Assembly (NCBI GenBank): GCA_003349915.1
Contig: QFXE01000002.1
Coordinates: 62,001 to 126,000, forward strand
Length of the DNA: 64,000 nt
Source of the DNA: an endosymbiont of Escarpia spicata
Lineage (GTDB): Bacteria > Pseudomonadota > Gammaproteobacteria > Chromatiales > Chromatiaceae
Reading direction: 5' to 3'
Part shown: piece after piece, positions 1 to 64,000 of the stretch
Layout: each line of letters begins with the position of its first letter
How positions within the stretch are numbered: the stretch's first letter is position 1
Position numbers and translations under genes: made by a program
Notes under the pieces: model-generated
What the model was told of the DNA's origin: nothing
What the model saw: only the letters and a program-made list of their open reading frames with translations
Database searches by the model: none

Positions 1-686
1 TTCAATGTCTCCAGATAGTCGGTGGAGAGGCTGCAGTTGATCTTGTATCCCTCTGCTTCGAGGCGATCTTCCAACAGTGTTCGAGTGTAGGTGCCCAGGG
101 TTGGGAGGACCGCAGGATGTTGGATAAGCTCTTCAATTCCGATGTTGGGTCGACCGGCCAGCGGGTGCTCCTCTCCCACGATGAAACAGAGTGGGTCATG
201 CCAAACCTGTTGTGTCAGCAGATTTCTGGGTGATTGCAGCGGCAGTGTGACCACACCCAGTTCCAGCTCTCCACTCTCCACAGCAAGACAGGCTTTTTCC
301 GATCCCATGAAGTGGATGTCGAGTGTGACTCCGGGGTAGCTGTCGGCATAACCTCTAAGAAATGGTGGTAGGCGATGCAGGCCGATATGGTGGCTGGTTC
401 CCATGGCCAGCGTGCCTCCGACCTCTCCGCTCAGGTTGGAAAGCTCACGCCGGATGTCGGTGATCTCCTCGACGATCTGTTCAGCCCGCGGCAATAGCTG
501 CCTCCCCGGTTCGGTAAGGACAATCTGCCGCCCGATACGATCAAACAACCGGCAGTTGAGTTCCGTCTCCAGCCCGGCTACCCGCTTGCTGACCGCAGGT
601 TGGGTGATGAATAAGATCTCTGCCGCCTGGGAGAAAGAGCTGGAGCGGGCGACCTCTACAAATGCGCGTAGATTGGCAAATTCCAC
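1..686 (-). CDS. LysR-family transcriptional regulator (partial, C-terminus beyond the left edge)
   Basis: About 228 codons are visible before the window edge. The N-terminus reads as a typical LysR winged helix-turn-helix (FANLRAFVEVARSSSFSQAA, then ITQPAVSKRVAGLE and LFDRIGR), followed by the linker helix and the start of the periplasmic-binding-protein-like effector domain (GTLAMGTSHHIGLH). The frame has no ATG. The start is a GTG at 684-686, with AGGA about 6 nt upstream and an in-frame TAA just before it. The gene diverges from leuC across a 96-bp AT-rich gap, the usual LysR arrangement. Control of the leu genes is therefore a reasonable inference, but the effector is unknown. It could equally regulate an unseen gene to the left. 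Confidence 0.93.
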   Translation of the reverse strand, partial: MEFANLRAFVEVARSSSFSQAAEILFITQPAVSKRVAGLETELNCRLFDRIGRQIVLTEPGRQLLPRAEQIVEEITDIRRELSNLSGEVGGTLAMGTSHHIGLHRLPPFLRGYADSYPGVTLDIHFMGSEKACLAVESGELELGVVTLPLQSPRNLLTQQVWHDPLCFIVGEEHPLAGRPNIGIEELIQHPAVLPTLGTYTRTLLEDRLEAEGYKINCSLSTDYLETL

Positions 687-782
687 ATGTATTCCTAATT
701 AGAATAAAAAATATGAAAAATATGAATTTTTATTATATATCGGAACATCCTAAGGTTTCACCACAATGATGAGGCAAGGCTG
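687..782. promoter_or_regulatory. Divergent lysR/leuC control region with candidate LysR box
   Basis: This very AT-rich gap separates lysR from leuC. At 720-738 it contains ATAT-N11-ATAT, which fits the T-N11-A core of LysR-type operators. A palindrome CTAATTAG lies at 695-702 next to the lysR ribosome binding site, where autoregulation would act. Just before leuC, AGGCAAGG supplies a ribosome binding site. The operator assignment is inference from position and symmetry. Confidence 0.45.
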
Positions 783-2195
783 ATGACTAACAAGACCCTT
801 TACGACAAACTCTGGGATTCACATGTAGTGCGCTACGATGAAAGCGACACTGCACTGCTCTATATCGACCGGCAACTGGTGCATGAGGTGACATCGCCTC
901 AGGCCTTCGAAGGGTTACGGATTGCAGGCCGCAAACCCTGGCGTGTTGAGGCCAACCTGGCCACGCCGGACCACAACGTACCCACCACGAGTCGTCCTAA
1001 CGGAATCGCGGATATCTCCGATCCTATCGCTCGCATTCAGGTGGAGACCTTGAATGCCAACTGCGAAGAGTTTGGCTTGACCGAATTCACCATGAACGAT
1101 ATCCGTCAGGGCATTGTGCATGTGGTTGGGCCGGAGCAGGGTGCTACCCTGCCGGGCATGACGGTGGTATGTGGTGACTCCCACACCTCTACCCATGGTG
1201 CCATGGGTGCACTGGCGTTCGGCATCGGAACCTCGGAGGTTGAGCATGCGCTCGCTACCCAGTGCCTGATCCAGAAGAAGTCGAAATCGATGCTGATTAG
1301 TGTCGACGGCAAGACTGCCCCCGGCGTTACTGCCAAAGATATCGTATTGGCGGTCATCGGTGAGATCGGCACCGCCGGCGGCACCGGTTACGCCATTGAG
1401 TTCGGTGGCCAGGCAATCCGCGACCTCTCCATCGAAGGACGGCTGACGGTCTGTAATATGGCGATCGAGGCGGGTGCCAGGGCCGGTTTCGTGGCGGTGG
1501 ACGAGAAGACCATCGACTACGTCAAAGGCCGTCCCTATGCGCCGGAGGGTGAGACGCTTGAACAGGCCATCGCCAACTGGCAGACCCTGCACAGTGATGA
1601 AGGTGCCGAGTTCGATAGGGTCGTCAACATCGATGCGTCAGAGATCAAACCTCAGGTTACCTGGGGCACCTCCCCCGAGATGGTGGTCAGCGTGGATACG
1701 CAGGTACCGGACCCGGATCGGGTCGATGATCCGGTCAAAGCGGAAGGCATGCGCCGGGCGCTGGACTACATGGGACTCGAAGCGGGTACCCCGGTCAGTG
1801 AGATCGATGTGGACAAGGTCTTCATCGGCTCATGCACCAACTCCCGTATCGAGGACATGCGCGAGGCTGCAAAAGTAGCCAAGGGTCGACGGGTGGCAGA
1901 CAACATCAAACTGGCGCTGGTCGTTCCGGGATCCGGACTGGTGAAGCAGCAGGCGGGAGCCGAAGGACTCGACAAAATCTTCATTGATGCAGGATTTGAG
2001 TGGCGTGAGCCGGGTTGCTCCATGTGTCTGGCCATGAATGCCGACCGGCTGGAACCGGGTGAGCGTTGTGCATCGACCTCGAATCGCAATTTTGAGGGTC
2101 GGCAGGGGCAGGGTGGACGCACTCATCTGGTCAGTCCTGCGATGGCTGCCGCAGCTGCGATTGCCGGATACTTTGTTGATGTAAGGGATTTCTGA
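783..2195 (+). CDS. leuC: 3-isopropylmalate dehydratase large subunit
   Basis: LeuC is the large subunit of isopropylmalate isomerase, which interconverts 2- and 3-isopropylmalate in leucine synthesis together with LeuD. The 470-residue protein has the family length and is collinear with the aconitase superfamily. The N-terminus [16 protein letters not shown] and the [14 protein letters not shown] block are clear. The [4Fe-4S] ligands are visible as Cys351 (IGSCTNSR) and Cys412/Cys415 (PGCSMC). It is the first gene of a leuC-leuD-leuB-asd series on the plus strand, divergent from the LysR gene. Nothing appears degraded. Confidence 0.98.
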
Positions 2196-2253
2196 TTCGC
2201 CACGAAGGGCATAATTATCGGGAAAACTATTTATTTTTCTTTATTTTATGATG

Positions 2254-2278
2254 TGTTCTTCGTGTACTTTATGGTTAT
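2254..2278 (+). repeat. Short dispersed CTTCGTG-type intergenic repeat
   Basis: The stretch GTTCTTCGTGTACTTTATGG resembles the one at 4179-4203 (ATTCTTCGCGTTCTTTGCGG), and both lie immediately before a gene start. A partial inverted partner (CGCCACGAAGG) occurs right after leuC at about 2198. The element fills the leuC-leuD gap, and leuD has no clear Shine-Dalgarno sequence behind it. Confidence 0.5.
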
Positions 2279-2284
2279 CTGATT

Positions 2285-2923
2285 ATGAAAAAATTCGAGA
2301 CATTTACCGGCATCGTCTGTCCATTGGATCGTTCCAATGTGGATACCGATGCCATCATCCCCAAACAGTTTCTTAAGTCGATCAAGCGCTCCGGATTTGG
2401 TCCCAACCTGTTTGATGAATGGCGCTATCTGGATCATGGTGAGCCAGGCATGGACAACGGCAAGCGGCCGTTGAATGAGGATTTTGTCCTCAATGATCCC
2501 CGCTACCAGGGGGCGGGCATCCTTCTGGGACGCAAGAATTTTGGCTGTGGTTCTTCCCGTGAGCATGCGCCCTGGGCATTGGAGGATTATGGATTTCGGG
2601 TCATAATCGCCCCCAGTTTTGCAGATATATTCTTTAATAACTGCTTTAAGAATGGAATACTACCTATTGTTTTTCAAGAAGAAATAATAGATAACCTGTT
2701 TGCTGCCGCAGGCGGGGATAAGCCGCTGGAGATAGCTGTGGACCTGGAGGCGCAGCAATTGAAGATAGCTGAGGATGGGGTCATTCCATTTGAGGTGGAT
2801 GCATTCCGTAAGCACTGCCTGCTCAATGGGCTCGATGATATCGGCCTCACCCTGCAGCATGTGGATGCCATCAAAACCTATGAAGCGCGCCGGCGCCAGG
2901 AAGCGCCCTGGTTATTTGGTTGA
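2285..2923 (+). CDS. leuD: 3-isopropylmalate dehydratase small subunit
   Basis: LeuD is the small 'swivel' subunit that completes isopropylmalate isomerase with LeuC. At 212 residues it matches the proteobacterial LeuD length. Recognisable blocks are the N-terminal [34 protein letters not shown], the substrate-recognition [13 protein letters not shown] and the [18 protein letters not shown] block. The gene lies 89 bp after leuC. The start at 2285 is the family start, although only AT-rich DNA and no obvious ribosome binding site precedes it. Confidence 0.97.
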
Positions 2924-2925
2924 AG

Positions 2926-2938
2926 AACCGCAAAGAAT
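2926..2938 (-). repeat. Inverted copy of the short intergenic repeat
   Basis: AACCGCAAAGAAT directly after the leuD stop is the exact reverse complement, over 12 bases, of TTCTTTGCGGTT within 4179-4203. The two copies therefore face each other across leuB. Confidence 0.5.
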
Positions 2939-3004
2939 GTAGGGTGCGCCATGCGCACCAGAATGAGCAGATACAGTAATCATGGTGCGCGCGGCGCGCC
3001 CTAC
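2939..3004. repeat. REP-like imperfect palindrome GTAGGGTGCGCC...GGCGCGCCCTAC
   Basis: The leuD-leuB gap carries two GC-rich inverted arms: GTAGGGTGCGCCATGCGCACC at the left and GGTGCGCGCGGCGCGCCCTAC at the right, joined by an AT-richer centre. This looks like a small dispersed palindromic element of the type frequent in gammaproteobacterial intergenic DNA. It could act as a partial attenuator between leuD and leuB or be a non-autonomous repeat. Confidence 0.7.
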
Positions 3005-3045
3005 CCAATCTTCGCAGCAAGCTGCGGGTAAGGATGTAAATCGAA

Positions 3046-4119
3046 ATGAGTAAAAATATTCTGATTCTACCGGGTGACGGTATTGGCCCTGAGATTGTTA
3101 CCGAGGCTGTAAAGGTATTGGCCGCACTGCGTGATGATTTTGGACTGGATATCGAGATGGACGAGGCGTTGGTCGGCGGGGCTGCCATCGATGCCACCGG
3201 TGGGCCGTTGCCGGAAACGACATTGGAAATGGCGCAGGAGGCGGACGCGATTCTGCTTGGTGCTGTCGGTGGTTACAAATGGGAAGAGCTGGACATCTCC
3301 ATCCGTCCCGAGAAGGGGCTGCTGGGTCTGCGCGCCGGTCTCAATCTCTTTGCCAATCTACGTCCCGCGATCCTCTATCCGCAACTGGCGGATGCCTCAA
3401 CCCTGAAGCCGGAAGTGGTTTCGGGTCTCGATATCATGATCGTGCGCGAGCTGACCGGCGGCATCTACTTCGGCCAGCCCCGGGGTGTGCGGGAGCTCGA
3501 TAGCGGAGAAAAGCAGGGCTTCAATACCCTGGTCTATGCCGAGTCCGAGGTTGACCGCATCAGCCGGGTCGCTTTCGACATCGCGATGAAACGCGATAAA
3601 CGGGTCTGCTCCGTGGACAAAGCCAATGTCCTGGAGTGCACTGAGTTGTGGCGCGAGGTTGCTACTCGCGTGGGCGACGACTACCCGGATGTTGAACTGA
3701 GTCACATGTATGTGGATAACGCTGCGATGCAGCTGGTGCGGGCGCCGAAACAGTTTGATGTGATGGTTACCACCAACATGTTCGGTGATATCCTGTCGGA
3801 TTGTGCCGCCATGCTCACCGGTTCTATCGGCATGCTGCCTTCCGCCTCGCTGGATGAGAACAGCAAGGGCATGTATGAGCCGATCCACGGTTCCGCGCCG
3901 GATATTGCCGGGCAGAACAAGGCGAACCCGCTGGCCACCATCCTCTCGGTATCGATGATGCTGCGTTACAGCCTGGATGAGCCCGCGATGGCGGATCGTA
4001 TCGAGGCGGCGGTCAACAAGGTGCTGGACGATGGCTTGCGGACCCAGGACATCATGTCCGAGGGCAAAACTGAGGTCAGCTGCGACGCCATGGGCGATGC
4101 GGTGGTCGCTGCGCTGTGA
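3046..4119 (+). CDS. leuB: 3-isopropylmalate dehydrogenase
   Basis: LeuB oxidises and decarboxylates 3-isopropylmalate with NAD+, giving the 2-oxo precursor of leucine. The 357-residue length is typical. Visible motifs are the N-terminal [12 protein letters not shown], the substrate-binding [19 protein letters not shown], the [24 protein letters not shown] Mg-binding segment and the NAD-contacting [13 protein letters not shown]. The start has AAGGA a little upstream. It follows leuD after the palindromic repeat and precedes asd, the order seen in pseudomonads. Confidence 0.98.
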
Positions 4120-4178
4120 TGTTGAAACCGGGAAGCGCGCAAAGGCTGTAATTAAAGTCATTGTTTACGCCGAGTAAG

Positions 4179-4203
4179 ATTCTTCGCGTTCTTTGCGGTT
4201 AAT
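4179..4203 (+). repeat. Short dispersed CTTCGCG-type intergenic repeat
   Basis: ATTCTTCGCGTTCTTTGCGG upstream of asd resembles 2254-2278, and part of it has an exact inverted copy after leuD (2926-2938). It looks like one member of a short repeat family placed close to gene starts. A TTG inside it extends the asd frame upstream but is an unlikely start. Confidence 0.5.
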
Positions 4204-4222
4204 TGAAATAGAGACAAGACAG

Positions 4223-5341
4223 ATGAAACGAGTTGGATTTGTAGGTTGGCGTGGCATGGTCGGGTCGGTCCTGGTGGGCCGTATGCGCGAAGAGAACGAT
4301 TTTGCCGATATCGAAGAGCCGGTCTTCTTCACCACATCCCAGGCTGGTCAGAAGGGTCCTGATATCGGCAGAGAGATTCCGCTGCTCAAGGATGCCACGG
4401 ATATCGATGAACTGAAGAAAATGGATGTAATCGTTACCTGCCAGGGTGGCGGTTACACCAATGAGGTCTTCCCCAAATTGCGAGCTGCGGGTTGGGACGG
4501 CTACTGGATCGATGCGGCATCCAGCCTGCGTATGAAGGACCACACCATTATCGTGCTCGACCCGGTCAACGACAACGTCATTCGCGATGGCCTGAGCAGT
4601 GGCGTCAAGGACTACATCGGCGGCAATTGCACCGTCAGCCTGATGCTGATGGCGCTGGGCGGCCTCTTTCGGGAGGATCTGGTGGAGTGGACGACTGCGA
4701 TGACCTATCAGGCAGCATCCGGAGCCGGGGCCAAAAACATGCGGGAGTTGATCAAGCAGATGGGCGCAGTAAAGGCGGCTGTCAGCAATGAGCAGCTGGA
4801 CGATCCCTATTCGCCGATTCTCCCCATCGATCAGGCGGTGGCTGATGCTATCCGCAGCGACGGTTTCCCCACCGAGAATTTTGGTGCGCCTTTGGCGGGT
4901 GCCCTGATTCCCTGGATCGATGTGGCCCGGGAGAATGGCCAGAGCAAGGAGGAGTGGAAAGGCTTTGCCGAGACCAACAAGATCCTGCGCCGGTCCGACA
5001 ATCCTGTGCCCATCGATGGTACCTGTGTGCGCATTGGCGCCATGCGCTGTCACAGTCAGGCGCTGACGGTCAAACTGCGCAGGGATGTGCCGATGGATGA
5101 GGTGGAAGAGATCCTCGGTTCCGCCAATGATTGGGTCAAGGTAGTACCCAATGAACGGGACATCACTGTACAGGAGTTGACGCCGGCCAAGGTGACCGGT
5201 TCCCTGGTGGTGCCGGTGGGTCGTCTGCGCAAGATGAATCTCGGTGCGGAATACCTGAATGCCTTCACCGTGGGTGATCAGCTTCTCTGGGGCGCGGCGG
5301 AGCCTTTGCGGCGGATGCTGCGTATCCTCATTGAGAGCTGA
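4223..5341 (+). CDS. asd: Aspartate-semialdehyde dehydrogenase
   Basis: Asd reduces aspartyl phosphate to aspartate semialdehyde for lysine/diaminopimelate, methionine and threonine synthesis. The chosen ATG gives 372 residues beginning [17 protein letters not shown], as in the enterobacterial-type enzyme, with a purine-rich stretch GAGACAAGACAG just upstream. An upstream TTG at 4193 would add ten unlikely residues. The nucleophile is Cys136 in GGNCTVSLM. The substrate-binding motifs [15 protein letters not shown] and [12 protein letters not shown] are intact. It follows leuB and precedes its paralogue usg. Confidence 0.97.
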
Positions 5342-5513
5342 TTGATTAAAGGCTTGGGGCCGATTTTGCTCCAATGCCAGGAAGAAGACGGCCCCGGCGC
5401 GCAAATAGCGTGTACGGGGTTCTTCTATTAATGGTGGAAACTGAACACTGCCCCCTGTGTTTCTTCGTAACGAGTTGCGGGGAATCAAACCCTATCAAGA
5501 GATTGAACAGAAG

Positions 5514-6533
5514 ATGAACCCTGAAGTGGATATTGCACTGGTCGGCGCGACCGGCCTGGTTGGTGAAACCTTACTGGAGGCCATCTCTTCGCATCCCACT
5601 CTTGCCGGTAGCTTGCAGGTGCTCGGGGATGAGGAGGCTGTGGGAGATACGGTTGAGTTCGGGGACCGGGCATTGACCATTGCCGATCTGTCGCTGTTCG
5701 ATTTTACCCAAGTCCGTATTGTTATTTCGACCGGTGAAGACTCCTCTGCTGGAGACTGGCTTGATCTCGCACAGGATGCCGGTTGTATTATTCTGGATAT
5801 CGGTTCCCGGCTGCTGGAAGCGACAGATCTGCCACCCGTGGTTGGCTGGGTCAATCCTGAGTCGATGGAAGTTGTATCGAAAGGGGGCATCATCACTCTG
5901 CCGGACGCAGGCACAAGCCAGTTGGTCAGGGTTCTCAAGCCAGTGCTGGACAGGGTGGGGCTCGAACAAGTCTCGCTGGTCAGTTGTCAGGCCGTTTCAG
6001 ATTTCGGCCGTGCCGGCGTAGAAGAGATGGCGAGGCAGACCGCGCAGTTGCTCAATGCCAAACCGATAACTCCGGTGCTGTTTCCCCGGCAGATTGCATT
6101 CAACCTTTTGTCTCCGCTGGGTGAGCTCAATGAAGATGGGAGTACCTTCAGTGAGATAAAGGCTGAACAGGACGCTCTGCGCATCCTTGAATGTGAGGAT
6201 CTTTCGCTGACCGTGACAACTGCCATAGCACCTGTTTTTTACGGACACTCACAGATGGTTCAGTTTCAAACTTCCCGGCCGCTAACATTGAAGAACCTGC
6301 AGTCGCTGTTGGCAGAGACTGAGGGTGTAACGCTTGTGGATAGTGAAAACGGAGCCTGTGTCAGCCCGGTGAGCCATGCTTCAGGCAAGGAAGACATCAC
6401 GGTCGGCAGGATCAGGTCTGTGGGAAAAAACGCAACGCAATTCTCACTTTTTACAGTGGCTGACAATCTACGTTCAGGTATTGCGGCAAATGTTGTGAAG
6501 ATTGTTGAAGTTTTGGTAAAAGACTATTTATAA
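5514..6533 (+). CDS. usg: Usg-type paralogue of aspartate-semialdehyde dehydrogenase, catalytic cysteine absent
   Basis: The 339-residue protein starts MNPEVDIALVGATGLVGETL, with an intact Rossmann NAD(P)-binding glycine pattern, and aligns overall with the Asd/ArgC fold. At the place where Asd has its NCT/NCS nucleophile it reads PDAGTSQL (residues 130-136), so the active-site Cys is missing. This is the hallmark of Usg-like proteins encoded upstream of truA in enterics and pseudomonads. An upstream ATG at 5457 would add 19 residues of no family similarity, so 5514 is preferred. Its role is unknown. It should not be annotated as a second active Asd. Confidence 0.88.
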   Translation: MNPEVDIALVGATGLVGETLLEAISSHPTLAGSLQVLGDEEAVGDTVEFGDRALTIADLSLFDFTQVRIVISTGEDSSAGDWLDLAQDAGCIILDIGSRLLEATDLPPVVGWVNPESMEVVSKGGIITLPDAGTSQLVRVLKPVLDRVGLEQVSLVSCQAVSDFGRAGVEEMARQTAQLLNAKPITPVLFPRQIAFNLLSPLGELNEDGSTFSEIKAEQDALRILECEDLSLTVTTAIAPVFYGHSQMVQFQTSRPLTLKNLQSLLAETEGVTLVDSENGACVSPVSHASGKEDITVGRIRSVGKNATQFSLFTVADNLRSGIAANVVKIVEVLVKDYL

Positions 6534-6660
6534 GCTATAGTTATGCGGATAATATTAAGTTTATTCTATCATTCGTAATGTACCATCTGGATTTAAATAA
6601 ACCCTTTTGCAGCTGCTTCTCATCCACGGGTGAGCGGGGTGGTTCAGGCAAGGAGGAAGC

Positions 6661-9465
6661 ATGATTCGTAAGCTGTCCCTGGCAGTGGCAATAGCAACAG
6701 CCCTATCACCACTGGGCGCCTATGCGCTTGGTTTGGGTGAGATCCATACTCAATCGTCTCTCAATCAATATTTCAAAGCGGATATCGATCTGATATCGGT
6801 AAAATCTGATGAGGTGCAGGACGTCAGGGTAGAACTGGCTTCTCAAGCTGCCTTTGCCCGGGCCGGTGTTGAGCGTCCCTTCATGCTTTCCGGCTTGACT
6901 TTTAAACCTACTCTACGCAGTGATGGCAAAGTGGTCATTACGGTGAGCAGTCGGGATCCCGTGCGTGAACCTTTCCTCAATTTCCTCATTGAGGTTAATT
7001 GGCCGAAGGGTCGTCTGATCCGTGAGTACACTGTGCTGCTGGATCCGCCGGTTACGGTAAAACGCAAACCGGCGCCGGTTACCGCCCCGGTTGTACAGAC
7101 AGCACCTGCGAGCACACCAACTCCCGTACAGAGCAGGCGAACGGTTACACCCCGCCGGCAGGAAGCTGCTGCCAGCAGGAGTGACGGCGGTGCCCGCGAA
7201 TACGGCCCCGTTAAGAACAATGACAATCTGTGGGTTATCGCCAAGTCGATGCGGCGCAGCGGCGAAACTACCGAACAGCTCATGATGGCGCTGCTGGAGC
7301 ACAATCCAAAAGCTTTTATCAGAAATAATGTCAATGGTCTGAAGGTTGGCAAGATCCTGCGTCTTCCAGAGGGCGCTGACCCGAGCGCACTATCCTCCCG
7401 TGAAGCACGATCTGAGTTCTTGGCCCAGACTAACGCCTGGAGAGAGAATCGTGGCCGTGGGAAAGCTGCGACAACTGACCAGTCTCCCGCTAAATCAGCA
7501 CCAATCCCCGCGGATGATCGTCTGAAGCTGGTCTCTGCCAAGCCCGAGGCCGATGAGGCCGTCGACAGGGAAGGCAAAGCCGAACAGAAAGAAGATCTCC
7601 AACGTCTTGAAAAACAGATTCTGCTGGTGCGTGAATCCAATGAATCCACGCGTCAGGAGAGTGAGGAACTACGTGGTCGGATCAAGGGTCTGGAAGCTCA
7701 ACTGGCGGACATTCAGCGGCTTCTGACCCTGAAGAGCGATCAGCTTGCACAGTTGCAGTCGACGCAGCTTCATGGGGCTCAGGTTCCTGAGGTGATGGCC
7801 GAAGAGGAAGTGTTGCCGGTTTCCGATGAACCCGTCATCGAAGAGGCAGATATTGAGTCTGCTATCAACGAGGCCATGCGGCAAACAGCAGACAGTGCTG
7901 TTGTTGCTGAACCCGTACAAGAGGTAAAACCTGAACCTGCTGTTACAGAAAAGCCTGCCCCTGTGGTTGCGCCGCCTGTAACTCCGACCAGAGTCGCAGA
8001 GGAGACTGCGCCAAAACCGATAGTAAAGAAAAAGCCTAAGGAGAGAGGGCTGTTGGATGCCTTGACCGGCAATACAACCCTGATGGGTATAGTGGGCGCT
8101 GTTGGGGTGCTCCTGCTCTCGCTGCTATGGCTGATCATGCGGCGTCGCAAGGAAGCTGAAGCGGAATTTGCCGAAAGTATTCTTGTCACCCCAGATGGAG
8201 AGCCTGCAGCTGAAGCGGCCCAGGTGGAAGCGGGTTCCATCAACGAACTGACTGATGAAACATCATTCCTGAGCGATTTTTCTCCCAGTGACATCGATGC
8301 ACTGCAGGATGAAACCGGCGAGGTCGACCCTCTCTCAGAAGCTGACGTTTACATCGCTTATGGCCGTTATCAGCAGGCTGAAGAGCTGGTCAAACAAGCG
8401 ATCGAAAAGGCCCCTGAGCGTGCGGAACTGAAGCACAAGCTGCTGGAGATTCACTATTTGGCAAAAGATACGAGTGCATTTGCCGCACTGGCCGGTGCAC
8501 TTTCTGCTGCGGGCATCGCAACCACGAACCCGGATGTCTGGAGCAGAATCTCCGCCATGGGCAGGGAGCTCGATCCGGAAAACAATCTGTTTGGCTCTGC
8601 TGCGGACACAGCGCCGACGGAGGACGGTTTTGCATCGGGTATGGATGATGAACTCGATGACCTTGGTTTGAATCTGGATAGTGAGCTGCACGACTCTTCA
8701 CTCGATCTGTCGACCCCTGCGCCGGCTGCCCCTGAATCTGTCGATACCCTGGATGATCTTGATAACGACCTTGATTCCCTGGATCTGAGTGAACTCTCTG
8801 ATCTGGATGATATGGAACCCAGTACTCTGGACTCTGAGTTGTCCATAGATTTAGAAATGGCCGATGATGCGGTGGCACAAAATGATGCCGCAAACCAGAC
8901 GACATCCGATACCACAGACTCTGAATTGCTGGATATCGATCTTGCCAGCCTGGGGCTCGATTCGGGATTGCTGGAGGATGCCACGCCATCCGAAGGATTG
9001 GATGATAGCCTGCAGCTCGACTCATCACCAGATACCGATAGTGTACTTGCCGACCTGGACCTGGGAGATCTGGCCGACGATACGGGCTCTGCAACCAGCA
9101 GCATAATAGGAATCGATGACTCTGAATCTCTCGACGATCTTGATCTCGAGAGCCTGGAACGTGAATTGGAGTCGCTGTCCGAAGATCTGGATGCAAAAGA
9201 GGGCGAAGGGTCTGATCTGTTGGGTACCGACAGCGAGGATCTGGGTGAGGCTGACGAAGATATCGCACCCCACTCACTGACCTTCGATGAGGAGATGGAA
9301 CTGGGTGCAGAAGATGAAGTGAATACCAAACTTGATTTGGCCCGCGCTTACGTGGATATGGGTGATGAAGAGGGTGCAAGAAGTATCCTCGAAGAGGTGG
9401 CCACAGAAGGCAACGATGAGCAGCAGGAAGAGGCCACGCAATTGCTCGAAAAAATGTCATCCTGA
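6661..9465 (+). CDS. fimV: FimV/HubP-family polar landmark protein
   Basis: The 934-residue protein has the full FimV architecture. A signal peptide (about residues 1-22, ending TALSPLGAYA) is followed by the FimV N-terminal domain (LGLGEIHTQSSLNQYFKADI). A LysM-like peptidoglycan-binding segment lies near 180-240, a coiled coil near 300-360 and one membrane helix near 470-492 (LMGIVGAVGVLLLSLLWLIM). A long acidic Asp/Leu/Ser-rich cytoplasmic region then leads to a C-terminal TPR-like FimV domain (KLDLARAYVDMGDEEGARSI). Such proteins organise the pole for type IV pili, type II secretion and chemotaxis. AAGGAGG lies just before the ATG. A strong terminator follows. Confidence 0.95.
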   Translation: MIRKLSLAVAIATALSPLGAYALGLGEIHTQSSLNQYFKADIDLISVKSDEVQDVRVELASQAAFARAGVERPFMLSGLTFKPTLRSDGKVVITVSSRDPVREPFLNFLIEVNWPKGRLIREYTVLLDPPVTVKRKPAPVTAPVVQTAPASTPTPVQSRRTVTPRRQEAAASRSDGGAREYGPVKNNDNLWVIAKSMRRSGETTEQLMMALLEHNPKAFIRNNVNGLKVGKILRLPEGADPSALSSREARSEFLAQTNAWRENRGRGKAATTDQSPAKSAPIPADDRLKLVSAKPEADEAVDREGKAEQKEDLQRLEKQILLVRESNESTRQESEELRGRIKGLEAQLADIQRLLTLKSDQLAQLQSTQLHGAQVPEVMAEEEVLPVSDEPVIEEADIESAINEAMRQTADSAVVAEPVQEVKPEPAVTEKPAPVVAPPVTPTRVAEETAPKPIVKKKPKERGLLDALTGNTTLMGIVGAVGVLLLSLLWLIMRRRKEAEAEFAESILVTPDGEPAAEAAQVEAGSINELTDETSFLSDFSPSDIDALQDETGEVDPLSEADVYIAYGRYQQAEELVKQAIEKAPERAELKHKLLEIHYLAKDTSAFAALAGALSAAGIATTNPDVWSRISAMGRELDPENNLFGSAADTAPTEDGFASGMDDELDDLGLNLDSELHDSSLDLSTPAPAAPESVDTLDDLDNDLDSLDLSELSDLDDMEPSTLDSELSIDLEMADDAVAQNDAANQTTSDTTDSELLDIDLASLGLDSGLLEDATPSEGLDDSLQLDSSPDTDSVLADLDLGDLADDTGSATSSIIGIDDSESLDDLDLESLERELESLSEDLDAKEGEGSDLLGTDSEDLGEADEDIAPHSLTFDEEMELGAEDEVNTKLDLARAYVDMGDEEGARSILEEVATEGNDEQQEEATQLLEKMSS

Positions 9466-9489
9466 TATTGTCGTAAAAGATGTCTTCTG

Positions 9490-9519
9490 AAGGGGTGCAG
9501 TTTGCACCCCTTTTCTTTT
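9490..9519 (+). terminator. Rho-independent terminator after fimV
   Basis: A perfect 10-bp stem AAGGGGTGCA / TGCACCCCTT with a GTT loop is followed by TTCTTTT. It lies 24 bp after the fimV stop and before truA, so truA probably has its own promoter or depends on read-through. Confidence 0.9.
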
Positions 9520-9539
9520 ATATCCATGAAGAGGAATAG

Positions 9540-10319
9540 ATGAGAGTTGCCCTTGGGGTTGAATACGACGGCGCCGCATTTCACGGTTGGCAGACCCAGG
9601 ACGATGTGCGCAACGTGCAGCAGTGCGTCGAAGAAGCCGTTTCCAGAGTGGCGGATCATCCTGTGAGGCTGCACTGTGCCGGAAGGACCGATACAGGGGT
9701 TCACGCAACAGGGCAAGTGGTTCATTTTGAGACGGAAGCGGTCAGGAGTAGACGTTCCTGGATGTTGGGAACAAACGTCAATTTGCCGGGAGATGTCAGC
9801 ATTTCCTGGGCACGAGAGATGCCGGACGACTTTCATGCACGTTTTTCGGCTATCGGGCGGCACTATCGCTACCATATTCTGAATCGCCCGATGCGTTCTG
9901 CTCTATGGCGGGATCGAGCGGTCTGGGTGCATCACCCCTTGGATGAATCGAGCATGCACCGGGCAGCGCAGGCACTGGTGGGTGAGCATGATTTCTCATC
10001 CTACAGGGCGTTGAGATGCCAGGCTAAACACCCGGTACGTACCCTTCACCGGTTAAATGTGAGCCGGGAAGGCGAGATGGTGAAGATCGATGTTCATGCC
10101 AATGCGTTTTTGCACCACATGGTGAGGAACATTGCCGGTGTGCTGATGGCCATCGGCCGGGGAGAGCAGAAGGAATTCTGGGCACGACAGATCCTTGAAT
10201 TGCGTGACCGTACGAAAGGTGGCGTCACGGCCCCGCCGCAGGGACTCTATCTCACCAAAGTCGATTACCCCGATAGCTATTCCTTACCTGATGGACCGGA
10301 TATCTCATTGTCTGCATAG
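9540..10319 (+). CDS. truA: tRNA pseudouridine(38-40) synthase TruA
   Basis: TruA converts uridines 38-40 of the tRNA anticodon arm to pseudouridine. The 259-residue protein begins MRVALGVEYDGAAFHGWQ. It contains the catalytic aspartate as Asp51 in AGRTDTGVHATGQ and the FHARFSAIGRHYRY and FLHHMVRNIAGVL family blocks. An AGAGGAAT ribosome binding site precedes the ATG. The usg-fimV-truA order is conserved across gammaproteobacteria. Confidence 0.97.
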   Translation: MRVALGVEYDGAAFHGWQTQDDVRNVQQCVEEAVSRVADHPVRLHCAGRTDTGVHATGQVVHFETEAVRSRRSWMLGTNVNLPGDVSISWAREMPDDFHARFSAIGRHYRYHILNRPMRSALWRDRAVWVHHPLDESSMHRAAQALVGEHDFSSYRALRCQAKHPVRTLHRLNVSREGEMVKIDVHANAFLHHMVRNIAGVLMAIGRGEQKEFWARQILELRDRTKGGVTAPPQGLYLTKVDYPDSYSLPDGPDISLSA

Positions 10320-10327
10320 CAGGGATC

Positions 10328-10392
10328 GCCTGATCCGCTATGCTTGATCAGGCCTACATTTTGTAGGCCGGTTCAAGCGCAGCGGAACCGGC
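10328..10392. repeat. REP-like cluster of three hairpins
   Basis: Three adjacent perfect inverted repeats fill the truA-trpF gap: GCCTGATC / GATCAGGC around CGCTATGCTT, GGCCTACA / TGTAGGCC, and GCCGGTTC / GAACCGGC around AAGCGCAGCG. The same units recur at 51363-51449, and the CGCTACGCTT loop recurs at 60399-60436. Related sequence (GGCGTAGCGCAGTCAGGCGC) continues to about 10455. Confidence 0.85.
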
Positions 10393-10477
10393 AACCCGAT
10401 TCAGGCAAACGCCACCTGTCGGTGAGTTGTGATTGGCGTAGCGCAGTCAGGCGCTATCCTGTATCTTTCCATGCTTT

Positions 10478-11104
10478 ATGAGAACCAGGATTAAAATCTG
10501 CGGTATCACCAGGCCGGAAGATGCCCTTGTGGCGGTTCAGCAGGGAGCTGATGCGATTGGGTTGGTGTTCTATCCGCCCAGCCCAAGAGCGGTGAGTGTG
10601 GAGCAGGCCAGGAAGGTCGTCGAGGTTTTACCGGCATTTGTCACTGTTGTGGGCCTGTTTGTGGATGAGGACCGCGCACGGATCGCAAGCTTGCTACAGG
10701 AGGTACATATCGATCTCCTGCAATTCCATGGGAAAGAGAATGTCGCGGCTTGTAAAGGCTACGGCAGACCCTGGATCAAGGCGGTGCGCATGCGCGATGG
10801 GATCGATCTGGCTGCGACGGCGAGTGAATTCAGAGGCGCAGCCGGACTGCTGTTGGATGCCTATGAACCCGGTAAGCCAGGCGGTACAGGAACGGCCTTC
10901 GATTGGGAACGGATACCTAAAGATCTGGCCTCAAGAATCATCCTTGCCGGTGGATTGAATCCGGACAATATTGAAGCGGCTGTGCGGCAGGTTCGCCCCT
11001 ATGCAGTAGATGTGAGCGGCGGCGTCGAACAGTCCAAAGGTATCAAAGATGCGGGTAAAATAGCGGCCTTCATTGAAGGAGTGAAGCGTGGCGACAACAG
11101 CTGA
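10478..11104 (+). CDS. trpF: Phosphoribosylanthranilate isomerase
   Basis: TrpF performs the Amadori isomerisation of N-(5'-phosphoribosyl)anthranilate in tryptophan synthesis. The 208-residue TIM barrel begins [17 protein letters not shown], which includes the catalytic-cysteine CGIT motif. It ends with the phosphate-binding [11 protein letters not shown] and DVSGGVE loops. It is a monofunctional form, not fused to TrpC. Its end overlaps the trpB start by 17 nt, indicating a trpF-trpB-trpA operon. Confidence 0.96.
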
Positions 11105-12305
11105 AAAGATAATTGGCACTCAGCCGGACGATAGAGGCCATTTCGGTGTCTATGGCGGCTTGTTCGTGGCAGAAACCCTGATGGAACCCCTCAAGGATTT
11201 GCGCCTTGCCTATGAGAAATATATGCAGGACCCCGAGTTCCTCAAGGAGCTCGATGAGGATCTCGCCAACTATGTCGGGCGGCCATCACCAATCTATTTT
11301 GCGCAGCGCTGGAGCCGGGAATTGGGTGGCGCACGGATCTATCTGAAGCGTGAGGATCTGAATCATACCGGCGCGCATAAGGTCAACAATACCATCGGCC
11401 AGGCGCTGCTTGCGAAGCGCATGGGAAAGACCCGGATCATTGCCGAGACTGGCGCCGGCCAGCACGGTGTGGCAACCGCCACGGTGGCCGCCAGGCTGGG
11501 ACTGGAGTGCGTGGTCTATATGGGGGCTGTCGATATAGTTCGCCAGGAGGCCAACGTCTACCGTATGAGACTGCTGGGCGCCGAGGTCCGCTCCGTGGAG
11601 TCGGGATCCAAAACCCTGAAGGATGCGCTCAATGAGGCGATGCGGGATTGGGTCACCAATATCGATAACACCTTCTATATAATCGGCACCGTTGCCGGCC
11701 CCCATCCTTATCCAGCCATGGTGCGGGACTTTCAGACCGTAATCGGCCGAGAGGCGAGGGAGCAGATTCGGCAACAGGCTGGCCGACTGCCTGATGCCCT
11801 GGTTGCCTGTGTCGGTGGTGGCTCCAATGCAATTGGACTCTTCTATCCGTTTCTCGATGATACAGGGGTCGGGATCTACGGTGTGGAGGCGGCTGGAGAC
11901 GGCCTGGAAACCGGTCACCACGCAGCGCCGCTCTGTGCCGGACAGCCAGGCGTTTTGCATGGAAACCGCACCTATCTGATGGAGGACAAGGATGGCCAGA
12001 TCATCGAAACTCACTCCATCTCTGCCGGACTCGATTATCCTGGTGTCGGTCCTGAACATGCCTGGCTGAAAGATACCGGGCGGGCGCAGTATGTGGCGAT
12101 TACGGATGAGGAGGCACTGGGTGCCTTCCACGCTTTGACTAAAATCGAGGGGATCATTCCCGCGCTGGAGTCGAGTCATGCGCTGGCCTACGCGGCCAAA
12201 CTTGCGCCGACAATGGAGAGTGACAAGATCATCCTGGTCAACCTCTCCGGACGGGGAGACAAGGATATGCACACCGTGGCGGCACGGGAGGGCATCGAGA
12301 TATGA
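11088..12305 (+). CDS. trpB: Tryptophan synthase beta subunit
   Basis: TrpB condenses indole with serine using PLP. The 405-residue protein has the PLP lysine at Lys98 in [10 protein letters not shown], the [14 protein letters not shown] serine-binding loop and the phosphate-binding GGGSNAIG motif. The start is a GTG within the end of trpF, with GGAG seven bases upstream. A later start would remove part of the conserved N-terminus. It overlaps trpA by 4 nt, consistent with translational coupling of the two synthase subunits. Confidence 0.98.
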
Positions 12306-13111
12306 GTCGTATCAGTCAGAGATTCAGTGATCTGCGGGAGCAGGGCAAAACCGCATTGATCCCCTTTATCACCGCCGGTGATCCGACCCCTGGGATAACC
12401 GTCGGTTTAATGCATGACATGGTTTCTGCTGGTGCCAACCTGATTGAACTGGGCGTGCCTTTTTCGGATCCCATGGCGGATGGTCCTGTCATTCAGCGGG
12501 CCAGTGAACGGGCATTGGAGCACCATGTCAGCCTGCACGATGTTTTGCAGATAGTTAAGACTTTCCGGGAGAGGGATCAGAATACTCCTGTGATTTTGAT
12601 GGGTTATCTCAATCCGATTGAGGTGATGGGTTACGCTACCTTTGCCGGGTCAGCCAGTGTCGCAGGCGTCGACGGCGTGCTGATCGTCGATATTCCGCCG
12701 GAAGAGGGGGAGGATCTGTTGCAGTCACTGCGTGATAAGGCAATTGACCAGATCTACCTGTTGGCACCGACGAGTACACCTGATCGAATTGGCCGGATCT
12801 GCAACGCGGCGAGTGGTTTTGTCTATTATGTCTCCGTCAAGGGCGTAACCGGCTCCAGCCAGCTGGATACCACCGCAGTAGCGGAAAAGCTGGAGCAGAT
12901 CAGGGAGAAAACTGCACTTCCCGTGGGGGTTGGATTCGGTATCAAGGATGCTGCGACAGCAGCTGCAGTTTCTCGGCTTGCTGACGCTGTTGTCGTCGGT
13001 AGTGCCTTGGTATCCAGGGTCGAGGCGCTGCAGGAGACACCGGATGAAATCGGTCCTGCGCTGGCGGAAATTTTGTCCGGTATGCGCAGGGCAATGGATG
13101 CTGTTCATTAA
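12302..13111 (+). CDS. trpA: Tryptophan synthase alpha subunit
   Basis: TrpA cleaves indole-3-glycerol phosphate to indole, which is channelled to TrpB. The 269-residue TIM barrel has both catalytic residues in the expected places, Glu49 ([12 protein letters not shown]) and Asp60 (PMADGP), and a phosphate-binding VGFGIKD loop. It shares an ATGA overlap with trpB. accD follows 42 bp later, as in Pseudomonas. Confidence 0.98.
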
Positions 13112-13153
13112 GGCTCCTGACTTCTGGCACATTAATGAGGTAGAATCTCACCC

Positions 13154-14014
13154 ATGAGTTGGTTCGAAAAATTGATGCCAAGCCGCATTCGTACAGATGG
13201 CGGCAGCAAACGGGCGGTTCCCGAAGGTCTTTGGGACAAGTGTCCAGGGTGCAATGCGATTCTCTATCGTGCAGAGATGGAGCGGAACCTGGATGTCTGC
13301 CCTAAATGCAACCATCATAACCGCCTGGGCGCCCGGCGTCGGCTGGAATCGTTTCTCGATCCGGAGCCGTTGGAGGAGATTGCATCGTCTCTTGAATCGG
13401 TTGATCCCCTGAAGTTCAAAGACAGTAAGAAGTACAAGGATCGTCTGAGCCAGGCGCAGAAAAGCTCCGGCGAAAAAGATGCACTGGTGGTGATGCGCGG
13501 CCAGCTCAAGGGGCTGGAAGTGGTTGTGGCGGCTTTTGAATTCAACTTCATGGCCGGCTCCATGGGCTCAGTGGTTGGCGAACGTTTTGTTCGTGCGGTG
13601 AGTGTCGCCCTGGAGCGTCATATACCGTTGATCTGTTTCTCTGCCAGTGGTGGCGCCCGTATGCAGGAGTCGCTCTTCTCTCTGATGCAGATGGCGAAAA
13701 CCAGTGCTGCCCTGGATCGGTTACAAAAACGCGGCTTGCCCTTTATCTCTGTCATGACCGACCCAACCATGGGTGGTGTTTCTGCCAGCCTTGCCATGCT
13801 GGGTGACATCAATTTGGCAGAACCCAATGCTCTGGTCGGCTTCGCCGGTCCCCGGGTCATTGAACAGACCGTCCGGGAGACACTGCCGGAGGGATTTCAG
13901 CGCAGTGAGTTCCTGCTGGAGCATGGTGCGATCGATATGATTATCGACCGTCGCGACATGCGTGACCGCATCGCAGATCTGTTAAGCATATTCATGCACA
14001 AGCCACGCCCATAG
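13154..14014 (+). CDS. accD: Acetyl-CoA carboxylase carboxyltransferase beta subunit
   Basis: AccD forms the carboxyltransferase of acetyl-CoA carboxylase with AccA, making malonyl-CoA for fatty acid synthesis. The 286-residue protein begins [14 protein letters not shown]. It carries the N-terminal zinc ribbon with Cys30, Cys33, Cys49 and Cys52, then the crotonase-like core ([33 protein letters not shown]). AccD also binds its own mRNA in E. coli through the zinc ribbon, and similar autoregulation is possible here. Confidence 0.97.
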
Positions 14015-14044
14015 TCCCCCTCTCTCTTCAACACCCTGTCGAAC

Positions 14045-15364
14045 ATGCGTTTTAGCAGTCTGGACGACTGGCTGACGTGGCAGTCGTCACTTCATCCGCA
14101 CGAGATCGAGTTGGGACTCGATCGTGTCGCCAGTGTTTGGCAGCGTTTGAGGCCTTCAGGGCTGGCATCTCCGGTAGTGACGATCGCCGGAACCAATGGC
14201 AAGGGTTCCTCTGTTGCAATGCTGGAATCGATCTTCAAGCAGGCAGGCTATCGCACCGGCGCTTATACTTCCCCCCATCTGGTTCACTACAATGAGCGTG
14301 TGCGGCTGAATGGCATCCCAGTGTCGGATGAGCAGTTGTGCAGTGCCTTCCAACGCGTGGATGATGCGCGGGGTGAAGTGGCATTGACCTATTTTGAGTT
14401 CGGTACCCTGGCGGCGCTGGATATTTTCGCTGAACTGACGCCAGACCTGGTGATTCTGGAGGTCGGGCTTGGAGGACGTCTCGATGCGGTGAATATTATT
14501 GATGCGGATGTAGCGGTGATCACCACGGTTGCGCTGGACCATACCGATTGGCTAGGAGAGACCCTGGACCAGATCGGTGCGGAGAAGGCGGGCATCATGC
14601 GTGGCAATCGCCCGGTGATCATGGCTGATAAAGAATTGCCGTCTTCTGTCTATCAGCATGCAGAGTCGATTGGGGCGACTCAGTGTCGTGTGGACGTGGA
14701 TTTTCATGCCACTCCAAGTGATGATGGGTGGCGCTGGGAAGGTGGGCACCAAGAGTACTCCAATCTCCCAATGCCTGCGTTACCAGGGGCATTTCAATTG
14801 CAAAACGCCGCTGCGGTTCTGGCGGTCGTCGAACAACTTTCTTCCCGGTTTGTTGTCGAATCACAAGACGTAACAAAGGGTTTGGCTTCTGTACACTTGG
14901 CTGGTCGCTATCAGTTGATAGACGGGGATGTTCCTGTGGTGCTGGATGTGGCGCACAACATTCAGGCGGCTGAGGCGCTGAGAGATAACCTGCGGGAGAA
15001 GGCTGCGAAAGGATCTGTGCTGGCCGTTTTCGCCATGCTGGCGGACAAGGATGTTGCCGGGGTGATCCAGGTAGTGGACCAGGACGTGGACAGTTGGTAT
15101 CTGGTGGAGTTGTCCGGTAGCCGCTCTTGTACGGTCGAGCAGCTAGAAGCAGCGTTACGAAAGGCCGGTAGCAGTAGCAGTAGCAGTAGCAGTAGCAGTA
15201 GCAGTAGCAGAGTCAGTCGATTTTCCTCGGTAAATGATGGCTTGCAGGCTGCAATGGCTGATGCAGGCAGGGATGATAGCGTCTTGGTATTCGGTTCGTT
15301 CCTGACCGTTGGTGAAGCACTGCAATATCTGGAGCCAGTCGCCGATGTTTTTGTGGGCGCCTGA
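14045..15364 (+). CDS. folC: Bifunctional folylpolyglutamate / dihydrofolate synthase
   Basis: FolC adds glutamate to dihydropteroate and to folates. The 439-residue protein has the Mur-ligase-like P-loop GTNGKGSS (residues 49-56), the EVGLGGRLDAVN and VALDHTDWLG motifs and a C-terminal domain with LDVAHNIQAAEAL. Unusually, residues 376-388 are 13 consecutive serines encoded by a perfect AGC/AGT alternation, in a loop of the C-terminal domain. The reading frame is intact on both sides, so the enzyme is probably functional. accD-folC-dedD is a conserved order. Confidence 0.96.
   Translation: MRFSSLDDWLTWQSSLHPHEIELGLDRVASVWQRLRPSGLASPVVTIAGTNGKGSSVAMLESIFKQAGYRTGAYTSPHLVHYNERVRLNGIPVSDEQLCSAFQRVDDARGEVALTYFEFGTLAALDIFAELTPDLVILEVGLGGRLDAVNIIDADVAVITTVALDHTDWLGETLDQIGAEKAGIMRGNRPVIMADKELPSSVYQHAESIGATQCRVDVDFHATPSDDGWRWEGGHQEYSNLPMPALPGAFQLQNAAAVLAVVEQLSSRFVVESQDVTKGLASVHLAGRYQLIDGDVPVVLDVAHNIQAAEALRDNLREKAAKGSVLAVFAMLADKDVAGVIQVVDQDVDSWYLVELSGSRSCTVEQLEAALRKAGSSSSSSSSSSSSSRVSRFSSVNDGLQAAMADAGRDDSVLVFGSFLTVGEALQYLEPVADVFVGA
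15170..15210 (+). repeat. Hexanucleotide microsatellite (AGCAGT)n inside folC
   Basis: The unit AGCAGT is repeated perfectly six times plus a partial copy. It encodes a 13-serine run in FolC. Because the unit is 6 bp, slippage would change the serine count without shifting the frame. No other simple repeat of this length is evident in the window. Confidence 0.95.
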
Positions 15365-15411
15365 TATACTCTCCATAATACGATTTATTGATTTCTGACA
15401 GGTATCCGGTT

Positions 15412-15948
15412 TTGGAGGAGAGGATTAAACGCAGGTTGATAGGTGGAACGGTGCTGGTTTCACTGGTGGTCATATTTGTACCCATGCTGTTGGAAACTCC
15501 GGCCAAGCTGAATAAAGCGATCAAAGGCACCAACATACCGGCAATGCCGAAAAAGCCTGTCGGGTCTGAAGTCAATATCCTGCCATCGTTTGATCAATCG
15601 GTCTCGCGAAATGAGAGCAGCCTGGAAATAGTGCCGAAAAAACCGAAATCTGCTGCCACATCCAGCAACAATAATACGGGGAAAATTGCGCGTACCTCCC
15701 CGTCAGCCTGGATAATTCAGGTGGCCAGTTTCAGCAATAGAAAAAATGCCGACAAACTGGTCAAGCGGCTTAAAAAAGGAGATCTGCCTGCACATATCGA
15801 ATTCACATCGATTCAGGGAAAACAATTTTATCGTGTGCGGGTGGGCCCGGAAGTCGATCGAAAACTTGCAGAGAAGATGGTTAAGCGTATAAATAGAGAC
15901 TATATAGATGAGATCAAGAAGAAGGTTAGTCTGATTCGTTATCCTTAG
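15412..15948 (+). CDS. dedD: DedD-like SPOR-domain inner-membrane protein
   Basis: The frame encodes a short cytoplasmic N-terminus, one membrane helix (about residues 8-27, GGTVLVSLVVIFVPMLL), a basic linker and a C-terminal SPOR domain (SAWIIQVASFSNRKNADKLV to YRVRVGPEVDRKLAEKMV). SPOR domains bind denuded septal glycan, and DedD is a non-essential divisome protein. No ATG is available. The TTG at 15412 gives LEERIKRRLIGG, matching the family N-terminus (M-D/E-E-x-L-K-x-R), with an AGG about 9 nt upstream. The TTG at 15388 lacks a ribosome binding site. Position after folC supports the call. Confidence 0.85.
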   Translation: MEERIKRRLIGGTVLVSLVVIFVPMLLETPAKLNKAIKGTNIPAMPKKPVGSEVNILPSFDQSVSRNESSLEIVPKKPKSAATSSNNNTGKIARTSPSAWIIQVASFSNRKNADKLVKRLKKGDLPAHIEFTSIQGKQFYRVRVGPEVDRKLAEKMVKRINRDYIDEIKKKVSLIRYP

Positions 15949-15954
15949 GAATCG

Positions 15955-16881
15955 ATGGTAGTTATGGATTTTACAGGTACAGCTCAACGTGCGATGGGGA
16001 TCTGGGGAGAGTCAGGACGCCCCGGATGGTTTGATCAATTGGTCAGCCGCACTTTACCCAGAGTTGCGCTGCTGGTACTTGTGGTTCTGGTTGCCTATGT
16101 TCTGGCTCAGATCACCTGGCAGGTGATACCTGTTCCCGCTGAGCAACATATCGTTCGTAGTGGAGAGGTGCTCACTGGAACAAAACATCCTGGTCGCTCC
16201 CTTAAAGATCAGTCGGACCGTCTCTCATCTCTGCATGTCTTCGGCCGGCCAGGGGCCGTAAAAAGAAGCGCCCCGAAGGTTGTTGCAGAAAGGGCGCCCG
16301 AGACAAACCTTAACCTGACGCTGCATGGCGTTTTTGCAGACCCTAAACCTGAGCTTGGCGCAGCAATCATCGGCAAGGCTGGCTCAGAGCAGAAGTATTA
16401 CAAGGTTGGCAAGAAGATTATGGGTGGGGTTACTTTGCAGGCGGTGCATGAAGACCGTGTTGTATTGCTCAGAAATGGTCAGTCGGAGGTGCTGCGTTTC
16501 CCCAGGGCTTCCAAGTCCGTGGTAACCAGCAGCAGATCGAAATCTGCATCCAAGGCATCGTCTTCCTCATCCTCTTCTCTGGGCACATACAAGGAGATGT
16601 TCAAGCGTGAACCGCTGAAGATTTTTCAACATCTTCGTTTCGTACCGGTTCGCACGGGCAAACAGTTGAAGGGCTATCGAATTTTGCCGCAGAAAAACAG
16701 GGATCTCTATAACCGCCTTGGTGTACGGCCATCCGATCTCGTCACTTCTGTCAATGGTGTTCCGTTAAATGATGACAAGCAGGCGATGGGCCTGATCAAA
16801 GATCTGCAAACAGCGAATAACATTGAACTGGTGGTATTGCGCCAAGGCCAGCAGACGACGCTGTCGCTGGATCTAAACTAG
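15955..16881 (+). CDS. gspC: Type II secretion system protein GspC
   Basis: GspC is the inner-membrane component that links the type II secretion platform to the secretin GspD. The 308-residue protein has a membrane helix near residues 34-56 (VALLVLVVLVAYVLAQITW) and a periplasmic homology-region domain near 110-190 (LTLHGVFADPKPELGAAIIG). A serine-rich linker precedes a C-terminal PDZ-like domain (GYRILPQKNRDLYNRLGVRP, VTSVNGVPLNDD). AGGA lies six bases before the ATG. It directly follows dedD and converges with the operon holding the other gsp genes, so it is transcribed separately. Confidence 0.92.
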   Translation: MVVMDFTGTAQRAMGIWGESGRPGWFDQLVSRTLPRVALLVLVVLVAYVLAQITWQVIPVPAEQHIVRSGEVLTGTKHPGRSLKDQSDRLSSLHVFGRPGAVKRSAPKVVAERAPETNLNLTLHGVFADPKPELGAAIIGKAGSEQKYYKVGKKIMGGVTLQAVHEDRVVLLRNGQSEVLRFPRASKSVVTSSRSKSASKASSSSSSSLGTYKEMFKREPLKIFQHLRFVPVRTGKQLKGYRILPQKNRDLYNRLGVRPSDLVTSVNGVPLNDDKQAMGLIKDLQTANNIELVVLRQGQQTTLSLDLN

Positions 16882-16960
16882 CCACTGTCCGTAAATAACG
16901 CGAATGCCTTAATTTGCATTCATTGACGTTGTTTAAAAATACTGTCCGCATCAAATTCTT

Positions 16961-17323
16961 TTACTTCAAGGCCTTCAGCGCCTTTGCGTAGCCCTGCGAA
17001 GCAGCACGTTGGATCCACTGCATAGCCTGGCTATCATCTTTCTCCAACCCCAGTCCATGGTGATACATGTAACCCAATGCATATTGGGCTTCGGCATTGC
17101 CTTCCACGGCGAGTGGGAAGAGTAGCTGGAATGCAGTCTCATACTTCTTTTCCGCAAACGCAGTCCTGGATTGTTCCAGAATGATTTTTGGATCCTTGAG
17201 TTGGGCTTCTTTTTCGGCACTGGAGGTGCAGCCATAGAGAAGGCTCAAGCTGAGCAGAGGAATTGCGAGCAATCGACAGATCGCCGGGAGTCTGGAACTT
17301 AGGGGGTATTGATCAGTGAGCAT
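16961..17323 (-). CDS. Small Sel1/TPR-type lipoprotein
   Basis: The 120-residue protein has a lipoprotein signal peptide with lipobox LLYGC (Cys32), then a short helical region ending in one clear Sel1 repeat (AEAQYALGYMYHHGLGLEKD, AMQWIQRAASQGYAKAL). Such repeats mediate protein interactions. AGGAAAG lies nine bases before the ATG. It is the last gene of the minus-strand gsp operon, 31 bp behind gspF. A role as a pilotin or accessory factor for the secretin is possible but unproven: pilotins are small lipoproteins, though most are not Sel1 proteins. Confidence 0.8.
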   Translation of the reverse strand: MLTDQYPLSSRLPAICRLLAIPLLSLSLLYGCTSSAEKEAQLKDPKIILEQSRTAFAEKKYETAFQLLFPLAVEGNAEAQYALGYMYHHGLGLEKDDSQAMQWIQRAASQGYAKALKALK

Positions 17324-17354
17324 GGTTGCGCTTTCCTGAGATGGATCTCCTGTG

Positions 17355-18566
17355 TCAGCCTACTAACTGGTTGAGATCGAAGATGGGCAGCAGTATCCCC
17401 AAAACGATGATGAGTACTGCGCCACCCATGAACAGGATCAGGAGCGGTTCAAATAACCCCAGTACTGTTGAGACGAGGGATTCGATTTCTCGCTCCTGAA
17501 TGTCGGCGGCTCTTTCCAGCATTCCCTCCAGGTTACCACTTGATTCACCACTGGCCAGGAGGCTGAGTGTCATGGGTGGAAAGTACCCCGTCTTTTCCAA
17601 TGCACCATGCAGACTGCTGCCTTCGCGCACTCGTAGTGATGCCTCTTCGACGGCATTGCGCATTGGTAGATTGGTCAAAACTTGAGAGGCGATGCGCAAT
17701 GCATCCAGAATCGGGACGCTGCTTGCTGCCATGATGCTGAGGGTACGTGCAAATCTTGCTGCGTTTGAGGTTCTGATCAACCGGCCGATCAGAGGGATAT
17801 GCAGGGTAAAGCGTTGCCACAGAATCTGGGCCCCCGGTTGCTTGATGATGTAGCTGAAGATAAATCCGCTGATCAGCAGAGTCATCAACATCAGCACGCC
17901 GTAATCCCTTACTGTGTCACTGGTGGCGATGAGCGCCCTGGTGATGAAGGGCAGTTCCTGACCCATGCTCTCAAATACCCGGGTGACCTGGGGGACGATG
18001 AAAGTCAGCAAGCCACCAACGATAAGAATTGAAACTATAACCAGCAGGGCGGGGTAGAAGAGCGCGAGCACGGTCTTTTGCTGCATCTGCTGGCGACGTT
18101 CCGTGTAGTCGGCCAGATGTTCCAGCACCACTTCCAGGTGGCCAGACTCCTCACCGGAGGCAACGGTGCGGATATAGAGTTCGGGGAAGGTATGGGGGAA
18201 TTCGGAGAGTCCGTCCGCCAGGCTGCGTCCCTCCAGAACCTTGGCGCGCACTGCCAGCAGAGTGCGTTCCACATGCCGCTTGTCGGTCTGTTGTGAGACA
18301 GTCTTGATAACGTGTTCAAGTGGCAGGCCGGATTTTAACAGCGTGGCCATCTGGCGGGTGACCAGCGCCAGTTCCATGGCGTTGATCCGGCGCTGCAGGG
18401 TAAAACGGCGGCTTTTGACGGTTTCAGAGCTGGCTGTGTTGATGGTGAGCGGGGTAAGTCCGCTCTCCCGAAGTTGCTGTCTTACCTGTTTGGCGCTGTC
18501 CCCTTCGAGGACGCCGCGTTTCTCCTTGCCGGAAAGGTCGAGCGCTACGAATTCGAAGGCATCCAT
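17355..18566 (-). CDS. gspF: Type II secretion system inner-membrane platform protein GspF
   Basis: GspF is the polytopic platform protein contacted by the GspE ATPase. The 403-residue length is typical. Two GspF domains are visible, each with the QMATLLKSGLPLEHVI or ASSVPILDALRIA type of motif. Three hydrophobic stretches are present (near 170-195, 222-242 and 377-397). It lies 6 bp after gspE in the same operon. Confidence 0.97.
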   Translation of the reverse strand: MDAFEFVALDLSGKEKRGVLEGDSAKQVRQQLRESGLTPLTINTASSETVKSRRFTLQRRINAMELALVTRQMATLLKSGLPLEHVIKTVSQQTDKRHVERTLLAVRAKVLEGRSLADGLSEFPHTFPELYIRTVASGEESGHLEVVLEHLADYTERRQQMQQKTVLALFYPALLVIVSILIVGGLLTFIVPQVTRVFESMGQELPFITRALIATSDTVRDYGVLMLMTLLISGFIFSYIIKQPGAQILWQRFTLHIPLIGRLIRTSNAARFARTLSIMAASSVPILDALRIASQVLTNLPMRNAVEEASLRVREGSSLHGALEKTGYFPPMTLSLLASGESSGNLEGMLERAADIQEREIESLVSTVLGLFEPLLILFMGGAVLIIVLGILLPIFDLNQLVG

Positions 18567-18572
18567 AGTGTA

Positions 18573-20126
18573 CTAGCCCTCTTGCGTGACACGAATGATC
18601 TCGTCGATGGTGGTATCACCTTCCAGTACACGGCGCATACCATCCTGGCGCATGGAGCCGGTTGATTTTCTTACGTGCTCGAGCATTTCCAGCTCACTGG
18701 TACCCTGGTGGATGAGATTTCGCAGGGTTTCATCGATAACGACAAGTTCGTAGATGCCGGTGCGTCCCAGGTAGCCGTTATTGTGGCACTTGTCACAACC
18801 TGTGGGGGCATAGAGGGTTACCCGTTTATCCAGGGGAAACTCCAGCAATTCCAGTTCTCGCTGGGTAGCTGAATAGGGTTTTTTGCAGTGTGTGCAGAGG
18901 GTCCTTACCAGTCGTTGGGACAAGACGCTGATCAGGCTGGATGCCAGCAGGAAAGGTTCAACGCCCATATCACGGAGACGGGTAACGCTGCCGATAGCGG
19001 TGTTGGTGTGCAGAGTGGATAAAACCAGATGGCCGGTAAGACTCGCCTGTACTGCGATCTGGGCGGTTTCCAAGTCACGAATCTCACCCACCATCACCAC
19101 GTCGGGATCCTGTCTCAGAATGGCGCGAAGCCCTCTGGCAAAGGTCAGATCTACCTTGTTGTTGACCTGAGTTTGGCCGATTCCGTCGAGGTAGTACTCG
19201 ATCGGGTCTTCAACAGTGACGATGTTGCGCTCTTGGGAGTTGAGTCGAGTCAGCGCCCCATAGAGGGTGGTGGTTTTGCCGGAACCGGTGGGCCCGGTGA
19301 CAAGAAAGATGCCATGGGGACGCTGGATGACACCCGGATCGATCTGCGTCAGAAGTTTTTTGGACATGCCGAGATGGGAGAGGTCCAGGCGACCGGCTTT
19401 CTTGTCGAGTAGTCGCAGCACAACCCGCTCGCCGTAGCTGGAGGGCAGCGTGGAGACACGAACGTCTACAGGTCTGCGTCCCACTTTCAGTGAGATGCGC
19501 CCATCCTGGGGGATGCGCTTCTCCGCGATGTCAAGATGGGCCATGACCTTGATGCGGGAGACCAGAAAAGGAGCGACTGTACGGGGAGGGTTGAGCACCT
19601 CCCGCAAGACACCATCTACCCGGAAGCGAACCACAAGACGGTTTTCGTAGGGCTCGATATGGATGTCTGACGCCTCTTCCTTGATCGCTTCTGTGAAGAG
19701 TGCGTTGATCAGACGGATGATAGGGGCGTCATCGTCGTTTTCCAGCAGATCTTCGGGTTGATCGAGTTGCCGCGCCACATCGTCGAGATCCATGTCATCG
19801 CCCATGGTCTCCATGATCTGGCTGGACTGTTTGGAACCTGACTCGTAGATCGTGGTGAGTTCCCGTTCAAACTCCTCTTCTGCAACCTCCTTCAGGACAA
19901 GTGGACGCCCGAGGAAGCGACGCATCTCGTTGAAGACGCTTATTGGTGTCCCGGTTTTGAACAGTACCCGAGTCTGCCGTAACGCATCTTCGGTGACGAT
20001 GACACCGTGACGCCTGGCAAAGGCATAAGTGACATCGTCCCGGATTCTTGGTTGGCGATGCTCTGTGCCATCATCCGTGGCCGGTGCTGTCTCTGCCGGA
20101 GAGTTGTTCAGAAGTGACTCAGACAT
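18573..20126 (-). CDS. gspE: Type II secretion system ATPase GspE
   Basis: GspE is the cytoplasmic hexameric ATPase powering pseudopilus assembly. The 517-residue protein has an N-terminal GspE-N domain (YAFARRHGVIVTED), Walker A GPTGSGKTTT near residue 280, the Asp box and Walker B (ILRQDPDVVMVGEIRDLETA), a His box (TLHTN), and the tetracysteine zinc motif CTHC...CDKC near residues 408-446. All catalytic motifs are intact. It sits between gspD and gspF. Confidence 0.98.
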   Translation of the reverse strand: MSESLLNNSPAETAPATDDGTEHRQPRIRDDVTYAFARRHGVIVTEDALRQTRVLFKTGTPISVFNEMRRFLGRPLVLKEVAEEEFERELTTIYESGSKQSSQIMETMGDDMDLDDVARQLDQPEDLLENDDDAPIIRLINALFTEAIKEEASDIHIEPYENRLVVRFRVDGVLREVLNPPRTVAPFLVSRIKVMAHLDIAEKRIPQDGRISLKVGRRPVDVRVSTLPSSYGERVVLRLLDKKAGRLDLSHLGMSKKLLTQIDPGVIQRPHGIFLVTGPTGSGKTTTLYGALTRLNSQERNIVTVEDPIEYYLDGIGQTQVNNKVDLTFARGLRAILRQDPDVVMVGEIRDLETAQIAVQASLTGHLVLSTLHTNTAIGSVTRLRDMGVEPFLLASSLISVLSQRLVRTLCTHCKKPYSATQRELELLEFPLDKRVTLYAPTGCDKCHNNGYLGRTGIYELVVIDETLRNLIHQGTSELEMLEHVRKSTGSMRQDGMRRVLEGDTTIDEIIRVTQEG

Positions 20127-20137
20127 GTGGTGTTGGC

Positions 20138-22123
20138 TCAGTGTTGAGACGTGCCACTCTCCTCGTCAAAAGGCTGAGGAAGAGCATTGAATCGATCGGG
20201 CAGCAGAGGCGCTGCCTCATCGGGTAACAGATCGACACCCAGTTGACGCATCCGCAACTGCTGTGCCCGGAAGAAGTTGTATTTGTCGCCGGTCACAGCG
20301 GCATGGGTGGCGGCATCCCTAACAATAACAGGGCGCAGGAATACCACCAGGTTACGCTTGACCTTGGTGGTCGAGTTGGCGCGGAATAGGGCACCAAAGA
20401 CGGGGATGTCGCCCAGAAAAGGTACTTTCTCCTCCACTTGCTGTAGATCTTCGTCAATCAATCCGCCGAGCACGATGGTATCGCCATCATCCACCATGAC
20501 CACGGTTTTGATCGTACGCTTATTGGTGACGATATCGGCGGTGCCGGTGCTGGCTGTCCTGTTGATGCTGGAGACTTCCTGGGCGACCTCCAGCTGGATA
20601 GCGTTACCTTCATTGATCTGCGGCTTGACGCGCAGGGTCAGTCCGACATCCTGACGCTGAATGGTCTGGAAAGGATTAACCGAGGTGCTGGATGAACCTG
20701 TGGAGGCGTACTGTCCCGTCAGGAAAGGTACGTTTTGGCCGACAACGATCTCCGCCTCCTGATTATCCAGGGTAAGAATACTGGGGGTTGAGAGGAGGTT
20801 GCTCGATGTGTCGCTCTCCAACGCACGGATCAGGGCGGCAAAATTGATCGAATTGTTGTCGAAACTGCCAAGTCCGATGGTGGTGCCTGACGGAATTGCC
20901 GGAATGGTGTCTGCGGCGATGGCACCTGCGATACTGCCGATGCTGGGGGTGCCTAAGTTGATAACGCCCACCGGTCCCGAGCCGCCAGGGGTGCCGTCGA
21001 CGATCCACTGCACACCAAGCTCCTTGACCCGGTCTAACGAGATCTCGGCGATAATCGCCTCGACCAGCACCTGGGCGCGGCGGATATCCAGCTTGCGGAT
21101 AATCGACTGCAGAGCATTGAAGATATTCTGCGGCGCAGTAATGATCAGTGCGTTGGAAGCTTCATCAGCCTGGATATTGACCGGGGTGGAGATGCTTGCC
21201 GCCTTGCCCTTCTTCTTGCTCTTGTCCATGGTGTCGCTAACGCCGGTCAGTACGGTGGCGAGTTCCTTGGCGTTGGCGTAGCGCAGGTAAATGACCCGGG
21301 CATTGCCTTCATTCTCGAAAGGAGTATCCAGGTGTTCGATCACCACCCTCGTGCGCAGTCGGGTGGTGGTGTCACCGCTGATCAGTACGCTGTTGGTGCG
21401 CTCGTCAGCGATGAGTTTTGCCGGTTCAGCGGCACCTTTACCCTTATTTTTCTGCAATCCGGTGATGATTCTTACCACCTCTGTGGCGGAGGCGTGGCGC
21501 AGGGAAACTACTTCGATGGAGCTGTCGCTCACTTGATCGATGCGGGAGATGATCTTCAGCAGGCGGTCTACGTTCTGTCTGCGATCAGAAATAATCAGAA
21601 CATTGGTGGCTGGATAGGCCGCCAAGTGTCCCTGTTGCGGAATCAAAGGTCGCAGAATAGGTACCAGCTGGGAAGCGGTAACGTTTTTCACTTGGAGGAT
21701 CCGGGTGACCATCTGATCCCCCGGCAGTTCCTGGCTGTCGCTGCCAGTGGGTATGCCGATCTGCTTGGCCTTTACATCGGGAACGATTTTGATGACCTCC
21801 CCTGCAGGCACGGTGGAGAATCCATGGACTTCCAGGATGGAGAGGAATACCTGGTAAAATTCATCCTTGTCCATTGGGTGAGCGGAGATGACGGTGACTT
21901 TGCCTTTCACCCGTGGGTCGACGACAAAATTTCTGCCGGTGTGTTCGGACACAGTCTTGATCAAGGCGCTGATATCGGCGTCATTCAGGTTGAGCGTAAT
22001 CCGGTCGGCCTGGACTGAGGCGCAAAACAGCAGCAGACTCAGTGCGATGAACAACGTGCCACGGATATGGCAATGCCACACAGATGGAGAAAATATTGGG
22101 GAACGGGTTTCCTGACTATTCAT
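20138..22123 (-). CDS. gspD: Type II secretion system secretin GspD
   Basis: GspD forms the outer-membrane channel. From the ATG at 22123 it is 661 residues; a GTG at 22150 would add nine. A signal peptide ends near SVQA, followed by the N0 domain (ITLNLNDADISALIKTVSEH), N1-N3 KH-like repeats (ATNVLIISDRRQNVDRLLKI and others) and the secretin core with VPFLGDIPVFGALF and KRNLVVFLRPVIV. The N-terminus is rich in signal-like hydrophobic residues but lacks a lipobox. It begins the D-E-F part of the operon after a 130-157 bp gap, where an internal promoter could lie. Confidence 0.96.
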   Translation of the reverse strand: MNSQETRSPIFSPSVWHCHIRGTLFIALSLLLFCASVQADRITLNLNDADISALIKTVSEHTGRNFVVDPRVKGKVTVISAHPMDKDEFYQVFLSILEVHGFSTVPAGEVIKIVPDVKAKQIGIPTGSDSQELPGDQMVTRILQVKNVTASQLVPILRPLIPQQGHLAAYPATNVLIISDRRQNVDRLLKIISRIDQVSDSSIEVVSLRHASATEVVRIITGLQKNKGKGAAEPAKLIADERTNSVLISGDTTTRLRTRVVIEHLDTPFENEGNARVIYLRYANAKELATVLTGVSDTMDKSKKKGKAASISTPVNIQADEASNALIITAPQNIFNALQSIIRKLDIRRAQVLVEAIIAEISLDRVKELGVQWIVDGTPGGSGPVGVINLGTPSIGSIAGAIAADTIPAIPSGTTIGLGSFDNNSINFAALIRALESDTSSNLLSTPSILTLDNQEAEIVVGQNVPFLTGQYASTGSSSTSVNPFQTIQRQDVGLTLRVKPQINEGNAIQLEVAQEVSSINRTASTGTADIVTNKRTIKTVVMVDDGDTIVLGGLIDEDLQQVEEKVPFLGDIPVFGALFRANSTTKVKRNLVVFLRPVIVRDAATHAAVTGDKYNFFRAQQLRMRQLGVDLLPDEAAPLLPDRFNALPQPFDEESGTSQH

Positions 22124-22280
22124 CGTGTTTTCTACACCGACCTTGGTCACTGCTCGTATTGACAGAGTTTGCTGGAATAAAAGTCTTTATTCATCATTGG
22201 GTTATCTGCGGTATATGAGCCGTTTCTTAATACTAGCAGAAAGCGTTTGAGTCGTATATGCCATGGATGGGAACCGCGCC

Positions 22281-23030
22281 TCAAAGCTGCCCGGAAAAAT
22301 TTAGCTGAATGCTGCCGCCGGTCCCCGATTTGCCTATTGTCTTCAAGGTGTTTACCAATGCAGGGTCAGCGGATGCCTTGGGTAGAATCCTGCCCGAAAT
22401 CCGATAGGTGCCGGTCGGAGCCAAATTCAACTCACCTTTGATGCTGAGGCCGCCGCCAATATCCTGGATACTCGACCTTAGCCCATTTTCATCGCCTTTG
22501 ATGTCGAATTGCATGCCGCCCAAGTCCACGGCAACAGGGCTGGTGATGCCAGCCCCCTGCCAACGAATTTTGCCTGCAGCCTCAGTGAGGTTTGAAGCCG
22601 CAAACTGTATCGAGGAGATGTCGATGTCGAGATCGCCGATCGCGCCGATTATCGGTTGATTGAGTAGTCCGGGAATAATACGTGCCTTGACGATGCCCTT
22701 GAGGTGCTCGGCCTGGTAACTGCCATCGATGTTAACCCCCGCATAACCGTCGAGTTGTTGCCCCGGTCCGCGTAAGCTGAGTCGATAGCGGAGCTTCCTG
22801 GTCAACAGATCCAGTGGTTGGAATCTCCAGGCTGTTGTACCCAGGTTGACGCCATTGTAGTGGGTTTCTGTAGCGCTGCCCGACCAAATGGTACCGCTGC
22901 TGTCGGCAAGCGTGAGTGGGGCGATAGTCTCTCCAAGCCAGCCCAAGACGTGGCGTGCCGGAGTGGCGGCGATCAGAAACACCACAAAGCAGCCAATGCC
23001 GAGAATGGTTGGGCCTGGCTGAAGTCTCAT
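22281..23030 (-). CDS. gspN: Type II secretion system protein GspN
   Basis: The 249-residue protein has an N-terminal membrane anchor (ILGIGCFVVFLIAATPARHV) and a GspN-type periplasmic beta-rich region (LADSSGTIWSGSA, TAWRFQPLDLLTRKLRYRLS, YRISGRILPK). GspN is an optional T2SS component found in a subset of systems. Its start overlaps the gspM stop by 4 nt (ATGA), confirming coupling. Sequence conservation is low, so the call rests on domain feel plus position after gspM. Confidence 0.88.
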   Translation of the reverse strand: MRLQPGPTILGIGCFVVFLIAATPARHVLGWLGETIAPLTLADSSGTIWSGSATETHYNGVNLGTTAWRFQPLDLLTRKLRYRLSLRGPGQQLDGYAGVNIDGSYQAEHLKGIVKARIIPGLLNQPIIGAIGDLDIDISSIQFAASNLTEAAGKIRWQGAGITSPVAVDLGGMQFDIKGDENGLRSSIQDIGGGLSIKGELNLAPTGTYRISGRILPKASADPALVNTLKTIGKSGTGGSIQLNFSGQL

Positions 23031-23524
23031 TGTGTCGCTCTTTCAAGGTCGAGTCTGGCATTTACCAAACCGGGTTTCTCCTGGCGATCGATGTTCACGG
23101 AGATGATGCTGACCGCATGGCGTGCCTGGAGTATGCCCAGCCATTTGATGATGCCATCGAAGGAGGCCTGCTCGATCCAGATCTGAACCCGGTCGCTGCC
23201 TTGGGGTTTCAGTCGTTTGACTGCCTGGCGCAGACGATGCTTTTTGGCGGTGCGGTCGATCAAGGTAAACAGCGCCTCGTTTGAGTTTTTCGGTGTGGCT
23301 ATACTGCCCTCACCGCGTAGCTGCATGACCTCACTGGCGGCGTTCTGCATCCAGGCCAGATTTTCCTGCCGGTCTTTCAGCTGACGTGACTGCTTGTCTA
23401 TCTCCTGTTCGAATGGCAGCCAGAAGAGCAGATAGGCCAACAGGAGAACAGGTGTGGTCACTCCTGCAATCAACGCTATGCGTTCTTGATGGGTTTTGGA
23501 TGAGAGCCACTGGTTGATGTTCAT
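23027..23524 (-). CDS. gspM: Type II secretion system protein GspM
   Basis: The 165-residue bitopic protein has a short cytoplasmic N-terminus, one membrane helix (about residues 17-37, ALIAGVTTPVLLLAYLLFWL), a coiled-coil stretch and a C-terminal ferredoxin-like periplasmic domain (DRVQIWIEQASFDGIIKWLG). GspM partners GspL in the inner-membrane platform. It overlaps gspL and gspN by 4 nt at each end. Confidence 0.93.
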   Translation of the reverse strand: MNINQWLSSKTHQERIALIAGVTTPVLLLAYLLFWLPFEQEIDKQSRQLKDRQENLAWMQNAASEVMQLRGEGSIATPKNSNEALFTLIDRTAKKHRLRQAVKRLKPQGSDRVQIWIEQASFDGIIKWLGILQARHAVSIISVNIDRQEKPGLVNARLDLERATQ

Positions 23525-24759
23525 GCCCGGGTTTTCCTGACACGGAGGTGGGATGAAACCTCTTTTCCCTTGGCATTGGCTGAACGGATCTCAACTGAGA
23601 GGTTCTGTGCTTCAATCTGCTTTTTTAGTTTTTCCAGCGCAGGAAGTTCGCGCGTGGTCAACTGCAGGTCGAGCTGGCCCTCCCGGTAGCTGATGTTGTT
23701 CAGGCGGCTGCCGGGGATTTTCATAATTTCCGCTGCCGGAATAGAAAAAAGATCGATGAAAGTGTCTCCTTGTTGTTTCTGATCTTTGCGTAGCTGGCGC
23801 AGTTTCTGTTCCATCTGAACTCGTGGGTCCACGATGCGTTTGGTGTCGGGAAATGCGTCGCGGAAAGTCTGAGTGATCCGTTGGCTTAGTGCCGCATTTT
23901 CTCCCTTGAGCCGAAAGTGGTCGAGTGATGATGAGACGATGGAAAGTCCCAGAAAAACGCCGAACAGGATAGCTGCCGGAAGCCAGCGTTGCCACTTTTG
24001 AGCCTGCTTGTCGACTTGACGATAATCGCCCTGCAGCAGGTTGAGCGTCTGTTGCTCAATCAGGTTATCTGACAGTAGTTGTCTAAAGTCGCCGTTGTAA
24101 TCGACATGGGTTATCTCATAGTTGAGATTACCCAATGCCAGGTCGAAGTAGGGTGCGCTGCTGAGAAACGGGGCCTGAATGACCTCAAGGCGCTCTGGCG
24201 GATCTCCCTCTGTCTGGTCAATGGAAAGTCGGAGCAGTTCGGCGAAGTTGACCGGATCGGCTGCAAATCCGGTATTGTCCCCGGTACGAACCAATACCCT
24301 CTCATCATCGAGGTAGAGCGTCCAGCGATTGGGTTTGCGTGGCAGGGCGAGCAGGTCGGGGTACATGGCCAGTGGGGTGATGCCGACCTGATGGAATGCA
24401 TTCAGCCAATCATCGAGCAGTTGTTTTGCGATTACGGCGACCAGGGTCTTATCATCCGGGCTGGAAGTGTGAATCGCAAAATGCAGCTCATCCAACTCTT
24501 CCGCAAGGTCGTTTTCCAGGGTAAAGGGGACTGCCTGGCGCAGTCGTTGGCGGTTTTTTGTGGGGATGTCGACTTTCGTCAGCAGCAGTTCGATGCTGGG
24601 GATCAAAACGACCACACGCCAGCCAGCCGCTTGTTCAGCAGCCTCTTTAAGTGTGCCGCTGCCGATCGGTTCGCTCTCCGGGGATCTGGCGCCAAGTGGA
24701 TGCCAGCTTACCTGGTTTGCTTCACTATCCAGCAGTCGAATTACCAGTGTGCCAGCCAT
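23521..24759 (-). CDS. gspL: Type II secretion system protein GspL
   Basis: GspL anchors the ATPase GspE to the membrane platform. From the ATG at 24759 it is 412 residues: an actin-like cytoplasmic domain (MAGTLVIRLLDSEANQVSWH, VPFTLENDLAEELDELHFA), a membrane helix near 245-265 (WLPAAILFGVFLGLSIVSS) and a C-terminal periplasmic ferredoxin-like domain. The chosen ATG lies two bases after the gspK stop. A longer frame to 24825 would overlap gspK by about 60 nt and adds no family sequence. Confidence 0.93.
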   Translation of the reverse strand: MAGTLVIRLLDSEANQVSWHPLGARSPESEPIGSGTLKEAAEQAAGWRVVVLIPSIELLLTKVDIPTKNRQRLRQAVPFTLENDLAEELDELHFAIHTSSPDDKTLVAVIAKQLLDDWLNAFHQVGITPLAMYPDLLALPRKPNRWTLYLDDERVLVRTGDNTGFAADPVNFAELLRLSIDQTEGDPPERLEVIQAPFLSSAPYFDLALGNLNYEITHVDYNGDFRQLLSDNLIEQQTLNLLQGDYRQVDKQAQKWQRWLPAAILFGVFLGLSIVSSSLDHFRLKGENAALSQRITQTFRDAFPDTKRIVDPRVQMEQKLRQLRKDQKQQGDTFIDLFSIPAAEIMKIPGSRLNNISYREGQLDLQLTTRELPALEKLKKQIEAQNLSVEIRSANAKGKEVSSHLRVRKTRA

Positions 24760-24761
24760 AT

Positions 24762-25754
24762 TCAGAAGGTTCCCGTTGTCCTCGACAGAGTATAGACGCC
24801 CTTGTCCGTTTTGTTGATCAGACAACGGAGGTGCTGGTTTGTATTATCCATGCTTATCGACGTCTCCAGAAGGAAGTAGTTGCTGGATACTGAGTAAGTC
24901 TTATCGGCATTTTTCAACAGTTCTTTATTATCGCTTAAAAGCTCGGTGAGTCTATCTTCAAATGCCTTTTTATTTGTGAAGGGTGACTCTTTTCGTTCCG
25001 AGGTCAGGGTTTCAGCATCGGAATCAGTCAGGGATTCCGCCAGCGCTCGAAGTAAAATGGCATCCGCTGTATTTATGTTGATGGGAACGGTTTCAGGCAG
25101 TGTGGTGACGTGGGGTTCGAGTCTTTCAAAAACCTCCGGGGTGATGCCTTTTATCAGTAACAGTTCGGTTGGGCTGCTCATGAGTCCATTGGCTGTCCGG
25201 TAGGGGAGAGTTCCACCAAGGTATTCGTTGTCTTCGGCTCCATCGGGAAACTGAGCGTCGATATCCTGATCGAGCCAGTCTGATACCGTCTGCGCAAGCC
25301 CCTCCTCCAGCTCCAGTAGGTTCAAAAGACGGCTGAATACTTCGAAGTGTTGCGCAGTCCGGTCTTTGCTCTCTTGATCAGGCTCTTCGGCGAGGTAAAG
25401 ATTATTCAGATTGAAGCGTGCCTGCAAGTCGACGATCTGGGCAGCGACCGTTCCCCCTTCGACAGCGGTTATCGGCAATGGTTTTGCCCAGTCTTCGTCA
25501 AGGGCGTCATAAGGATTACTAGTCTGTTTGTCACTTCTTACGTCCCGTATCAGCTGGCCTCGCGCCCACTCTTCGCTGCCCAGTGCATAGAAATAAGTCT
25601 GGTCCGTGATCAGTATGTTTGAGGTACGGCGAATGCTCAGCTGTAGAGTCTCGGTCATGGTGACCGCAGCGATGCTCGCTACCGCGACGATCATGATTGC
25701 AGTGATCAGGGCAACGCCGGATTGAGATCGTTTTCTAGGTGATCTGTTTTGCAT
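24762..25754 (-). CDS. gspK: Type II secretion system minor pseudopilin GspK
   Basis: GspK is the large minor pseudopilin that caps the pseudopilus tip with GspI and GspJ. The 330-residue protein has the prepilin-like segment SGVALITAIMIVAVASIAAV. As is normal for GspK, it lacks the usual Glu5. The body shows the inserted alpha domain (LFNLNNLYLAEE type segment and repeated helix-hairpin-helix-like INTADAILLRAL). It follows gspJ by 8 bp. Confidence 0.95.
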   Translation of the reverse strand: MQNRSPRKRSQSGVALITAIMIVAVASIAAVTMTETLQLSIRRTSNILITDQTYFYALGSEEWARGQLIRDVRSDKQTSNPYDALDEDWAKPLPITAVEGGTVAAQIVDLQARFNLNNLYLAEEPDQESKDRTAQHFEVFSRLLNLLELEEGLAQTVSDWLDQDIDAQFPDGAEDNEYLGGTLPYRTANGLMSSPTELLLIKGITPEVFERLEPHVTTLPETVPININTADAILLRALAESLTDSDAETLTSERKESPFTNKKAFEDRLTELLSDNKELLKNADKTYSVSSNYFLLETSISMDNTNQHLRCLINKTDKGVYTLSRTTGTF

Positions 25755-25762
25755 TTTTCTGG

Positions 25763-26455
25763 TTATTGGAGGTTGCTTTCCAGTGATGGATTGATATCCG
25801 CAACCCGGAAAAGGCGTCGGATTTTTCCCCAGTCTTCGAGTTCCAGGGTGATTTCCATCGCCAGGGGGAGTGGGGCGTTGGTTTTTTCTTCCAGCTCTCC
25901 GGAGATGGGCCAGGATGGGTGAGCTTTCATCTTGTGATCGAAGAAACGGACCTCTATGTTGGAAATGCCATCTAGAACCTTGGTGCGTCGTGATTCGGTT
26001 CCATGGGCTCTATCCAGGGTGGGCCAGGTCAGGCGGAACAGCTTTTTGTCCTCCAACAGATAGGCAATGCGCTGAAGATTGCTGCGCTGCAGATTGAGTG
26101 GATTGGGTCTGCCGCCGCGGGTAAAAACCAGCGCTGTCCCCCCATCTCCTCCGGCCTGCATGACGGGTAGAGGATCGCCGTATTCGTCTCTGATAGGGCG
26201 AGCCTTCGCCTGTTCGATATCGCGACGCATCAGGGTTAGAGCTATCTGCAGACCCGAGAGGCGGTCGATATGTGCTTCAACCTGAGCTTCGGTGTCGAGT
26301 ACGATTTTCAATCCACTGTAGGCGATGAGAGAGATGATGGAGAAGATCGAGATCGCGATCAGTAATTCCAACAAGGTAAAGCCAGATTGTTTCAGGTCAG
26401 ATTTATACACGTTATTCGTTACACCACTCTGGGCAGCCTCTGAATCTGGACGCAA
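25763..26455 (-). CDS. gspJ: Type II secretion system minor pseudopilin GspJ
   Basis: The prepilin peptidase site is clear: G|FTLLELLIAISIFSIISL with Glu at +5. The mature domain has the RDIEQAKARPIRDEYGD segment typical of GspJ. The full frame from a TTG at 26455 is 230 residues. A GTG at 26410 would give a leader of about nine residues, closer to usual prepilin leaders, and may be the true start. Neither has a strong ribosome binding site. Confidence 0.93.
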   Translation of the reverse strand: MRPDSEAAQSGVTNNVYKSDLKQSGFTLLELLIAISIFSIISLIAYSGLKIVLDTEAQVEAHIDRLSGLQIALTLMRRDIEQAKARPIRDEYGDPLPVMQAGGDGGTALVFTRGGRPNPLNLQRSNLQRIAYLLEDKKLFRLTWPTLDRAHGTESRRTKVLDGISNIEVRFFDHKMKAHPSWPISGELEEKTNAPLPLAMEITLELEDWGKIRRLFRVADINPSLESNLQ

Positions 26456-26486
26456 GATACGAGTTCATGACTTGTTCAGAGGCTCC

Positions 26487-26888
26487 CTAGAAAGGCTGGC
26501 CGATAAAACTGACTAGACGTGTTACTGAGGCGTCGTCATCACTATTGCGGAAAACGCTGATCTCGACCTGTCTGACCCGGTCGTCTCTAGTATTGGTGAT
26601 TTTGCTCTGCCAGTGCCATTCGCGCAGTCCCATTTCACTCTTGCCGGTATTCGTTCCCTGCGCTGGCCAACGCCGGCTGACCTGAAGCTGTGTGAGTTGG
26701 TTCATGGCGACCCAGTGTGCCATTGTTTTATCTCTCAGATGTTCTGCGTTCAGAGACTGATTTGCTGAAACCTTTACGACGGAGGCGAGTGCGATTGCAA
26801 GAATTGCCAGCGCAACGAGGACCTCGAGCAGGGTGAAGCCCTGCTGGCGGGGGGTGGATTCTTGCAGTTGCTCAGGGTTCGGAAACAT
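26487..26888 (-). CDS. gspI: Type II secretion system minor pseudopilin GspI
   Basis: The 133-residue protein carries QQGFTLLEVLVALAILAIA, a class III signal with the Glu at +5, then the SLNAEHLRDKTMAHWVAMNQ segment characteristic of GspI. It overlaps the gspH end by 17 nt. GspI nucleates the tip complex with J and K. Confidence 0.95.
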   Translation of the reverse strand: MFPNPEQLQESTPRQQGFTLLEVLVALAILAIALASVVKVSANQSLNAEHLRDKTMAHWVAMNQLTQLQVSRRWPAQGTNTGKSEMGLREWHWQSKITNTRDDRVRQVEISVFRNSDDDASVTRLVSFIGQPF

Positions 26889-27417
26889 GGTCCAGGCTGA
26901 GTTCTCCGATCTCGGTGCCTTTCAGCAGAAAGTAGTCATCGGTGATTTCTGATGTGATCTTTACTTCAAACGGGGTGATTTCTCCACTGGTAAAAAAAAT
27001 TATATCCGGTGTTTTTTTCTCTTTTTCCAGCCTGATCTGCTCATCGGTCATCAAGTCAAAGGATATTTCCTCAGGCAGGGAGCGCTTTCTGAATATGCTC
27101 TCCTCCAGTGGTTTCCAGGTCTTCTCCTGCAGGATAAGGAATTCGTAACGCTCCTCCTCAACCAGTGCGCCGATGATGTTGGAGCGGAGAAGCGCCTCTT
27201 CAGCCGCCAGGTCAACCAGGGTGAAGAATCGCCGCGCCTCGGTTTTCAGTGCGTCGGAAGGGGATGAACTCCCTATGGAGACCACCACATAGTTGACCAG
27301 TATCCCAATGATAAGGACGACCACCATGACCTCAATCAGGGTGAAACCATCATTGATCCGGGCAGGTTTGGTTTTCTGATAACCCATTCGCAATAGCTTT
27401 ATTGAGTGGCGCTTCAT
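26872..27417 (-). CDS. gspH: Type II secretion system minor pseudopilin GspH
   Basis: The 181-residue protein has prepilin motif DGFTLIEVMVVVLIIGILVN and a GspH-like beta-sandwich region (ARRFFTLVDLAAEEALLRSN). Its leader is long, about 23 residues, and an internal ATG (MGYQKTKPARIND) would shorten it. It follows gspG by 35 bp. Confidence 0.93.
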   Translation of the reverse strand: MKRHSIKLLRMGYQKTKPARINDGFTLIEVMVVVLIIGILVNYVVVSIGSSSPSDALKTEARRFFTLVDLAAEEALLRSNIIGALVEEERYEFLILQEKTWKPLEESIFRKRSLPEEISFDLMTDEQIRLEKEKKTPDIIFFTSGEITPFEVKITSEITDDYFLLKGTEIGELSLDHVSEP

Positions 27418-27452
27418 TTTAAGACCGGGCTCTCAGAGACCGGGTAAACTCG

Positions 27453-27950
27453 TCACTCCAGATTCCAGTTGCCGACATCATCTTCAGTGGATTGAGAATC
27501 GACCCCTGTGGAGTAGATGTCGATGGCTCCATGGCTGCCTGGGTTGAGAAACAGGTAGTGGCTACCCCAAGGATCCTTGGGTAGCCGGTCTACATAACCC
27601 CCGTCCTTCCAGTTTTTGGGTTCCGGAGCACCGGCAGGTTTGCTTACGAGTGCTTCAAGCCCCTGATCAGTGCTGGGGTACATCATGTTGTCCAGGCGAT
27701 AGAGATTGAGGGCGGCTTCGATGGCCCTGATATCACTTTTGGCCTTGGTCATCCTGGCCTGTTCAGGGCGATCCATGATTTTGGGCACTACGATCGCCGC
27801 CAGAATGCTGAGAATCACAACGACAACCATGACCTCGATGAGCGTGAAGCCGGAAACCCAACGTTTGGGTGTGGCTAAAGAGGGGTGTTTTCTGAAATCA
27901 GATGGTTGCATTGAATCGGCCTGTCTGGAGATGGGATTGGTTGATCTCAT
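27453..27950 (-). CDS. gspG: Type II secretion system major pseudopilin GspG
   Basis: GspG polymerises into the pseudopilus. Motifs include SGFTLIEVMVVVVILSILAA, the conserved VVPKIMDRPEQARMTKAKSD block, GLEALV, and the C-terminal calcium-binding DPWGSHY and GVDSQSTEDDVGNW segments. The frame from 27950 gives 165 residues with a leader of about 33. An ATG at 27911 gives a more ordinary leader and has an AGG upstream. It is the first gene of the minus-strand gsp operon. Confidence 0.96.
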   Translation of the reverse strand: MRSTNPISRQADSMQPSDFRKHPSLATPKRWVSGFTLIEVMVVVVILSILAAIVVPKIMDRPEQARMTKAKSDIRAIEAALNLYRLDNMMYPSTDQGLEALVSKPAGAPEPKNWKDGGYVDRLPKDPWGSHYLFLNPGSHGAIDIYSTGVDSQSTEDDVGNWNLE

Positions 27951-28442
27951 GGTTATTGGGTATTTGTACTTTAAGATTAGTAAGTTAGGATGTAATTTTA
28001 CGCTGTTTTCTTAACCACTGGATGCTAGCAGAGCATGATGACACATTTCCACAGGTGAATTGTGACGGGGTTTTCTCTATAGTATACCCGGTACCCGCAG
28101 AGGGGGTATCTAGTGGCAGTTTTCAGTAAGTGGACCAGCTAATAAATCGGCTCTAACTGCTTGATAACAAAAATATTAATAGGAATTTGGCTGCATCCCA
28201 TGTTCTGTGTGGGTGGTTAGTGTGACTGTTGTTCCCGTCAGGCGTTCAACTTCTCTGTCTCTCTGCCGCCATGTTCTTAAATAGAGTGAGTGTTGTTTTG
28301 AACGGGGTTGCCCGCGTTTAATGGGCCTCCCCCAAGCTGGGATTTCGTTCTGTTTTGGAGAGGGCTTCAAGCCTGTCCACACCTTGAATAACTGCGATGG
28401 GTTGAATCTGGGAATGACAGGGAAGGTACGAGGTTTGCTGCG
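27951..28442. other. Intergenic region between the T2SS operon and the XrtA locus
   Basis: This roughly 490-bp gap separates divergently transcribed gspG and prsK. No convincing gene or RNA is seen. It is AT-rich next to gspG, with candidate -10-like TATAGTATA at about 28079 and TAAAAT on the minus strand. A sigma-54-like element sits at its right end (listed separately). Short open frames here have no ribosome binding site or recognisable composition. Confidence 0.6.
28424..28439 (+). promoter_or_regulatory. Sigma-54 -24/-12-like sequence before prsK
   Basis: AGGTACG-AGGT-TTGCT matches the sigma-54 consensus TGGCACG-N4-TTGCW closely, with GG and GC exactly ten bases apart. PrsR, encoded downstream, is a sigma-54 activator. 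However, the implied start of transcription (near 28450) would lie just inside the prsK start codon at 28443, so it may be a chance match or serve another transcript. Confidence 0.3.
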
Positions 28443-30540
28443 GTGAGTGTCGGTATCATCGGCTATTCGTTGGCAGCGTTGTTTTTCTTTCTGTTCAGTG
28501 CGTTGCTTCTGACCAGCTGGCGCGGCAGGATTGAAGGCATTGTCTTGCTATCGGCAGTGACGGTTACCGCCTTTTGGGGACTGTCGGCGGTTTTTCTGCT
28601 GCTGCAGGAGACCGCGCTCACTGTAGGTGTCTATTTTACCCTTGAGGTTGCCAGAAATATCGCCTGGTTCGTGTTTCTGTTGCGCCTGTTGCAGCCACTT
28701 TTGCAGTCAGCCAGCGGGGATGTGCGTATCCTCCGCTTTCTGCCTGCGGTTGTCCTGGGTGTCTCTATCGTCCTCTTTGGGCTTGGGCTGGTGGCCTCGA
28801 ACTATCCAAATCTGGTGGTTCTTCCCATGGCGGCAAGTCTACAGCTATTTGGGCATCTGGGCTTTGCCATTACCGGACTGACACTGGTCGAGCAGCTTTT
28901 CCGCAACACACGTCTTGAACAGCGTTGGGCAGTGAAATACCTCATATTTTGGTATCGGCGCGCTGTTTGTGTTCGATTTTTTCCTCTACGCAGATGCGCT
29001 GCTGTTTAAACAGATTGATAGCGATTTGTGGCAGGCTCGTGGGTTTATCAATGCACTGGTGGTACCCATGTTGGTCGTGGCCGCTGCCCGTAATCCAAGC
29101 TGGTCGGTCAAGATTTTTATCTCAAGGAAAGCGGTTTTCCATACCACCGGTTTGCTGGGAGCAGGTGTCTATCTGCTGATAATGTCAGCGGTTGGCTACT
29201 ATATTCGCTTTTATGGTGGCTCCTGGGGAAAGGCCGCCCAAGTGATTTTTCTGTTCATGGCCATAGCAACGCTGACGGCCATTCTTTTCTCCAGTCACCT
29301 CAGATCCAGAGTCAAGGTCTTTCTCAGCAAACATTTTTTTCGCTACAAATATGATTATCGGGAAGAGTGGCTTCGCATCATCCATACCCTGTCTGATGGT
29401 GAGCCTGGCCCAAGGATCCGTGAACGGGTGATTAAAGCTGTCGCTGACCTTGTTGACTCCGGCGGGGGGATTCTCTGGTTGCGTGACGACAGCGGTAACT
29501 ATCCCTGTGTCAGCCACTGGCAGGTACCTTTGTGTCAGTTCACGGTTATGTCGGAGAGTTCTCTCGTAGACTTTTTTATCGCAAAGGACTGGATTATCGA
29601 TCTAGAAGAACTAAAATCGTCTCCAGCGCTTTATGAGGGTCTCAAGCTGCCCGATTGGGTGAGGGATGTGAAAGACGCTTGGTTGCTTGTGCCGATTAGG
29701 CATCATGGTGATCTGTTGGGGTTTCTAGTCCTGATTCGGCCTAGGTCGCCAAGGCAAATTAACTGAGAAGACAGAGACTTACTGAAAACTGCTTCGCAGC
29801 AGGCAGCCAGCTATCTGGCGCTGATGCAGGCCTCTGAAGCGTTGGCCAGGGCCAATCAGTTTGAAGCTTTCAATCGCCTTTCCGCTTTTGTTGTCCACGA
29901 CCTGAAAAACCTGGTTGCGCAACTTGAATTGGTTGTAACCAATGCAGCCCGTCACAAAAATAACCCTGAATTTATGGAGGATGCCATCAGAACCGTGGAT
30001 AATGCGGCCAATAAGATGAGTCGTCTGCTCGCACAGTTGCGAAAAGGGCGGTTTGAGAAAAGCAATGCCCAAGTGGTTCTTGTGGCGGAGGCATTGCAGG
30101 AAGCAGCAAGGGAACACGCTGGATTTTTGCCACGCCCGGAGCTGGCAATTTCCGATGAAGAGGTCAGAGTGGTCGCTGATAAAGACCGCTTTGCCGCAGT
30201 AATTGGCCATTTGATCAAAAATGCCCAGGAGGCAACGCCCGATGATGGTTATGTGCGATTGGCTATGTGTGCGATGCCTGGTCAGATTGAGATCACCATA
30301 GAGGATAATGGCTCGGGGATGGATGACACCTTCATTCGTGATCACCTGTTTCAACCTTTTGAAACTACCAAGGGTAATGCCGGCATGGGGGTTGGGGTCT
30401 ATGAAAGCAGGGAGTTTGTCCGGGCGCTTGGTGGCCAGATAGCTGTGACCAGCAGGATTGGCAAAGGCACAAAGTTTTCTGTGACTCTGCCGATTCGGAT
30501 TGAGGAAGAAGAGGATATGCAAATGGAGATCTCGCATTGA
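28443..30540 (+). pseudogene. prsK: PEP-CTERM system histidine kinase PrsK, disrupted by a frameshift and a nonsense codon
   Basis: Read through, the region encodes about 698 residues of PrsK. A multi-helix membrane domain begins SVGIIGYSLAALFFFLFSAL. A GAF-like region follows, then the kinase (FEAFNRLSAFVVHDLKNLVA with the phospho-His, NAQEATPDD N-box, DNGSGMDD and GNAGMGVGVYESRE). Two lesions break it. An extra T in the run 28947-28950 shifts the frame after VKYLIF; removing one T restores GIGALFVFDFFLYADA. A TGA at 29764-29766 replaces the Trp expected in QINWEDRDLLKTA. Three fragments result: 28443-29009, 28969-29766 and 29767-30540. The last, from an ATG at 29824, still contains the whole catalytic core. 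prsR overlaps the end. Sequencing error could explain the T run but less easily the substitution. Confidence 0.88.
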
Positions 30541-31898
30541 GCAGTGGAAATGAGTTGTTGCGGTCACTATTGATAGTGGAAGACGACCCGGGACTGCAGA
30601 GCCAGTTAAAATGGTGTTTCGATGGCTACGAAGTTCAGATTGCCGGCGATCGGGTGTCAGCCATAGCTGTATTGAGGCGAGTTGCTCCACCTGTCATTAC
30701 GCTGGATCTAGGTTTGCCGCCAGATCCGGCAAATGTGAGTGAGGGGATAGCAACCTTGAAAGAGGTTTTGCGTCTGGCTCCCCGAACCAAGGTGATTGTC
30801 GTGACAGGGAACGACGATCGTGCCAATGCGCTGAAAGCACTGGAACTTGGGGCCTACGATTTTTATCAGAAGCCAATCGATTCGGATGTGCTGAAGGTCA
30901 TCATTGATCGAGCGTATCAGCTCTATGAGCTGGAAGAGGAGAACCGAAATCTCGCGTTGCGGCAGGGGAAATCGCCGCTGGATGGGGTTATTGCCAATAG
31001 TCCGGAAATGCTGGATGTCTGCCGGATTATCGAAAAGGTGGGTCCGACGGATGCTACAACCCTGCTATTGGGTGAGAGTGGAACCGGTAAAGAGGTGCTT
31101 GCCAAGGCGATCCATGAAATCAGTGCCAGAAATGAGTACCCATTTGTTGCTATTAACTGTGCTTCTATACCGGACACTTTGCTTGAAAGTGAACTTTTCG
31201 GCTATGAGAAAGGTGCATTTACCGGTGCCGCTAAAAGAACGCTGGGCAAGATTGAGCATGCGAATGGAGGAACGCTGTTCCTGGATGAGATTGGTGATAT
31301 GCCTTTATCGCTACAGGCAAAGCTGCTGCGTTTTCTGCAGGAACGGGTGATCGAGCGGGTTGGCGGACGTGCTGAGATTTCTGTGGATGTCAGGGTGATC
31401 TGCGCCACGAATCGGGACCTCGATGAAATGATCGGCAGTGGTACTTTCCGTGAGGACCTTTTCTATCGAGTGAGTGAAATTACGATCAACATCCCACCAC
31501 TGCGTGACCGAGCTGGAGATGCGGTGTTGCTGGCGTGGGCATTTTTGGCAAAATTTGCCGCTCAGAACTCAACGAAGGTCAGAGGGTTTAGCAAAGAAGC
31601 ACTGCAGTCTATTGAGGACTATTCATGGCCTGGCAACGTGCGTGAGCTGGAAAACAAAATAAAACGCGCTGTCATTATGGCGGAGGGTTCGCAAATCTCG
31701 GCAGAAGAGTTGCAATTGAGCGCAGGATCAGAAGAGAGTCAGCCTTTTAATTTACGTGAAGTTAGAGATCAGGCTGAAGCAAGTGCAGTGTCGCGCGCCC
31801 TGACTTATGTCGAAGGGAATGTCTCCAAAGCGGCCGAATTGCTCGGCGTGAGCCGTCCAACACTATATGATCTTGTGAACAAATATGGTCTCAAATAG
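30537..31898 (+). CDS. prsR: PEP-CTERM system sigma-54-dependent response regulator PrsR
   Basis: The 453-residue NtrC-type activator has a receiver domain (SLLIVEDDPG, phospho-acceptor Asp57 in TLDLGLPP), a AAA+ domain with Walker A GESGTGKE (179-186) and the sigma-54 contact loop GAFTGA (226-231), and a Fis-type helix-turn-helix (VSKAAELLGVSRPTLYDLVN). It starts with a TTG overlapping the prsK stop, with GGAG nine bases upstream. PrsK/PrsR pairs accompany XrtA-type exosortases and control PEP-CTERM protein genes. All functional residues are intact although the cognate kinase is broken. Confidence 0.95.
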   Translation: MSSGNELLRSLLIVEDDPGLQSQLKWCFDGYEVQIAGDRVSAIAVLRRVAPPVITLDLGLPPDPANVSEGIATLKEVLRLAPRTKVIVVTGNDDRANALKALELGAYDFYQKPIDSDVLKVIIDRAYQLYELEEENRNLALRQGKSPLDGVIANSPEMLDVCRIIEKVGPTDATTLLLGESGTGKEVLAKAIHEISARNEYPFVAINCASIPDTLLESELFGYEKGAFTGAAKRTLGKIEHANGGTLFLDEIGDMPLSLQAKLLRFLQERVIERVGGRAEISVDVRVICATNRDLDEMIGSGTFREDLFYRVSEITINIPPLRDRAGDAVLLAWAFLAKFAAQNSTKVRGFSKEALQSIEDYSWPGNVRELENKIKRAVIMAEGSQISAEELQLSAGSEESQPFNLREVRDQAEASAVSRALTYVEGNVSKAAELLGVSRPTLYDLVNKYGLK

Positions 31899-33408
31899 CA
31901 GCGGCGTGATGAATGACAGAACTGCAGTTCCCCCCGCAATTTTATTGATTGCAGGATTGTTACTGGCTTTTCCTCTCTATTATCCAACGCTCGACAGCTT
32001 TTTTAATATCTGGACGGCATCAGACTCAGATCAGTCCCATGGTTTTCTTTTGTTCGCCGTTTGTCTCTACATCTTTTACGAGGAGTGGAAGGCCAGAAAG
32101 GACGGTCTCTCCATCAAGCCAAGATATCTCGGCTTGATCGGGATAATTGTTTTATCCTTGCTTTGGATGATGTCTGGTTTGGTCTATGTGGAATCATTGC
32201 AGCAAGCATTATTTATTGCCATCTTAGCAATGATTATCTTTAGTTTTCTGGGCCTCAAGGATGGGATGCCGTTCTATTTTTCGGTGCTTTTGCTGTTGAG
32301 TGTTGTACCGGTTTGGAAAGTTCTGGCGCCTCATCTGCAAACAGGAACAGCCGTTACAGTCGGCTACATGCTTCAGGCCTCCGGAATAACGTCAGTCAGG
32401 GAAGGCTATCTGCTGATCATCCCGGAAGGCACCTTTGAGGTGGCTGAATTTTGTAGTGGACTACGGTATCAAATTGTTGGTATTACGATTTCGTTGCTGT
32501 ATGCAAGACAGTCGGGTTTCTACCTGAAAGAGACTATCGCATATGTCGCGTTTGCATCTCTTCTAGCGTTTGTTGCCAATCTTATGCGCGTATATTCTGT
32601 TGTTGTGATAGGGCACCTTACCAACATGGAGAGCGAGATCGTACATGATCATAATATGCTGGGTTGGATTATTTTCGGTGTTTTCATCCTCCTCTATTTA
32701 TGGGGTTCGCAACGTTATCTACCGATGCGTTCAGCCATAGAACAAGTGGAAGGCGACGGTATAAAGTTGGCAGACGGGACCCAGCGCAGAAACCTGAGAT
32801 TCACAGTCCTGGTTTTTTTTGCAACATTGACCGGCCCGGCGCTGGCCTTTTTCTACATGTCAGGTGGGGCGGAAACAGACAGTTCCAGGGTTGAATTGCC
32901 AGGTAAGATAGCTGACTGGAAGTTGGTTGAAAACAGGCTGACTTCATGGAAACCTGATTGGTTGCAGGGGAATTCTGTTGTTGAAGGTAGATACAGCGAT
33001 GGAGCACATAGAGTTGATGTGTATTTGTCCCGTTTCAGCTCACAAGAACAGGGTAGAGAGGCGATCAGTGTCCTGAATGAAGTATATGATTCTGATGTAT
33101 GGTCGAGAATCTATCGGCGTGTTACCGACCTCGGTCAGGTAAATGGTCGAGACTTAATTGTTGAAGAGACGAGGCTGAAAGCCGCTGGGTCAGATAGAGG
33201 ACGAATTGTCTGGCGCTGGTACAATGCGGCGGATAAGCGGGAACAAAAAAATATCAAAGCCAAGTTGCTGAATCTATTGGGTACTTTAAAAGGAAATCCT
33301 GAGATAGATGTCAATATGGTTAGTTTTGACCTTGGTGCCGATGAGGATAAAACCAGGATCAAGATGGTCGGATTTCTACCAGGGTATCTGGCGGCGGTGG
33401 AGAAATAG
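31885..33408 (+). CDS. xrtA: Exosortase A fused to an EpsI domain
   Basis: The N-terminal ~270 residues are a polytopic exosortase domain with the Cys-Arg-His triad in place: Cys190 (AEFCSGLRYQ), Arg235 (ANLMRVY) and His256 (HDHNMLGW). The remaining ~220 residues are an EpsI (DUF3485) domain beginning ELPGKIADWKLVENRL. XrtA cleaves and anchors PEP-CTERM proteins and is tied to exopolysaccharide export. The fused EpsI form is typical of XrtA. The start is ambiguous: an ATG at 31885 overlaps prsR by 14 nt, and ATG 31909 is in frame. The gene follows prsR in the same operon. Confidence 0.95.
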   Translation: MVSNSSGVMNDRTAVPPAILLIAGLLLAFPLYYPTLDSFFNIWTASDSDQSHGFLLFAVCLYIFYEEWKARKDGLSIKPRYLGLIGIIVLSLLWMMSGLVYVESLQQALFIAILAMIIFSFLGLKDGMPFYFSVLLLLSVVPVWKVLAPHLQTGTAVTVGYMLQASGITSVREGYLLIIPEGTFEVAEFCSGLRYQIVGITISLLYARQSGFYLKETIAYVAFASLLAFVANLMRVYSVVVIGHLTNMESEIVHDHNMLGWIIFGVFILLYLWGSQRYLPMRSAIEQVEGDGIKLADGTQRRNLRFTVLVFFATLTGPALAFFYMSGGAETDSSRVELPGKIADWKLVENRLTSWKPDWLQGNSVVEGRYSDGAHRVDVYLSRFSSQEQGREAISVLNEVYDSDVWSRIYRRVTDLGQVNGRDLIVEETRLKAAGSDRGRIVWRWYNAADKREQKNIKAKLLNLLGTLKGNPEIDVNMVSFDLGADEDKTRIKMVGFLPGYLAAVEK

Positions 33409-33505
33409 TGTGTTTCAAACAGGGTTGTCTTGAGGCATGGCTGAACTTACAACTATCCAGAACCGTAATGTGAACACGATTGATTTGTAAAATACTGGGC
33501 ATGGA

Positions 33506-36316
33506 ATGAAAGAGATGTATATCAATAAAAAGAGATTTCTCAAGGTGACGTTGATGGCGTCTGCTGCAGTGACGATTTTATTGAGTGGTTGTAGCGGACA
33601 GGACGATGAACTTGCCTATCTGGAGAGCGCGCGGACTCACACGGAAGGGAAGCAGTATCAAAAGGCTGTTATTGAGTTGAAAAATGCTCTGCAGATCAAT
33701 CCAGAAAACGGTGATGCAAGATTACTGTTGGCAAGAGTTTATCTTAAGGTCAGGGATGGTGCGTCGGCAGAGAAAGAGTTGATCCGGGCAAAACAACTGG
33801 GTATGCAGGAGAAAGATCTCTACCTGATAAAGGGAGAGGCTTTGCTACAGCAGCGGCTCTACGATCGAATCCTCGAAGAAATAAAAGAAGAGGGGATTCC
33901 GGCTGCGGATCTGAGTGAAGTACAGATCTTGCGTGCCCAGGCGTTTGCCGGGAAGAACAAGAAAGAGAAGGCATTGGACTTATACCATGCTGTTCTTGCG
34001 CGAGAGGGTACCTATGCGAAGGCATTTTCAGGGATAGGGCGAATTTACCTTGTTGAAAAAGATTATGAAAAAGCTATAGAAGCAAGTGACAAAGCACTTC
34101 AAGTTGAAAAGGAAAATGTCGATGCATGGACCATCAAAGGATTGGCGTATTTCAAACTGCAAAAATTCCCTCTTGCGGAAGAGGGCTTTGAAAGTGCACT
34201 GGCTGGACTCGAACAGGAAATATTTTCTCAGCGCAAGTTTGTACTGCGTATTTCTTTGATTCAGACGTTGCTGGCACAGAAGAAGATTGATAAAGCTTCA
34301 GCAAATATCGAAATCATCAGAAAAATCATACCTGAAAATCCCTTTGTCTCCTATTTGTCAGCATTGCGCTACTTTATGGCGGGAAAATATGATTTGGCTG
34401 AAACGGATCTGCATCACGTAATCAAAGTAATGCCGGGCCATGTGCCTACGCATCTGCTTCTGGGTTCGGTGCATTTTGCCAGACGAAACTATGAACAGGC
34501 GAATGACTTCCTTACAAGGTATGTCAATGAAGTACCGACACACATTCAGGCGAGGAAGCTATTGGGTGAGACACGTTTACGCTTGAACAAGCCAGGTGAC
34601 GCGGTCGAAATTCTAGCTCCCATCGTAAATGATGATACCAAAGATGTGGAACTTCTGACTATGATCGGCAACGCTGCGAGTCAGTCGGGGCAGGATTCAT
34701 TAGGCACACACTACCTGAGAAAAGCTGCGTCAGTTCGGCCTGAAAGTACTGGCATCAGAGAAGAACTTGCAAAAGCATATTTGAGGAAAGGTGCGATTGA
34801 TCAAGCCATCGAAGAGCTGGAGGGGCTTTCCGACACTAATTCGTCTGATAGTAACCGCCTTCTTCTTATCTACGCTTATTTGAGAAAACAGGAGTTTTCA
34901 CAGGCAGTAAAACTGACGGATGAACTGCTGTCAGCTAATCCTGAAAGCCCAATGCTGATGACGCTAAAAGGCGGAATTCAGACTATGAGTGGAGAGAGGG
35001 CCAATGCACGTACGCTGTTTAGAAATGCCCTGAAGAGCAAGAAAGACTATCTGCCTGCACTGTTTGCGCTGTCCAAACTTGATTTGGAGGATGGAAAGTT
35101 AACTGAATCGGGTGACAGTCTGAATCAGATTCTTGCATTGGACCCCAATAACGTGAACGCAATGCTTGGACTTTCACAAATTTCCGAGCGTAGACAGGAT
35201 AGGAAGCAAGCACTCTCCTGGATTGAGCAGGCGAGGAAGGCTAATGCTTCAGCCTTGGTCCCAAGGTTTGTTTTGGCCAGATATTACCTGAAAACGGGTA
35301 AAACCGATGAAGCATTGGAAGTGTTGAAGGAGGTTGAGGCGATAAAGCCAACCGACGTGACTTTCCTTCTATTGATGGGAAATGCTGAGTTACAGATAGG
35401 GCGTTTCAATAAGGCTATTGATTATTTTGAAAGATATGTTCTTCAACAACCTCAGTCGATAGCAGGCTACATAGCACTCGCTACAGCAGAGTCGAAACAT
35501 GGTCGTCTTTCCAGTGCAAAACGCACTCTGAAAAAAGCACTGGAAATTACCCCAAACCATTTACGTGCAACAATTCTGTTTATCTCTATTGAAACAAAAG
35601 AGAAAAATTATCCTGAGGCCGAACGACTGGCGCTGTTAGTCAAGGAGAATAAAAAAACGGAGCAGTGGGGTTATGTTCTCTTGAGTGATATCTACGTTCA
35701 ATCGAGAAATTACTCAAAAGCTCAGGTGCTATTGGATGAGGGACTGGCAAAGTATCAATCATTTACACTGTCGGATAAGCTTTCCAGGGCATACTATCTT
35801 GATGGTAAAAAAGATAAGTCAGTGGAAGTTATGGCGAAATGGGTGAAGAATAATCCTGACGACTTGAAGGGGACTTTGGCACTTGCATCCACCTACCAGA
35901 AAATGGACAGGATTGATGAGGCGGTTAAACTTTATCAAAATGTTCTTGACAACAATTCGGGGAATGTAATCGCACTGAATAACATGGCGCTGATACTTTT
36001 TGAAAACAACCAGGAACTGGCGATTTCATACGCGGAGAGGGCGTATAAAAATGCGCGCACGAGTACTGCAATTGCTGATACTTATGGCTGGATGCTGGTT
36101 CAAAGCGGTGACATGGAGAAAGGTTCTGAGATTTTGAGCAGAGTGGCAGTATCATCAGATGATCCCAACGTCTTGTATCACTATGCAGTAACTCTACATA
36201 GAAAGGGGTTGATAGAGCAGGCAAAAAGGGCGCTTGCCCATGCTTTTGAGAGCGACAGGGAGTTTGAGGATATGGAAGGGGTAATGGCTCTCAGAAAAGA
36301 ATTGAATAAACGGTAG
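33506..36316 (+). CDS. prsT: PEP-CTERM system TPR-repeat lipoprotein PrsT
   Basis: The 936-residue protein has a lipoprotein signal with lipobox LLSGC (Cys29). Almost the entire length is then tandem TPR-like repeats of about 34 residues (for example AVIELKNALQINPENGDARL near 49-70 and ALSWIEQARKANASALVPRF near 570). This fits PrsT, a large TPR lipoprotein found next to prsK/prsR/xrtA. It presumably scaffolds surface polysaccharide or PEP-CTERM protein assembly, but its exact job is not established. The gene is noticeably AT-rich compared with flanking housekeeping genes. Confidence 0.93.
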   Translation: MKEMYINKKRFLKVTLMASAAVTILLSGCSGQDDELAYLESARTHTEGKQYQKAVIELKNALQINPENGDARLLLARVYLKVRDGASAEKELIRAKQLGMQEKDLYLIKGEALLQQRLYDRILEEIKEEGIPAADLSEVQILRAQAFAGKNKKEKALDLYHAVLAREGTYAKAFSGIGRIYLVEKDYEKAIEASDKALQVEKENVDAWTIKGLAYFKLQKFPLAEEGFESALAGLEQEIFSQRKFVLRISLIQTLLAQKKIDKASANIEIIRKIIPENPFVSYLSALRYFMAGKYDLAETDLHHVIKVMPGHVPTHLLLGSVHFARRNYEQANDFLTRYVNEVPTHIQARKLLGETRLRLNKPGDAVEILAPIVNDDTKDVELLTMIGNAASQSGQDSLGTHYLRKAASVRPESTGIREELAKAYLRKGAIDQAIEELEGLSDTNSSDSNRLLLIYAYLRKQEFSQAVKLTDELLSANPESPMLMTLKGGIQTMSGERANARTLFRNALKSKKDYLPALFALSKLDLEDGKLTESGDSLNQILALDPNNVNAMLGLSQISERRQDRKQALSWIEQARKANASALVPRFVLARYYLKTGKTDEALEVLKEVEAIKPTDVTFLLLMGNAELQIGRFNKAIDYFERYVLQQPQSIAGYIALATAESKHGRLSSAKRTLKKALEITPNHLRATILFISIETKEKNYPEAERLALLVKENKKTEQWGYVLLSDIYVQSRNYSKAQVLLDEGLAKYQSFTLSDKLSRAYYLDGKKDKSVEVMAKWVKNNPDDLKGTLALASTYQKMDRIDEAVKLYQNVLDNNSGNVIALNNMALILFENNQELAISYAERAYKNARTSTAIADTYGWMLVQSGDMEKGSEILSRVAVSSDDPNVLYHYAVTLHRKGLIEQAKRALAHAFESDREFEDMEGVMALRKELNKR

Positions 36317-36353
36317 TATGATTGCACGCGCATTGAATAATTTGGAGATAGAA

Positions 36354-37004
36354 ATGCAAGTATATTTTTCAACATTTTTCAGCAAGACATGTTTTTTTGC
36401 TCTGATGTTCCTGGTTACTTTGGGAGCAGGTTGTTCAAGCCCATCAATGAAAATGCAGTCCATCGACGCTGCTGGCACCGCTGTGCAGAAAGATGCGACT
36501 CCGGTCTACCTGATTGGGCCAGGGGATGCGCTCAGTGTCTTTGTTTGGGGTAATCCGGAACTATCAGCAGATGTTATTGTTCGACCCGATGGCTATATCT
36601 CAACGCCTCTTGTAGAGGATGTCCAGGCATCGGGAAAAGCTCCGACAGATTTGGCCCGTGAAATGGAAGCGGAATTATCCAAGCTCATAAAAAATCCTAA
36701 AGTCACTGTCAGTCTTACAACAACTGTCGGGCAGTACTCAGAACAGATAAGAGTTGTCGGACAAGCTTCCACGCCTCGCGCACTCCCTTATCGGGAGAAT
36801 ATGACTTTGCTGGATGTCATTATTGCGGTAGGTGGTCTGACAGAATTTGCTGCGGGCAATAAATCGATTATCGTTCGCAATGTTGGTGGAAAAACGGAGC
36901 AGTACCGGGTTCGCCTTGATGACCTGATCAGAGATGGTGACATCTCCGCAAATGTTAAGGTGGTTCCAGGTGATGTTTTGATTATTCCTGAAACCTGGTT
37001 CTAG
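36354..37004 (+). CDS. Wza-like polysaccharide export lipoprotein (XrtA-associated type)
   Basis: From the ATG at 36354, preceded by GGAGATAGAA, the protein is 216 residues with lipobox LGAGC (Cys27). A poly_export domain follows (YLIGPGDALSVFVWGNPELS, VRPDGYISTPLVEDVQASG) and then a SLBB segment (VVGQASTPRALPYRENMTLL). This is the outer-membrane export subunit of Wzx/Wzy-type EPS systems, in the short XrtA-linked form. An upstream ATG at 36318 adds 12 residues without a ribosome binding site. It sits between prsT and the tyrosine kinase gene. Confidence 0.93.
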   Translation: MQVYFSTFFSKTCFFALMFLVTLGAGCSSPSMKMQSIDAAGTAVQKDATPVYLIGPGDALSVFVWGNPELSADVIVRPDGYISTPLVEDVQASGKAPTDLAREMEAELSKLIKNPKVTVSLTTTVGQYSEQIRVVGQASTPRALPYRENMTLLDVIIAVGGLTEFAAGNKSIIVRNVGGKTEQYRVRLDDLIRDGDISANVKVVPGDVLIIPETWF

Positions 37005-37025
37005 CATGCTCCACTTCGTGGTTTT

Positions 37026-38018
37026 GTGAGCACGTCCGTCAAAGACCACTGGTTAGGTATAACCTTTTCAGCGTTTATAATGATCGGCTGGATGATACAG
37101 AGTGACGGGGCGGAGCAGATTGTCGCGGCAGATGAGGTGTTGGTTGAGCCTGATAACGTCGATGCTGAATCAAAATCAATAATCGGTGAGCAAACTGAGA
37201 TCGGTAGAGATGTGCTGCTGGCCGTCGACCCGGAAGTGTCTATCCCTGCTCAGGTTGAATCAGATGCTGTTGCTGCCGCACATGAATTTCCTGAAAAAGA
37301 GATCTGTGAAATTGATTTTGAAACCTTGGGTAAGGCAGGTTATTTGGTGCCTAATAGCGATCAACAGCGCTTGTCTGAGGAATATCGCATAATCAAGCGG
37401 CCCCTGTTGATGAATGCTTTTGGTAAGGGCGCCGCACCGGTTGAGCGCGGCAACTTGGTTTTGGTTACAAGTTCTTTTCCTGGCGAAGGTAAAACCTACA
37501 CGGCGATTAATCTTGGAGTCAGTATTGCCACTGAGCTTGACTCCACTATCCTGCTTGTCGATGGTGATGTCCTAAAGTCATCTCTTAGCAAATTACTGGG
37601 GATGGAAGATAAGCCGGGATTGATAGACGTCTTGGAAGACCCAACTATGGATCTTGGTGACGTGATTCAGAGTACACAAGTGCCAAAACTGAAAATTCTC
37701 CCTGCCGGAAGACGCCATCAGAACTCTACTGAGTTGCTAGCCAGCGAAAGTATGGAGAAGATTTTGACAGAACTGGCTGAAAGGTACCCTGATCGTATCG
37801 TTTTATTTGATGCTCCTCCAATGCTGGCAACAACTGAAGCTGGTGTTCTTACCTATCGAATGGGACAGATAGTGATGGTTGTCGAAGCGGGCAAGACGCC
37901 AGTTGATGCTGTTAACGAATCGATTGCACAGCTTGATCCAAACAAAGTGATTGGTCTTGTTTTGAACAAAAGCAGAGTGAAGTCAGGCCATAAGTATTAT
38001 GGTAGTTACTATGGTTGA
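37026..38018 (+). CDS. XrtA-associated tyrosine autokinase with hydrophobic N-terminus
   Basis: This is a BY-kinase of 330 residues. The conserved block LSEEYRIIKRPLLMNAFGKG leads into Walker A (SSFPGEGKTYTAINL, from residue 149), Walker A' (ILLVDGDV) and Walker B (IVLFDAPP). The C-terminus has a tyrosine cluster HKYYGSYYG suited to autophosphorylation. The usual N-terminal MSxIEKAxxRL helix of XrtA kinases is replaced by a GTG-started segment with a hydrophobic stretch (residues 9-24, WLGITFSAFIMIGWMI) and an acidic linker. No chain-length determinant (Wzz) gene precedes it, although the kinase normally pairs with one. The hydrophobic segment may be a substitute membrane anchor. Confidence 0.92.
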   Translation: MSTSVKDHWLGITFSAFIMIGWMIQSDGAEQIVAADEVLVEPDNVDAESKSIIGEQTEIGRDVLLAVDPEVSIPAQVESDAVAAAHEFPEKEICEIDFETLGKAGYLVPNSDQQRLSEEYRIIKRPLLMNAFGKGAAPVERGNLVLVTSSFPGEGKTYTAINLGVSIATELDSTILLVDGDVLKSSLSKLLGMEDKPGLIDVLEDPTMDLGDVIQSTQVPKLKILPAGRRHQNSTELLASESMEKILTELAERYPDRIVLFDAPPMLATTEAGVLTYRMGQIVMVVEAGKTPVDAVNESIAQLDPNKVIGLVLNKSRVKSGHKYYGSYYG

Positions 38019-39453
38019 ATCTGTTCTCATGAAAGAAATGATCTCTGGTAGAGGGAAAACGGCTATTAATCGGATATTCGTTTTTTCTTTATTTTGTTTA
38101 ATATATTCCAATGCCCTGGCGGTATCTTGGCATATTGAGCCTGTTGCCACTCTAAAAGGCTCATATACGGATAATGTAACGCTTGAGAGTAATGATCTGG
38201 CTGAAAGTGATTTTATTACGGAGATATTGCCGGGAATTCATATTTTAGCTGATGGAAACAGATTGGATCTTGACCTCGACTATCGTCTGCAGCACATCCG
38301 GTATTATGACCATGGCGAGTCGAATAAAACCCAACATGCGTTAGGGTTGAGAGCAGATTTTACAGTTGTTGAGGATCTGTTTTTTGTTGAAGCAACTTCA
38401 GATTATACGCAAGTACCGGTGTTTTCATCCAGTGTCCGCGACCCGGAAAATATTGCGATTACCGATGATGTCACGGATATCTTCACGAACTCTATTTCAC
38501 CCTATCTGGTACATGAGTTTGGCAATTTTGCTGCGGGCCGCCTGATGTACACCATACGGCGTGTCAATTATAAGGATTCGACTACCAGCGATGTTGATCA
38601 CAGGGTTATCAATGCAGGGCTGGGTAGCGGTACGGGATTTACAAAATTCAGATGGAATTTGACCTATAGTGACAGGGATGCTGAGCCTGAGATAGGAACC
38701 TCCTCGAGATTCAAAATTGCAATGGCTGACTTGAGATACCCGCTCTACAAAAGGATGTTTGCCATTGCCAAGTTGGGCTATGAAAAAAACACCTACAGTT
38801 TGTCTGATGCCAGTACCAAGACTGAGGGTGAAGTCTGGGGGCTAGGTTTAGGGTGGGCACCTACAACGAGAACCAGTATGGAAGCCGTTTTCGGTAAACG
38901 GTATTTTGGTAATGCTGCAAATGTAATACTCACTCATGAAGGGTCTCTGTTTACTGTTTCTGCTCTGTATGAGGAGGATTTTACTACGGGGTCATTTGTT
39001 GATGCAGGAACCCCGACATTCGATGAGAATGGGAATCCTGTCTATGGAATAGATCGTCCGTCTGTTTCAACCGAAGTTTATCTTAATAAACGAATGTCCG
39101 CCGACCTTGTTTATTCTTTAAGTAAATCAGAAATCACGTTTACACTATTTGATACAAAGCGCGAATATCAAGTGACGGGCGCAGTTGATCATGTTTATGG
39201 CGGGGATGTTGTCTGGGATTGGACGTTAAGTTCCAGAACTACTGCCACATTTGGTGCTTTTTGGCATCAGACTGCACCATTTGAGGAGACACCAAGGATC
39301 GATGATTTTTATGGTGGCGTGCGACTTGAACGTAGTTTATCTCCGAGTTTGACGGGTGGTGCAGACTACTCCTTTTTAAAACGTGATACTGAGACTGATG
39401 GAGGAAGTTACAGTAGAAACAGGGTAGGTGCTTATATCACGTTAGTGTTTTAA
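37999..39453 (+). CDS. PEP-CTERM system-associated outer-membrane beta-barrel protein
   Basis: The protein has an N-terminal signal peptide (hydrophobic FVFSLFCLIYSNALA) and then about 430 residues of alternating aromatic/polar strands, ending in the terminal ...YITLVF typical of outer-membrane barrels. It resembles the TIGR03016-type proteins that follow XrtA-associated tyrosine kinases. It may be the secretin-like or porin-like exit for the polysaccharide. The frame overlaps the kinase gene by 20 nt if started at 37999. ATGs at 38011 and 38029 are in frame, and none has a clear ribosome binding site. Confidence 0.85.
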   Translation: MVVTMVESVLMKEMISGRGKTAINRIFVFSLFCLIYSNALAVSWHIEPVATLKGSYTDNVTLESNDLAESDFITEILPGIHILADGNRLDLDLDYRLQHIRYYDHGESNKTQHALGLRADFTVVEDLFFVEATSDYTQVPVFSSSVRDPENIAITDDVTDIFTNSISPYLVHEFGNFAAGRLMYTIRRVNYKDSTTSDVDHRVINAGLGSGTGFTKFRWNLTYSDRDAEPEIGTSSRFKIAMADLRYPLYKRMFAIAKLGYEKNTYSLSDASTKTEGEVWGLGLGWAPTTRTSMEAVFGKRYFGNAANVILTHEGSLFTVSALYEEDFTTGSFVDAGTPTFDENGNPVYGIDRPSVSTEVYLNKRMSADLVYSLSKSEITFTLFDTKREYQVTGAVDHVYGGDVVWDWTLSSRTTATFGAFWHQTAPFEETPRIDDFYGGVRLERSLSPSLTGGADYSFLKRDTETDGGSYSRNRVGAYITLVF

Positions 39454-39658
39454 TGGGGTTGGAAAATCGCTCAACGGAAACCTACTGAAAAAGCATGCCT
39501 CGCTTTCCCTCGCCCAAGCTGGATTTTATGAAGCTCTGTTGGCCTCACAAGGGTTCCGCTCGTAGGGCTGTTCCTATTAAGGCAATTCAACAGTATTTGA
39601 GGCAGGGTACAAAACCGTTGGAACACTATTGCCTCAGCAGAGCAAGCGGGAGTTTTTT

Positions 39659-39946
39659 GTGCGTTTTCTAAAACTGCTTTTTTTCATCTTAGCGATGATG
39701 GTGGGCGCAGCTTTTACGGTGCTCAATGCAGAGCCAGTACTTTTTAACTACTATTTTGGCAGTCGTGAATTGCCGCTTTCAGTAATCTTGATTGGCACGC
39801 TTGGTTTAGGCATTTTTCTTGGAATCCTGTCAGGGATGAATACCATGTTAGGCCTGAAGCGAAAAAACTCCATTTTGCGGAGACGTTCTCGTCTGGTAGA
39901 TGAGGAGGTAAAAAATCTCCGGTCTCTCCCGCTTAAGGATCAATAG
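39659..39946 (+). CDS. lapA: LapA (DUF1049) small inner-membrane protein
   Basis: The 95-residue protein has two membrane helices (LLFFILAMMVGAAFTVL and LSVILIGTLGLGIFLGILSG) and a basic cytoplasmic tail with a short coiled coil, as in LapA/YciS. The GTG at 39659 has GGGAG seven bases upstream and gives the family N-terminus (VRFLKLLFFILA). An earlier TTG at 39629 lacks a ribosome binding site. LapA and LapB form an inner-membrane pair controlling LpxC turnover and lipopolysaccharide assembly in E. coli. lapB starts 2 bp after the lapA stop. Confidence 0.92.
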   Translation: MRFLKLLFFILAMMVGAAFTVLNAEPVLFNYYFGSRELPLSVILIGTLGLGIFLGILSGMNTMLGLKRKNSILRRRSRLVDEEVKNLRSLPLKDQ

Positions 39947-39948
39947 GT

Positions 39949-41127
39949 ATGCTTGAGCTTTTGCTCTTGCTTCTACCGGTTGCGGCTGCTTCAGGTTGGT
40001 TTGCTGCTCGACGGAGTGAAGCTGGTCGGGATAAAACCAGTAGCCAGGAGGTCTTTCCCGCCTATTTTAAAGGATTGAATTTTCTACTGAATGAGCAGCC
40101 GGACAAGGCTATTGATGTCTTTGTTAAACTTCTGGAAGTGGATAGTGATACGGTAGAAACGCATTTGGCATTGGGCAATCTGTTTCGCCGTCGGGGAGAG
40201 GTGGAACGGGCAATACGTATCCACCAAAACCTGATCGCACGACCCACCCTTTCAAGGGAACAGAGAGCTCAGGCTTTGCTGGAACTTGGTCAGGACTATA
40301 TGCGAGCGGGGCTGTTCGATAGGGCTGAAAATCTTTTCGTAGAGTTGACTGAAATAAAACTTCATAGTGAACAGGCACTCTCCAATCTCCTGGTGATTTA
40401 CCAGCAGGAAAAAGAGTGGGATCGATGTTTGGAAGTGGCGCAGCAGTTGCAAGCGAGTGACGGCCACTCGCTTCAGCCAATAATTGCTCATTTTTACTGC
40501 GAGCAAGCTCAGCTGCTGATAAAAAAAGGCAATACTGTTTCTGCCATAGCAATACTGAAGAAGGCTCAGTCGGTAGATAGTGGATGCATTAGGTCGACTA
40601 TTCTGTTGGGGGAGATAGAGAAGTCAAAGGATGACTGCCGATCAGCCCTCAAAATATACAAAATGGTGGAAGTACAGGATTCCGCCTATCTGACTGAAAT
40701 TGTGCCTTCTTTGATCGAATGTTATGGAAAGATTGGCGATAGAGCTGCACTGAAGGATTATTTGAAACAACTGTATAGCAGGCATCGCGATACTTCTGTA
40801 ATGCTGGCGTTGACAGATATTATCACCGCCGAAGAGGATGTTTCATCAGCGGTTGATTTTGTCCTGCAACACCTAAAAGCGCTTCCCGATCTTAAAGGAC
40901 TTGACCGGCTGGTCACTCTAAACTTGCAGAATAGTGGCAGCAACCCACGAGAGAGCATGGAAACACTCAATAAGGCAGTTGCGTTGATGCTGGCTCGCCA
41001 ACCCTCGTATCAGTGTGAACAATGCGGATTTTCTGCAAAAACCCTGCATTGGCAGTGTCCCAGCTGCAACAACTGGAGTAGCATGAAACCGATTCGCGGA
41101 TTGGGCTGTGGGCCCAGAGAAAAATAG
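39949..41127 (+). CDS. lapB: Lipopolysaccharide assembly protein LapB
   Basis: LapB couples LPS synthesis to FtsH-dependent LpxC degradation. The 392-residue protein has an N-terminal membrane anchor (LLLLLLPVAAASGWFAA), the conserved YFKGLNFLLNEQPDKAID, a run of TPR repeats and a C-terminal rubredoxin-like metal ribbon (CEQCGFSAKTLHWQCPSC). All match E. coli YciM/LapB. It forms an operon with lapA and is followed by pyrF after 47 bp, the order seen in enterics. Confidence 0.96.
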   Translation: MLELLLLLLPVAAASGWFAARRSEAGRDKTSSQEVFPAYFKGLNFLLNEQPDKAIDVFVKLLEVDSDTVETHLALGNLFRRRGEVERAIRIHQNLIARPTLSREQRAQALLELGQDYMRAGLFDRAENLFVELTEIKLHSEQALSNLLVIYQQEKEWDRCLEVAQQLQASDGHSLQPIIAHFYCEQAQLLIKKGNTVSAIAILKKAQSVDSGCIRSTILLGEIEKSKDDCRSALKIYKMVEVQDSAYLTEIVPSLIECYGKIGDRAALKDYLKQLYSRHRDTSVMLALTDIITAEEDVSSAVDFVLQHLKALPDLKGLDRLVTLNLQNSGSNPRESMETLNKAVALMLARQPSYQCEQCGFSAKTLHWQCPSCNNWSSMKPIRGLGCGPREK

Positions 41128-41174
41128 GCGGTTCATAGCTTATTCAACATCAATTTTATGAGGCCGTAGGACAG

Positions 41175-41882
41175 ATGAGTGACAATGCTTCTCGGGTTAT
41201 CGTTGCCCTGGATTTTCCTGATGAAACCTCTGCACTGGAACTGGTCGAAAAACTTGATCCTGGTATGTGCAGGCTTAAGGTGGGCAAAGAGATGTTCACT
41301 CGTTTGGGTCCCTCTTTTGTCGAACAACTGAGTGGCAAGGGATTCGATATCTTTCTCGATCTTAAATTTCATGATATTCCAAATACTGTTGCGGCTGCCT
41401 GCAGTGCTGCAGCAGACCTCGGTGTTTGGATGATGAATATTCATGCGTCAGGAGGGCGCCGCATGATGGAAGCGGCGGCGGAAAGGCTGGCAACTCGTTC
41501 GGAAAGACCACTTTTGGTGGCCGTGACAATTCTGACGAGCCTGTCAAAAGAGGATATTGCTGAAGTTGGCTATCATGGTGAACCAGCTGAAAATGTCCTG
41601 CGCCTGGCGGACCTCTCCCTCTCATCCGGGATGGATGGAGTCGTCTGCTCTCCCCGGGAAGCATCTGATATCCGAGGCAGGGTTGGGAATGATTTCCTGC
41701 TGGTTACGCCCGGTGTTCGACCGTTGGACGCGGCAGCTGATGATCAACGCCGCGTGATGACGCCTGCAGATGCGATCAATGCAGGATCAAGTTATCTTGT
41801 CGTTGGGCGCCCGATAACGGCCGCGACTGATCCGTTGCAGGCACTGCATGCGATAAATAACGAGATTTTGTCTGTCTTGTAA
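41175..41882 (+). CDS. pyrF: Orotidine-5'-phosphate decarboxylase
   Basis: PyrF performs the last step of UMP synthesis. The 235-residue TIM barrel has the catalytic Asp-Lys-Asp array in [11 protein letters not shown] (Asp62, Lys64, Asp67), the N-terminal [15 protein letters not shown] and the C-terminal phosphate-binding YLVVGRPIT. lapA-lapB-pyrF is a conserved order. Confidence 0.97.
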
Positions 41883-41977
41883 GCCTATTAAACTGTTAAT
41901 CAGGTTTTGTTTGAAACCTATTTGGAAACATACGGCTACTGAAATTGTATTGTTATGAAGAGTGACAAGGGAAGAAG

Positions 41978-42883
41978 ATGAATAAAAAAGTTCTGAAGGC
42001 TGTCTTTCCGGCCGCAGGTCTGGGTACCCGCTTTCTGCCAGCCACCAAGGCATCTCCCAAGGAGATGTTACCCATTGTTGACAAGCCGTTGATTCAGTAC
42101 GGCGCCGAGGAGGCTGAGGCAGCTGGCATTGAATCCCTCGTTTTTATCATAGGCCGAGCAAAACGGGCGATCCCTGACCATTTTGACAAGGCGTATGAAC
42201 TTGAGGTGGAGCTGGAGTCTTCCGGCAAAGAGAAACTCCTGCAGATTGTTCAGAATGTTCTCCCTGAGGAGGTCTCCTGTATCTATCTACGGCAAGCTGA
42301 GGCAAAGGGACTCGGCCATGCAGTGCTCTGCGCCAAACCTGTAGTGAGAGATGAGCCTTTTGCGGTAATACTGGCAGATGACCTGATCAAGGGTGATAGT
42401 GGAAGGGGTGCCATGGCCCAGATGGTTGATGTCTATGACAAGTACCAGTGCAGTGTGATTCTTGTGGAAGAGGTGCCGCCCGAGGAAACCAATAAATACG
42501 GTATTGTTGAAGTAACCGAAGATGACGGTGAAACCGCAATCATCAGCTCAATTGTGGAAAAGCCCGATCCGAAAGATGCGCCGTCAAACCTGGCTGTGGT
42601 CGGACGTTATATCCTAACTCCGCGAATTTTCGACTTGCTGGAGCAGACAGGCACCGGTAAGGGTGGCGAGATTCAATTGACCGATGCGATTGCCGAACTG
42701 TTGAAATTCGAAAAGGTTCGAGCCTATCGGGTCAAAGGCAAACGATACGATTGCGGCAGCAAACTGGGTTACATGGAAGCCACAGTGGAATATGGCCTTG
42801 AGCACCCGGAATTGGGGGAGGATTTTGCGGCCTATCTGCGTGGCCTGGCCTGTACGCCGGGCAGCAAGGCCTCGAAGGAGTAG
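41978..42883 (+). CDS. galU: UTP-glucose-1-phosphate uridylyltransferase
   Basis: GalU makes UDP-glucose from UTP and glucose 1-phosphate for surface polysaccharides. The 301-residue protein begins MNKKVLKAVFPAAGLGTRFL (nucleotide-binding loop), then PKEMLPIVDKPLIQYGAEEA, AVILADDLI and GGEIQLTDAI. A GGGAAGAAG ribosome binding site precedes the ATG. A strong terminator follows. Its product could supply the nearby XrtA-linked EPS system, though galU is a general housekeeping gene. Confidence 0.98.
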   Translation: MNKKVLKAVFPAAGLGTRFLPATKASPKEMLPIVDKPLIQYGAEEAEAAGIESLVFIIGRAKRAIPDHFDKAYELEVELESSGKEKLLQIVQNVLPEEVSCIYLRQAEAKGLGHAVLCAKPVVRDEPFAVILADDLIKGDSGRGAMAQMVDVYDKYQCSVILVEEVPPEETNKYGIVEVTEDDGETAIISSIVEKPDPKDAPSNLAVVGRYILTPRIFDLLEQTGTGKGGEIQLTDAIAELLKFEKVRAYRVKGKRYDCGSKLGYMEATVEYGLEHPELGEDFAAYLRGLACTPGSKASKE

Positions 42884-42922
42884 GGCGTCTCCTCCAGTGC
42901 TTTGTGGGGCACACATCAGGAA

Positions 42923-42957
42923 CAAAAAAACCGCATCGGAAACCCGGTGCGGTTTTT
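42923..42957. terminator. Bidirectional terminator between galU and tRNA-Glu
   Basis: The stem ACCGCATCGG / CCGGTGCGGT is flanked by an A run on the left and a T run on the right. It can end galU transcripts on the plus strand and the tRNA transcript on the minus strand. Confidence 0.9.
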
Positions 42958-42962
42958 AAAGA

Positions 42963-43038
42963 TGGTACTCCCTAGGGGACTCGAACCCCTGTTACCGGCG
43001 TGAGAGGCCAGCGTCCTAGACCACTAGACGAAGGGAGC
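42963..43038 (-). tRNA. tRNA-Glu (anticodon CTC)
   Basis: Read on the minus strand, this 76-nt sequence folds as a cloverleaf. The acceptor stem is GCTCCCT/AGGGAGT, the D arm contains GTCTAGTGGTCTAGGAC, the anticodon stem is CTGGC/GCCGG with loop CTCTCAC (anticodon CTC), and the T arm is AGGGG-TTCGAGT-CCCCT. The 3' CCA is encoded. It decodes GAG. It is a single gene, not part of a cluster. Confidence 0.96.
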
Positions 43039-43128
43039 AGTTTGCTCGGAAAGGCGTTATTATACTGACCTCATGGCCAGGCTCAATGGTTTGGTGGTAT
43101 TTTTTTATCTCTTTGTGGTTTGTATTAG

Positions 43129-44508
43129 TTGAATCGAACGGTAAAGTGGCTTCAGCAGAAGCTGTTCAAGCGAAAAACGGGGTCTGACCAGGCGCCTACG
43201 GGACATAACGTCATCTTCGATCCAGTCATTGTTCCCCGCCCGGATCACAATATCTCCCGGGCAAATATCAGCGAAAATGCTGTCAAGGTGCTCTATCGGC
43301 TGAGAAATTCAGGTTTTGAGGCCTATCTGGTAGGGGGGGGCGTGCGTGATCTCCTGCTTGGGCGCGAACCCAAAGACTTTGATGTGGCGACTGACGCCCT
43401 GCCTGAACAGGTAAAGCAGGTCTTTCGCAATTGTCGCCTCATAGGCCGGCGTTTTCGTCTGGCGCACGTCTTTTTTGGCCGGGAGATCATCGAGGTCGCT
43501 ACCTTCCGCAGCATGGGGGATGGGAGCGCAGATGATTCGCGCAAGGTCGAGAACGGCATGATCCTGCGGGATAACGTCTACGGCACCATTGAGGAAGATG
43601 CCCAGAGGCGTGATTTCACCATCAATGCCCTCTACTACAACATCGGGGATTTCTCTGTTGTGGACTATGCGGATGGCCTGACGGATCTGAATAACGGTGT
43701 GCTGAGGCTGTTGGGGGATCCGGAACAGCGTTACCGTGAGGATCCTGTACGCATGTTGCGGGCGGTTCGTTTTGCCGGCAAGCTGGGATTTAGAATTGAC
43801 GCGTCCTGCGAAACGCCCCTGAGTTCAATGGTCTCCCTGCTGGATGATGTGCCAGCTGCCCGGTTATTTGAAGAGGTATTGAAGCTGTTCCTGGGCGGTG
43901 CTGCCCTGGAGACTTTTGAAAAGCTGCGCCACTACGACATGTTTGGTCACCTTTTTCCTGCGACCGAAGAGGCCTTGAGTCACGAGGATCACGACTTTCC
44001 TATTACCTTCGTCAACCGGGGATTGGATAATACCGACAGCAGGATCAGGGATGGAAAGCCGGTAACCCCTGCCTTCCTTTTCGCCGTGTTGCTGTGGGAA
44101 CCGGTACGTCTGCGCGCGGCAGCGTATGAGGCTGACGGCATGCCCCCGATACCTGCGCTGCAGGAGGCGGGAAGGGACGTCCTGGCCGAGCAGGCTCAGA
44201 GAGTGCTGATTCCGAAGCGTATCAGCTACCCAATGCGGGACATCTGGCAGATGCAGCCGAGATTCCTCAGTCGTGGCGGTAAACGTCCTCAACGTCTCAT
44301 CACCCACCCAAAATTTCGTGCTGCTTATGACTTCCTGCTGCTGCGTGCCCAGGCTGGAGAGGCGGAGATGGAGTTGGCGGAGTGGTGGACAGATTTCCAG
44401 AAAGGAAATCCTCAGGAGCAGGGTCAGATGGCCGGACAGGAACGCCGGGGCCGTAGTGGTCGCCGACGCCGTCGCCGACCCAGGAAGGCAAAACCATCGG
44501 ATGAGTGA
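43129..44508 (+). CDS. pcnB: Poly(A) polymerase I
   Basis: PcnB adds poly(A) tails that promote RNA decay. The 459-residue protein has the class II nucleotidyltransferase signature LVGGGVRDLLLGREPKDFDV, the RRFRLAHVFFGREIIEVATF block, RRDFTINALYYN, and a very basic C-terminal tail (RRGRSGRRRRRRPRKAK), as in E. coli PcnB. No ATG lies near the family start. The TTG at 43129 is the furthest start, directly after an in-frame TAG, and gives the expected N-terminus with HNISRANISENAVKVLYRL. It overlaps folK by 8 nt. Confidence 0.95.
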   Translation: MNRTVKWLQQKLFKRKTGSDQAPTGHNVIFDPVIVPRPDHNISRANISENAVKVLYRLRNSGFEAYLVGGGVRDLLLGREPKDFDVATDALPEQVKQVFRNCRLIGRRFRLAHVFFGREIIEVATFRSMGDGSADDSRKVENGMILRDNVYGTIEEDAQRRDFTINALYYNIGDFSVVDYADGLTDLNNGVLRLLGDPEQRYREDPVRMLRAVRFAGKLGFRIDASCETPLSSMVSLLDDVPAARLFEEVLKLFLGGAALETFEKLRHYDMFGHLFPATEEALSHEDHDFPITFVNRGLDNTDSRIRDGKPVTPAFLFAVLLWEPVRLRAAAYEADGMPPIPALQEAGRDVLAEQAQRVLIPKRISYPMRDIWQMQPRFLSRGGKRPQRLITHPKFRAAYDFLLLRAQAGEAEMELAEWWTDFQKGNPQEQGQMAGQERRGRSGRRRRRRPRKAKPSDE

Positions 44509-45001
44509 AAGCCCGCTGATCGCTGCGTACATCGGGTTGGGCAGTAATTTGGAATCACCGCGACAGCAGGTGAGCCGGGCGCTGGACGAACTGGGCGACC
44601 TGCCGAAGACTCACTGTACAGCCCGCTCCTCGCTCTACCGGACTCCGCCGATGGGGCCGCCTGATCAGCCGGACTACATCAATGCGGTCGCTGCTGTGGC
44701 GACCTCCCTGAGCGCAGAGATGCTACTGGAAGAGTTGCAGCGGTTGGAACGGCTGCATCGGCGGGTAGAGAGCGGCGAACGCTGGGGGCCGCGGACCCTC
44801 GATTTGGATCTGCTGCTGTTTGGCGATCAGCAGATCAAAACCACGCATCTGATCGTGCCGCACACCGGTTTGGGGGCGCGCGCATTTGTACTCTATCCTT
44901 TGGCTGAGATCGCACCGCCAGGGTTGGATATCCCACGGCTCGGGCCGCTTTCCGGACTGCTTGAACGGATTTCAGGTGATGGTATCGAAAAGGTCGCCTG
45001 A
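44501..45001 (+). CDS. folK: HPPK: 6-hydroxymethyl-7,8-dihydropterin pyrophosphokinase
   Basis: FolK pyrophosphorylates hydroxymethyl-dihydropterin in folate synthesis. The ATG at 44501, inside the end of pcnB, gives 166 residues: AAYIGLGSNLESPRQQVSRA at the N-terminus and the HPPK signature RWGPRTLDLDLLLFG. AGGAAGG lies about 14 bases upstream. pcnB-folK is a conserved pair. The next gene overlaps by 23 nt. Confidence 0.96.
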   Translation: MSESPLIAAYIGLGSNLESPRQQVSRALDELGDLPKTHCTARSSLYRTPPMGPPDQPDYINAVAAVATSLSAEMLLEELQRLERLHRRVESGERWGPRTLDLDLLLFGDQQIKTTHLIVPHTGLGARAFVLYPLAEIAPPGLDIPRLGPLSGLLERISGDGIEKVA

Positions 45002-45650
45002 ATCATTTTCCCCGCCGGGCTTTTTGGTGGTCGAGGGTCCTGTCGGTGTGGGCAAGACCAGCCTGGTGCGACGTCTGGCTGAGGCCTTTGGCGGCGAAAC
45101 GCTGCTTGAGGAAGCCGAAGAGAATCCTTTTTTGGATCGTTTCTACCGGGACCGCCGGCAGTCTGCATTTCCTGCACAGCTTTTTTTCCTTTTTCAACGC
45201 AGCCGTCAATGGAACGAATTGCAGCAGGGCGATATGTTCCGGCAGCGTTTGATTGCCGATTTTATGCTGGAGAAAGATCGCCTCTTCGCCGAAGTCAATC
45301 TTGAACATGAGGAGCTGCTGCTCTACCAGCAGGTCTATGAGCGGCTGGCCATGGAGGCGCCGAAGCCCGATCTGGTGGTCTATCTGCAGGCGCCGGTTGA
45401 GACACTGATGCGGCGCATCCGTCAACGGGCGAGACCTGAAGAGGCAAGCATGGATCCCGCCTACCTACAGCGGCTGTGTGACGCCTACACCGACTTTTTT
45501 TACCACTATGACCGCTCACCGCTGCTGATCATCAACGCGGCGGAGATCAACCCGGTTGAGAGTGAAGCTGACTTTCAGTTGCTGGTGGAACATATCTGCA
45601 CTGCCGATTCGGGTAAACGTTACCTCAATCCCGTACCTCTGCTGTTTTGA
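44979..45650 (+). CDS. Deoxynucleoside kinase (deoxyadenosine/deoxyguanosine kinase type)
   Basis: The 223-residue dNK-family protein has P-loop EGPVGVGKTSLVRRL, the substrate-binding EEAEENPFLDRFYRDR, the LFFLFQRSRQWNEL stretch and a lid region (RRIRQRARPEE). It salvages deoxynucleosides to their 5'-monophosphates. The start at the ATG 44979 overlaps folK in another frame. Location between folK and panB is common in gammaproteobacteria with this gene. Substrate specificity cannot be read from sequence alone. Confidence 0.88.
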   Translation: MVSKRSPESFSPPGFLVVEGPVGVGKTSLVRRLAEAFGGETLLEEAEENPFLDRFYRDRRQSAFPAQLFFLFQRSRQWNELQQGDMFRQRLIADFMLEKDRLFAEVNLEHEELLLYQQVYERLAMEAPKPDLVVYLQAPVETLMRRIRQRARPEEASMDPAYLQRLCDAYTDFFYHYDRSPLLIINAAEINPVESEADFQLLVEHICTADSGKRYLNPVPLLF

Positions 45651-45854
45651 ACGGTTCACGGCGGGGCGTGATAAAATCAAGGTGATCCGGTTTTGCTAAA
45701 CCGCTATTTTAGCGCTTTGGGTCTGGTTTTAAGCGGTTTACTGCGAAGAGATATTAGAAAGCGCTGCGTCTCACCTCGATTTGCCTGTCTATTGAGTAAT
45801 CGCGGCGGGTTTGCCGCTCACACAATTTAATTTGCACTATCAATCAGGATATTC

Positions 45855-46655
45855 ATGTCTGCCGCCAACATCACAGTCAATTCTCTGCTGGAAATGAAAC
45901 AGGCTGGTCGTAAGATCAGCTGTATCACCAGCTACGATGCCAGTTTTACCCGGTTGATTGAAAACGCTGGTGCTGAGGTTCTTCTGGTGGGGGATTCATT
46001 GGGTATGGTGGTGCAGGGGCGGGAGAGCACACTGCCAGTGACTGTCGATGAGATGGTCTATCACACCCGAAATGTTGCGCGGGTCAGGCAGGGCGCGCTG
46101 CTGGTGGCGGATATGCCTTTCATGAGCTATCGCACTCCTGATCAGGCGATGGAGACCGCCGGACGCCTGATGAAAGAAGGCGGTGCCCAGATGGTTAAAC
46201 TGGAAGGTGGCGGCGCACAGCTGGAAGCTGTGCGTCAGATGACGTCCCACGGTGTTCCTGTGTGTGGCCATCTTGGGTTACTGCCCCAGTCTGTGTATAA
46301 GATCGGCGGTTACCGGGTGCAGGGACGTGAAAAGGAGGGTGCGGAGCGGATCATGCAGGATGCCTTCGCTTTGCAGGATGCCGGCGTGCAGATGCTGGTA
46401 CTCGAGTGCGTCCCAGCTGTACTGGCTACAGAGATTGCCAAGGCTGTCGTCATGCCGGTTATCGGGATCGGCGCCGGGGCAGATTGTGATGGACAGGTCT
46501 TGGTTATCTACGACATGTTGGGCATGAATCCCAATCCTCCGCGCTTCGTGAAAGACTTTTTGCAGGGTAGAGAGAGCATCCAGGCAGCCTTGTCGGCCTT
46601 TGTCGAGAGCGTCCGACAAGGTGAGTTTCCGGGGCCTGAAGAGAGTTTTTCCTGA
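45855..46655 (+). CDS. panB: 3-methyl-2-oxobutanoate hydroxymethyltransferase
   Basis: PanB makes ketopantoate from alpha-ketoisovalerate for pantothenate synthesis. The 266-residue protein has SCITSYDASFTRLIENAGAE, the metal-binding VGDSLGMVV, VADMPFMSY, the GHLGLLPQSVYKIGGY block and VIGIGAGADCDGQVLV. It heads a panB-panC-panD series; panC starts 5 bp later. Confidence 0.98.
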   Translation: MSAANITVNSLLEMKQAGRKISCITSYDASFTRLIENAGAEVLLVGDSLGMVVQGRESTLPVTVDEMVYHTRNVARVRQGALLVADMPFMSYRTPDQAMETAGRLMKEGGAQMVKLEGGGAQLEAVRQMTSHGVPVCGHLGLLPQSVYKIGGYRVQGREKEGAERIMQDAFALQDAGVQMLVLECVPAVLATEIAKAVVMPVIGIGAGADCDGQVLVIYDMLGMNPNPPRFVKDFLQGRESIQAALSAFVESVRQGEFPGPEESFS

Positions 46656-46660
46656 AAACC

Positions 46661-47524
46661 ATGGAGACTGTTTCCACTATCGAATCGTTGCGCCGGCAAG
46701 TGGCTGCCTGGCGGAGTGGCAATGAACGTATTGCCTTTGTGCCGACGATGGGTAATTTGCATGTCGGCCATCTGGAACTGGTCAAGCGGGCCAGGGAACA
46801 GGCTGACCGCTGCGTAGTCAGTATCTTCGTGAATCCGATGCAGTTTGGAGAGGGGGAGGATTTTGGTTCCTACCCCCGTACTCTGGAGGCGGATCGGGAG
46901 AAACTTTCAAGTGTGGATGCCGACTTGCTCTTTACGCCTCCCGTGGAGGTGGTCTATCCACCAGGAAAAACTGAGCAGACCCGGGTGGAGGTGCCTGGCC
47001 TGTCAGATATCCTCTGTGGCAGCAGTCGTGCGGGCCATTTTGTCGGCGTGGCAACTGTGGTCTGCAAGCTGTTCAATATGGTGCAGCCGGATCTGGCCCT
47101 GTTCGGAGAGAAGGATTTTCAACAGCTGATGGTGCTCCGCCGGATGGCAACCGACCTCTGTTTCCCCCTGGAGGTCATTGGTGTGCCAACGGTTCGTGAG
47201 AAGGACGGCTTGGCGCTCAGTTCACGCAATGGGTATCTGACACCACAGGAGCGGACACAGGCGCCAGCGCTGTATGAGACCTTGAAATTGACCTCTGACG
47301 CCCTGATGTCAGGTGAAAGAGACTATGATTCGCTGGAGTTCAGGGCGCAAAAGCGGCTTGTGGCAGCGGGTTTCCGGCCCGACTATTTCACCGTGCGCAG
47401 GGCTGCGGACTTGGGCCTTCCCGAAGCGGGCGACCGAAATCTGGTGATTTTAGCCGCCGCTTATCTTGGGAAAGCGAGGCTAATCGATAATATGACGGCT
47501 TTCTTGCCATTGATGGAAGCATGA
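46661..47524 (+). CDS. panC: Pantothenate synthetase
   Basis: PanC condenses pantoate and beta-alanine through a pantoyl-adenylate. The 287-residue protein contains the nucleotidyltransferase motif VPTMGNLHVGHLELV, FVNPMQFGEGEDF, GEKDFQQLMVLRRM and the KMSKS-like LSSRNGYL. Spacing in the operon is 5 bp from panB and 46 bp to panD. Confidence 0.98.
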   Translation: METVSTIESLRRQVAAWRSGNERIAFVPTMGNLHVGHLELVKRAREQADRCVVSIFVNPMQFGEGEDFGSYPRTLEADREKLSSVDADLLFTPPVEVVYPPGKTEQTRVEVPGLSDILCGSSRAGHFVGVATVVCKLFNMVQPDLALFGEKDFQQLMVLRRMATDLCFPLEVIGVPTVREKDGLALSSRNGYLTPQERTQAPALYETLKLTSDALMSGERDYDSLEFRAQKRLVAAGFRPDYFTVRRAADLGLPEAGDRNLVILAAAYLGKARLIDNMTAFLPLMEA

Positions 47525-47570
47525 AGATCGCGGATAATACGCGGCTTTCGTGTGATGGAGTCTGCTTTTC

Positions 47571-47951
47571 ATGCAGTTGACGGTTCTTAAATGCAAATTA
47601 CATCGGGCCTGTGTAACCCACTCAGAGTTGGGTTATGAGGGTTCCTGCGCCATTGACAGTGAGTTGCTGGAACTTGCCGGGATACATGAGTACGAGCAGA
47701 TCCAGATCTACAATGTTGCCAACGGCGAACGTTTTACCACCTACGCCATTCGGGCAGAAGCTGGCTCGCGCGTGATTTCTGTGAATGGCGCGGCGGCACA
47801 CAAGGCAGAACCCGGTGATAGGGTGATCATCTGTGCCTACTCAGGCATTGATGAGGACGAAATAGCCAGTTTCAAACCGACCCTGGTCTATCTGAACGAG
47901 CAGAATAGGGTGGAAAGAACCGGAAACTCCATACCTGTTCAGGCGGCCTGA
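47571..47951 (+). CDS. panD: Aspartate 1-decarboxylase (pyruvoyl enzyme proenzyme)
   Basis: PanD produces beta-alanine for PanC. The 126-residue proenzyme has the self-cleavage site Gly24-Ser25 in YEGSCAID, where Ser25 becomes the pyruvoyl group. The catalytic-loop regions [19 protein letters not shown] and [13 protein letters not shown] are present. A strong terminator follows. Confidence 0.98.
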
Positions 47952-47965
47952 TTCAGCGGTTCCCG

Positions 47966-47998
47966 AAAAAAGCCCCGGCCTCAGGTTGGGGCTTTTTT
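47966..47998. terminator. Bidirectional terminator between panD and glgA
   Basis: AAAAAAGCCCC pairs with GGGGCTTTTTT around CCTCAGG. It has an A run before and a T run after, between convergent panD and glgA, so it can serve both strands. Confidence 0.92.
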
Positions 47999-48007
47999 GT
48001 TTGAATG

Positions 48008-49477
48008 CTAAACAGATGGGCTGAAAGGTGAGATAATCGCATCCTGGTAGAGATCCAGGTAGTGTTTTGCGCTGGTCTCCCAGCTCAGATCCTGACGCAT
48101 TCCCGTAGTGGCGAGTATGCACCACTCGACCTCCGGGCGGTGGTAGAAGTCGATGGCTCTCTCCACAGCCCCCCAAAGCCCGGCCCCATCGGCATTGTCG
48201 AACAGGAACCCAGTGGCGGACCCGTCTGCGAGAGTGTGCGGATTGACATCGACCACAGTGTCGGCCAGCCCGCCGGTACGGCGGACGATGGGTATAGTGC
48301 CGTAGCGTAGACTGTAGATCTGGTTGAGGCCGCAGGGTTCAAAACGCGAAGGCATCAGGAAACAGTCGCATCCTGCCTCGATTCGGTGAGCCAGCCCCTC
48401 GTCATAGCCAATATATACACCGACTCTGCTGTGATACTTGCTGCTGATTTTCTTTAGCGCCTGTTCCAGCTCAGGGTTGCCTGAGCCCAGCAGCACCACC
48501 TGTGCACCTGAATCCATGATGCCGGGCAGGATCTGCAGAATCAGGTCGACCCCTTTCTGCTCGACCAATCGGCCAATATAGCCAAAGAGCTGGATATGCT
48601 CATCCTCTGGCAGGCCGAACTCCTGTTGTAGAGCCAGTTTGTTTTCAGCCTTTTTTTCGAAACTGTCTGCGGTAAAAGGGGCAGCCGTATTAGGATCGCT
48701 TGCAGGATCCCATTCATGGTAGTCGATGCCATTCAAAATACCGCTGAAATTGTGACTGCGATGTTGCAACAATCCCTCCAGCCCGTAGCCAAATGCCGGG
48801 GTCTGTACCTCCTCGGCATAGGTGGGGCTGACGGTGGTGATGCGGTCAGCAAAGGCGATGCCGCCTTTGATGAAAGAGAGTTGACTGTGAAATTCCAGCC
48901 CTTCCGGGGACCAGAGCTCCGCAGGCAGATGCAGATGGTCGAAGGTTTCAAGGTCGAACAGTCCTTGATAGGCGAGGTTATGAATGGTGAAAACCGTAGC
49001 CGGGCGGTCGGTATGGCGCGATAGCAGAGCGGGCACCAGGCCCGTTTGCCAGTCGTTGGCGTGTACCAGGTCTGGCTTCCAGTCGAGCCTGGCGTTATTG
49101 AGGCCGATCTCGACGATTGTCTTGCAGAAGAGCCCGAAGCGGTTCGCATTATCTTCCCAGTTATAACCTTCAGGTGTGAGATAGGGGTTGCCCTCACGGT
49201 CGAAGAAATAGGGTGCATCGACCAGATAGAGCGGAACGCCGTGTGGGCCGCTGAACCCGCTTAGTAGGCGAACCTTGCCCAGATACCCCGGAATATCGAG
49301 TTCTGCCACCTGTTGCAGGTCATCGGCGTGTTCCATTGCCTGAGGGTAGGCAGGCAATACAAGCCGGCAGTCGTGTCCGGATGTTCGCAACGCCGCAGGC
49401 AGACTACCTGCGACGTCCGCCAAGCCTCCGGTTTTGATCAAAGGAGTGGCTTCACTGGAGGCAAAAAGGATGTTCAA
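48008..49477 (-). CDS. glgA: Glycogen synthase (ADP-glucose type)
   Basis: GlgA elongates alpha-1,4-glucan from ADP-glucose (GT5). From the TTG at 49477 it is 489 residues, close to the usual length, beginning with the family N-terminus NILFASSEATPLIKTGGLAD (the KTGGL loop binds ADP-glucose). Further blocks are HANDWQTGLVPALL, TIHNLAYQGLF, and the C-terminal EPCGLNQIYSLRYGTIPIVR. GGGAA lies eight bases before this TTG. The frame stays open to an ATG at 49636 but the extra 53 residues look unlike the family. It lies alone on the minus strand, divergent from pgi. Confidence 0.94.
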   Translation of the reverse strand: MNILFASSEATPLIKTGGLADVAGSLPAALRTSGHDCRLVLPAYPQAMEHADDLQQVAELDIPGYLGKVRLLSGFSGPHGVPLYLVDAPYFFDREGNPYLTPEGYNWEDNANRFGLFCKTIVEIGLNNARLDWKPDLVHANDWQTGLVPALLSRHTDRPATVFTIHNLAYQGLFDLETFDHLHLPAELWSPEGLEFHSQLSFIKGGIAFADRITTVSPTYAEEVQTPAFGYGLEGLLQHRSHNFSGILNGIDYHEWDPASDPNTAAPFTADSFEKKAENKLALQQEFGLPEDEHIQLFGYIGRLVEQKGVDLILQILPGIMDSGAQVVLLGSGNPELEQALKKISSKYHSRVGVYIGYDEGLAHRIEAGCDCFLMPSRFEPCGLNQIYSLRYGTIPIVRRTGGLADTVVDVNPHTLADGSATGFLFDNADGAGLWGAVERAIDFYHRPEVEWCILATTGMRQDLSWETSAKHYLDLYQDAIISPFSPSV

Positions 49478-49696
49478 TGGCGGATTCCCGGCTAAGTCGA
49501 TGAGTGTAATGTCGAAATTGTCCAAAGACTTGTTTAAAGCTATCTTCAATTCTAAAGTAAAGAGCGGCATAGAGCATAGATTTATCGGAAATAATTGACC
49601 TCTTGCCTTGAACCTCGGCGCGCTTCTTCTTAACATCTGCTATCAAGGAAGAGAGCGGGTGAGTCTTGTTCTCAGAAACCTATAGAAGTTCCGATC

Positions 49697-51352
49697 ATGA
49701 CCGAGATAAATCACACTGATGAGTGGTTAACCCTGCAGGCTCACTGGGAAGAGATGGCGCCTGTTCAAATGCGAGATCTCTTTCATGATCACCCTGAGCG
49801 ATCGGAACAGATGTCGCTGCGAACTTGTGGCATCTTGCTTGACTACTCGAAGAACCGGATCACGCCAGCCACCATGAACCTGCTGCTCAAACTGGCGGAG
49901 TCGGTCGATCTGGATGGCTGGCGCCGACGGATGTTTTCCGGAGACAGGCTGAATATCACGGAGGATCGTGCCGTACTGCATGTGGCCCTGCGCAACCGCA
50001 GCAACCGCCCAACATGGGCGGATGGCGAAGATGTGATGCCGGAGGTCAACGCTGTACTGGACAAGATGGCGCAGTTCTCCGAATCGGTGCGCTCGGGCGA
50101 GTGGAAAGGGTATACCGGCAAGCAGATAACCGATGTGGTCAATATTGGTATCGGTGGTTCCAATCTGGGGCCAAAGATGGTTTGCGAGGCGATGAAACAC
50201 TACCAGCGCTCCGATCTGCGGGTGCATTTCGTCTCAAACGTAGATGGTACCCATATCGTCGAGGCGACCAAACATATCGAGCCGGAGAGCACCCTCTTTA
50301 TTGTCGCCTCCAAGACCTTTACCACTCAGGAGACACTCAGTAACGCCACGACAGCGCGTGACTGGTTGCTTGAGACACTGAAGGATGAAGCGGCGGTGGC
50401 TCGCCACTTTGTTGCTATCTCCACTAATGAAGAGAAGGTGGCTGAGTTCGGTATCGATACCGACAATATGTTCGAATTCTGGGATTGGGTTGGTGGGCGT
50501 TACTCACTCTGGTCTGCCATCGGCCTGCCGATTGCCATTGCCATCGGTATGGAGGGCTTCAAAGAACTTCTTGATGGCGCACATGAGATGGATGAGCATT
50601 TTCTGCATGCGGATCTCTCTGAAAACATGCCGGTAATCTTGGCGTTGCTCGGTGTTTGGTATGCCAACTTTGCCAAAGCAAAGACCTGCGCCATCCTGCC
50701 GTATGACCAGTATCTGCGCCTGCTGCCCGATTATCTACAGCAGGCGGACATGGAGAGTAACGGCAAGCGGGTGACGCGTTTCGGCAGACCCGTCACTTAC
50801 AGCACCGGGCCAGTGGTTTGGGGGACTGCGGGGACCGATGGCCAGCACGCCTTCTATCAGTTGATTCACCAGGGTACCCAGATGGTTCCCTGCGATTTCA
50901 TCGCTCCGATCAACAGCCATAACGAGGCTGGAGAGCATCACGAGATGTTGCTGGCCAACTTTTTTGCCCAGACCGAAGCGTTGATGAAGGGGAAGACCCG
51001 TACCGAGGCTCGAGAGGAGATGGAGGCAGCCAGAATGAGTGCTGAGCAGATTGTCGAGCTTCTGCCCCACAAAATCTTTCCCGGCAACCGTCCCACCAAC
51101 ACGCTACTGTTGGATAGGATTACCCCGTCGCGTCTTGGTTCACTGATCGCGCTCTACGAACACAAGATCTTTGTGCAGGGTGTGGTCTGGCGGGTGAACT
51201 CCTTCGACCAGTGGGGTGTGGAGTTGGGCAAGCAACTGGCGAACGTGATTCTGCCTGAGTTGATGGATGAGGAAGTGAATGCGGTGCACGACAGTTCCAC
51301 TCGCGGTTTGATCGACTACTTTCGGCGGCACCGGATGCGCAACCGCAAATAG
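49697..51352 (+). CDS. pgi: Glucose-6-phosphate isomerase
   Basis: Pgi interconverts glucose 6-phosphate and fructose 6-phosphate. The 551-residue protein has the enterobacterial-type length. It contains [20 protein letters not shown], the SIS-domain [31 protein letters not shown] and the C-terminal [13 protein letters not shown] signature with the catalytic lysine. Placement inside a glycogen cluster links gluconeogenic hexose phosphate to storage. A REP-like element separates it from convergent glgB. Confidence 0.98.
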
Positions 51353-51362
51353 AGACTTGGCC

Positions 51363-51449
51363 GTAGGCCGGTTCAAGCGCAGCGGAACCGGCAACCCCAT
51401 GGGCATATCATTTCAGTTTGTCCGATCCGCTACGCTTGATCGGGCCTAC
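51363..51449. repeat. REP-like repeat between convergent pgi and glgB
   Basis: Outer arms GTAGGCC / GGCCTAC enclose two inner hairpins, GCCGGTTC / GAACCGGC around AAGCGCAGCG and CCGATC / GATCGG around CGCTACGCTT. The units are the same as at 10328-10392 but permuted. The element fills nearly all of the 100-bp gap between two convergent genes, a typical REP location. Confidence 0.85.
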
Positions 51450-51452
51450 ACT

Positions 51453-53645
51453 CTATGTCTCCAGCCGCAACACCACCGCACCCAGCGGAGGCAGCGTCAG
51501 AGATGCGGAGTAGTCCCGTCCCATCCAACTCACGTCTTCAGCGCGGATGACTCCGCCATTCCCCACATTGCTGCCGCCGTAGAACGCTGAATCGGAATTC
51601 AACACCTCGCGGTAGTTACCCGCGCGGCTGAGGCCGATGCGGTAGTTTTCCCGGGGGATCGGTGTAAAGTTGAGTATGATGACTGCAACGTTGCCGTCGG
51701 TGCTCTTGCGCAGATAACTCAGCACCGACTGCGAACTGTCATTACAGTCGATCCATTCGAATCCCCCCTCTTCAAACTCCACCTGATGCAAAGAGGTTTG
51801 CTCCTGGTAGAGATGGTTCAGATCGGAAATGAGGGTCTTCATCCCATTGTGAAGCGGGTGATCAAGCAGGAACCAGTCCAGCGCCTCGTCGTCATTCCAC
51901 TCCCGTGCCTGAGCGAATTCGCTGCCCATGAAGAGTAGCTTCTTGCCAGGATAGGTGAACATGTAAGTGTAGAGCAGTCGCAGGGCGGCGAATTTCTGCC
52001 ACTCGTCCCCTGGCATTTTGTTGATCATTGAGCCTTTGCCATGCACAACCTCGTCGTGGGAGAAGGGCAGGACGAAATTCTCGGTAAAAGCATAGAGCAG
52101 ACCAAAGGTCAGCAGGTCGTGATGGTAGTGGCGGTAGACCGGATCTTTCGATACATAGGAGAGCGTGTCGTGCATCCAGCCCATGTTCCACTTCATGCTG
52201 AAACCCAGGCCTCCCAGCCAGGTGGGGCGCGAAACCTGGGGCCAGGCGGTGGACTCCTCGGCGATCATCAGGGTGCCGGGGTGGAGTTCGTGGGTGGTGC
52301 TGTTGAGTTCCCGCATGAAGTCGACAGCTTCAAGATTTTCTCTTCCGCCATGCTCGTTGGGGAGCCAGTCGCCAGGTTCCCGCGAGTAGTCGAGGTAGAG
52401 CATGGAGGCGACGGCATCGACCCGCAAACCATCGAGGTGGAACTCTTCCATCCAGTAGATTGCACTGGATATCAAGAAGTTACGTACTTCATTTCGGCCA
52501 AAGTTGAAGATTAGAGTGCCCCAGTCCCGGTGCTCACCCCGGCGGGGGTCCTCATGTTCGTAGAGTGCCGAACCATCGAATTGCGCCAGCGCATGTCGGT
52601 CGCGGGGAAAGTGGGCGGGTACCCAGTCCAGTATCACGCCAATACCGTTTTTGTGCAGATGATCGATGAAATAGCGGAAATCGTCCGGTGTGCCGAAACG
52701 GCTGGTCGGGGCGAAGTAGCCGGTCGTCTGATAGCCCCAAGAGCCGTCAAAAGGGTGTTCGGTAATCGGCAGCAGTTCTACATGGGTGAAACCAGTCTCT
52801 TTGATATGGTCGCAGAGCCGATGGGCCAGTTTCCGGTAGTTAAGAAATCCACCATCGATGTCTTTCTGCCAGGAGCCGAGGTGCACTTCATAGACTGACA
52901 TGGGTGACTGTTGCCAGTTGAGTTTTTCACGCGCTTCAATCCAGTCATCATCTTCCCACTGATACTCCGTGTCCGCCATTACCACGGCGGCGGTCTCGGG
53001 GCGCATCTGGAAGTGGTTGCCATAGGGGTCGGCACGCAGCGAGATGTCACCATCCTGGGCGAGAACCTCGAATTTATAGAAGGCGCCGGTAGCCAGCCCG
53101 GGAATAAACAGCTCCCAAATACCGGAACCGCCACGTGCGCGCATTGGATATACGCGTCCATCCCATTGGTTGAAGTCGCCGACGATGGAGATGCGCTCGG
53201 CATTGGGTGCCCAAACGGCAAACAGGATGCCGGGAATCCCTTCGGCCTCATGGGGATGGGCGCCGAGAAAACGGTAGGCGTGGCGATGTCGCCCTTCGCC
53301 GAAAAGGTGGACATCGAAATCCTGCAACTGTGGTGTGAAGCAGTAGGGGTCGAATTGTTGCTGTTCGATGCCGTACTCATCCTCCCAAATGATTTCAATG
53401 CGCTCCGCTAAGTCTGCTGAATTGAAATGGCCCTCGAAAAGATCAGTACCCTCGATACGTTGCAATTCTGTATCAGAGTCGCTTAGACGGATGCGGCGAG
53501 CCCGTGGCTGAAATACCCTGAAGACGGTGGAATCCCCCTCGACATGCCTGCCGAGGACTTCAAATGGATCGTGGTGCCTGGCTTCCAGGATTCGCTGCAG
53601 GGGTTCGGAGATATTCTGGGCGTGAGACTGTTTCATCAACTTCAT
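51453..53645 (-). CDS. glgB: 1,4-alpha-glucan branching enzyme
   Basis: GlgB creates alpha-1,6 branches in glycogen (GH13). The 730-residue protein has the long N-terminal CBM48 arrangement ([31 protein letters not shown]). The catalytic barrel carries the nucleophile Asp in [13 protein letters not shown], the acid/base Glu in [10 protein letters not shown] and the [13 protein letters not shown] motif. A C-terminal beta domain ends in [11 protein letters not shown]. It is transcribed divergently from glgC. Confidence 0.98.
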
Positions 53646-53762
53646 TCCGGACAGTAACGGCTACGCGTCGAGGGAACATGATGTTACCATAAGGCAGCGT
53701 CGATGCGGGGCTTTATCGGTCGCTGTTGTTGTTATCTGTAGAAGGTCACGGAGGGTAGTTTT

Positions 53763-55028
53763 ATGTCCGACCAAAATCCACGTTTTGTCAGTCGCCTGAC
53801 GAGAAACACACTGGCACTCATTTTGGCGGGAGGACGGGGTTCGCGCCTGAAAAATCTGACCCAATGGCGTTCCAAGCCTTCGGTTCCTTTCGGGGGGAAG
53901 TTTCGGATTGTGGATTTTCCACTGTCAAATTGTATTAATTCCGGTATTCGCCGTATTGGTGTGCTGACTCAGTACAAGGCGCACTCTCTGATTCTGCACA
54001 TCCAGCGCGGTTGGGGATTTCTGCGGGGCGAGTTTGGCGAGTTCGTGGAGCTGCTTCCAGCCCAACAGCGTATCGAAAGCAGTTGGTATGAAGGGACTGC
54101 TGACGCGGTCTACCAGAATCTGGATATTTTGCGCAGTCACGCACCGGACTATGTGTTGATCCTGGCAGGCGACCACATCTACAAGATGGACTACGGCACC
54201 ATGGTGGCGGAACACGTTGAGTCGGGTGCTGATATGACGGTGGGTTGTATCGAGGTGGATCTGGAAACTGCAAAAGAGTTTGGCGTGATGAGCGTCGACG
54301 ATGAGCACCAGGTCCTTGAGTTTTCTGAGAAACCTGACAATCCCCAGCACATGCCGGGGCGGGACGATGTGGCTTTGGCCTCCATGGGTATCTACGTATT
54401 CAATACCAAGTTCCTCTTTGAGCAACTGATAAAGGATGCGGATACACCGGATTCTTCCCATGACTTCGGTAAGGACATTATCCCGAGAGTCATCGAAAAG
54501 TACCGTATCATGGCCTACCCGTTCAATGATGTAGAGAGCGGGAAACAGGCCTATTGGCGCGATGTGGGTACTATCGATGCATTTTGGTCAGCCAATCTGG
54601 AGCTGATCGGGGTGACTCCGCCGCTAAACCTGTATGACCGGAGCTGGCCTATCTGGACCTATCAGGAGCAGCTGCCGCCGGCTAAATTTGTTTTTGATGA
54701 TGAAGAGCGGCGTGGCATGGCTGTGGATTCGATGGTCTCCGGCGGTTGCGTTATCTCCGGGGCGACAGTGAGAAACTCCCTGCTGTTTTCCAACGTCAGG
54801 GTCAACTCCTACAGTTCAGTTGAGGATTCGGTGGTGCTGCCTGATGTCAATATTGGGCGCAACTGCACTATTCGCAAAGCAGTCATTGATCGAGGTTGTG
54901 AGATTCCCGAGGGCACTATCATTGGCGAAGATGCCGTAGCCGATGCGGAACGTTTCCTGGTATCTGATGGTGGTGTGGTATTGGTAACACCGGAGATGCT
55001 GGGGCAGGTCATTCACCACGTACGATAA
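53763..55028 (+). CDS. glgC: Glucose-1-phosphate adenylyltransferase
   Basis: GlgC makes ADP-glucose, the committed and usually allosterically regulated step of glycogen synthesis. The 421-residue protein has the nucleotide loop [42 protein letters not shown], the substrate-binding [11 protein letters not shown], and a C-terminal left-handed beta-helix ([20 protein letters not shown]). A GGAGGGTAG ribosome binding site lies before the ATG. The GH57 hydrolase gene follows by 15 bp. Confidence 0.98.
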
Positions 55029-55043
55029 CGAGAAAAATCAATC

Positions 55044-56750
55044 ATGAGTGAGAGTAAGAACCGGTTGAGGGTAGTCTTCTGCTGGCACATGCATCAGCCT
55101 TACTACAAGGGGCCGGAGCATAGTGACTACCATCTTCCCTGGGTCTATCTGCACGGTATCAAAGACTATGCGGATATGGCGGCCCACCTGGAGCACAATC
55201 CAAAGTCGAAGGCGGTGGTGAATTTTGCCCCTGTTCTGCTGGAGCAGATCGACGACTATGCGGGTCAGATCAAAGCCTGGCTGGAGTTCGGCACACTGAT
55301 CCGCGATCCACTGCTGGCAGCGCTTGCCGGGCCGGGACTTCCGGTGGATCAGGATTCCCGCAAGGAGCTGGTTTCAGCCTGCCTGCGTGCCAATGAACGT
55401 CGCTTGATCCACCGTTTCAAGCACTATTCCCGACTGGCTGACCTCGCCTCCAAAGTGTTGGAGGAGGATACGCTGATACCCTATCTAAACGATCACTTCA
55501 TGGTGGATCTTCTTGTCTGGTATCACCTGGCCTGGGTGGGTGAGTGCGTGCGACTCAACGATATTCGCATTCGTTCGCTGCAGAGTAAGGGGTATGGTTA
55601 TGATATCAGTGACCGGCGTCGCTTGGTGGAGTTGATCGGTGAAGAGTTGACCCGGGTAACAGACCGTTATCGCAAACTGGCTGAAAATGGGCAGGTGGAA
55701 CTCTCCGTCACTCCCTATGCTCACCCGATCGTGCCCTTGCTGATGGATATTGAGTCAACCAAAGAGGCGATGCCCTATGCGGAAATGCCCGAGCTGAAAA
55801 GCTATCCGGGCGGGGAGGCGAGGGCGCGCTGGCATGTGCGCAAAGGTGTCGACGTGTTTAAGAAACACTTTGGCTTCTCGCCTGCCGGATGTTGGCCATC
55901 GGAGGGGGCGGTGAGTGAAGTAACGCTCAAACTGCTGGAAGAGGAGGGTTTTCTCTGGGCCGCGACCGGTCAACAGGTATTGCATAATAGCCTCTCTGTC
56001 AGCAATGAAGGTGATCATATGCCGGAAAACTGGGTCCACACTCCCTACAGGGTTCGGGAAGGCGGTCTGAACATGTTTTTCCGGGACGACGGACTCTCTG
56101 ATCTGATCGGTTTTACCTATGGTGATTGGCATGCCGACGACGCAGTTGGAGATCTGATCAACCATTTGGAGAATATTGCCAATGCCTGTGGGGATAATCC
56201 CAATGCAGTGGTCTCCATCATCATGGACGGGGAAAATGCCTGGGAGTATTACCCCCATAATGGCAGTTACTTTCTGAACGCCATGTATGACCGGCTGTCC
56301 AACCATCCACGGTTTGAGCTAACCACATTTTCCGAGTCTCTTGCGCAGCAGACAAAGCCCTCTCCGAGGCTTCCAAAACTGGTTGCCGGAAGTTGGGTCT
56401 ATGGCACCTTTTCGACCTGGATCGGCGATCATGACAAGAACCGGGCCTGGGATATGCTGGGGGATGCAAAAGTAGCCTATGATCAGGCGGTTGCAGATGG
56501 TGACTTTTCTGCGCAGCAGATGGAGGAACTTGAGCGGCAACTGGCTATCTGTGAGGGGTCTGACTGGTTCTGGTGGTTTGGTGACTACAATCCCAGTGGT
56601 ACAGTGAGTGATTTTGAGAGTCTCTTTCGTCGCCAACTTTCCCACCTTTATGAGCTACTGGGCATCAATGAACCCGCCTATCTTGGAGAGGTGTTTACCA
56701 AGGGTAGCGGTGATCCTGCGCTTGGCGGCGTGATGAAAAAAAGCGATTGA
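55044..56750 (+). CDS. Glycoside hydrolase family 57 protein
   Basis: The 568-residue protein shows GH57 motifs in order: motif 1 VFCWHMHQPYY (His-x-His), motif 2 near SVTPYAHPIVPLL, motif 3 GCWPSEGAVSE (nucleophile Glu), motif 4 SIIMDGENAWEYY (acid/base Asp). The family includes alpha-amylases, 4-alpha-glucanotransferases and branching enzymes. With glgC 15 bp upstream and malQ 45 bp downstream, it most likely acts on glycogen or malto-oligosaccharides. The exact activity is not readable from sequence. There is no signal peptide, so it is cytoplasmic. Confidence 0.92.
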   Translation: MSESKNRLRVVFCWHMHQPYYKGPEHSDYHLPWVYLHGIKDYADMAAHLEHNPKSKAVVNFAPVLLEQIDDYAGQIKAWLEFGTLIRDPLLAALAGPGLPVDQDSRKELVSACLRANERRLIHRFKHYSRLADLASKVLEEDTLIPYLNDHFMVDLLVWYHLAWVGECVRLNDIRIRSLQSKGYGYDISDRRRLVELIGEELTRVTDRYRKLAENGQVELSVTPYAHPIVPLLMDIESTKEAMPYAEMPELKSYPGGEARARWHVRKGVDVFKKHFGFSPAGCWPSEGAVSEVTLKLLEEEGFLWAATGQQVLHNSLSVSNEGDHMPENWVHTPYRVREGGLNMFFRDDGLSDLIGFTYGDWHADDAVGDLINHLENIANACGDNPNAVVSIIMDGENAWEYYPHNGSYFLNAMYDRLSNHPRFELTTFSESLAQQTKPSPRLPKLVAGSWVYGTFSTWIGDHDKNRAWDMLGDAKVAYDQAVADGDFSAQQMEELERQLAICEGSDWFWWFGDYNPSGTVSDFESLFRRQLSHLYELLGINEPAYLGEVFTKGSGDPALGGVMKKSD

Positions 56751-56795
56751 TCCCATTTTTTCAAACTCCGACAGTCGCCTAAAAGGATAAGTAGT

Positions 56796-58292
56796 ATGGA
56801 TTATAGCCAGACCGATGGCGGCGAAAGCCTGTCCGGGGCATTGGGCAGCCGTCGGGCCGGGATATTGTTGCACATTAGCTCACTGCCAGGCCCCGGAAAG
56901 ATTGGGACTCTTGGCAGTCATGCCTATCGATTTGTTGATTTTCTCCATGCGGCAGGGATGACAGTTTGGCAGATATTGCCGGTAGGTCCGACCCAGGCTG
57001 ACGGCTCACCCTATCAGAGCAGTTCTGTTCATGCGGGCAATCCTCGTTTTATCAGCCTTGAGCCCGTGATAGAGGAGGGTTGGCTGGATGAGTTGCCGTT
57101 GGAAGAAAGTAGCTTCTCTGACAACGGACGCACCTTCGCCCTCAGTCTCGCCTGGGAGGGGTTCAAGGATCGGGCTTCTGATGAAGACAGAGCCGAACTC
57201 GATCGTTTCTGTGCCGAGCAGGGTCATTGGCTGGACGACTACTGTCTGTTCCAGGCACTCCATTCTGAGCAGGGTGGATGCTGGTGGGAGTGGCTGGCAC
57301 CTTTGCGGGACCGAAATCCACAGGCGTTGGCTGAAGCCAGAGCCCGCCTGTGCAACCAGATTCAATATACCCGTTTCGAACAGTTTCTCTTTTTCCGTCA
57401 GTGGTTTCGCCTGAAATCCTACGCCAACGAACGCGGCATCCTTCTGTTTGGTGATGTGCCGATCTTCGTCGCTCATGATAGCGCGGAAGCCTGGTCGCAT
57501 CGCGCGATGTTTGATCTGTTGGAAGACGGGCAGCCCCGGGCGGTAGCAGGCGTACCGCCGGACTATTTCTCCGAAACCGGACAACGTTGGGGAAACCCGC
57601 TCTATCGATGGGAACAGATGGAAGAGGACGGTTTTTCGTTCTGGATAGAACGTATGGAGACTCAATCGGCGCTTTGCGATCTTATCCGTATTGACCATTT
57701 TCGTGGTTTTGAGGCCTATTGGGAGATCCCGGCAACGGAGGAGACGGCAGTCAACGGCAGATGGGTTCCCGCCCCCGGAGAAAAGCTGTTCAAGAAATTA
57801 TATGAGGATCTACCGCACCTGGAACTGGTGGCAGAAGATCTGGGGATTATCACACCTGAGGTAGAGGCCCTGAGAAAAAGTCACGGCTTGCCAGGTATGA
57901 AAATTTTGCAGTTTGCCTTCTCCGGGGGGGCAGACAACCCGTACCTACCGTTCAGACATACAAGGGATTCAGTGGTTTATACAGGCACCCATGACAACGA
58001 TACCAGCCTTGGTTGGTATAACAGTCTGGATGATGCTGAAAGGGTGCAGGTAGACAATTATCTGGGACGATCCCGGGAGATCATGCCCTGGCCCCTGATT
58101 CGATGTGCCTTGTCATCCTGTGCCAATATGGCGATTTTACCGATGCAGGATGTATTGGGCCTGGGACGGGATCATCGCATGAACACCCCTGGAACCACCG
58201 AGGGAAACTGGCAGTGGCGATTTAGATGGGATCAGGTGGAAGAAGATCTTCCCGAACGGTTGCGGCATCGGGTTATGCAATATGGCCGCTAG
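56796..58292 (+). CDS. malQ: 4-alpha-glucanotransferase (amylomaltase)
   Basis: MalQ (GH77) transfers maltodextrin segments between chains. The 498-residue protein has RRAGILLHISSLPGPGKIG, FVDFLHAAGMTVWQILPVGP, the nucleophile Asp in LIRIDHFRGFEAYW, the acid/base Glu in LVAEDLGIITPEV and the TGTHDNDTSLGWY motif. It is the last gene of the glgC-GH57-malQ run, completing a glycogen synthesis and remodelling set. Confidence 0.97.
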   Translation: MDYSQTDGGESLSGALGSRRAGILLHISSLPGPGKIGTLGSHAYRFVDFLHAAGMTVWQILPVGPTQADGSPYQSSSVHAGNPRFISLEPVIEEGWLDELPLEESSFSDNGRTFALSLAWEGFKDRASDEDRAELDRFCAEQGHWLDDYCLFQALHSEQGGCWWEWLAPLRDRNPQALAEARARLCNQIQYTRFEQFLFFRQWFRLKSYANERGILLFGDVPIFVAHDSAEAWSHRAMFDLLEDGQPRAVAGVPPDYFSETGQRWGNPLYRWEQMEEDGFSFWIERMETQSALCDLIRIDHFRGFEAYWEIPATEETAVNGRWVPAPGEKLFKKLYEDLPHLELVAEDLGIITPEVEALRKSHGLPGMKILQFAFSGGADNPYLPFRHTRDSVVYTGTHDNDTSLGWYNSLDDAERVQVDNYLGRSREIMPWPLIRCALSSCANMAILPMQDVLGLGRDHRMNTPGTTEGNWQWRFRWDQVEEDLPERLRHRVMQYGR

Positions 58293-58709
58293 CAAGATCG
58301 TTGTTTTATCTGAATAGCGGGCGAAAAAAAACCGCTTCAGAAAAAGCCTGAAGCGGTATATACCAAAGGAGGATGGAGGAGATAAGCCTGGATGGGTGGG
58401 GCTTGCTGCCTGAATCCACCCCTCCTGACTTGGCAACATTTGACCATATGCTGAGTTGTCGGCGCATTGAGAAATCGCAACAATCAGGAAATGTTTATTA
58501 ATGCTTGTTTTATAAAATAATTTCTGCGAGAAAATTGATCGTTTTTAACAATGGTACTGTGTTGAAAAGCGCTTTGGAGTTGCTGCTGAAATATCGAATT
58601 GTAAACAAATGTAACCAGGATTGACGGGGCAGTTTGTTTCTCATCCAATATATGGGTAGGAAAACTGCGTATTGCGCTGTGGGTTACTTGGATAAAATAG
58701 GAAATAAAG
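58293..58709. other. Intergenic region after malQ
   Basis: No convincing protein gene is seen. The left part has a hairpin whose T run lies on the minus strand (listed separately), then a GC-rich stretch (58360-58440) that can pair with itself (GGGTGG/CCACCC on the minus strand). The right part is AT-rich and contains a weak promoter-like pair TTGCGC / TAAAAT near 58673-58699 that could serve the lysine-rich protein gene. A 43-codon frame at 58373 begins directly after GGAGG with no spacing and is not called. Confidence 0.55.
58324..58356 (-). terminator. Minus-strand terminator hairpin downstream of malQ
   Basis: CCGCTTCAG / CTGAAGCGG is a perfect 9-bp stem with a 7-nt loop. An eight-A run precedes it, so on the minus strand it ends in T8. 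On the plus strand it is followed only by TATATACC. It therefore looks like a terminator for a minus-strand transcript, although no minus-strand gene is evident to its right. Confidence 0.7.
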
Positions 58710-59159
58710 ATGATTGATGTAAAAGGGGATTTCGGAAAACTTCTGATACTTGGGCTTTTGTTGTGTTTGGCCATGTTCCACCCGCTGGGTAATGCCGCCG
58801 TCGACTGTAAGGGAATGAGTCAATCGAGCTGTTCGGGCAATTCCTCCTGTACCTGGGTGAAAGGCTACAAAGCCAAAAGTGGAAAACAAGTCAAAGGCTA
58901 CTGCCGGGCGAAACCTGGTAAGGCAAAAAAAAGTAGTAAGACAGATGCCAAGCACGAAAAAGCGGAATCATCAGTGAGCAAGAAAAGTGGAAAGAAAGAA
59001 AAGGCTGCAAAGAAAGAAAAGGATAAAAAGGCCGAAGCAAAAGTAGATAAGAAAGAGAAGAAGGCTAAAAAGGACAAAAAAGCTAAAAAAGCCAAGAAGG
59101 CTAAGAAGGACAAGAAAGGTAAAAAGGATAAAAAAAGTTCCAAAAGCAAGGAAAAGTAG
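58710..59159 (+). CDS. Exported cysteine-motif protein with lysine-rich low-complexity tail
   Basis: I do not recognise this 149-residue protein. It has a signal peptide (LLILGLLLCLAMFHPLGNAA, cleavage probably after Ala30). A small module follows with four cysteines, Cys33, Cys41, Cys47 and Cys65 (CKGMSQSSCSGNSSCTWV, then GYC), suggesting two disulfides. About 75 residues composed almost only of Lys, Ala, Glu, Asp and Ser come next (KKAKKAKKAKKDKKGKKDKK). The tail resembles histone-H1-like or PNG-binding polybasic regions but is in an exported protein. It might bind polyanions such as DNA, polyphosphate or LPS. It stands alone, followed by a structured 3' region. Confidence 0.8.
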   Translation: MIDVKGDFGKLLILGLLLCLAMFHPLGNAAVDCKGMSQSSCSGNSSCTWVKGYKAKSGKQVKGYCRAKPGKAKKSSKTDAKHEKAESSVSKKSGKKEKAAKKEKDKKAEAKVDKKEKKAKKDKKAKKAKKAKKDKKGKKDKKSSKSKEK

Positions 59160-59204
59160 GTAGCGCAACTACCTCAGCCGGGACCGCATGGAGCGGTGAC
59201 GGCT
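59158..59204 (+). other. Tandem hairpins in the 3' region of the lysine-rich protein gene
   Basis: Two perfect stems follow each other before the terminator: AGGTAG / CTACCT with loop CGCAA (59158-59174, overlapping the stop codon), then a compound stem AGCCG / CGGCT enclosing ACCGC / GCGGT (59176-59204). With the terminator next to it, this makes a compact three-hairpin RNA, suggestive of a 3'-UTR-derived small RNA or a protein-binding element. I do not recognise a known RNA family. Confidence 0.5.
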
Positions 59205-59210
59205 AACCCC

Positions 59211-59247
59211 AAAAAGGGTTGATGATATTTCGTCAGCCCTTTTTTTG
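59211..59247. terminator. Bidirectional terminator
   Basis: AAGGGTTGA pairs with TCAGCCCTT, with five A on the left and seven T on the right. It lies between the convergent lysine-rich protein gene and the HD-GYP gene. Confidence 0.9.
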
Positions 59248-59266
59248 TGCCACTTCTGGAGGGAGA

Positions 59267-60355
59267 CTAGTCGGCAAATTTCCTGGCGATTGAATGGAAC
59301 TCATCGTTGATATGCTCGAAGGCATCCACGACTTCCGGATCAAAATGGCCGCCGCGGCCTTGGCGGATGATATCACTGGCTTTTTCGTGAGAAAAAGCGG
59401 GTTTATATACCCTTTTTGAGATCAGGGCGTCATAGACGTCAGCGACCGCCATCAGGCGTCCGGAAAAGGGAATTTCCTGGCCGGAGAGACCGTTCGGATA
59501 ACCGCTGCCATCCCACTTTTCATGGTGGCTGTAGGCGATCTCACGGGCAATCAGGAGGAAGGATGAGTCGGGATTTCCCTGCAGTTTCTCTGCCTCGATG
59601 ATGGCGTCTCTTCCATAAACGGCGTGGTTCTTCATCTCTTCGAACTCATCCTCAGTAAGCTTCCCCGGTTTCAGAAGGATGCTGTCACGGATGCCTACTT
59701 TGCCGATATCGTGCAGTGGAGCCGATTTGTAGAGCTGCTCGATATAGTCATCCGTCAGGAGAGAGGTAAAGCTGGGTTGTTTTCTCAACTCTTCGGCCAA
59801 TGCCTTGACATAGTATTGAGTGCGTCGAATATGGTTGCCTGTCTCATTGTCACGAGTCTCCGCCAGAGTAGCCATGGCAAGAATGGTGGTGTCTTTTGCC
59901 ATTGCGAGTTCTTTGGTCCGGCCCTTGACCCGCTCTTCCAGAATCTGGTTTTGGTTCGCCAGTGCCTCCCTGGCCTGTTTCAGTGTGAGGTGTGTCTTTA
60001 CCCTTGCAAGGACGATCGCAGTGGATATAGGTTTAGTAATATAATCGACGGCGCCCAGCGCCAGTCCCCGTGTCTGATCACTCTCTTCACCCATTGCGGT
60101 GATAAAGATAACCGGTATGTCGCGGGTCGTCTCATCAGCCTTGAGCCGTTGACAGACTTCATAGCCGTCCATTCCGGGCATCATGATGTCAAGTAAAACC
60201 AGGTCGGGCATAGGCTGGCTTTTCACTCGTTCCAGCGCTTCCAGTCCGTTTCTGGCTGCAGTCAGCCGATAATCCTTTTTCAGCAGGTGCATGAGCACCG
60301 TAATGTTTGCGGGTTCATCGTCGACCAGCAGTAGAGTGGGTTTAGTATCCGGCAT
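59267..60355 (-). CDS. Response regulator with HD-GYP domain (probable cyclic-di-GMP phosphodiesterase)
   Basis: From the ATG at 60355 the protein is 362 residues: a receiver domain (LLLVDDEPANITVL, phospho-acceptor Asp56 in LVLLDIMMPGMDG), a helical linker near 125-160, and an HD-GYP domain with His215-Asp216 (LHDIGKVGIRD), His277-His278 and the intact GYP at 285-287 (HHEKWDGSGYPNGL). The complete metal and GYP residues suggest active hydrolysis of cyclic-di-GMP. A longer frame to 60436 would run through the REP-like hairpin and is unlikely. No histidine kinase gene is adjacent. Confidence 0.94.
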   Translation of the reverse strand: MPDTKPTLLLVDDEPANITVLMHLLKKDYRLTAARNGLEALERVKSQPMPDLVLLDIMMPGMDGYEVCQRLKADETTRDIPVIFITAMGEESDQTRGLALGAVDYITKPISTAIVLARVKTHLTLKQAREALANQNQILEERVKGRTKELAMAKDTTILAMATLAETRDNETGNHIRRTQYYVKALAEELRKQPSFTSLLTDDYIEQLYKSAPLHDIGKVGIRDSILLKPGKLTEDEFEEMKNHAVYGRDAIIEAEKLQGNPDSSFLLIAREIAYSHHEKWDGSGYPNGLSGQEIPFSGRLMAVADVYDALISKRVYKPAFSHEKASDIIRQGRGGHFDPEVVDAFEHINDEFHSIARKFAD

Positions 60356-60398
60356 TCTTTTGTTCTCAAACAACGGGTGTTTTCTGAATCGTTGGTCA

Positions 60399-60436
60399 TT
60401 GTTTGCCGGATCCGCTACGCTTGATCCGGCAAACAA
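60399..60436. repeat. REP-like perfect hairpin
   Basis: A 14-bp perfect inverted repeat TTGTTTGCCGGATC / GATCCGGCAAACAA surrounds the 10-nt loop CGCTACGCTT. The loop is shared with the repeat at 51363-51449 and differs by one base from that at 10328-10392. Confidence 0.9.
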
Positions 60437-60465
60437 GAATCAGCAGGCGCGAAGGATGAATGAGG

Positions 60466-60485
60466 GGATCAAGTGTCGCTGATCC
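60466..60485. repeat. Degenerate inverted copy of the REP-like hairpin
   Basis: GGATCAAGTGTCGCTGATCC is close to the reverse complement of the 60399-60436 core (GGATCAAGCGTAGCGGATCC). The two facing copies form a BIME-like pair. Confidence 0.6.
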
Positions 60486-60664
60486 GCTAATTGCATCTTC
60501 TCCGACCGAAGACTAGCAGATATTATAGAGGCGGCGAGTCTGATTTTATCGATAACCGTGAGGTGTTAAGAATTTCAGTGCTCTCCTTCAATCATTGTGC
60601 GCCTTGCGCTTGTGTGCAAGGTCAGACCGACGGATCGTGATGCCACCATGAATAAGGCGGGATA

Positions 60665-61222
60665 ATGAGAAAAACAACAATCCGTTCGAAACTGCTGTTT
60701 CCCACTCTGCTTTTGTTGTCATTGGCGGGTTATGCAGCATCCGCTGAAGAGAGCTGTATCCGGGAGGTCTTCGGCGATTTCTGTCTGGGCGGAAGCATGA
60801 ACAACCAGCTTGCAAAGCGGGCTGTTCAGAGAGAGCCGCAGCAGAGGGGTGAGCGATCCGGGGTGATCTATCCCGTGGATAGAGACAAGATCTATGTTAT
60901 GGCGTTTAAAGGGACGATTTACAAGGTGCTGCGCACTTATGAACCGACCACCCAAGTTGCTTTCAAAGATTTTAAACGTCGTTTACAGGAAAAATACGGC
61001 AAATCAGTGGACCAGAGCCAATATCCCACTTATGTTCACAGCACTGCGGGAAAGATTGGTGCAATACGCCGTGGTGAGGCAACTGCACTCCATATCTGGC
61101 AGTTGGAGGGAGAACCCTGGCGGGTAGAACTAGGCTGGACGCGAAAGCTGGGGATATCTATCGCTTATCTCGTCAATAGTCTGGACTTGCAGCAGCAGAT
61201 GGAAGCGGACAAAGGGCTGTAA
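60665..61222 (+). CDS. Exported protein of unknown function
   Basis: I do not recognise this 185-residue protein. It has a basic start and signal peptide (SKLLFPTLLLLSLAGYAASA, cleavage near residue 27). An early cysteine pair follows (CIREVFGDFC), then a mixed alpha/beta domain with YVMAFKGTIYKVLRTYEPTT, DFKRRLQEKYGKSVDQSQYP and ALHIWQLEGEPWRVELGW. It is probably a soluble periplasmic protein with one disulfide. It is monocistronic. The neighbouring genes do not indicate its function. Confidence 0.85.
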   Translation: MRKTTIRSKLLFPTLLLLSLAGYAASAEESCIREVFGDFCLGGSMNNQLAKRAVQREPQQRGERSGVIYPVDRDKIYVMAFKGTIYKVLRTYEPTTQVAFKDFKRRLQEKYGKSVDQSQYPTYVHSTAGKIGAIRRGEATALHIWQLEGEPWRVELGWTRKLGISIAYLVNSLDLQQQMEADKGL

Positions 61223-61274
61223 AGTAACCCGGACTATGCTGAATAAATACTAAAATTTAAGGTTTCGCTGAACC

Positions 61275-62555
61275 CTACGGCTGTTTCCATTCACCGGCCA
61301 GCCGATCCCCCGAATCCGCTAATCTCTTGATGCGAATGTCGATTATCTGATTTTCCAGCGGTGCATCAGCAGGCGCATCGATAGCCACCCGCAGGTAGTT
61401 GGGCGTGTATCCGCCCCAGCCGTTTTCCCCACTACCCTCTACGAGCACCGGCAGGGTGCGCCCGACATAGGTCTCCAGGGTTTGCCGTTTCATCACTTCA
61501 CCTAGTTGATGCAGGACATCGCTGCGGATGCGCTTGACATCCCGGCTGACCGGATCGGTGAGTTGGGCCGCCTTGGTGCCGCTGCGAGGTGAGTAGGCGA
61601 AGATGTGCAGGTGACCGAAACCGATCCGCTGCACATAGTCCAGTGTTTGCTGCCACTCTTCGTTGGTTTCACCGGGAAAACCGACGATGATATCGGTGGT
61701 AATGTTCAGATCCTCTACCTTGCTGCGGGCCAGTTCCACCAGCAGGGCATACTCATCGGTTTTGCAGCGGCGGGCCATGCGGCGCAATACACTGTTGGAG
61801 CCACTCTGCAGTGGCAGATGCAGATGCGGCATCAAGCGGGGATCGGTGAACAGATCCCAGAAGCTTTCCGGCAGATCCCAGGGCTCGACCGAGCCGATGC
61901 GCAGGCGGGGAATATCGGTTCCCGCCAGTATTTGGCGTATCAGGCTGGATAGATCGGAGTCCCTGTCGCTGCCATAACCACCGATATGGACCCCTGTCAG
62001 GACTACCTCCTGAATACCGTCATCATGCAGTTGATTGATCTCATCGATGATCTCCAATTGCGGACGGCTACGCTCTTCTCCTCTGGCCTGAGTCACGATG
62101 CAGAAGGTGCAGCGATAACGGCAGCCATCCTGTACCTTGATGAAGGCTCGCTGTCGGCTTCTGGCAAGCAGCCCGGCCGCCGCCGGTTCGGTGGCGTTCT
62201 CCGGCATCACGTTCAGGTCCAGTTCCCGGTCGACAATCTCGACCAGTCGTTCCTTGTCCTGGTTGCCGATAACCAGATCAACACCCTCCACCTGGGCCGT
62301 GGCGCTGGGGTCCAGAGAGGCATAACAGCCGCTGACTACCAGCCTGGCGTTTGGATTGGCTCTATTGGCGCGGTTGAGTAGCTTGCGTGATTTCCGTACG
62401 GCTTCTTCAGTGACTGCACAGGTGTTCACTACCAAGAGCTCCGCCTGTTCCGGATTGCCGGTCAACTGATGCCCCAAACCAACGAAGTCGCGTCTCCAGG
62501 ATTCCAGTTCCGCTTCGTTGAGGCGGCAGCCGAGGGTTTTTAGATGGATTCTCAT
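61275..62555 (-). CDS. mtaB: tRNA t6A37 methylthiotransferase MtaB
   Basis: MtaB is a radical-SAM enzyme that converts t6A37 to ms2t6A in tRNA. From the ATG at 62555 it is 426 residues with MRIHLKTLGCRLNEAE. The N-terminal cluster cysteines are Cys10, Cys46 (VVNTCAVTEEA) and Cys77 (VVSGCYAS). The radical-SAM cysteines are Cys145, Cys149 and Cys152 (DGCRYRCTFCIVT). The C-terminus holds a TRAM domain (YVGRTLPVLVEG). The upstream frame to 62669 adds 38 residues unlike the family. The MtaB rather than MiaB/RimO assignment rests on the GCRLNEAE motif. Confidence 0.93.
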   Translation of the reverse strand: MRIHLKTLGCRLNEAELESWRRDFVGLGHQLTGNPEQAELLVVNTCAVTEEAVRKSRKLLNRANRANPNARLVVSGCYASLDPSATAQVEGVDLVIGNQDKERLVEIVDRELDLNVMPENATEPAAAGLLARSRQRAFIKVQDGCRYRCTFCIVTQARGEERSRPQLEIIDEINQLHDDGIQEVVLTGVHIGGYGSDRDSDLSSLIRQILAGTDIPRLRIGSVEPWDLPESFWDLFTDPRLMPHLHLPLQSGSNSVLRRMARRCKTDEYALLVELARSKVEDLNITTDIIVGFPGETNEEWQQTLDYVQRIGFGHLHIFAYSPRSGTKAAQLTDPVSRDVKRIRSDVLHQLGEVMKRQTLETYVGRTLPVLVEGSGENGWGGYTPNYLRVAIDAPADAPLENQIIDIRIKRLADSGDRLAGEWKQP

Positions 62556-62883
62556 TGGGTAGTTGGATGTTGAAAAGGGGGGGAAAGGTATATCGAGTGG
62601 TCGCTGGTTGCAAATCCATGTGTCGCCACTCCTCTCAATGGAGTGCGATTGTAGCTGTTTTTCAGTCAAATAGTCTGACTAACCCACAGTAAAATCATGG
62701 GTTTATGTGTGTCTGACTCAAGAAGTAGGTGAATGTGCCGACAAGTGGGAGAAGAGGGAACGCAGTAAATATAGAGATTCCCACCAACCCTTACTGTTAT
62801 TCGGATGTAGCAGTATTTTTTCATTGCGGCAAGCATTGCCCGGCAGATTTATAAGAACGAAACTGAAACAGTTTCTTTCTAAC
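62556..62883. other. Divergent intergenic region between mtaB and the chemoreceptor gene
   Basis: No gene or strong hairpin is seen in these roughly 330 bp. A small palindrome TAGTC-T-GACTA lies near 62668-62680. I could not find a convincing sigma-28 or sigma-70 promoter by eye. Confidence 0.5.
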
Positions 62884-64000
62884 ATGCGGATCAGTCATAA
62901 AATACTCATTGGGTTTGCAGTTGTCCTGGTGGTGCTGGTGGCTTCCTCGGGGTTGACCCTGTTCAGTCTTCAGAAGGTCAGGCATGCCGTTTTTGATGTG
63001 GTCGAGGAGCGGCAGCCTACGGCGCTGCTCTCTGCAGAACTGGCAACGCAGTTGCATAATGCCTACCGAGTGCTGGGATTTTATCTGCTGAGCAAAGAGC
63101 AGACACATCTCAAGTCATTCGAACAGAAGATGAACGCTGTCACTGCAACGCTTCAGAACCTCAGGGCGCTACCATCCATATCCGGCGATCCCGATGCCAG
63201 GATGTTGGTGGAGTCGATTGCCGTTGAACTGGAACATTCCACCAGTGTGCAGAAAGAGCTGCTGGCTTCCGCTGCGGATAACGAGAAAAACTTTCCCGGC
63301 ATAGCCCATGCAAATCAGTATGTGAATCCCCTGAATCGGAGTCTGCTGCAACTGGCGACACAGATGATTGAATCCGAATTAGAGGAGGCGGAGGGGGCAG
63401 AGGACAGTTCCAGATTGGCGCTGCTTTCCGCAGTCAACGAGCTTCGTTACAGTTGGTCCACCGTGATGGGCAGTATCCGGGGATATCTGGCATTCCGTAA
63501 CCAGGCGCAGCTGGAGAATCTGGCGCTCTATATGGAAAGGGCGAGAGAGCAGATAGACAAGGTTTCAGCCTATGGTGAAGCACTCACCTTTGAGGAGGAG
63601 GCACTTGAACAGTTTACCATTGACTATGCAGTCTTTGATCAGGCCCAGAAAAAGATGGTCGAGATCCATGGCAGTGACCGCTGGCGAACCGATGTGTGGC
63701 TGATCAAGAGTCAGATAATCCCGGTCTTTAACACCATTGATGCCAAGGTAAATGATCTGGTCGAACGTCAGAAAACCGCAATACACGAGACCAGTAATGA
63801 ACTGTTGGCCGAGGCTGAAAGCACCAATCGTCTGGTCCTTTTTCTGCTGGTAAGTGGTCTGATAATCGGTTTGTTGATCGCTGTTGTCATCAGTCGCATG
63901 GTCTCTGTGCCGCTTCGCCATGCCGCCGGTATGATGGACGATATCGCCAGTGGAGATGGTGATCTGACACGGCGAATGGCGTGTGGTGGTAGTGATGAGA
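62884..64000 (+). CDS. Methyl-accepting chemotaxis protein (partial, C-terminus beyond the right edge)
   Basis: The frame is open from the ATG at 62884 to the window end (372 codons). It shows an N-terminal membrane helix (ILIGFAVVLVVLVASSGLTL), a periplasmic helical sensor of roughly 290 residues (HNAYRVLGFYLLSKEQTHLK, ELRYSWSTVMGSIRGYLAFR), a second membrane helix (LVLFLLVSGLIIGLLIAVVI) and a HAMP domain with SGDGDLTRRM. This HAMP ending is characteristic of chemoreceptors. The signalling domain is not in the window, so a HAMP-containing kinase or cyclase cannot be wholly excluded. The ligand is unknown. Confidence 0.88.
   Translation, partial: MRISHKILIGFAVVLVVLVASSGLTLFSLQKVRHAVFDVVEERQPTALLSAELATQLHNAYRVLGFYLLSKEQTHLKSFEQKMNAVTATLQNLRALPSISGDPDARMLVESIAVELEHSTSVQKELLASAADNEKNFPGIAHANQYVNPLNRSLLQLATQMIESELEEAEGAEDSSRLALLSAVNELRYSWSTVMGSIRGYLAFRNQAQLENLALYMERAREQIDKVSAYGEALTFEEEALEQFTIDYAVFDQAQKKMVEIHGSDRWRTDVWLIKSQIIPVFNTIDAKVNDLVERQKTAIHETSNELLAEAESTNRLVLFLLVSGLIIGLLIAVVISRMVSVPLRHAAGMMDDIASGDGDLTRRMACGGSDE

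Follow-up and report, generated by a model that had tools for sequence, protein, structure and literature searches.

An orphan family of small, putatively exported four-cysteine proteins with a basic stub and variable, in places lysine-rich, tails

The window, a 64,000-nucleotide stretch of DNA from an endosymbiont of Escarpia spicata, encodes a small protein with a signal-like N-terminus, a four-cysteine module and a Lys-rich tail (Table 1). Comparison with homologues, in which the signal peptide, the cysteine spacing and Trp, Tyr and Gly positions are kept, indicates that the module is a real family and not a chance pattern, and that it defines a previously unnamed orphan family. As judged from sequence conservation, the core of this family is the cysteine-hairpin module with a short basic stub behind it. 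The poly-Lys tail is, on the same comparison, not the defining feature of the family; the long Lys tail appears as a lineage-specific extension of the stub and as one of several tail types.

A preliminary description of the ORF had reported a signal peptide, the spacing C-x7-C-x5-C-x17-C and a Lys-rich tail. This combination is present, with the cysteines at exactly that spacing (C33, C41, C47 and C65). The tail, which had been given as ~75 residues of Lys, Ala and Glu, is indeed Lys-rich but measures 84 residues after Cys4, with 49% Lys, 15% Asp/Glu and a net charge of +29. The combination had also been called unusual; it is real, but in part a chance product of the lineage. The genome of the window (4.06 Mb) carries the gene in one copy, and the nearest named relatives are gammaproteobacterial endosymbionts of Lamellibrachia and Escarpia tubeworms.

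Table 1. Features of the four-cysteine gene and its surroundings (positions in the window)
Feature	Coordinates	Strand	Basis
Whole ORF, 149 aa, ATG to stop; putatively exported four-Cys / Lys-tail protein	58710..59159	+	sequence reading and homologues
Signal peptide, residues 1-30; probable cleavage after A29/A30	58710..58799	+	sequence rules
Four-cysteine module, C33-C65: Cys hook (CKGMSQSSC-x5-C) and beta-hairpin (WVKGYKAKSGKQVKGYC)	58806..58904	+	conserved spacing, AF2
Hairpin half (TWVKGYKAKSGKQVKGYCR); phrog_29674-like motif V-x-G-Y-x-R-x-D-G-x-x-V-x-G-H-x-R	58851..58907	+	hhalign, profile score
Lys-rich tail, R66-K149, 84 aa, predicted disordered	58905..59156	+	composition, AF2
Inverted repeat and T run, probable intrinsic terminator of the four-Cys gene	59201..59246	+	direct sequence reading, inferred
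Segment missing from congener G001	58527..59133	.	blastn of window 57500-60500 vs L134

The preliminary description had taken an absence of homologues with the cysteine pattern as evidence against its reading. A search with a profile built from 29 members refuted such an absence: the module was found in 137 of the 210 genomes of the window's own taxonomic family (114 of the 168 high-quality ones) and in 37 of its 61 genera. This unnamed protein family occurs in roughly two of every three genomes sampled from a large gammaproteobacterial family, nearly always with one copy of the gene per genome. A single-sequence search at a loose threshold found the module in 42 of 92 related genomes. Occurrence was sporadic in the samples of the class (19/369 genomes) and of the phylum (7/399), where three proteins outside the class are full-length and several others have the hairpin half only. 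Conservation and tails were counted in 149 distinct members. A cysteine spacing of 7-5-17 is shared by 132 of them; in this subset the four Cys and Trp do not vary, and Lys2, Gly3, Tyr21, Gly26 and Val29 hardly do. Sequence searches of Pfam, NCBIfam, PHROG and the PDB gave no match above threshold, only weak listings far below the cut-offs, and literature searches turned up nothing on the four-Cys family. When phages were searched by tblastn, the window protein gave no match and the family consensus only partial hairpin matches (E of at least 0.4); with plasmids, too, all matches were partial and lay around the hairpin half.

Export was assessed by sequence rules and not by a trained predictor. 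An A-x-A-like site lies 0-5 residues ahead of Cys1 in 149/149 members, and a strongly hydrophobic N-terminal core was observed in 145/149. In the window protein, the maximum mean hydropathy is 3.18 over 11 residues and small residues stand ahead of Cys1 (GNAA followed by VDC). Across the family the N-terminus therefore looks like a cleavable Sec signal peptide. This agrees with the export proposed in the preliminary description, which had named a non-functional signal peptide as contrary evidence; by these rules the N-terminus is signal-like in every member. A lipoprotein reading was rejected, as none of the 149 members has a lipobox at Cys1, the window's Cys33 included. The window's genome encodes DsbA-family proteins, and the four cysteines may be paired as two disulfides.

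AF2 predicted the isolated module as two short helices and a beta-hairpin, with a pLDDT of 80.5 from a shallow alignment of 6 sequences. In the full-length model the tail had a pLDDT of 41-53, as expected for disorder, suggesting that it is probably disordered. A Foldseek search of the module model against the PDB returned only antibody fragments (E>3), and a search against BFVD gave only sub-significant matches, several of them to giant-virus proteins. The best BFVD match was A0A5J6VLI7, an uncharacterised protein from a Megaviridae sample, on which the module model superposes with a probability of 0.99 and a TM-score of 0.62, at 33% identity over 45 columns. The match is not significant (E 0.11) and is therefore only a lead. 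Candidate viral homologues were also sought by an exact-spacing DNA scan of IMG/VR contigs. None of the nine matches was plausible: eight are interrupted by stop codons within the module, and the remaining one (L253) is a frame of 52 residues that lacks a signal peptide.

Weak hits to proteins beyond the family mostly covered the module's second half, and the proteins hit carry the motif V-x-G-Y-x-R-x-D-G-T-x-V-x-G-H-x-R. Three of these outside proteins were scanned, and all match phrog_29674. Comparison of the module with the outside hairpin proteins by hhalign gave a probability of 98.2% (E 4e-14), a value that is biased because the second alignment was picked by similarity. A cleaner test is L246, a phrog_29674 member found via the PHROG model alone, which scored 16 bits with the module profile over the same columns. 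The hairpin half of the module aligns column by column with phrog_29674-type proteins (L246, L063 and WP_263082653.1), and L246, L063 and L056 are, like members of the four-Cys family, small proteins with a signal-like N-terminus. The motif V-x-G-Y-x-R-x-[DN]-G-T-x-V-x-G-H-x-R was found, but is degenerate in the window copy (KAKSGKQ). Unlike the four-Cys family, phrog_29674-type proteins have neither the four cysteines nor the CKG hook, and in those that are exported a DNWSTKGNxNPYTGKxGT-like stretch follows the hairpin where the four-Cys family has its basic tail. The window protein was not listed with the phrog_29674 model at E up to 10, nor was it listed at E<=0.01 when genome G000 was searched with that model. 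The C-terminal NPYTGK-type segment is absent from the window protein and from all listed family members. Because of the absent score and the absent segment, the window protein was not filed in phrog_29674. Collectively, these comparisons suggest that the module is a phrog_29674-type hairpin clamped by cysteines, with a putative common ancestry over about 20 residues, which ties the family to a widespread, unexplained hairpin motif. A separate small protein, L055, contains two hairpin units, both with cysteines (CSWVNPYTKNDGTFVSGHYRC and CHWVDGYYRKNGTYVRGHQRC), and might represent a step between a plain hairpin and the four-Cys module.

The preliminary description had proposed a survey of tail length in relatives. 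Across the 149 members the tail ranges from 10 to 195 residues and is Lys-, Ser-, Gly- or Pro/Ala-rich; many relatives have stubs of 10-30 residues or Ser/Gly/Pro/Ala tails, and the congeners of the window have tails of 75-89 residues. The first 12 residues past Cys4 are net positive in 148/149 members and the whole tail in 140/149. Of the tails with 40 residues or more (55 in all), 29 contain at least 30% Lys. Over these 55, Lys content is negatively correlated with the GC content of the fetched DNA (rho -0.62) and Ala+Pro positively (+0.69), and Arg does not make up for the Lys (0.03). These correlations take no account of shared ancestry and use a GC estimate that includes the gene itself. 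Long tails of high-GC relatives are nearly neutral past the stub, and Lys-rich long tails also occur at 60-65% GC, for example in L130, L060 and L144. Sister comparisons revealed abrupt differences in length: 112 residues in L130 versus about 20 in its g29 sisters, 93 in L144 versus 21-34 in its g41 sisters, and 195 in L180 versus 17 in L189 within g522. Repeat units differ between the lineages with long Lys-rich tails. The short-tailed sisters, the different repeat units and the occurrence at 60-65% GC point, on a comparison made without a tree, to several independent gains of long Lys-rich tails. With natural tails of 10 to 195 residues, varying between Lys-rich and Pro/Ala-rich, on one and the same module, the family lends itself directly to testing the role of polybasic tails outside the cytoplasm. 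Genome G822 has two copies of the gene (L212 and L128), one with a Lys-rich tail of 127 residues and the other with a tail of 21, and so offers a natural comparison for tail function.

Within the window's genus, synonymous changes exceed nonsynonymous changes per site in all three ORF segments among five congeners. The pN/pS ratio is 0.25 for the module and about 0.24 for the tail, values that come from few, non-independent pairs and depend on how the repeats are aligned. The tail has mixed AAA/AAG codons and many indels, and a degenerate 18-bp tandem repeat lies beneath it (59064-59135). The low ratio together with the mixed codons suggests that Lys is kept at the protein level; the residues of the tail appear constrained in this genus, its length does not.

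Gene-neighbour clustering revealed no conserved neighbour across 41 loci. The four-Cys gene lies downstream of pilB/pilC-like genes in one subclade, where tails are mostly short, and adjoins a dCTP-deaminase-like gene in another. In the window its neighbours are a 4-alpha-glucanotransferase-like gene on one side and a convergent response-regulator/HD-GYP-like gene on the other, both named by sequence reading. In congener G001 (L134), blastn showed flanks of 93-94% identity and a loss of ~607 bp that takes in almost the whole ORF and spares its last bases. Since the flanks are kept and the gene is not, the gene is dispensable there. The loss junction in L134 (~1334-1361) holds an unrelated sequence of about 27 bp, possibly an insertion-deletion scar.

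From these data we infer, with a probability of roughly 0.4, that the protein is an exported, disulfide-locked micro-domain held electrostatically to the anionic envelope or matrix by its basic stub, the hold being strengthened by Lys tails in some lineages. Following Sec export, the protein would be cleaved just ahead of Cys1, and in the periplasm its four cysteines would form two disulfides, locking the two-helix hook onto the beta-hairpin. The mature protein would be a tiny envelope- or matrix-associated adaptor that makes specific contact with a partner via the folded module, and the basic stub past Cys4 would hold it by charge to LPS, peptidoglycan, exopolysaccharide or extracellular DNA. 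The long Lys-rich disordered tails of several lineages, including that of the window, would be expanded stubs. The preliminary description had suggested that the tail might bind extracellular DNA, LPS, polyphosphate or host surfaces, and the near-universal positive charge directly after the module fits an electrostatic role outside the cytoplasm. The signal in 149/149 members, the conserved cysteines, the DsbA genes, the confident small fold, the stub in 148/149, the low tail pN/pS in the genus and the long Lys-rich tails of separate lineages, GC-rich ones included, all speak for such retention, whereas the lack of conservation of the long tails, their near-neutrality past the stub in high-GC relatives without Arg compensation, the lack of a shared neighbour gene and the gene loss in one congener speak against it. 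A bolder proposal, which we regard as doubtful, is that these proteins form an undescribed class of exported micro-domains, in which a cysteine-clamped form of a widespread hairpin serves as an envelope adaptor and its attachment is tuned by repeated, independent growth of Lys tails from a conserved stub.

The main rival holds that the hairpin module is the whole function and that the tail is a loose, disordered spacer drifting with base composition, becoming poly-Lys at moderate or low GC. Drift would account for the wide range of tail lengths, for the trends with GC and the missing Arg compensation, for the Ser, Gly and Pro/Ala tails of relatives and for the degenerate tandem repeat with its indels. 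It agrees poorly with the near-universal basic stub, with the tail pN/pS in the window genus and with long Lys-rich tails at 60-65% GC, and we consider it rather unlikely, if tenable. It is improbable that the tail binds extracellular DNA and that the protein acts in the matrix or in DNA handling. DNA binding is a general property of poly-Lys tails and the gene is found near pil genes, but this neighbourhood is limited to the one, mostly short-tailed subclade and most members lack a long basic tail. A precedent is the mycobacterial heparin-binding haemagglutinin HBHA, whose C-terminal domain is needed for DNA binding (PMC10665949).

HBHA resembles the window protein by analogy only, in that basic, Lys-rich C-terminal repeats sit on an unrelated N-terminal domain in a protein found outside the cell. 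It lacks the cysteine module and, to our knowledge, has no classical signal peptide, and no family of the HBHA N-terminal domain was matched by the window protein in Pfam or NCBIfam. HBHA binds sulfated glycans through its Lys-rich C-terminal repeats (PMC3293801), and the closest relatives are endosymbionts of Lamellibrachia and Escarpia, as would be expected of a host-interaction factor of tubeworm symbionts with a glycan-binding tail. Since the module spans 37/61 genera of the taxonomic family, and occurs in other classes as well, and since the gene is deleted in G001, host-surface binding is unlikely as the general function of the family, and we regard this reading as the least likely of all, although the protein may have such an added role in particular lineages. 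The precursor of a small cationic, disulfide-stabilised antimicrobial or secreted signalling peptide would likewise be small, exported, cysteine-stabilised and cationic. Such a role is very unlikely for a gene that is usually single-copy and widespread (137/210 genomes), has no conserved immunity or transport neighbour and encodes a module without accelerated change. Retention at the envelope or matrix through the basic stub is the reading we prefer.

Other features were observed around the gene. A terminator scan also listed the inner stem (59204-59221) of the putative terminator. A structured RNA in the 3' flank was considered and rejected, as all Rfam matches there were sub-threshold. Further downstream, positions 60665-61222 (+) encode a protein of 185 aa whose N-terminus is signal-like and which reaches the cut-off of no Pfam family; it occupies the same place in congeners. 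On the - strand at 58320-58400, downstream of the 4-alpha-glucanotransferase-like gene and on its antisense side, a candidate small RNA consists of a CCTCCATCCTCCTTTGG motif followed by an intrinsic terminator. It resembles Rfam Betaproteobacteria_toxic_sRNA below the cut-off (30 of 50 bits, E 0.00095) and is conserved in congeners. A second copy of the motif and terminator lies elsewhere in the window's genome, in G000:C2 near 511930-511948 (L260), between queA-like and tgt-like genes.
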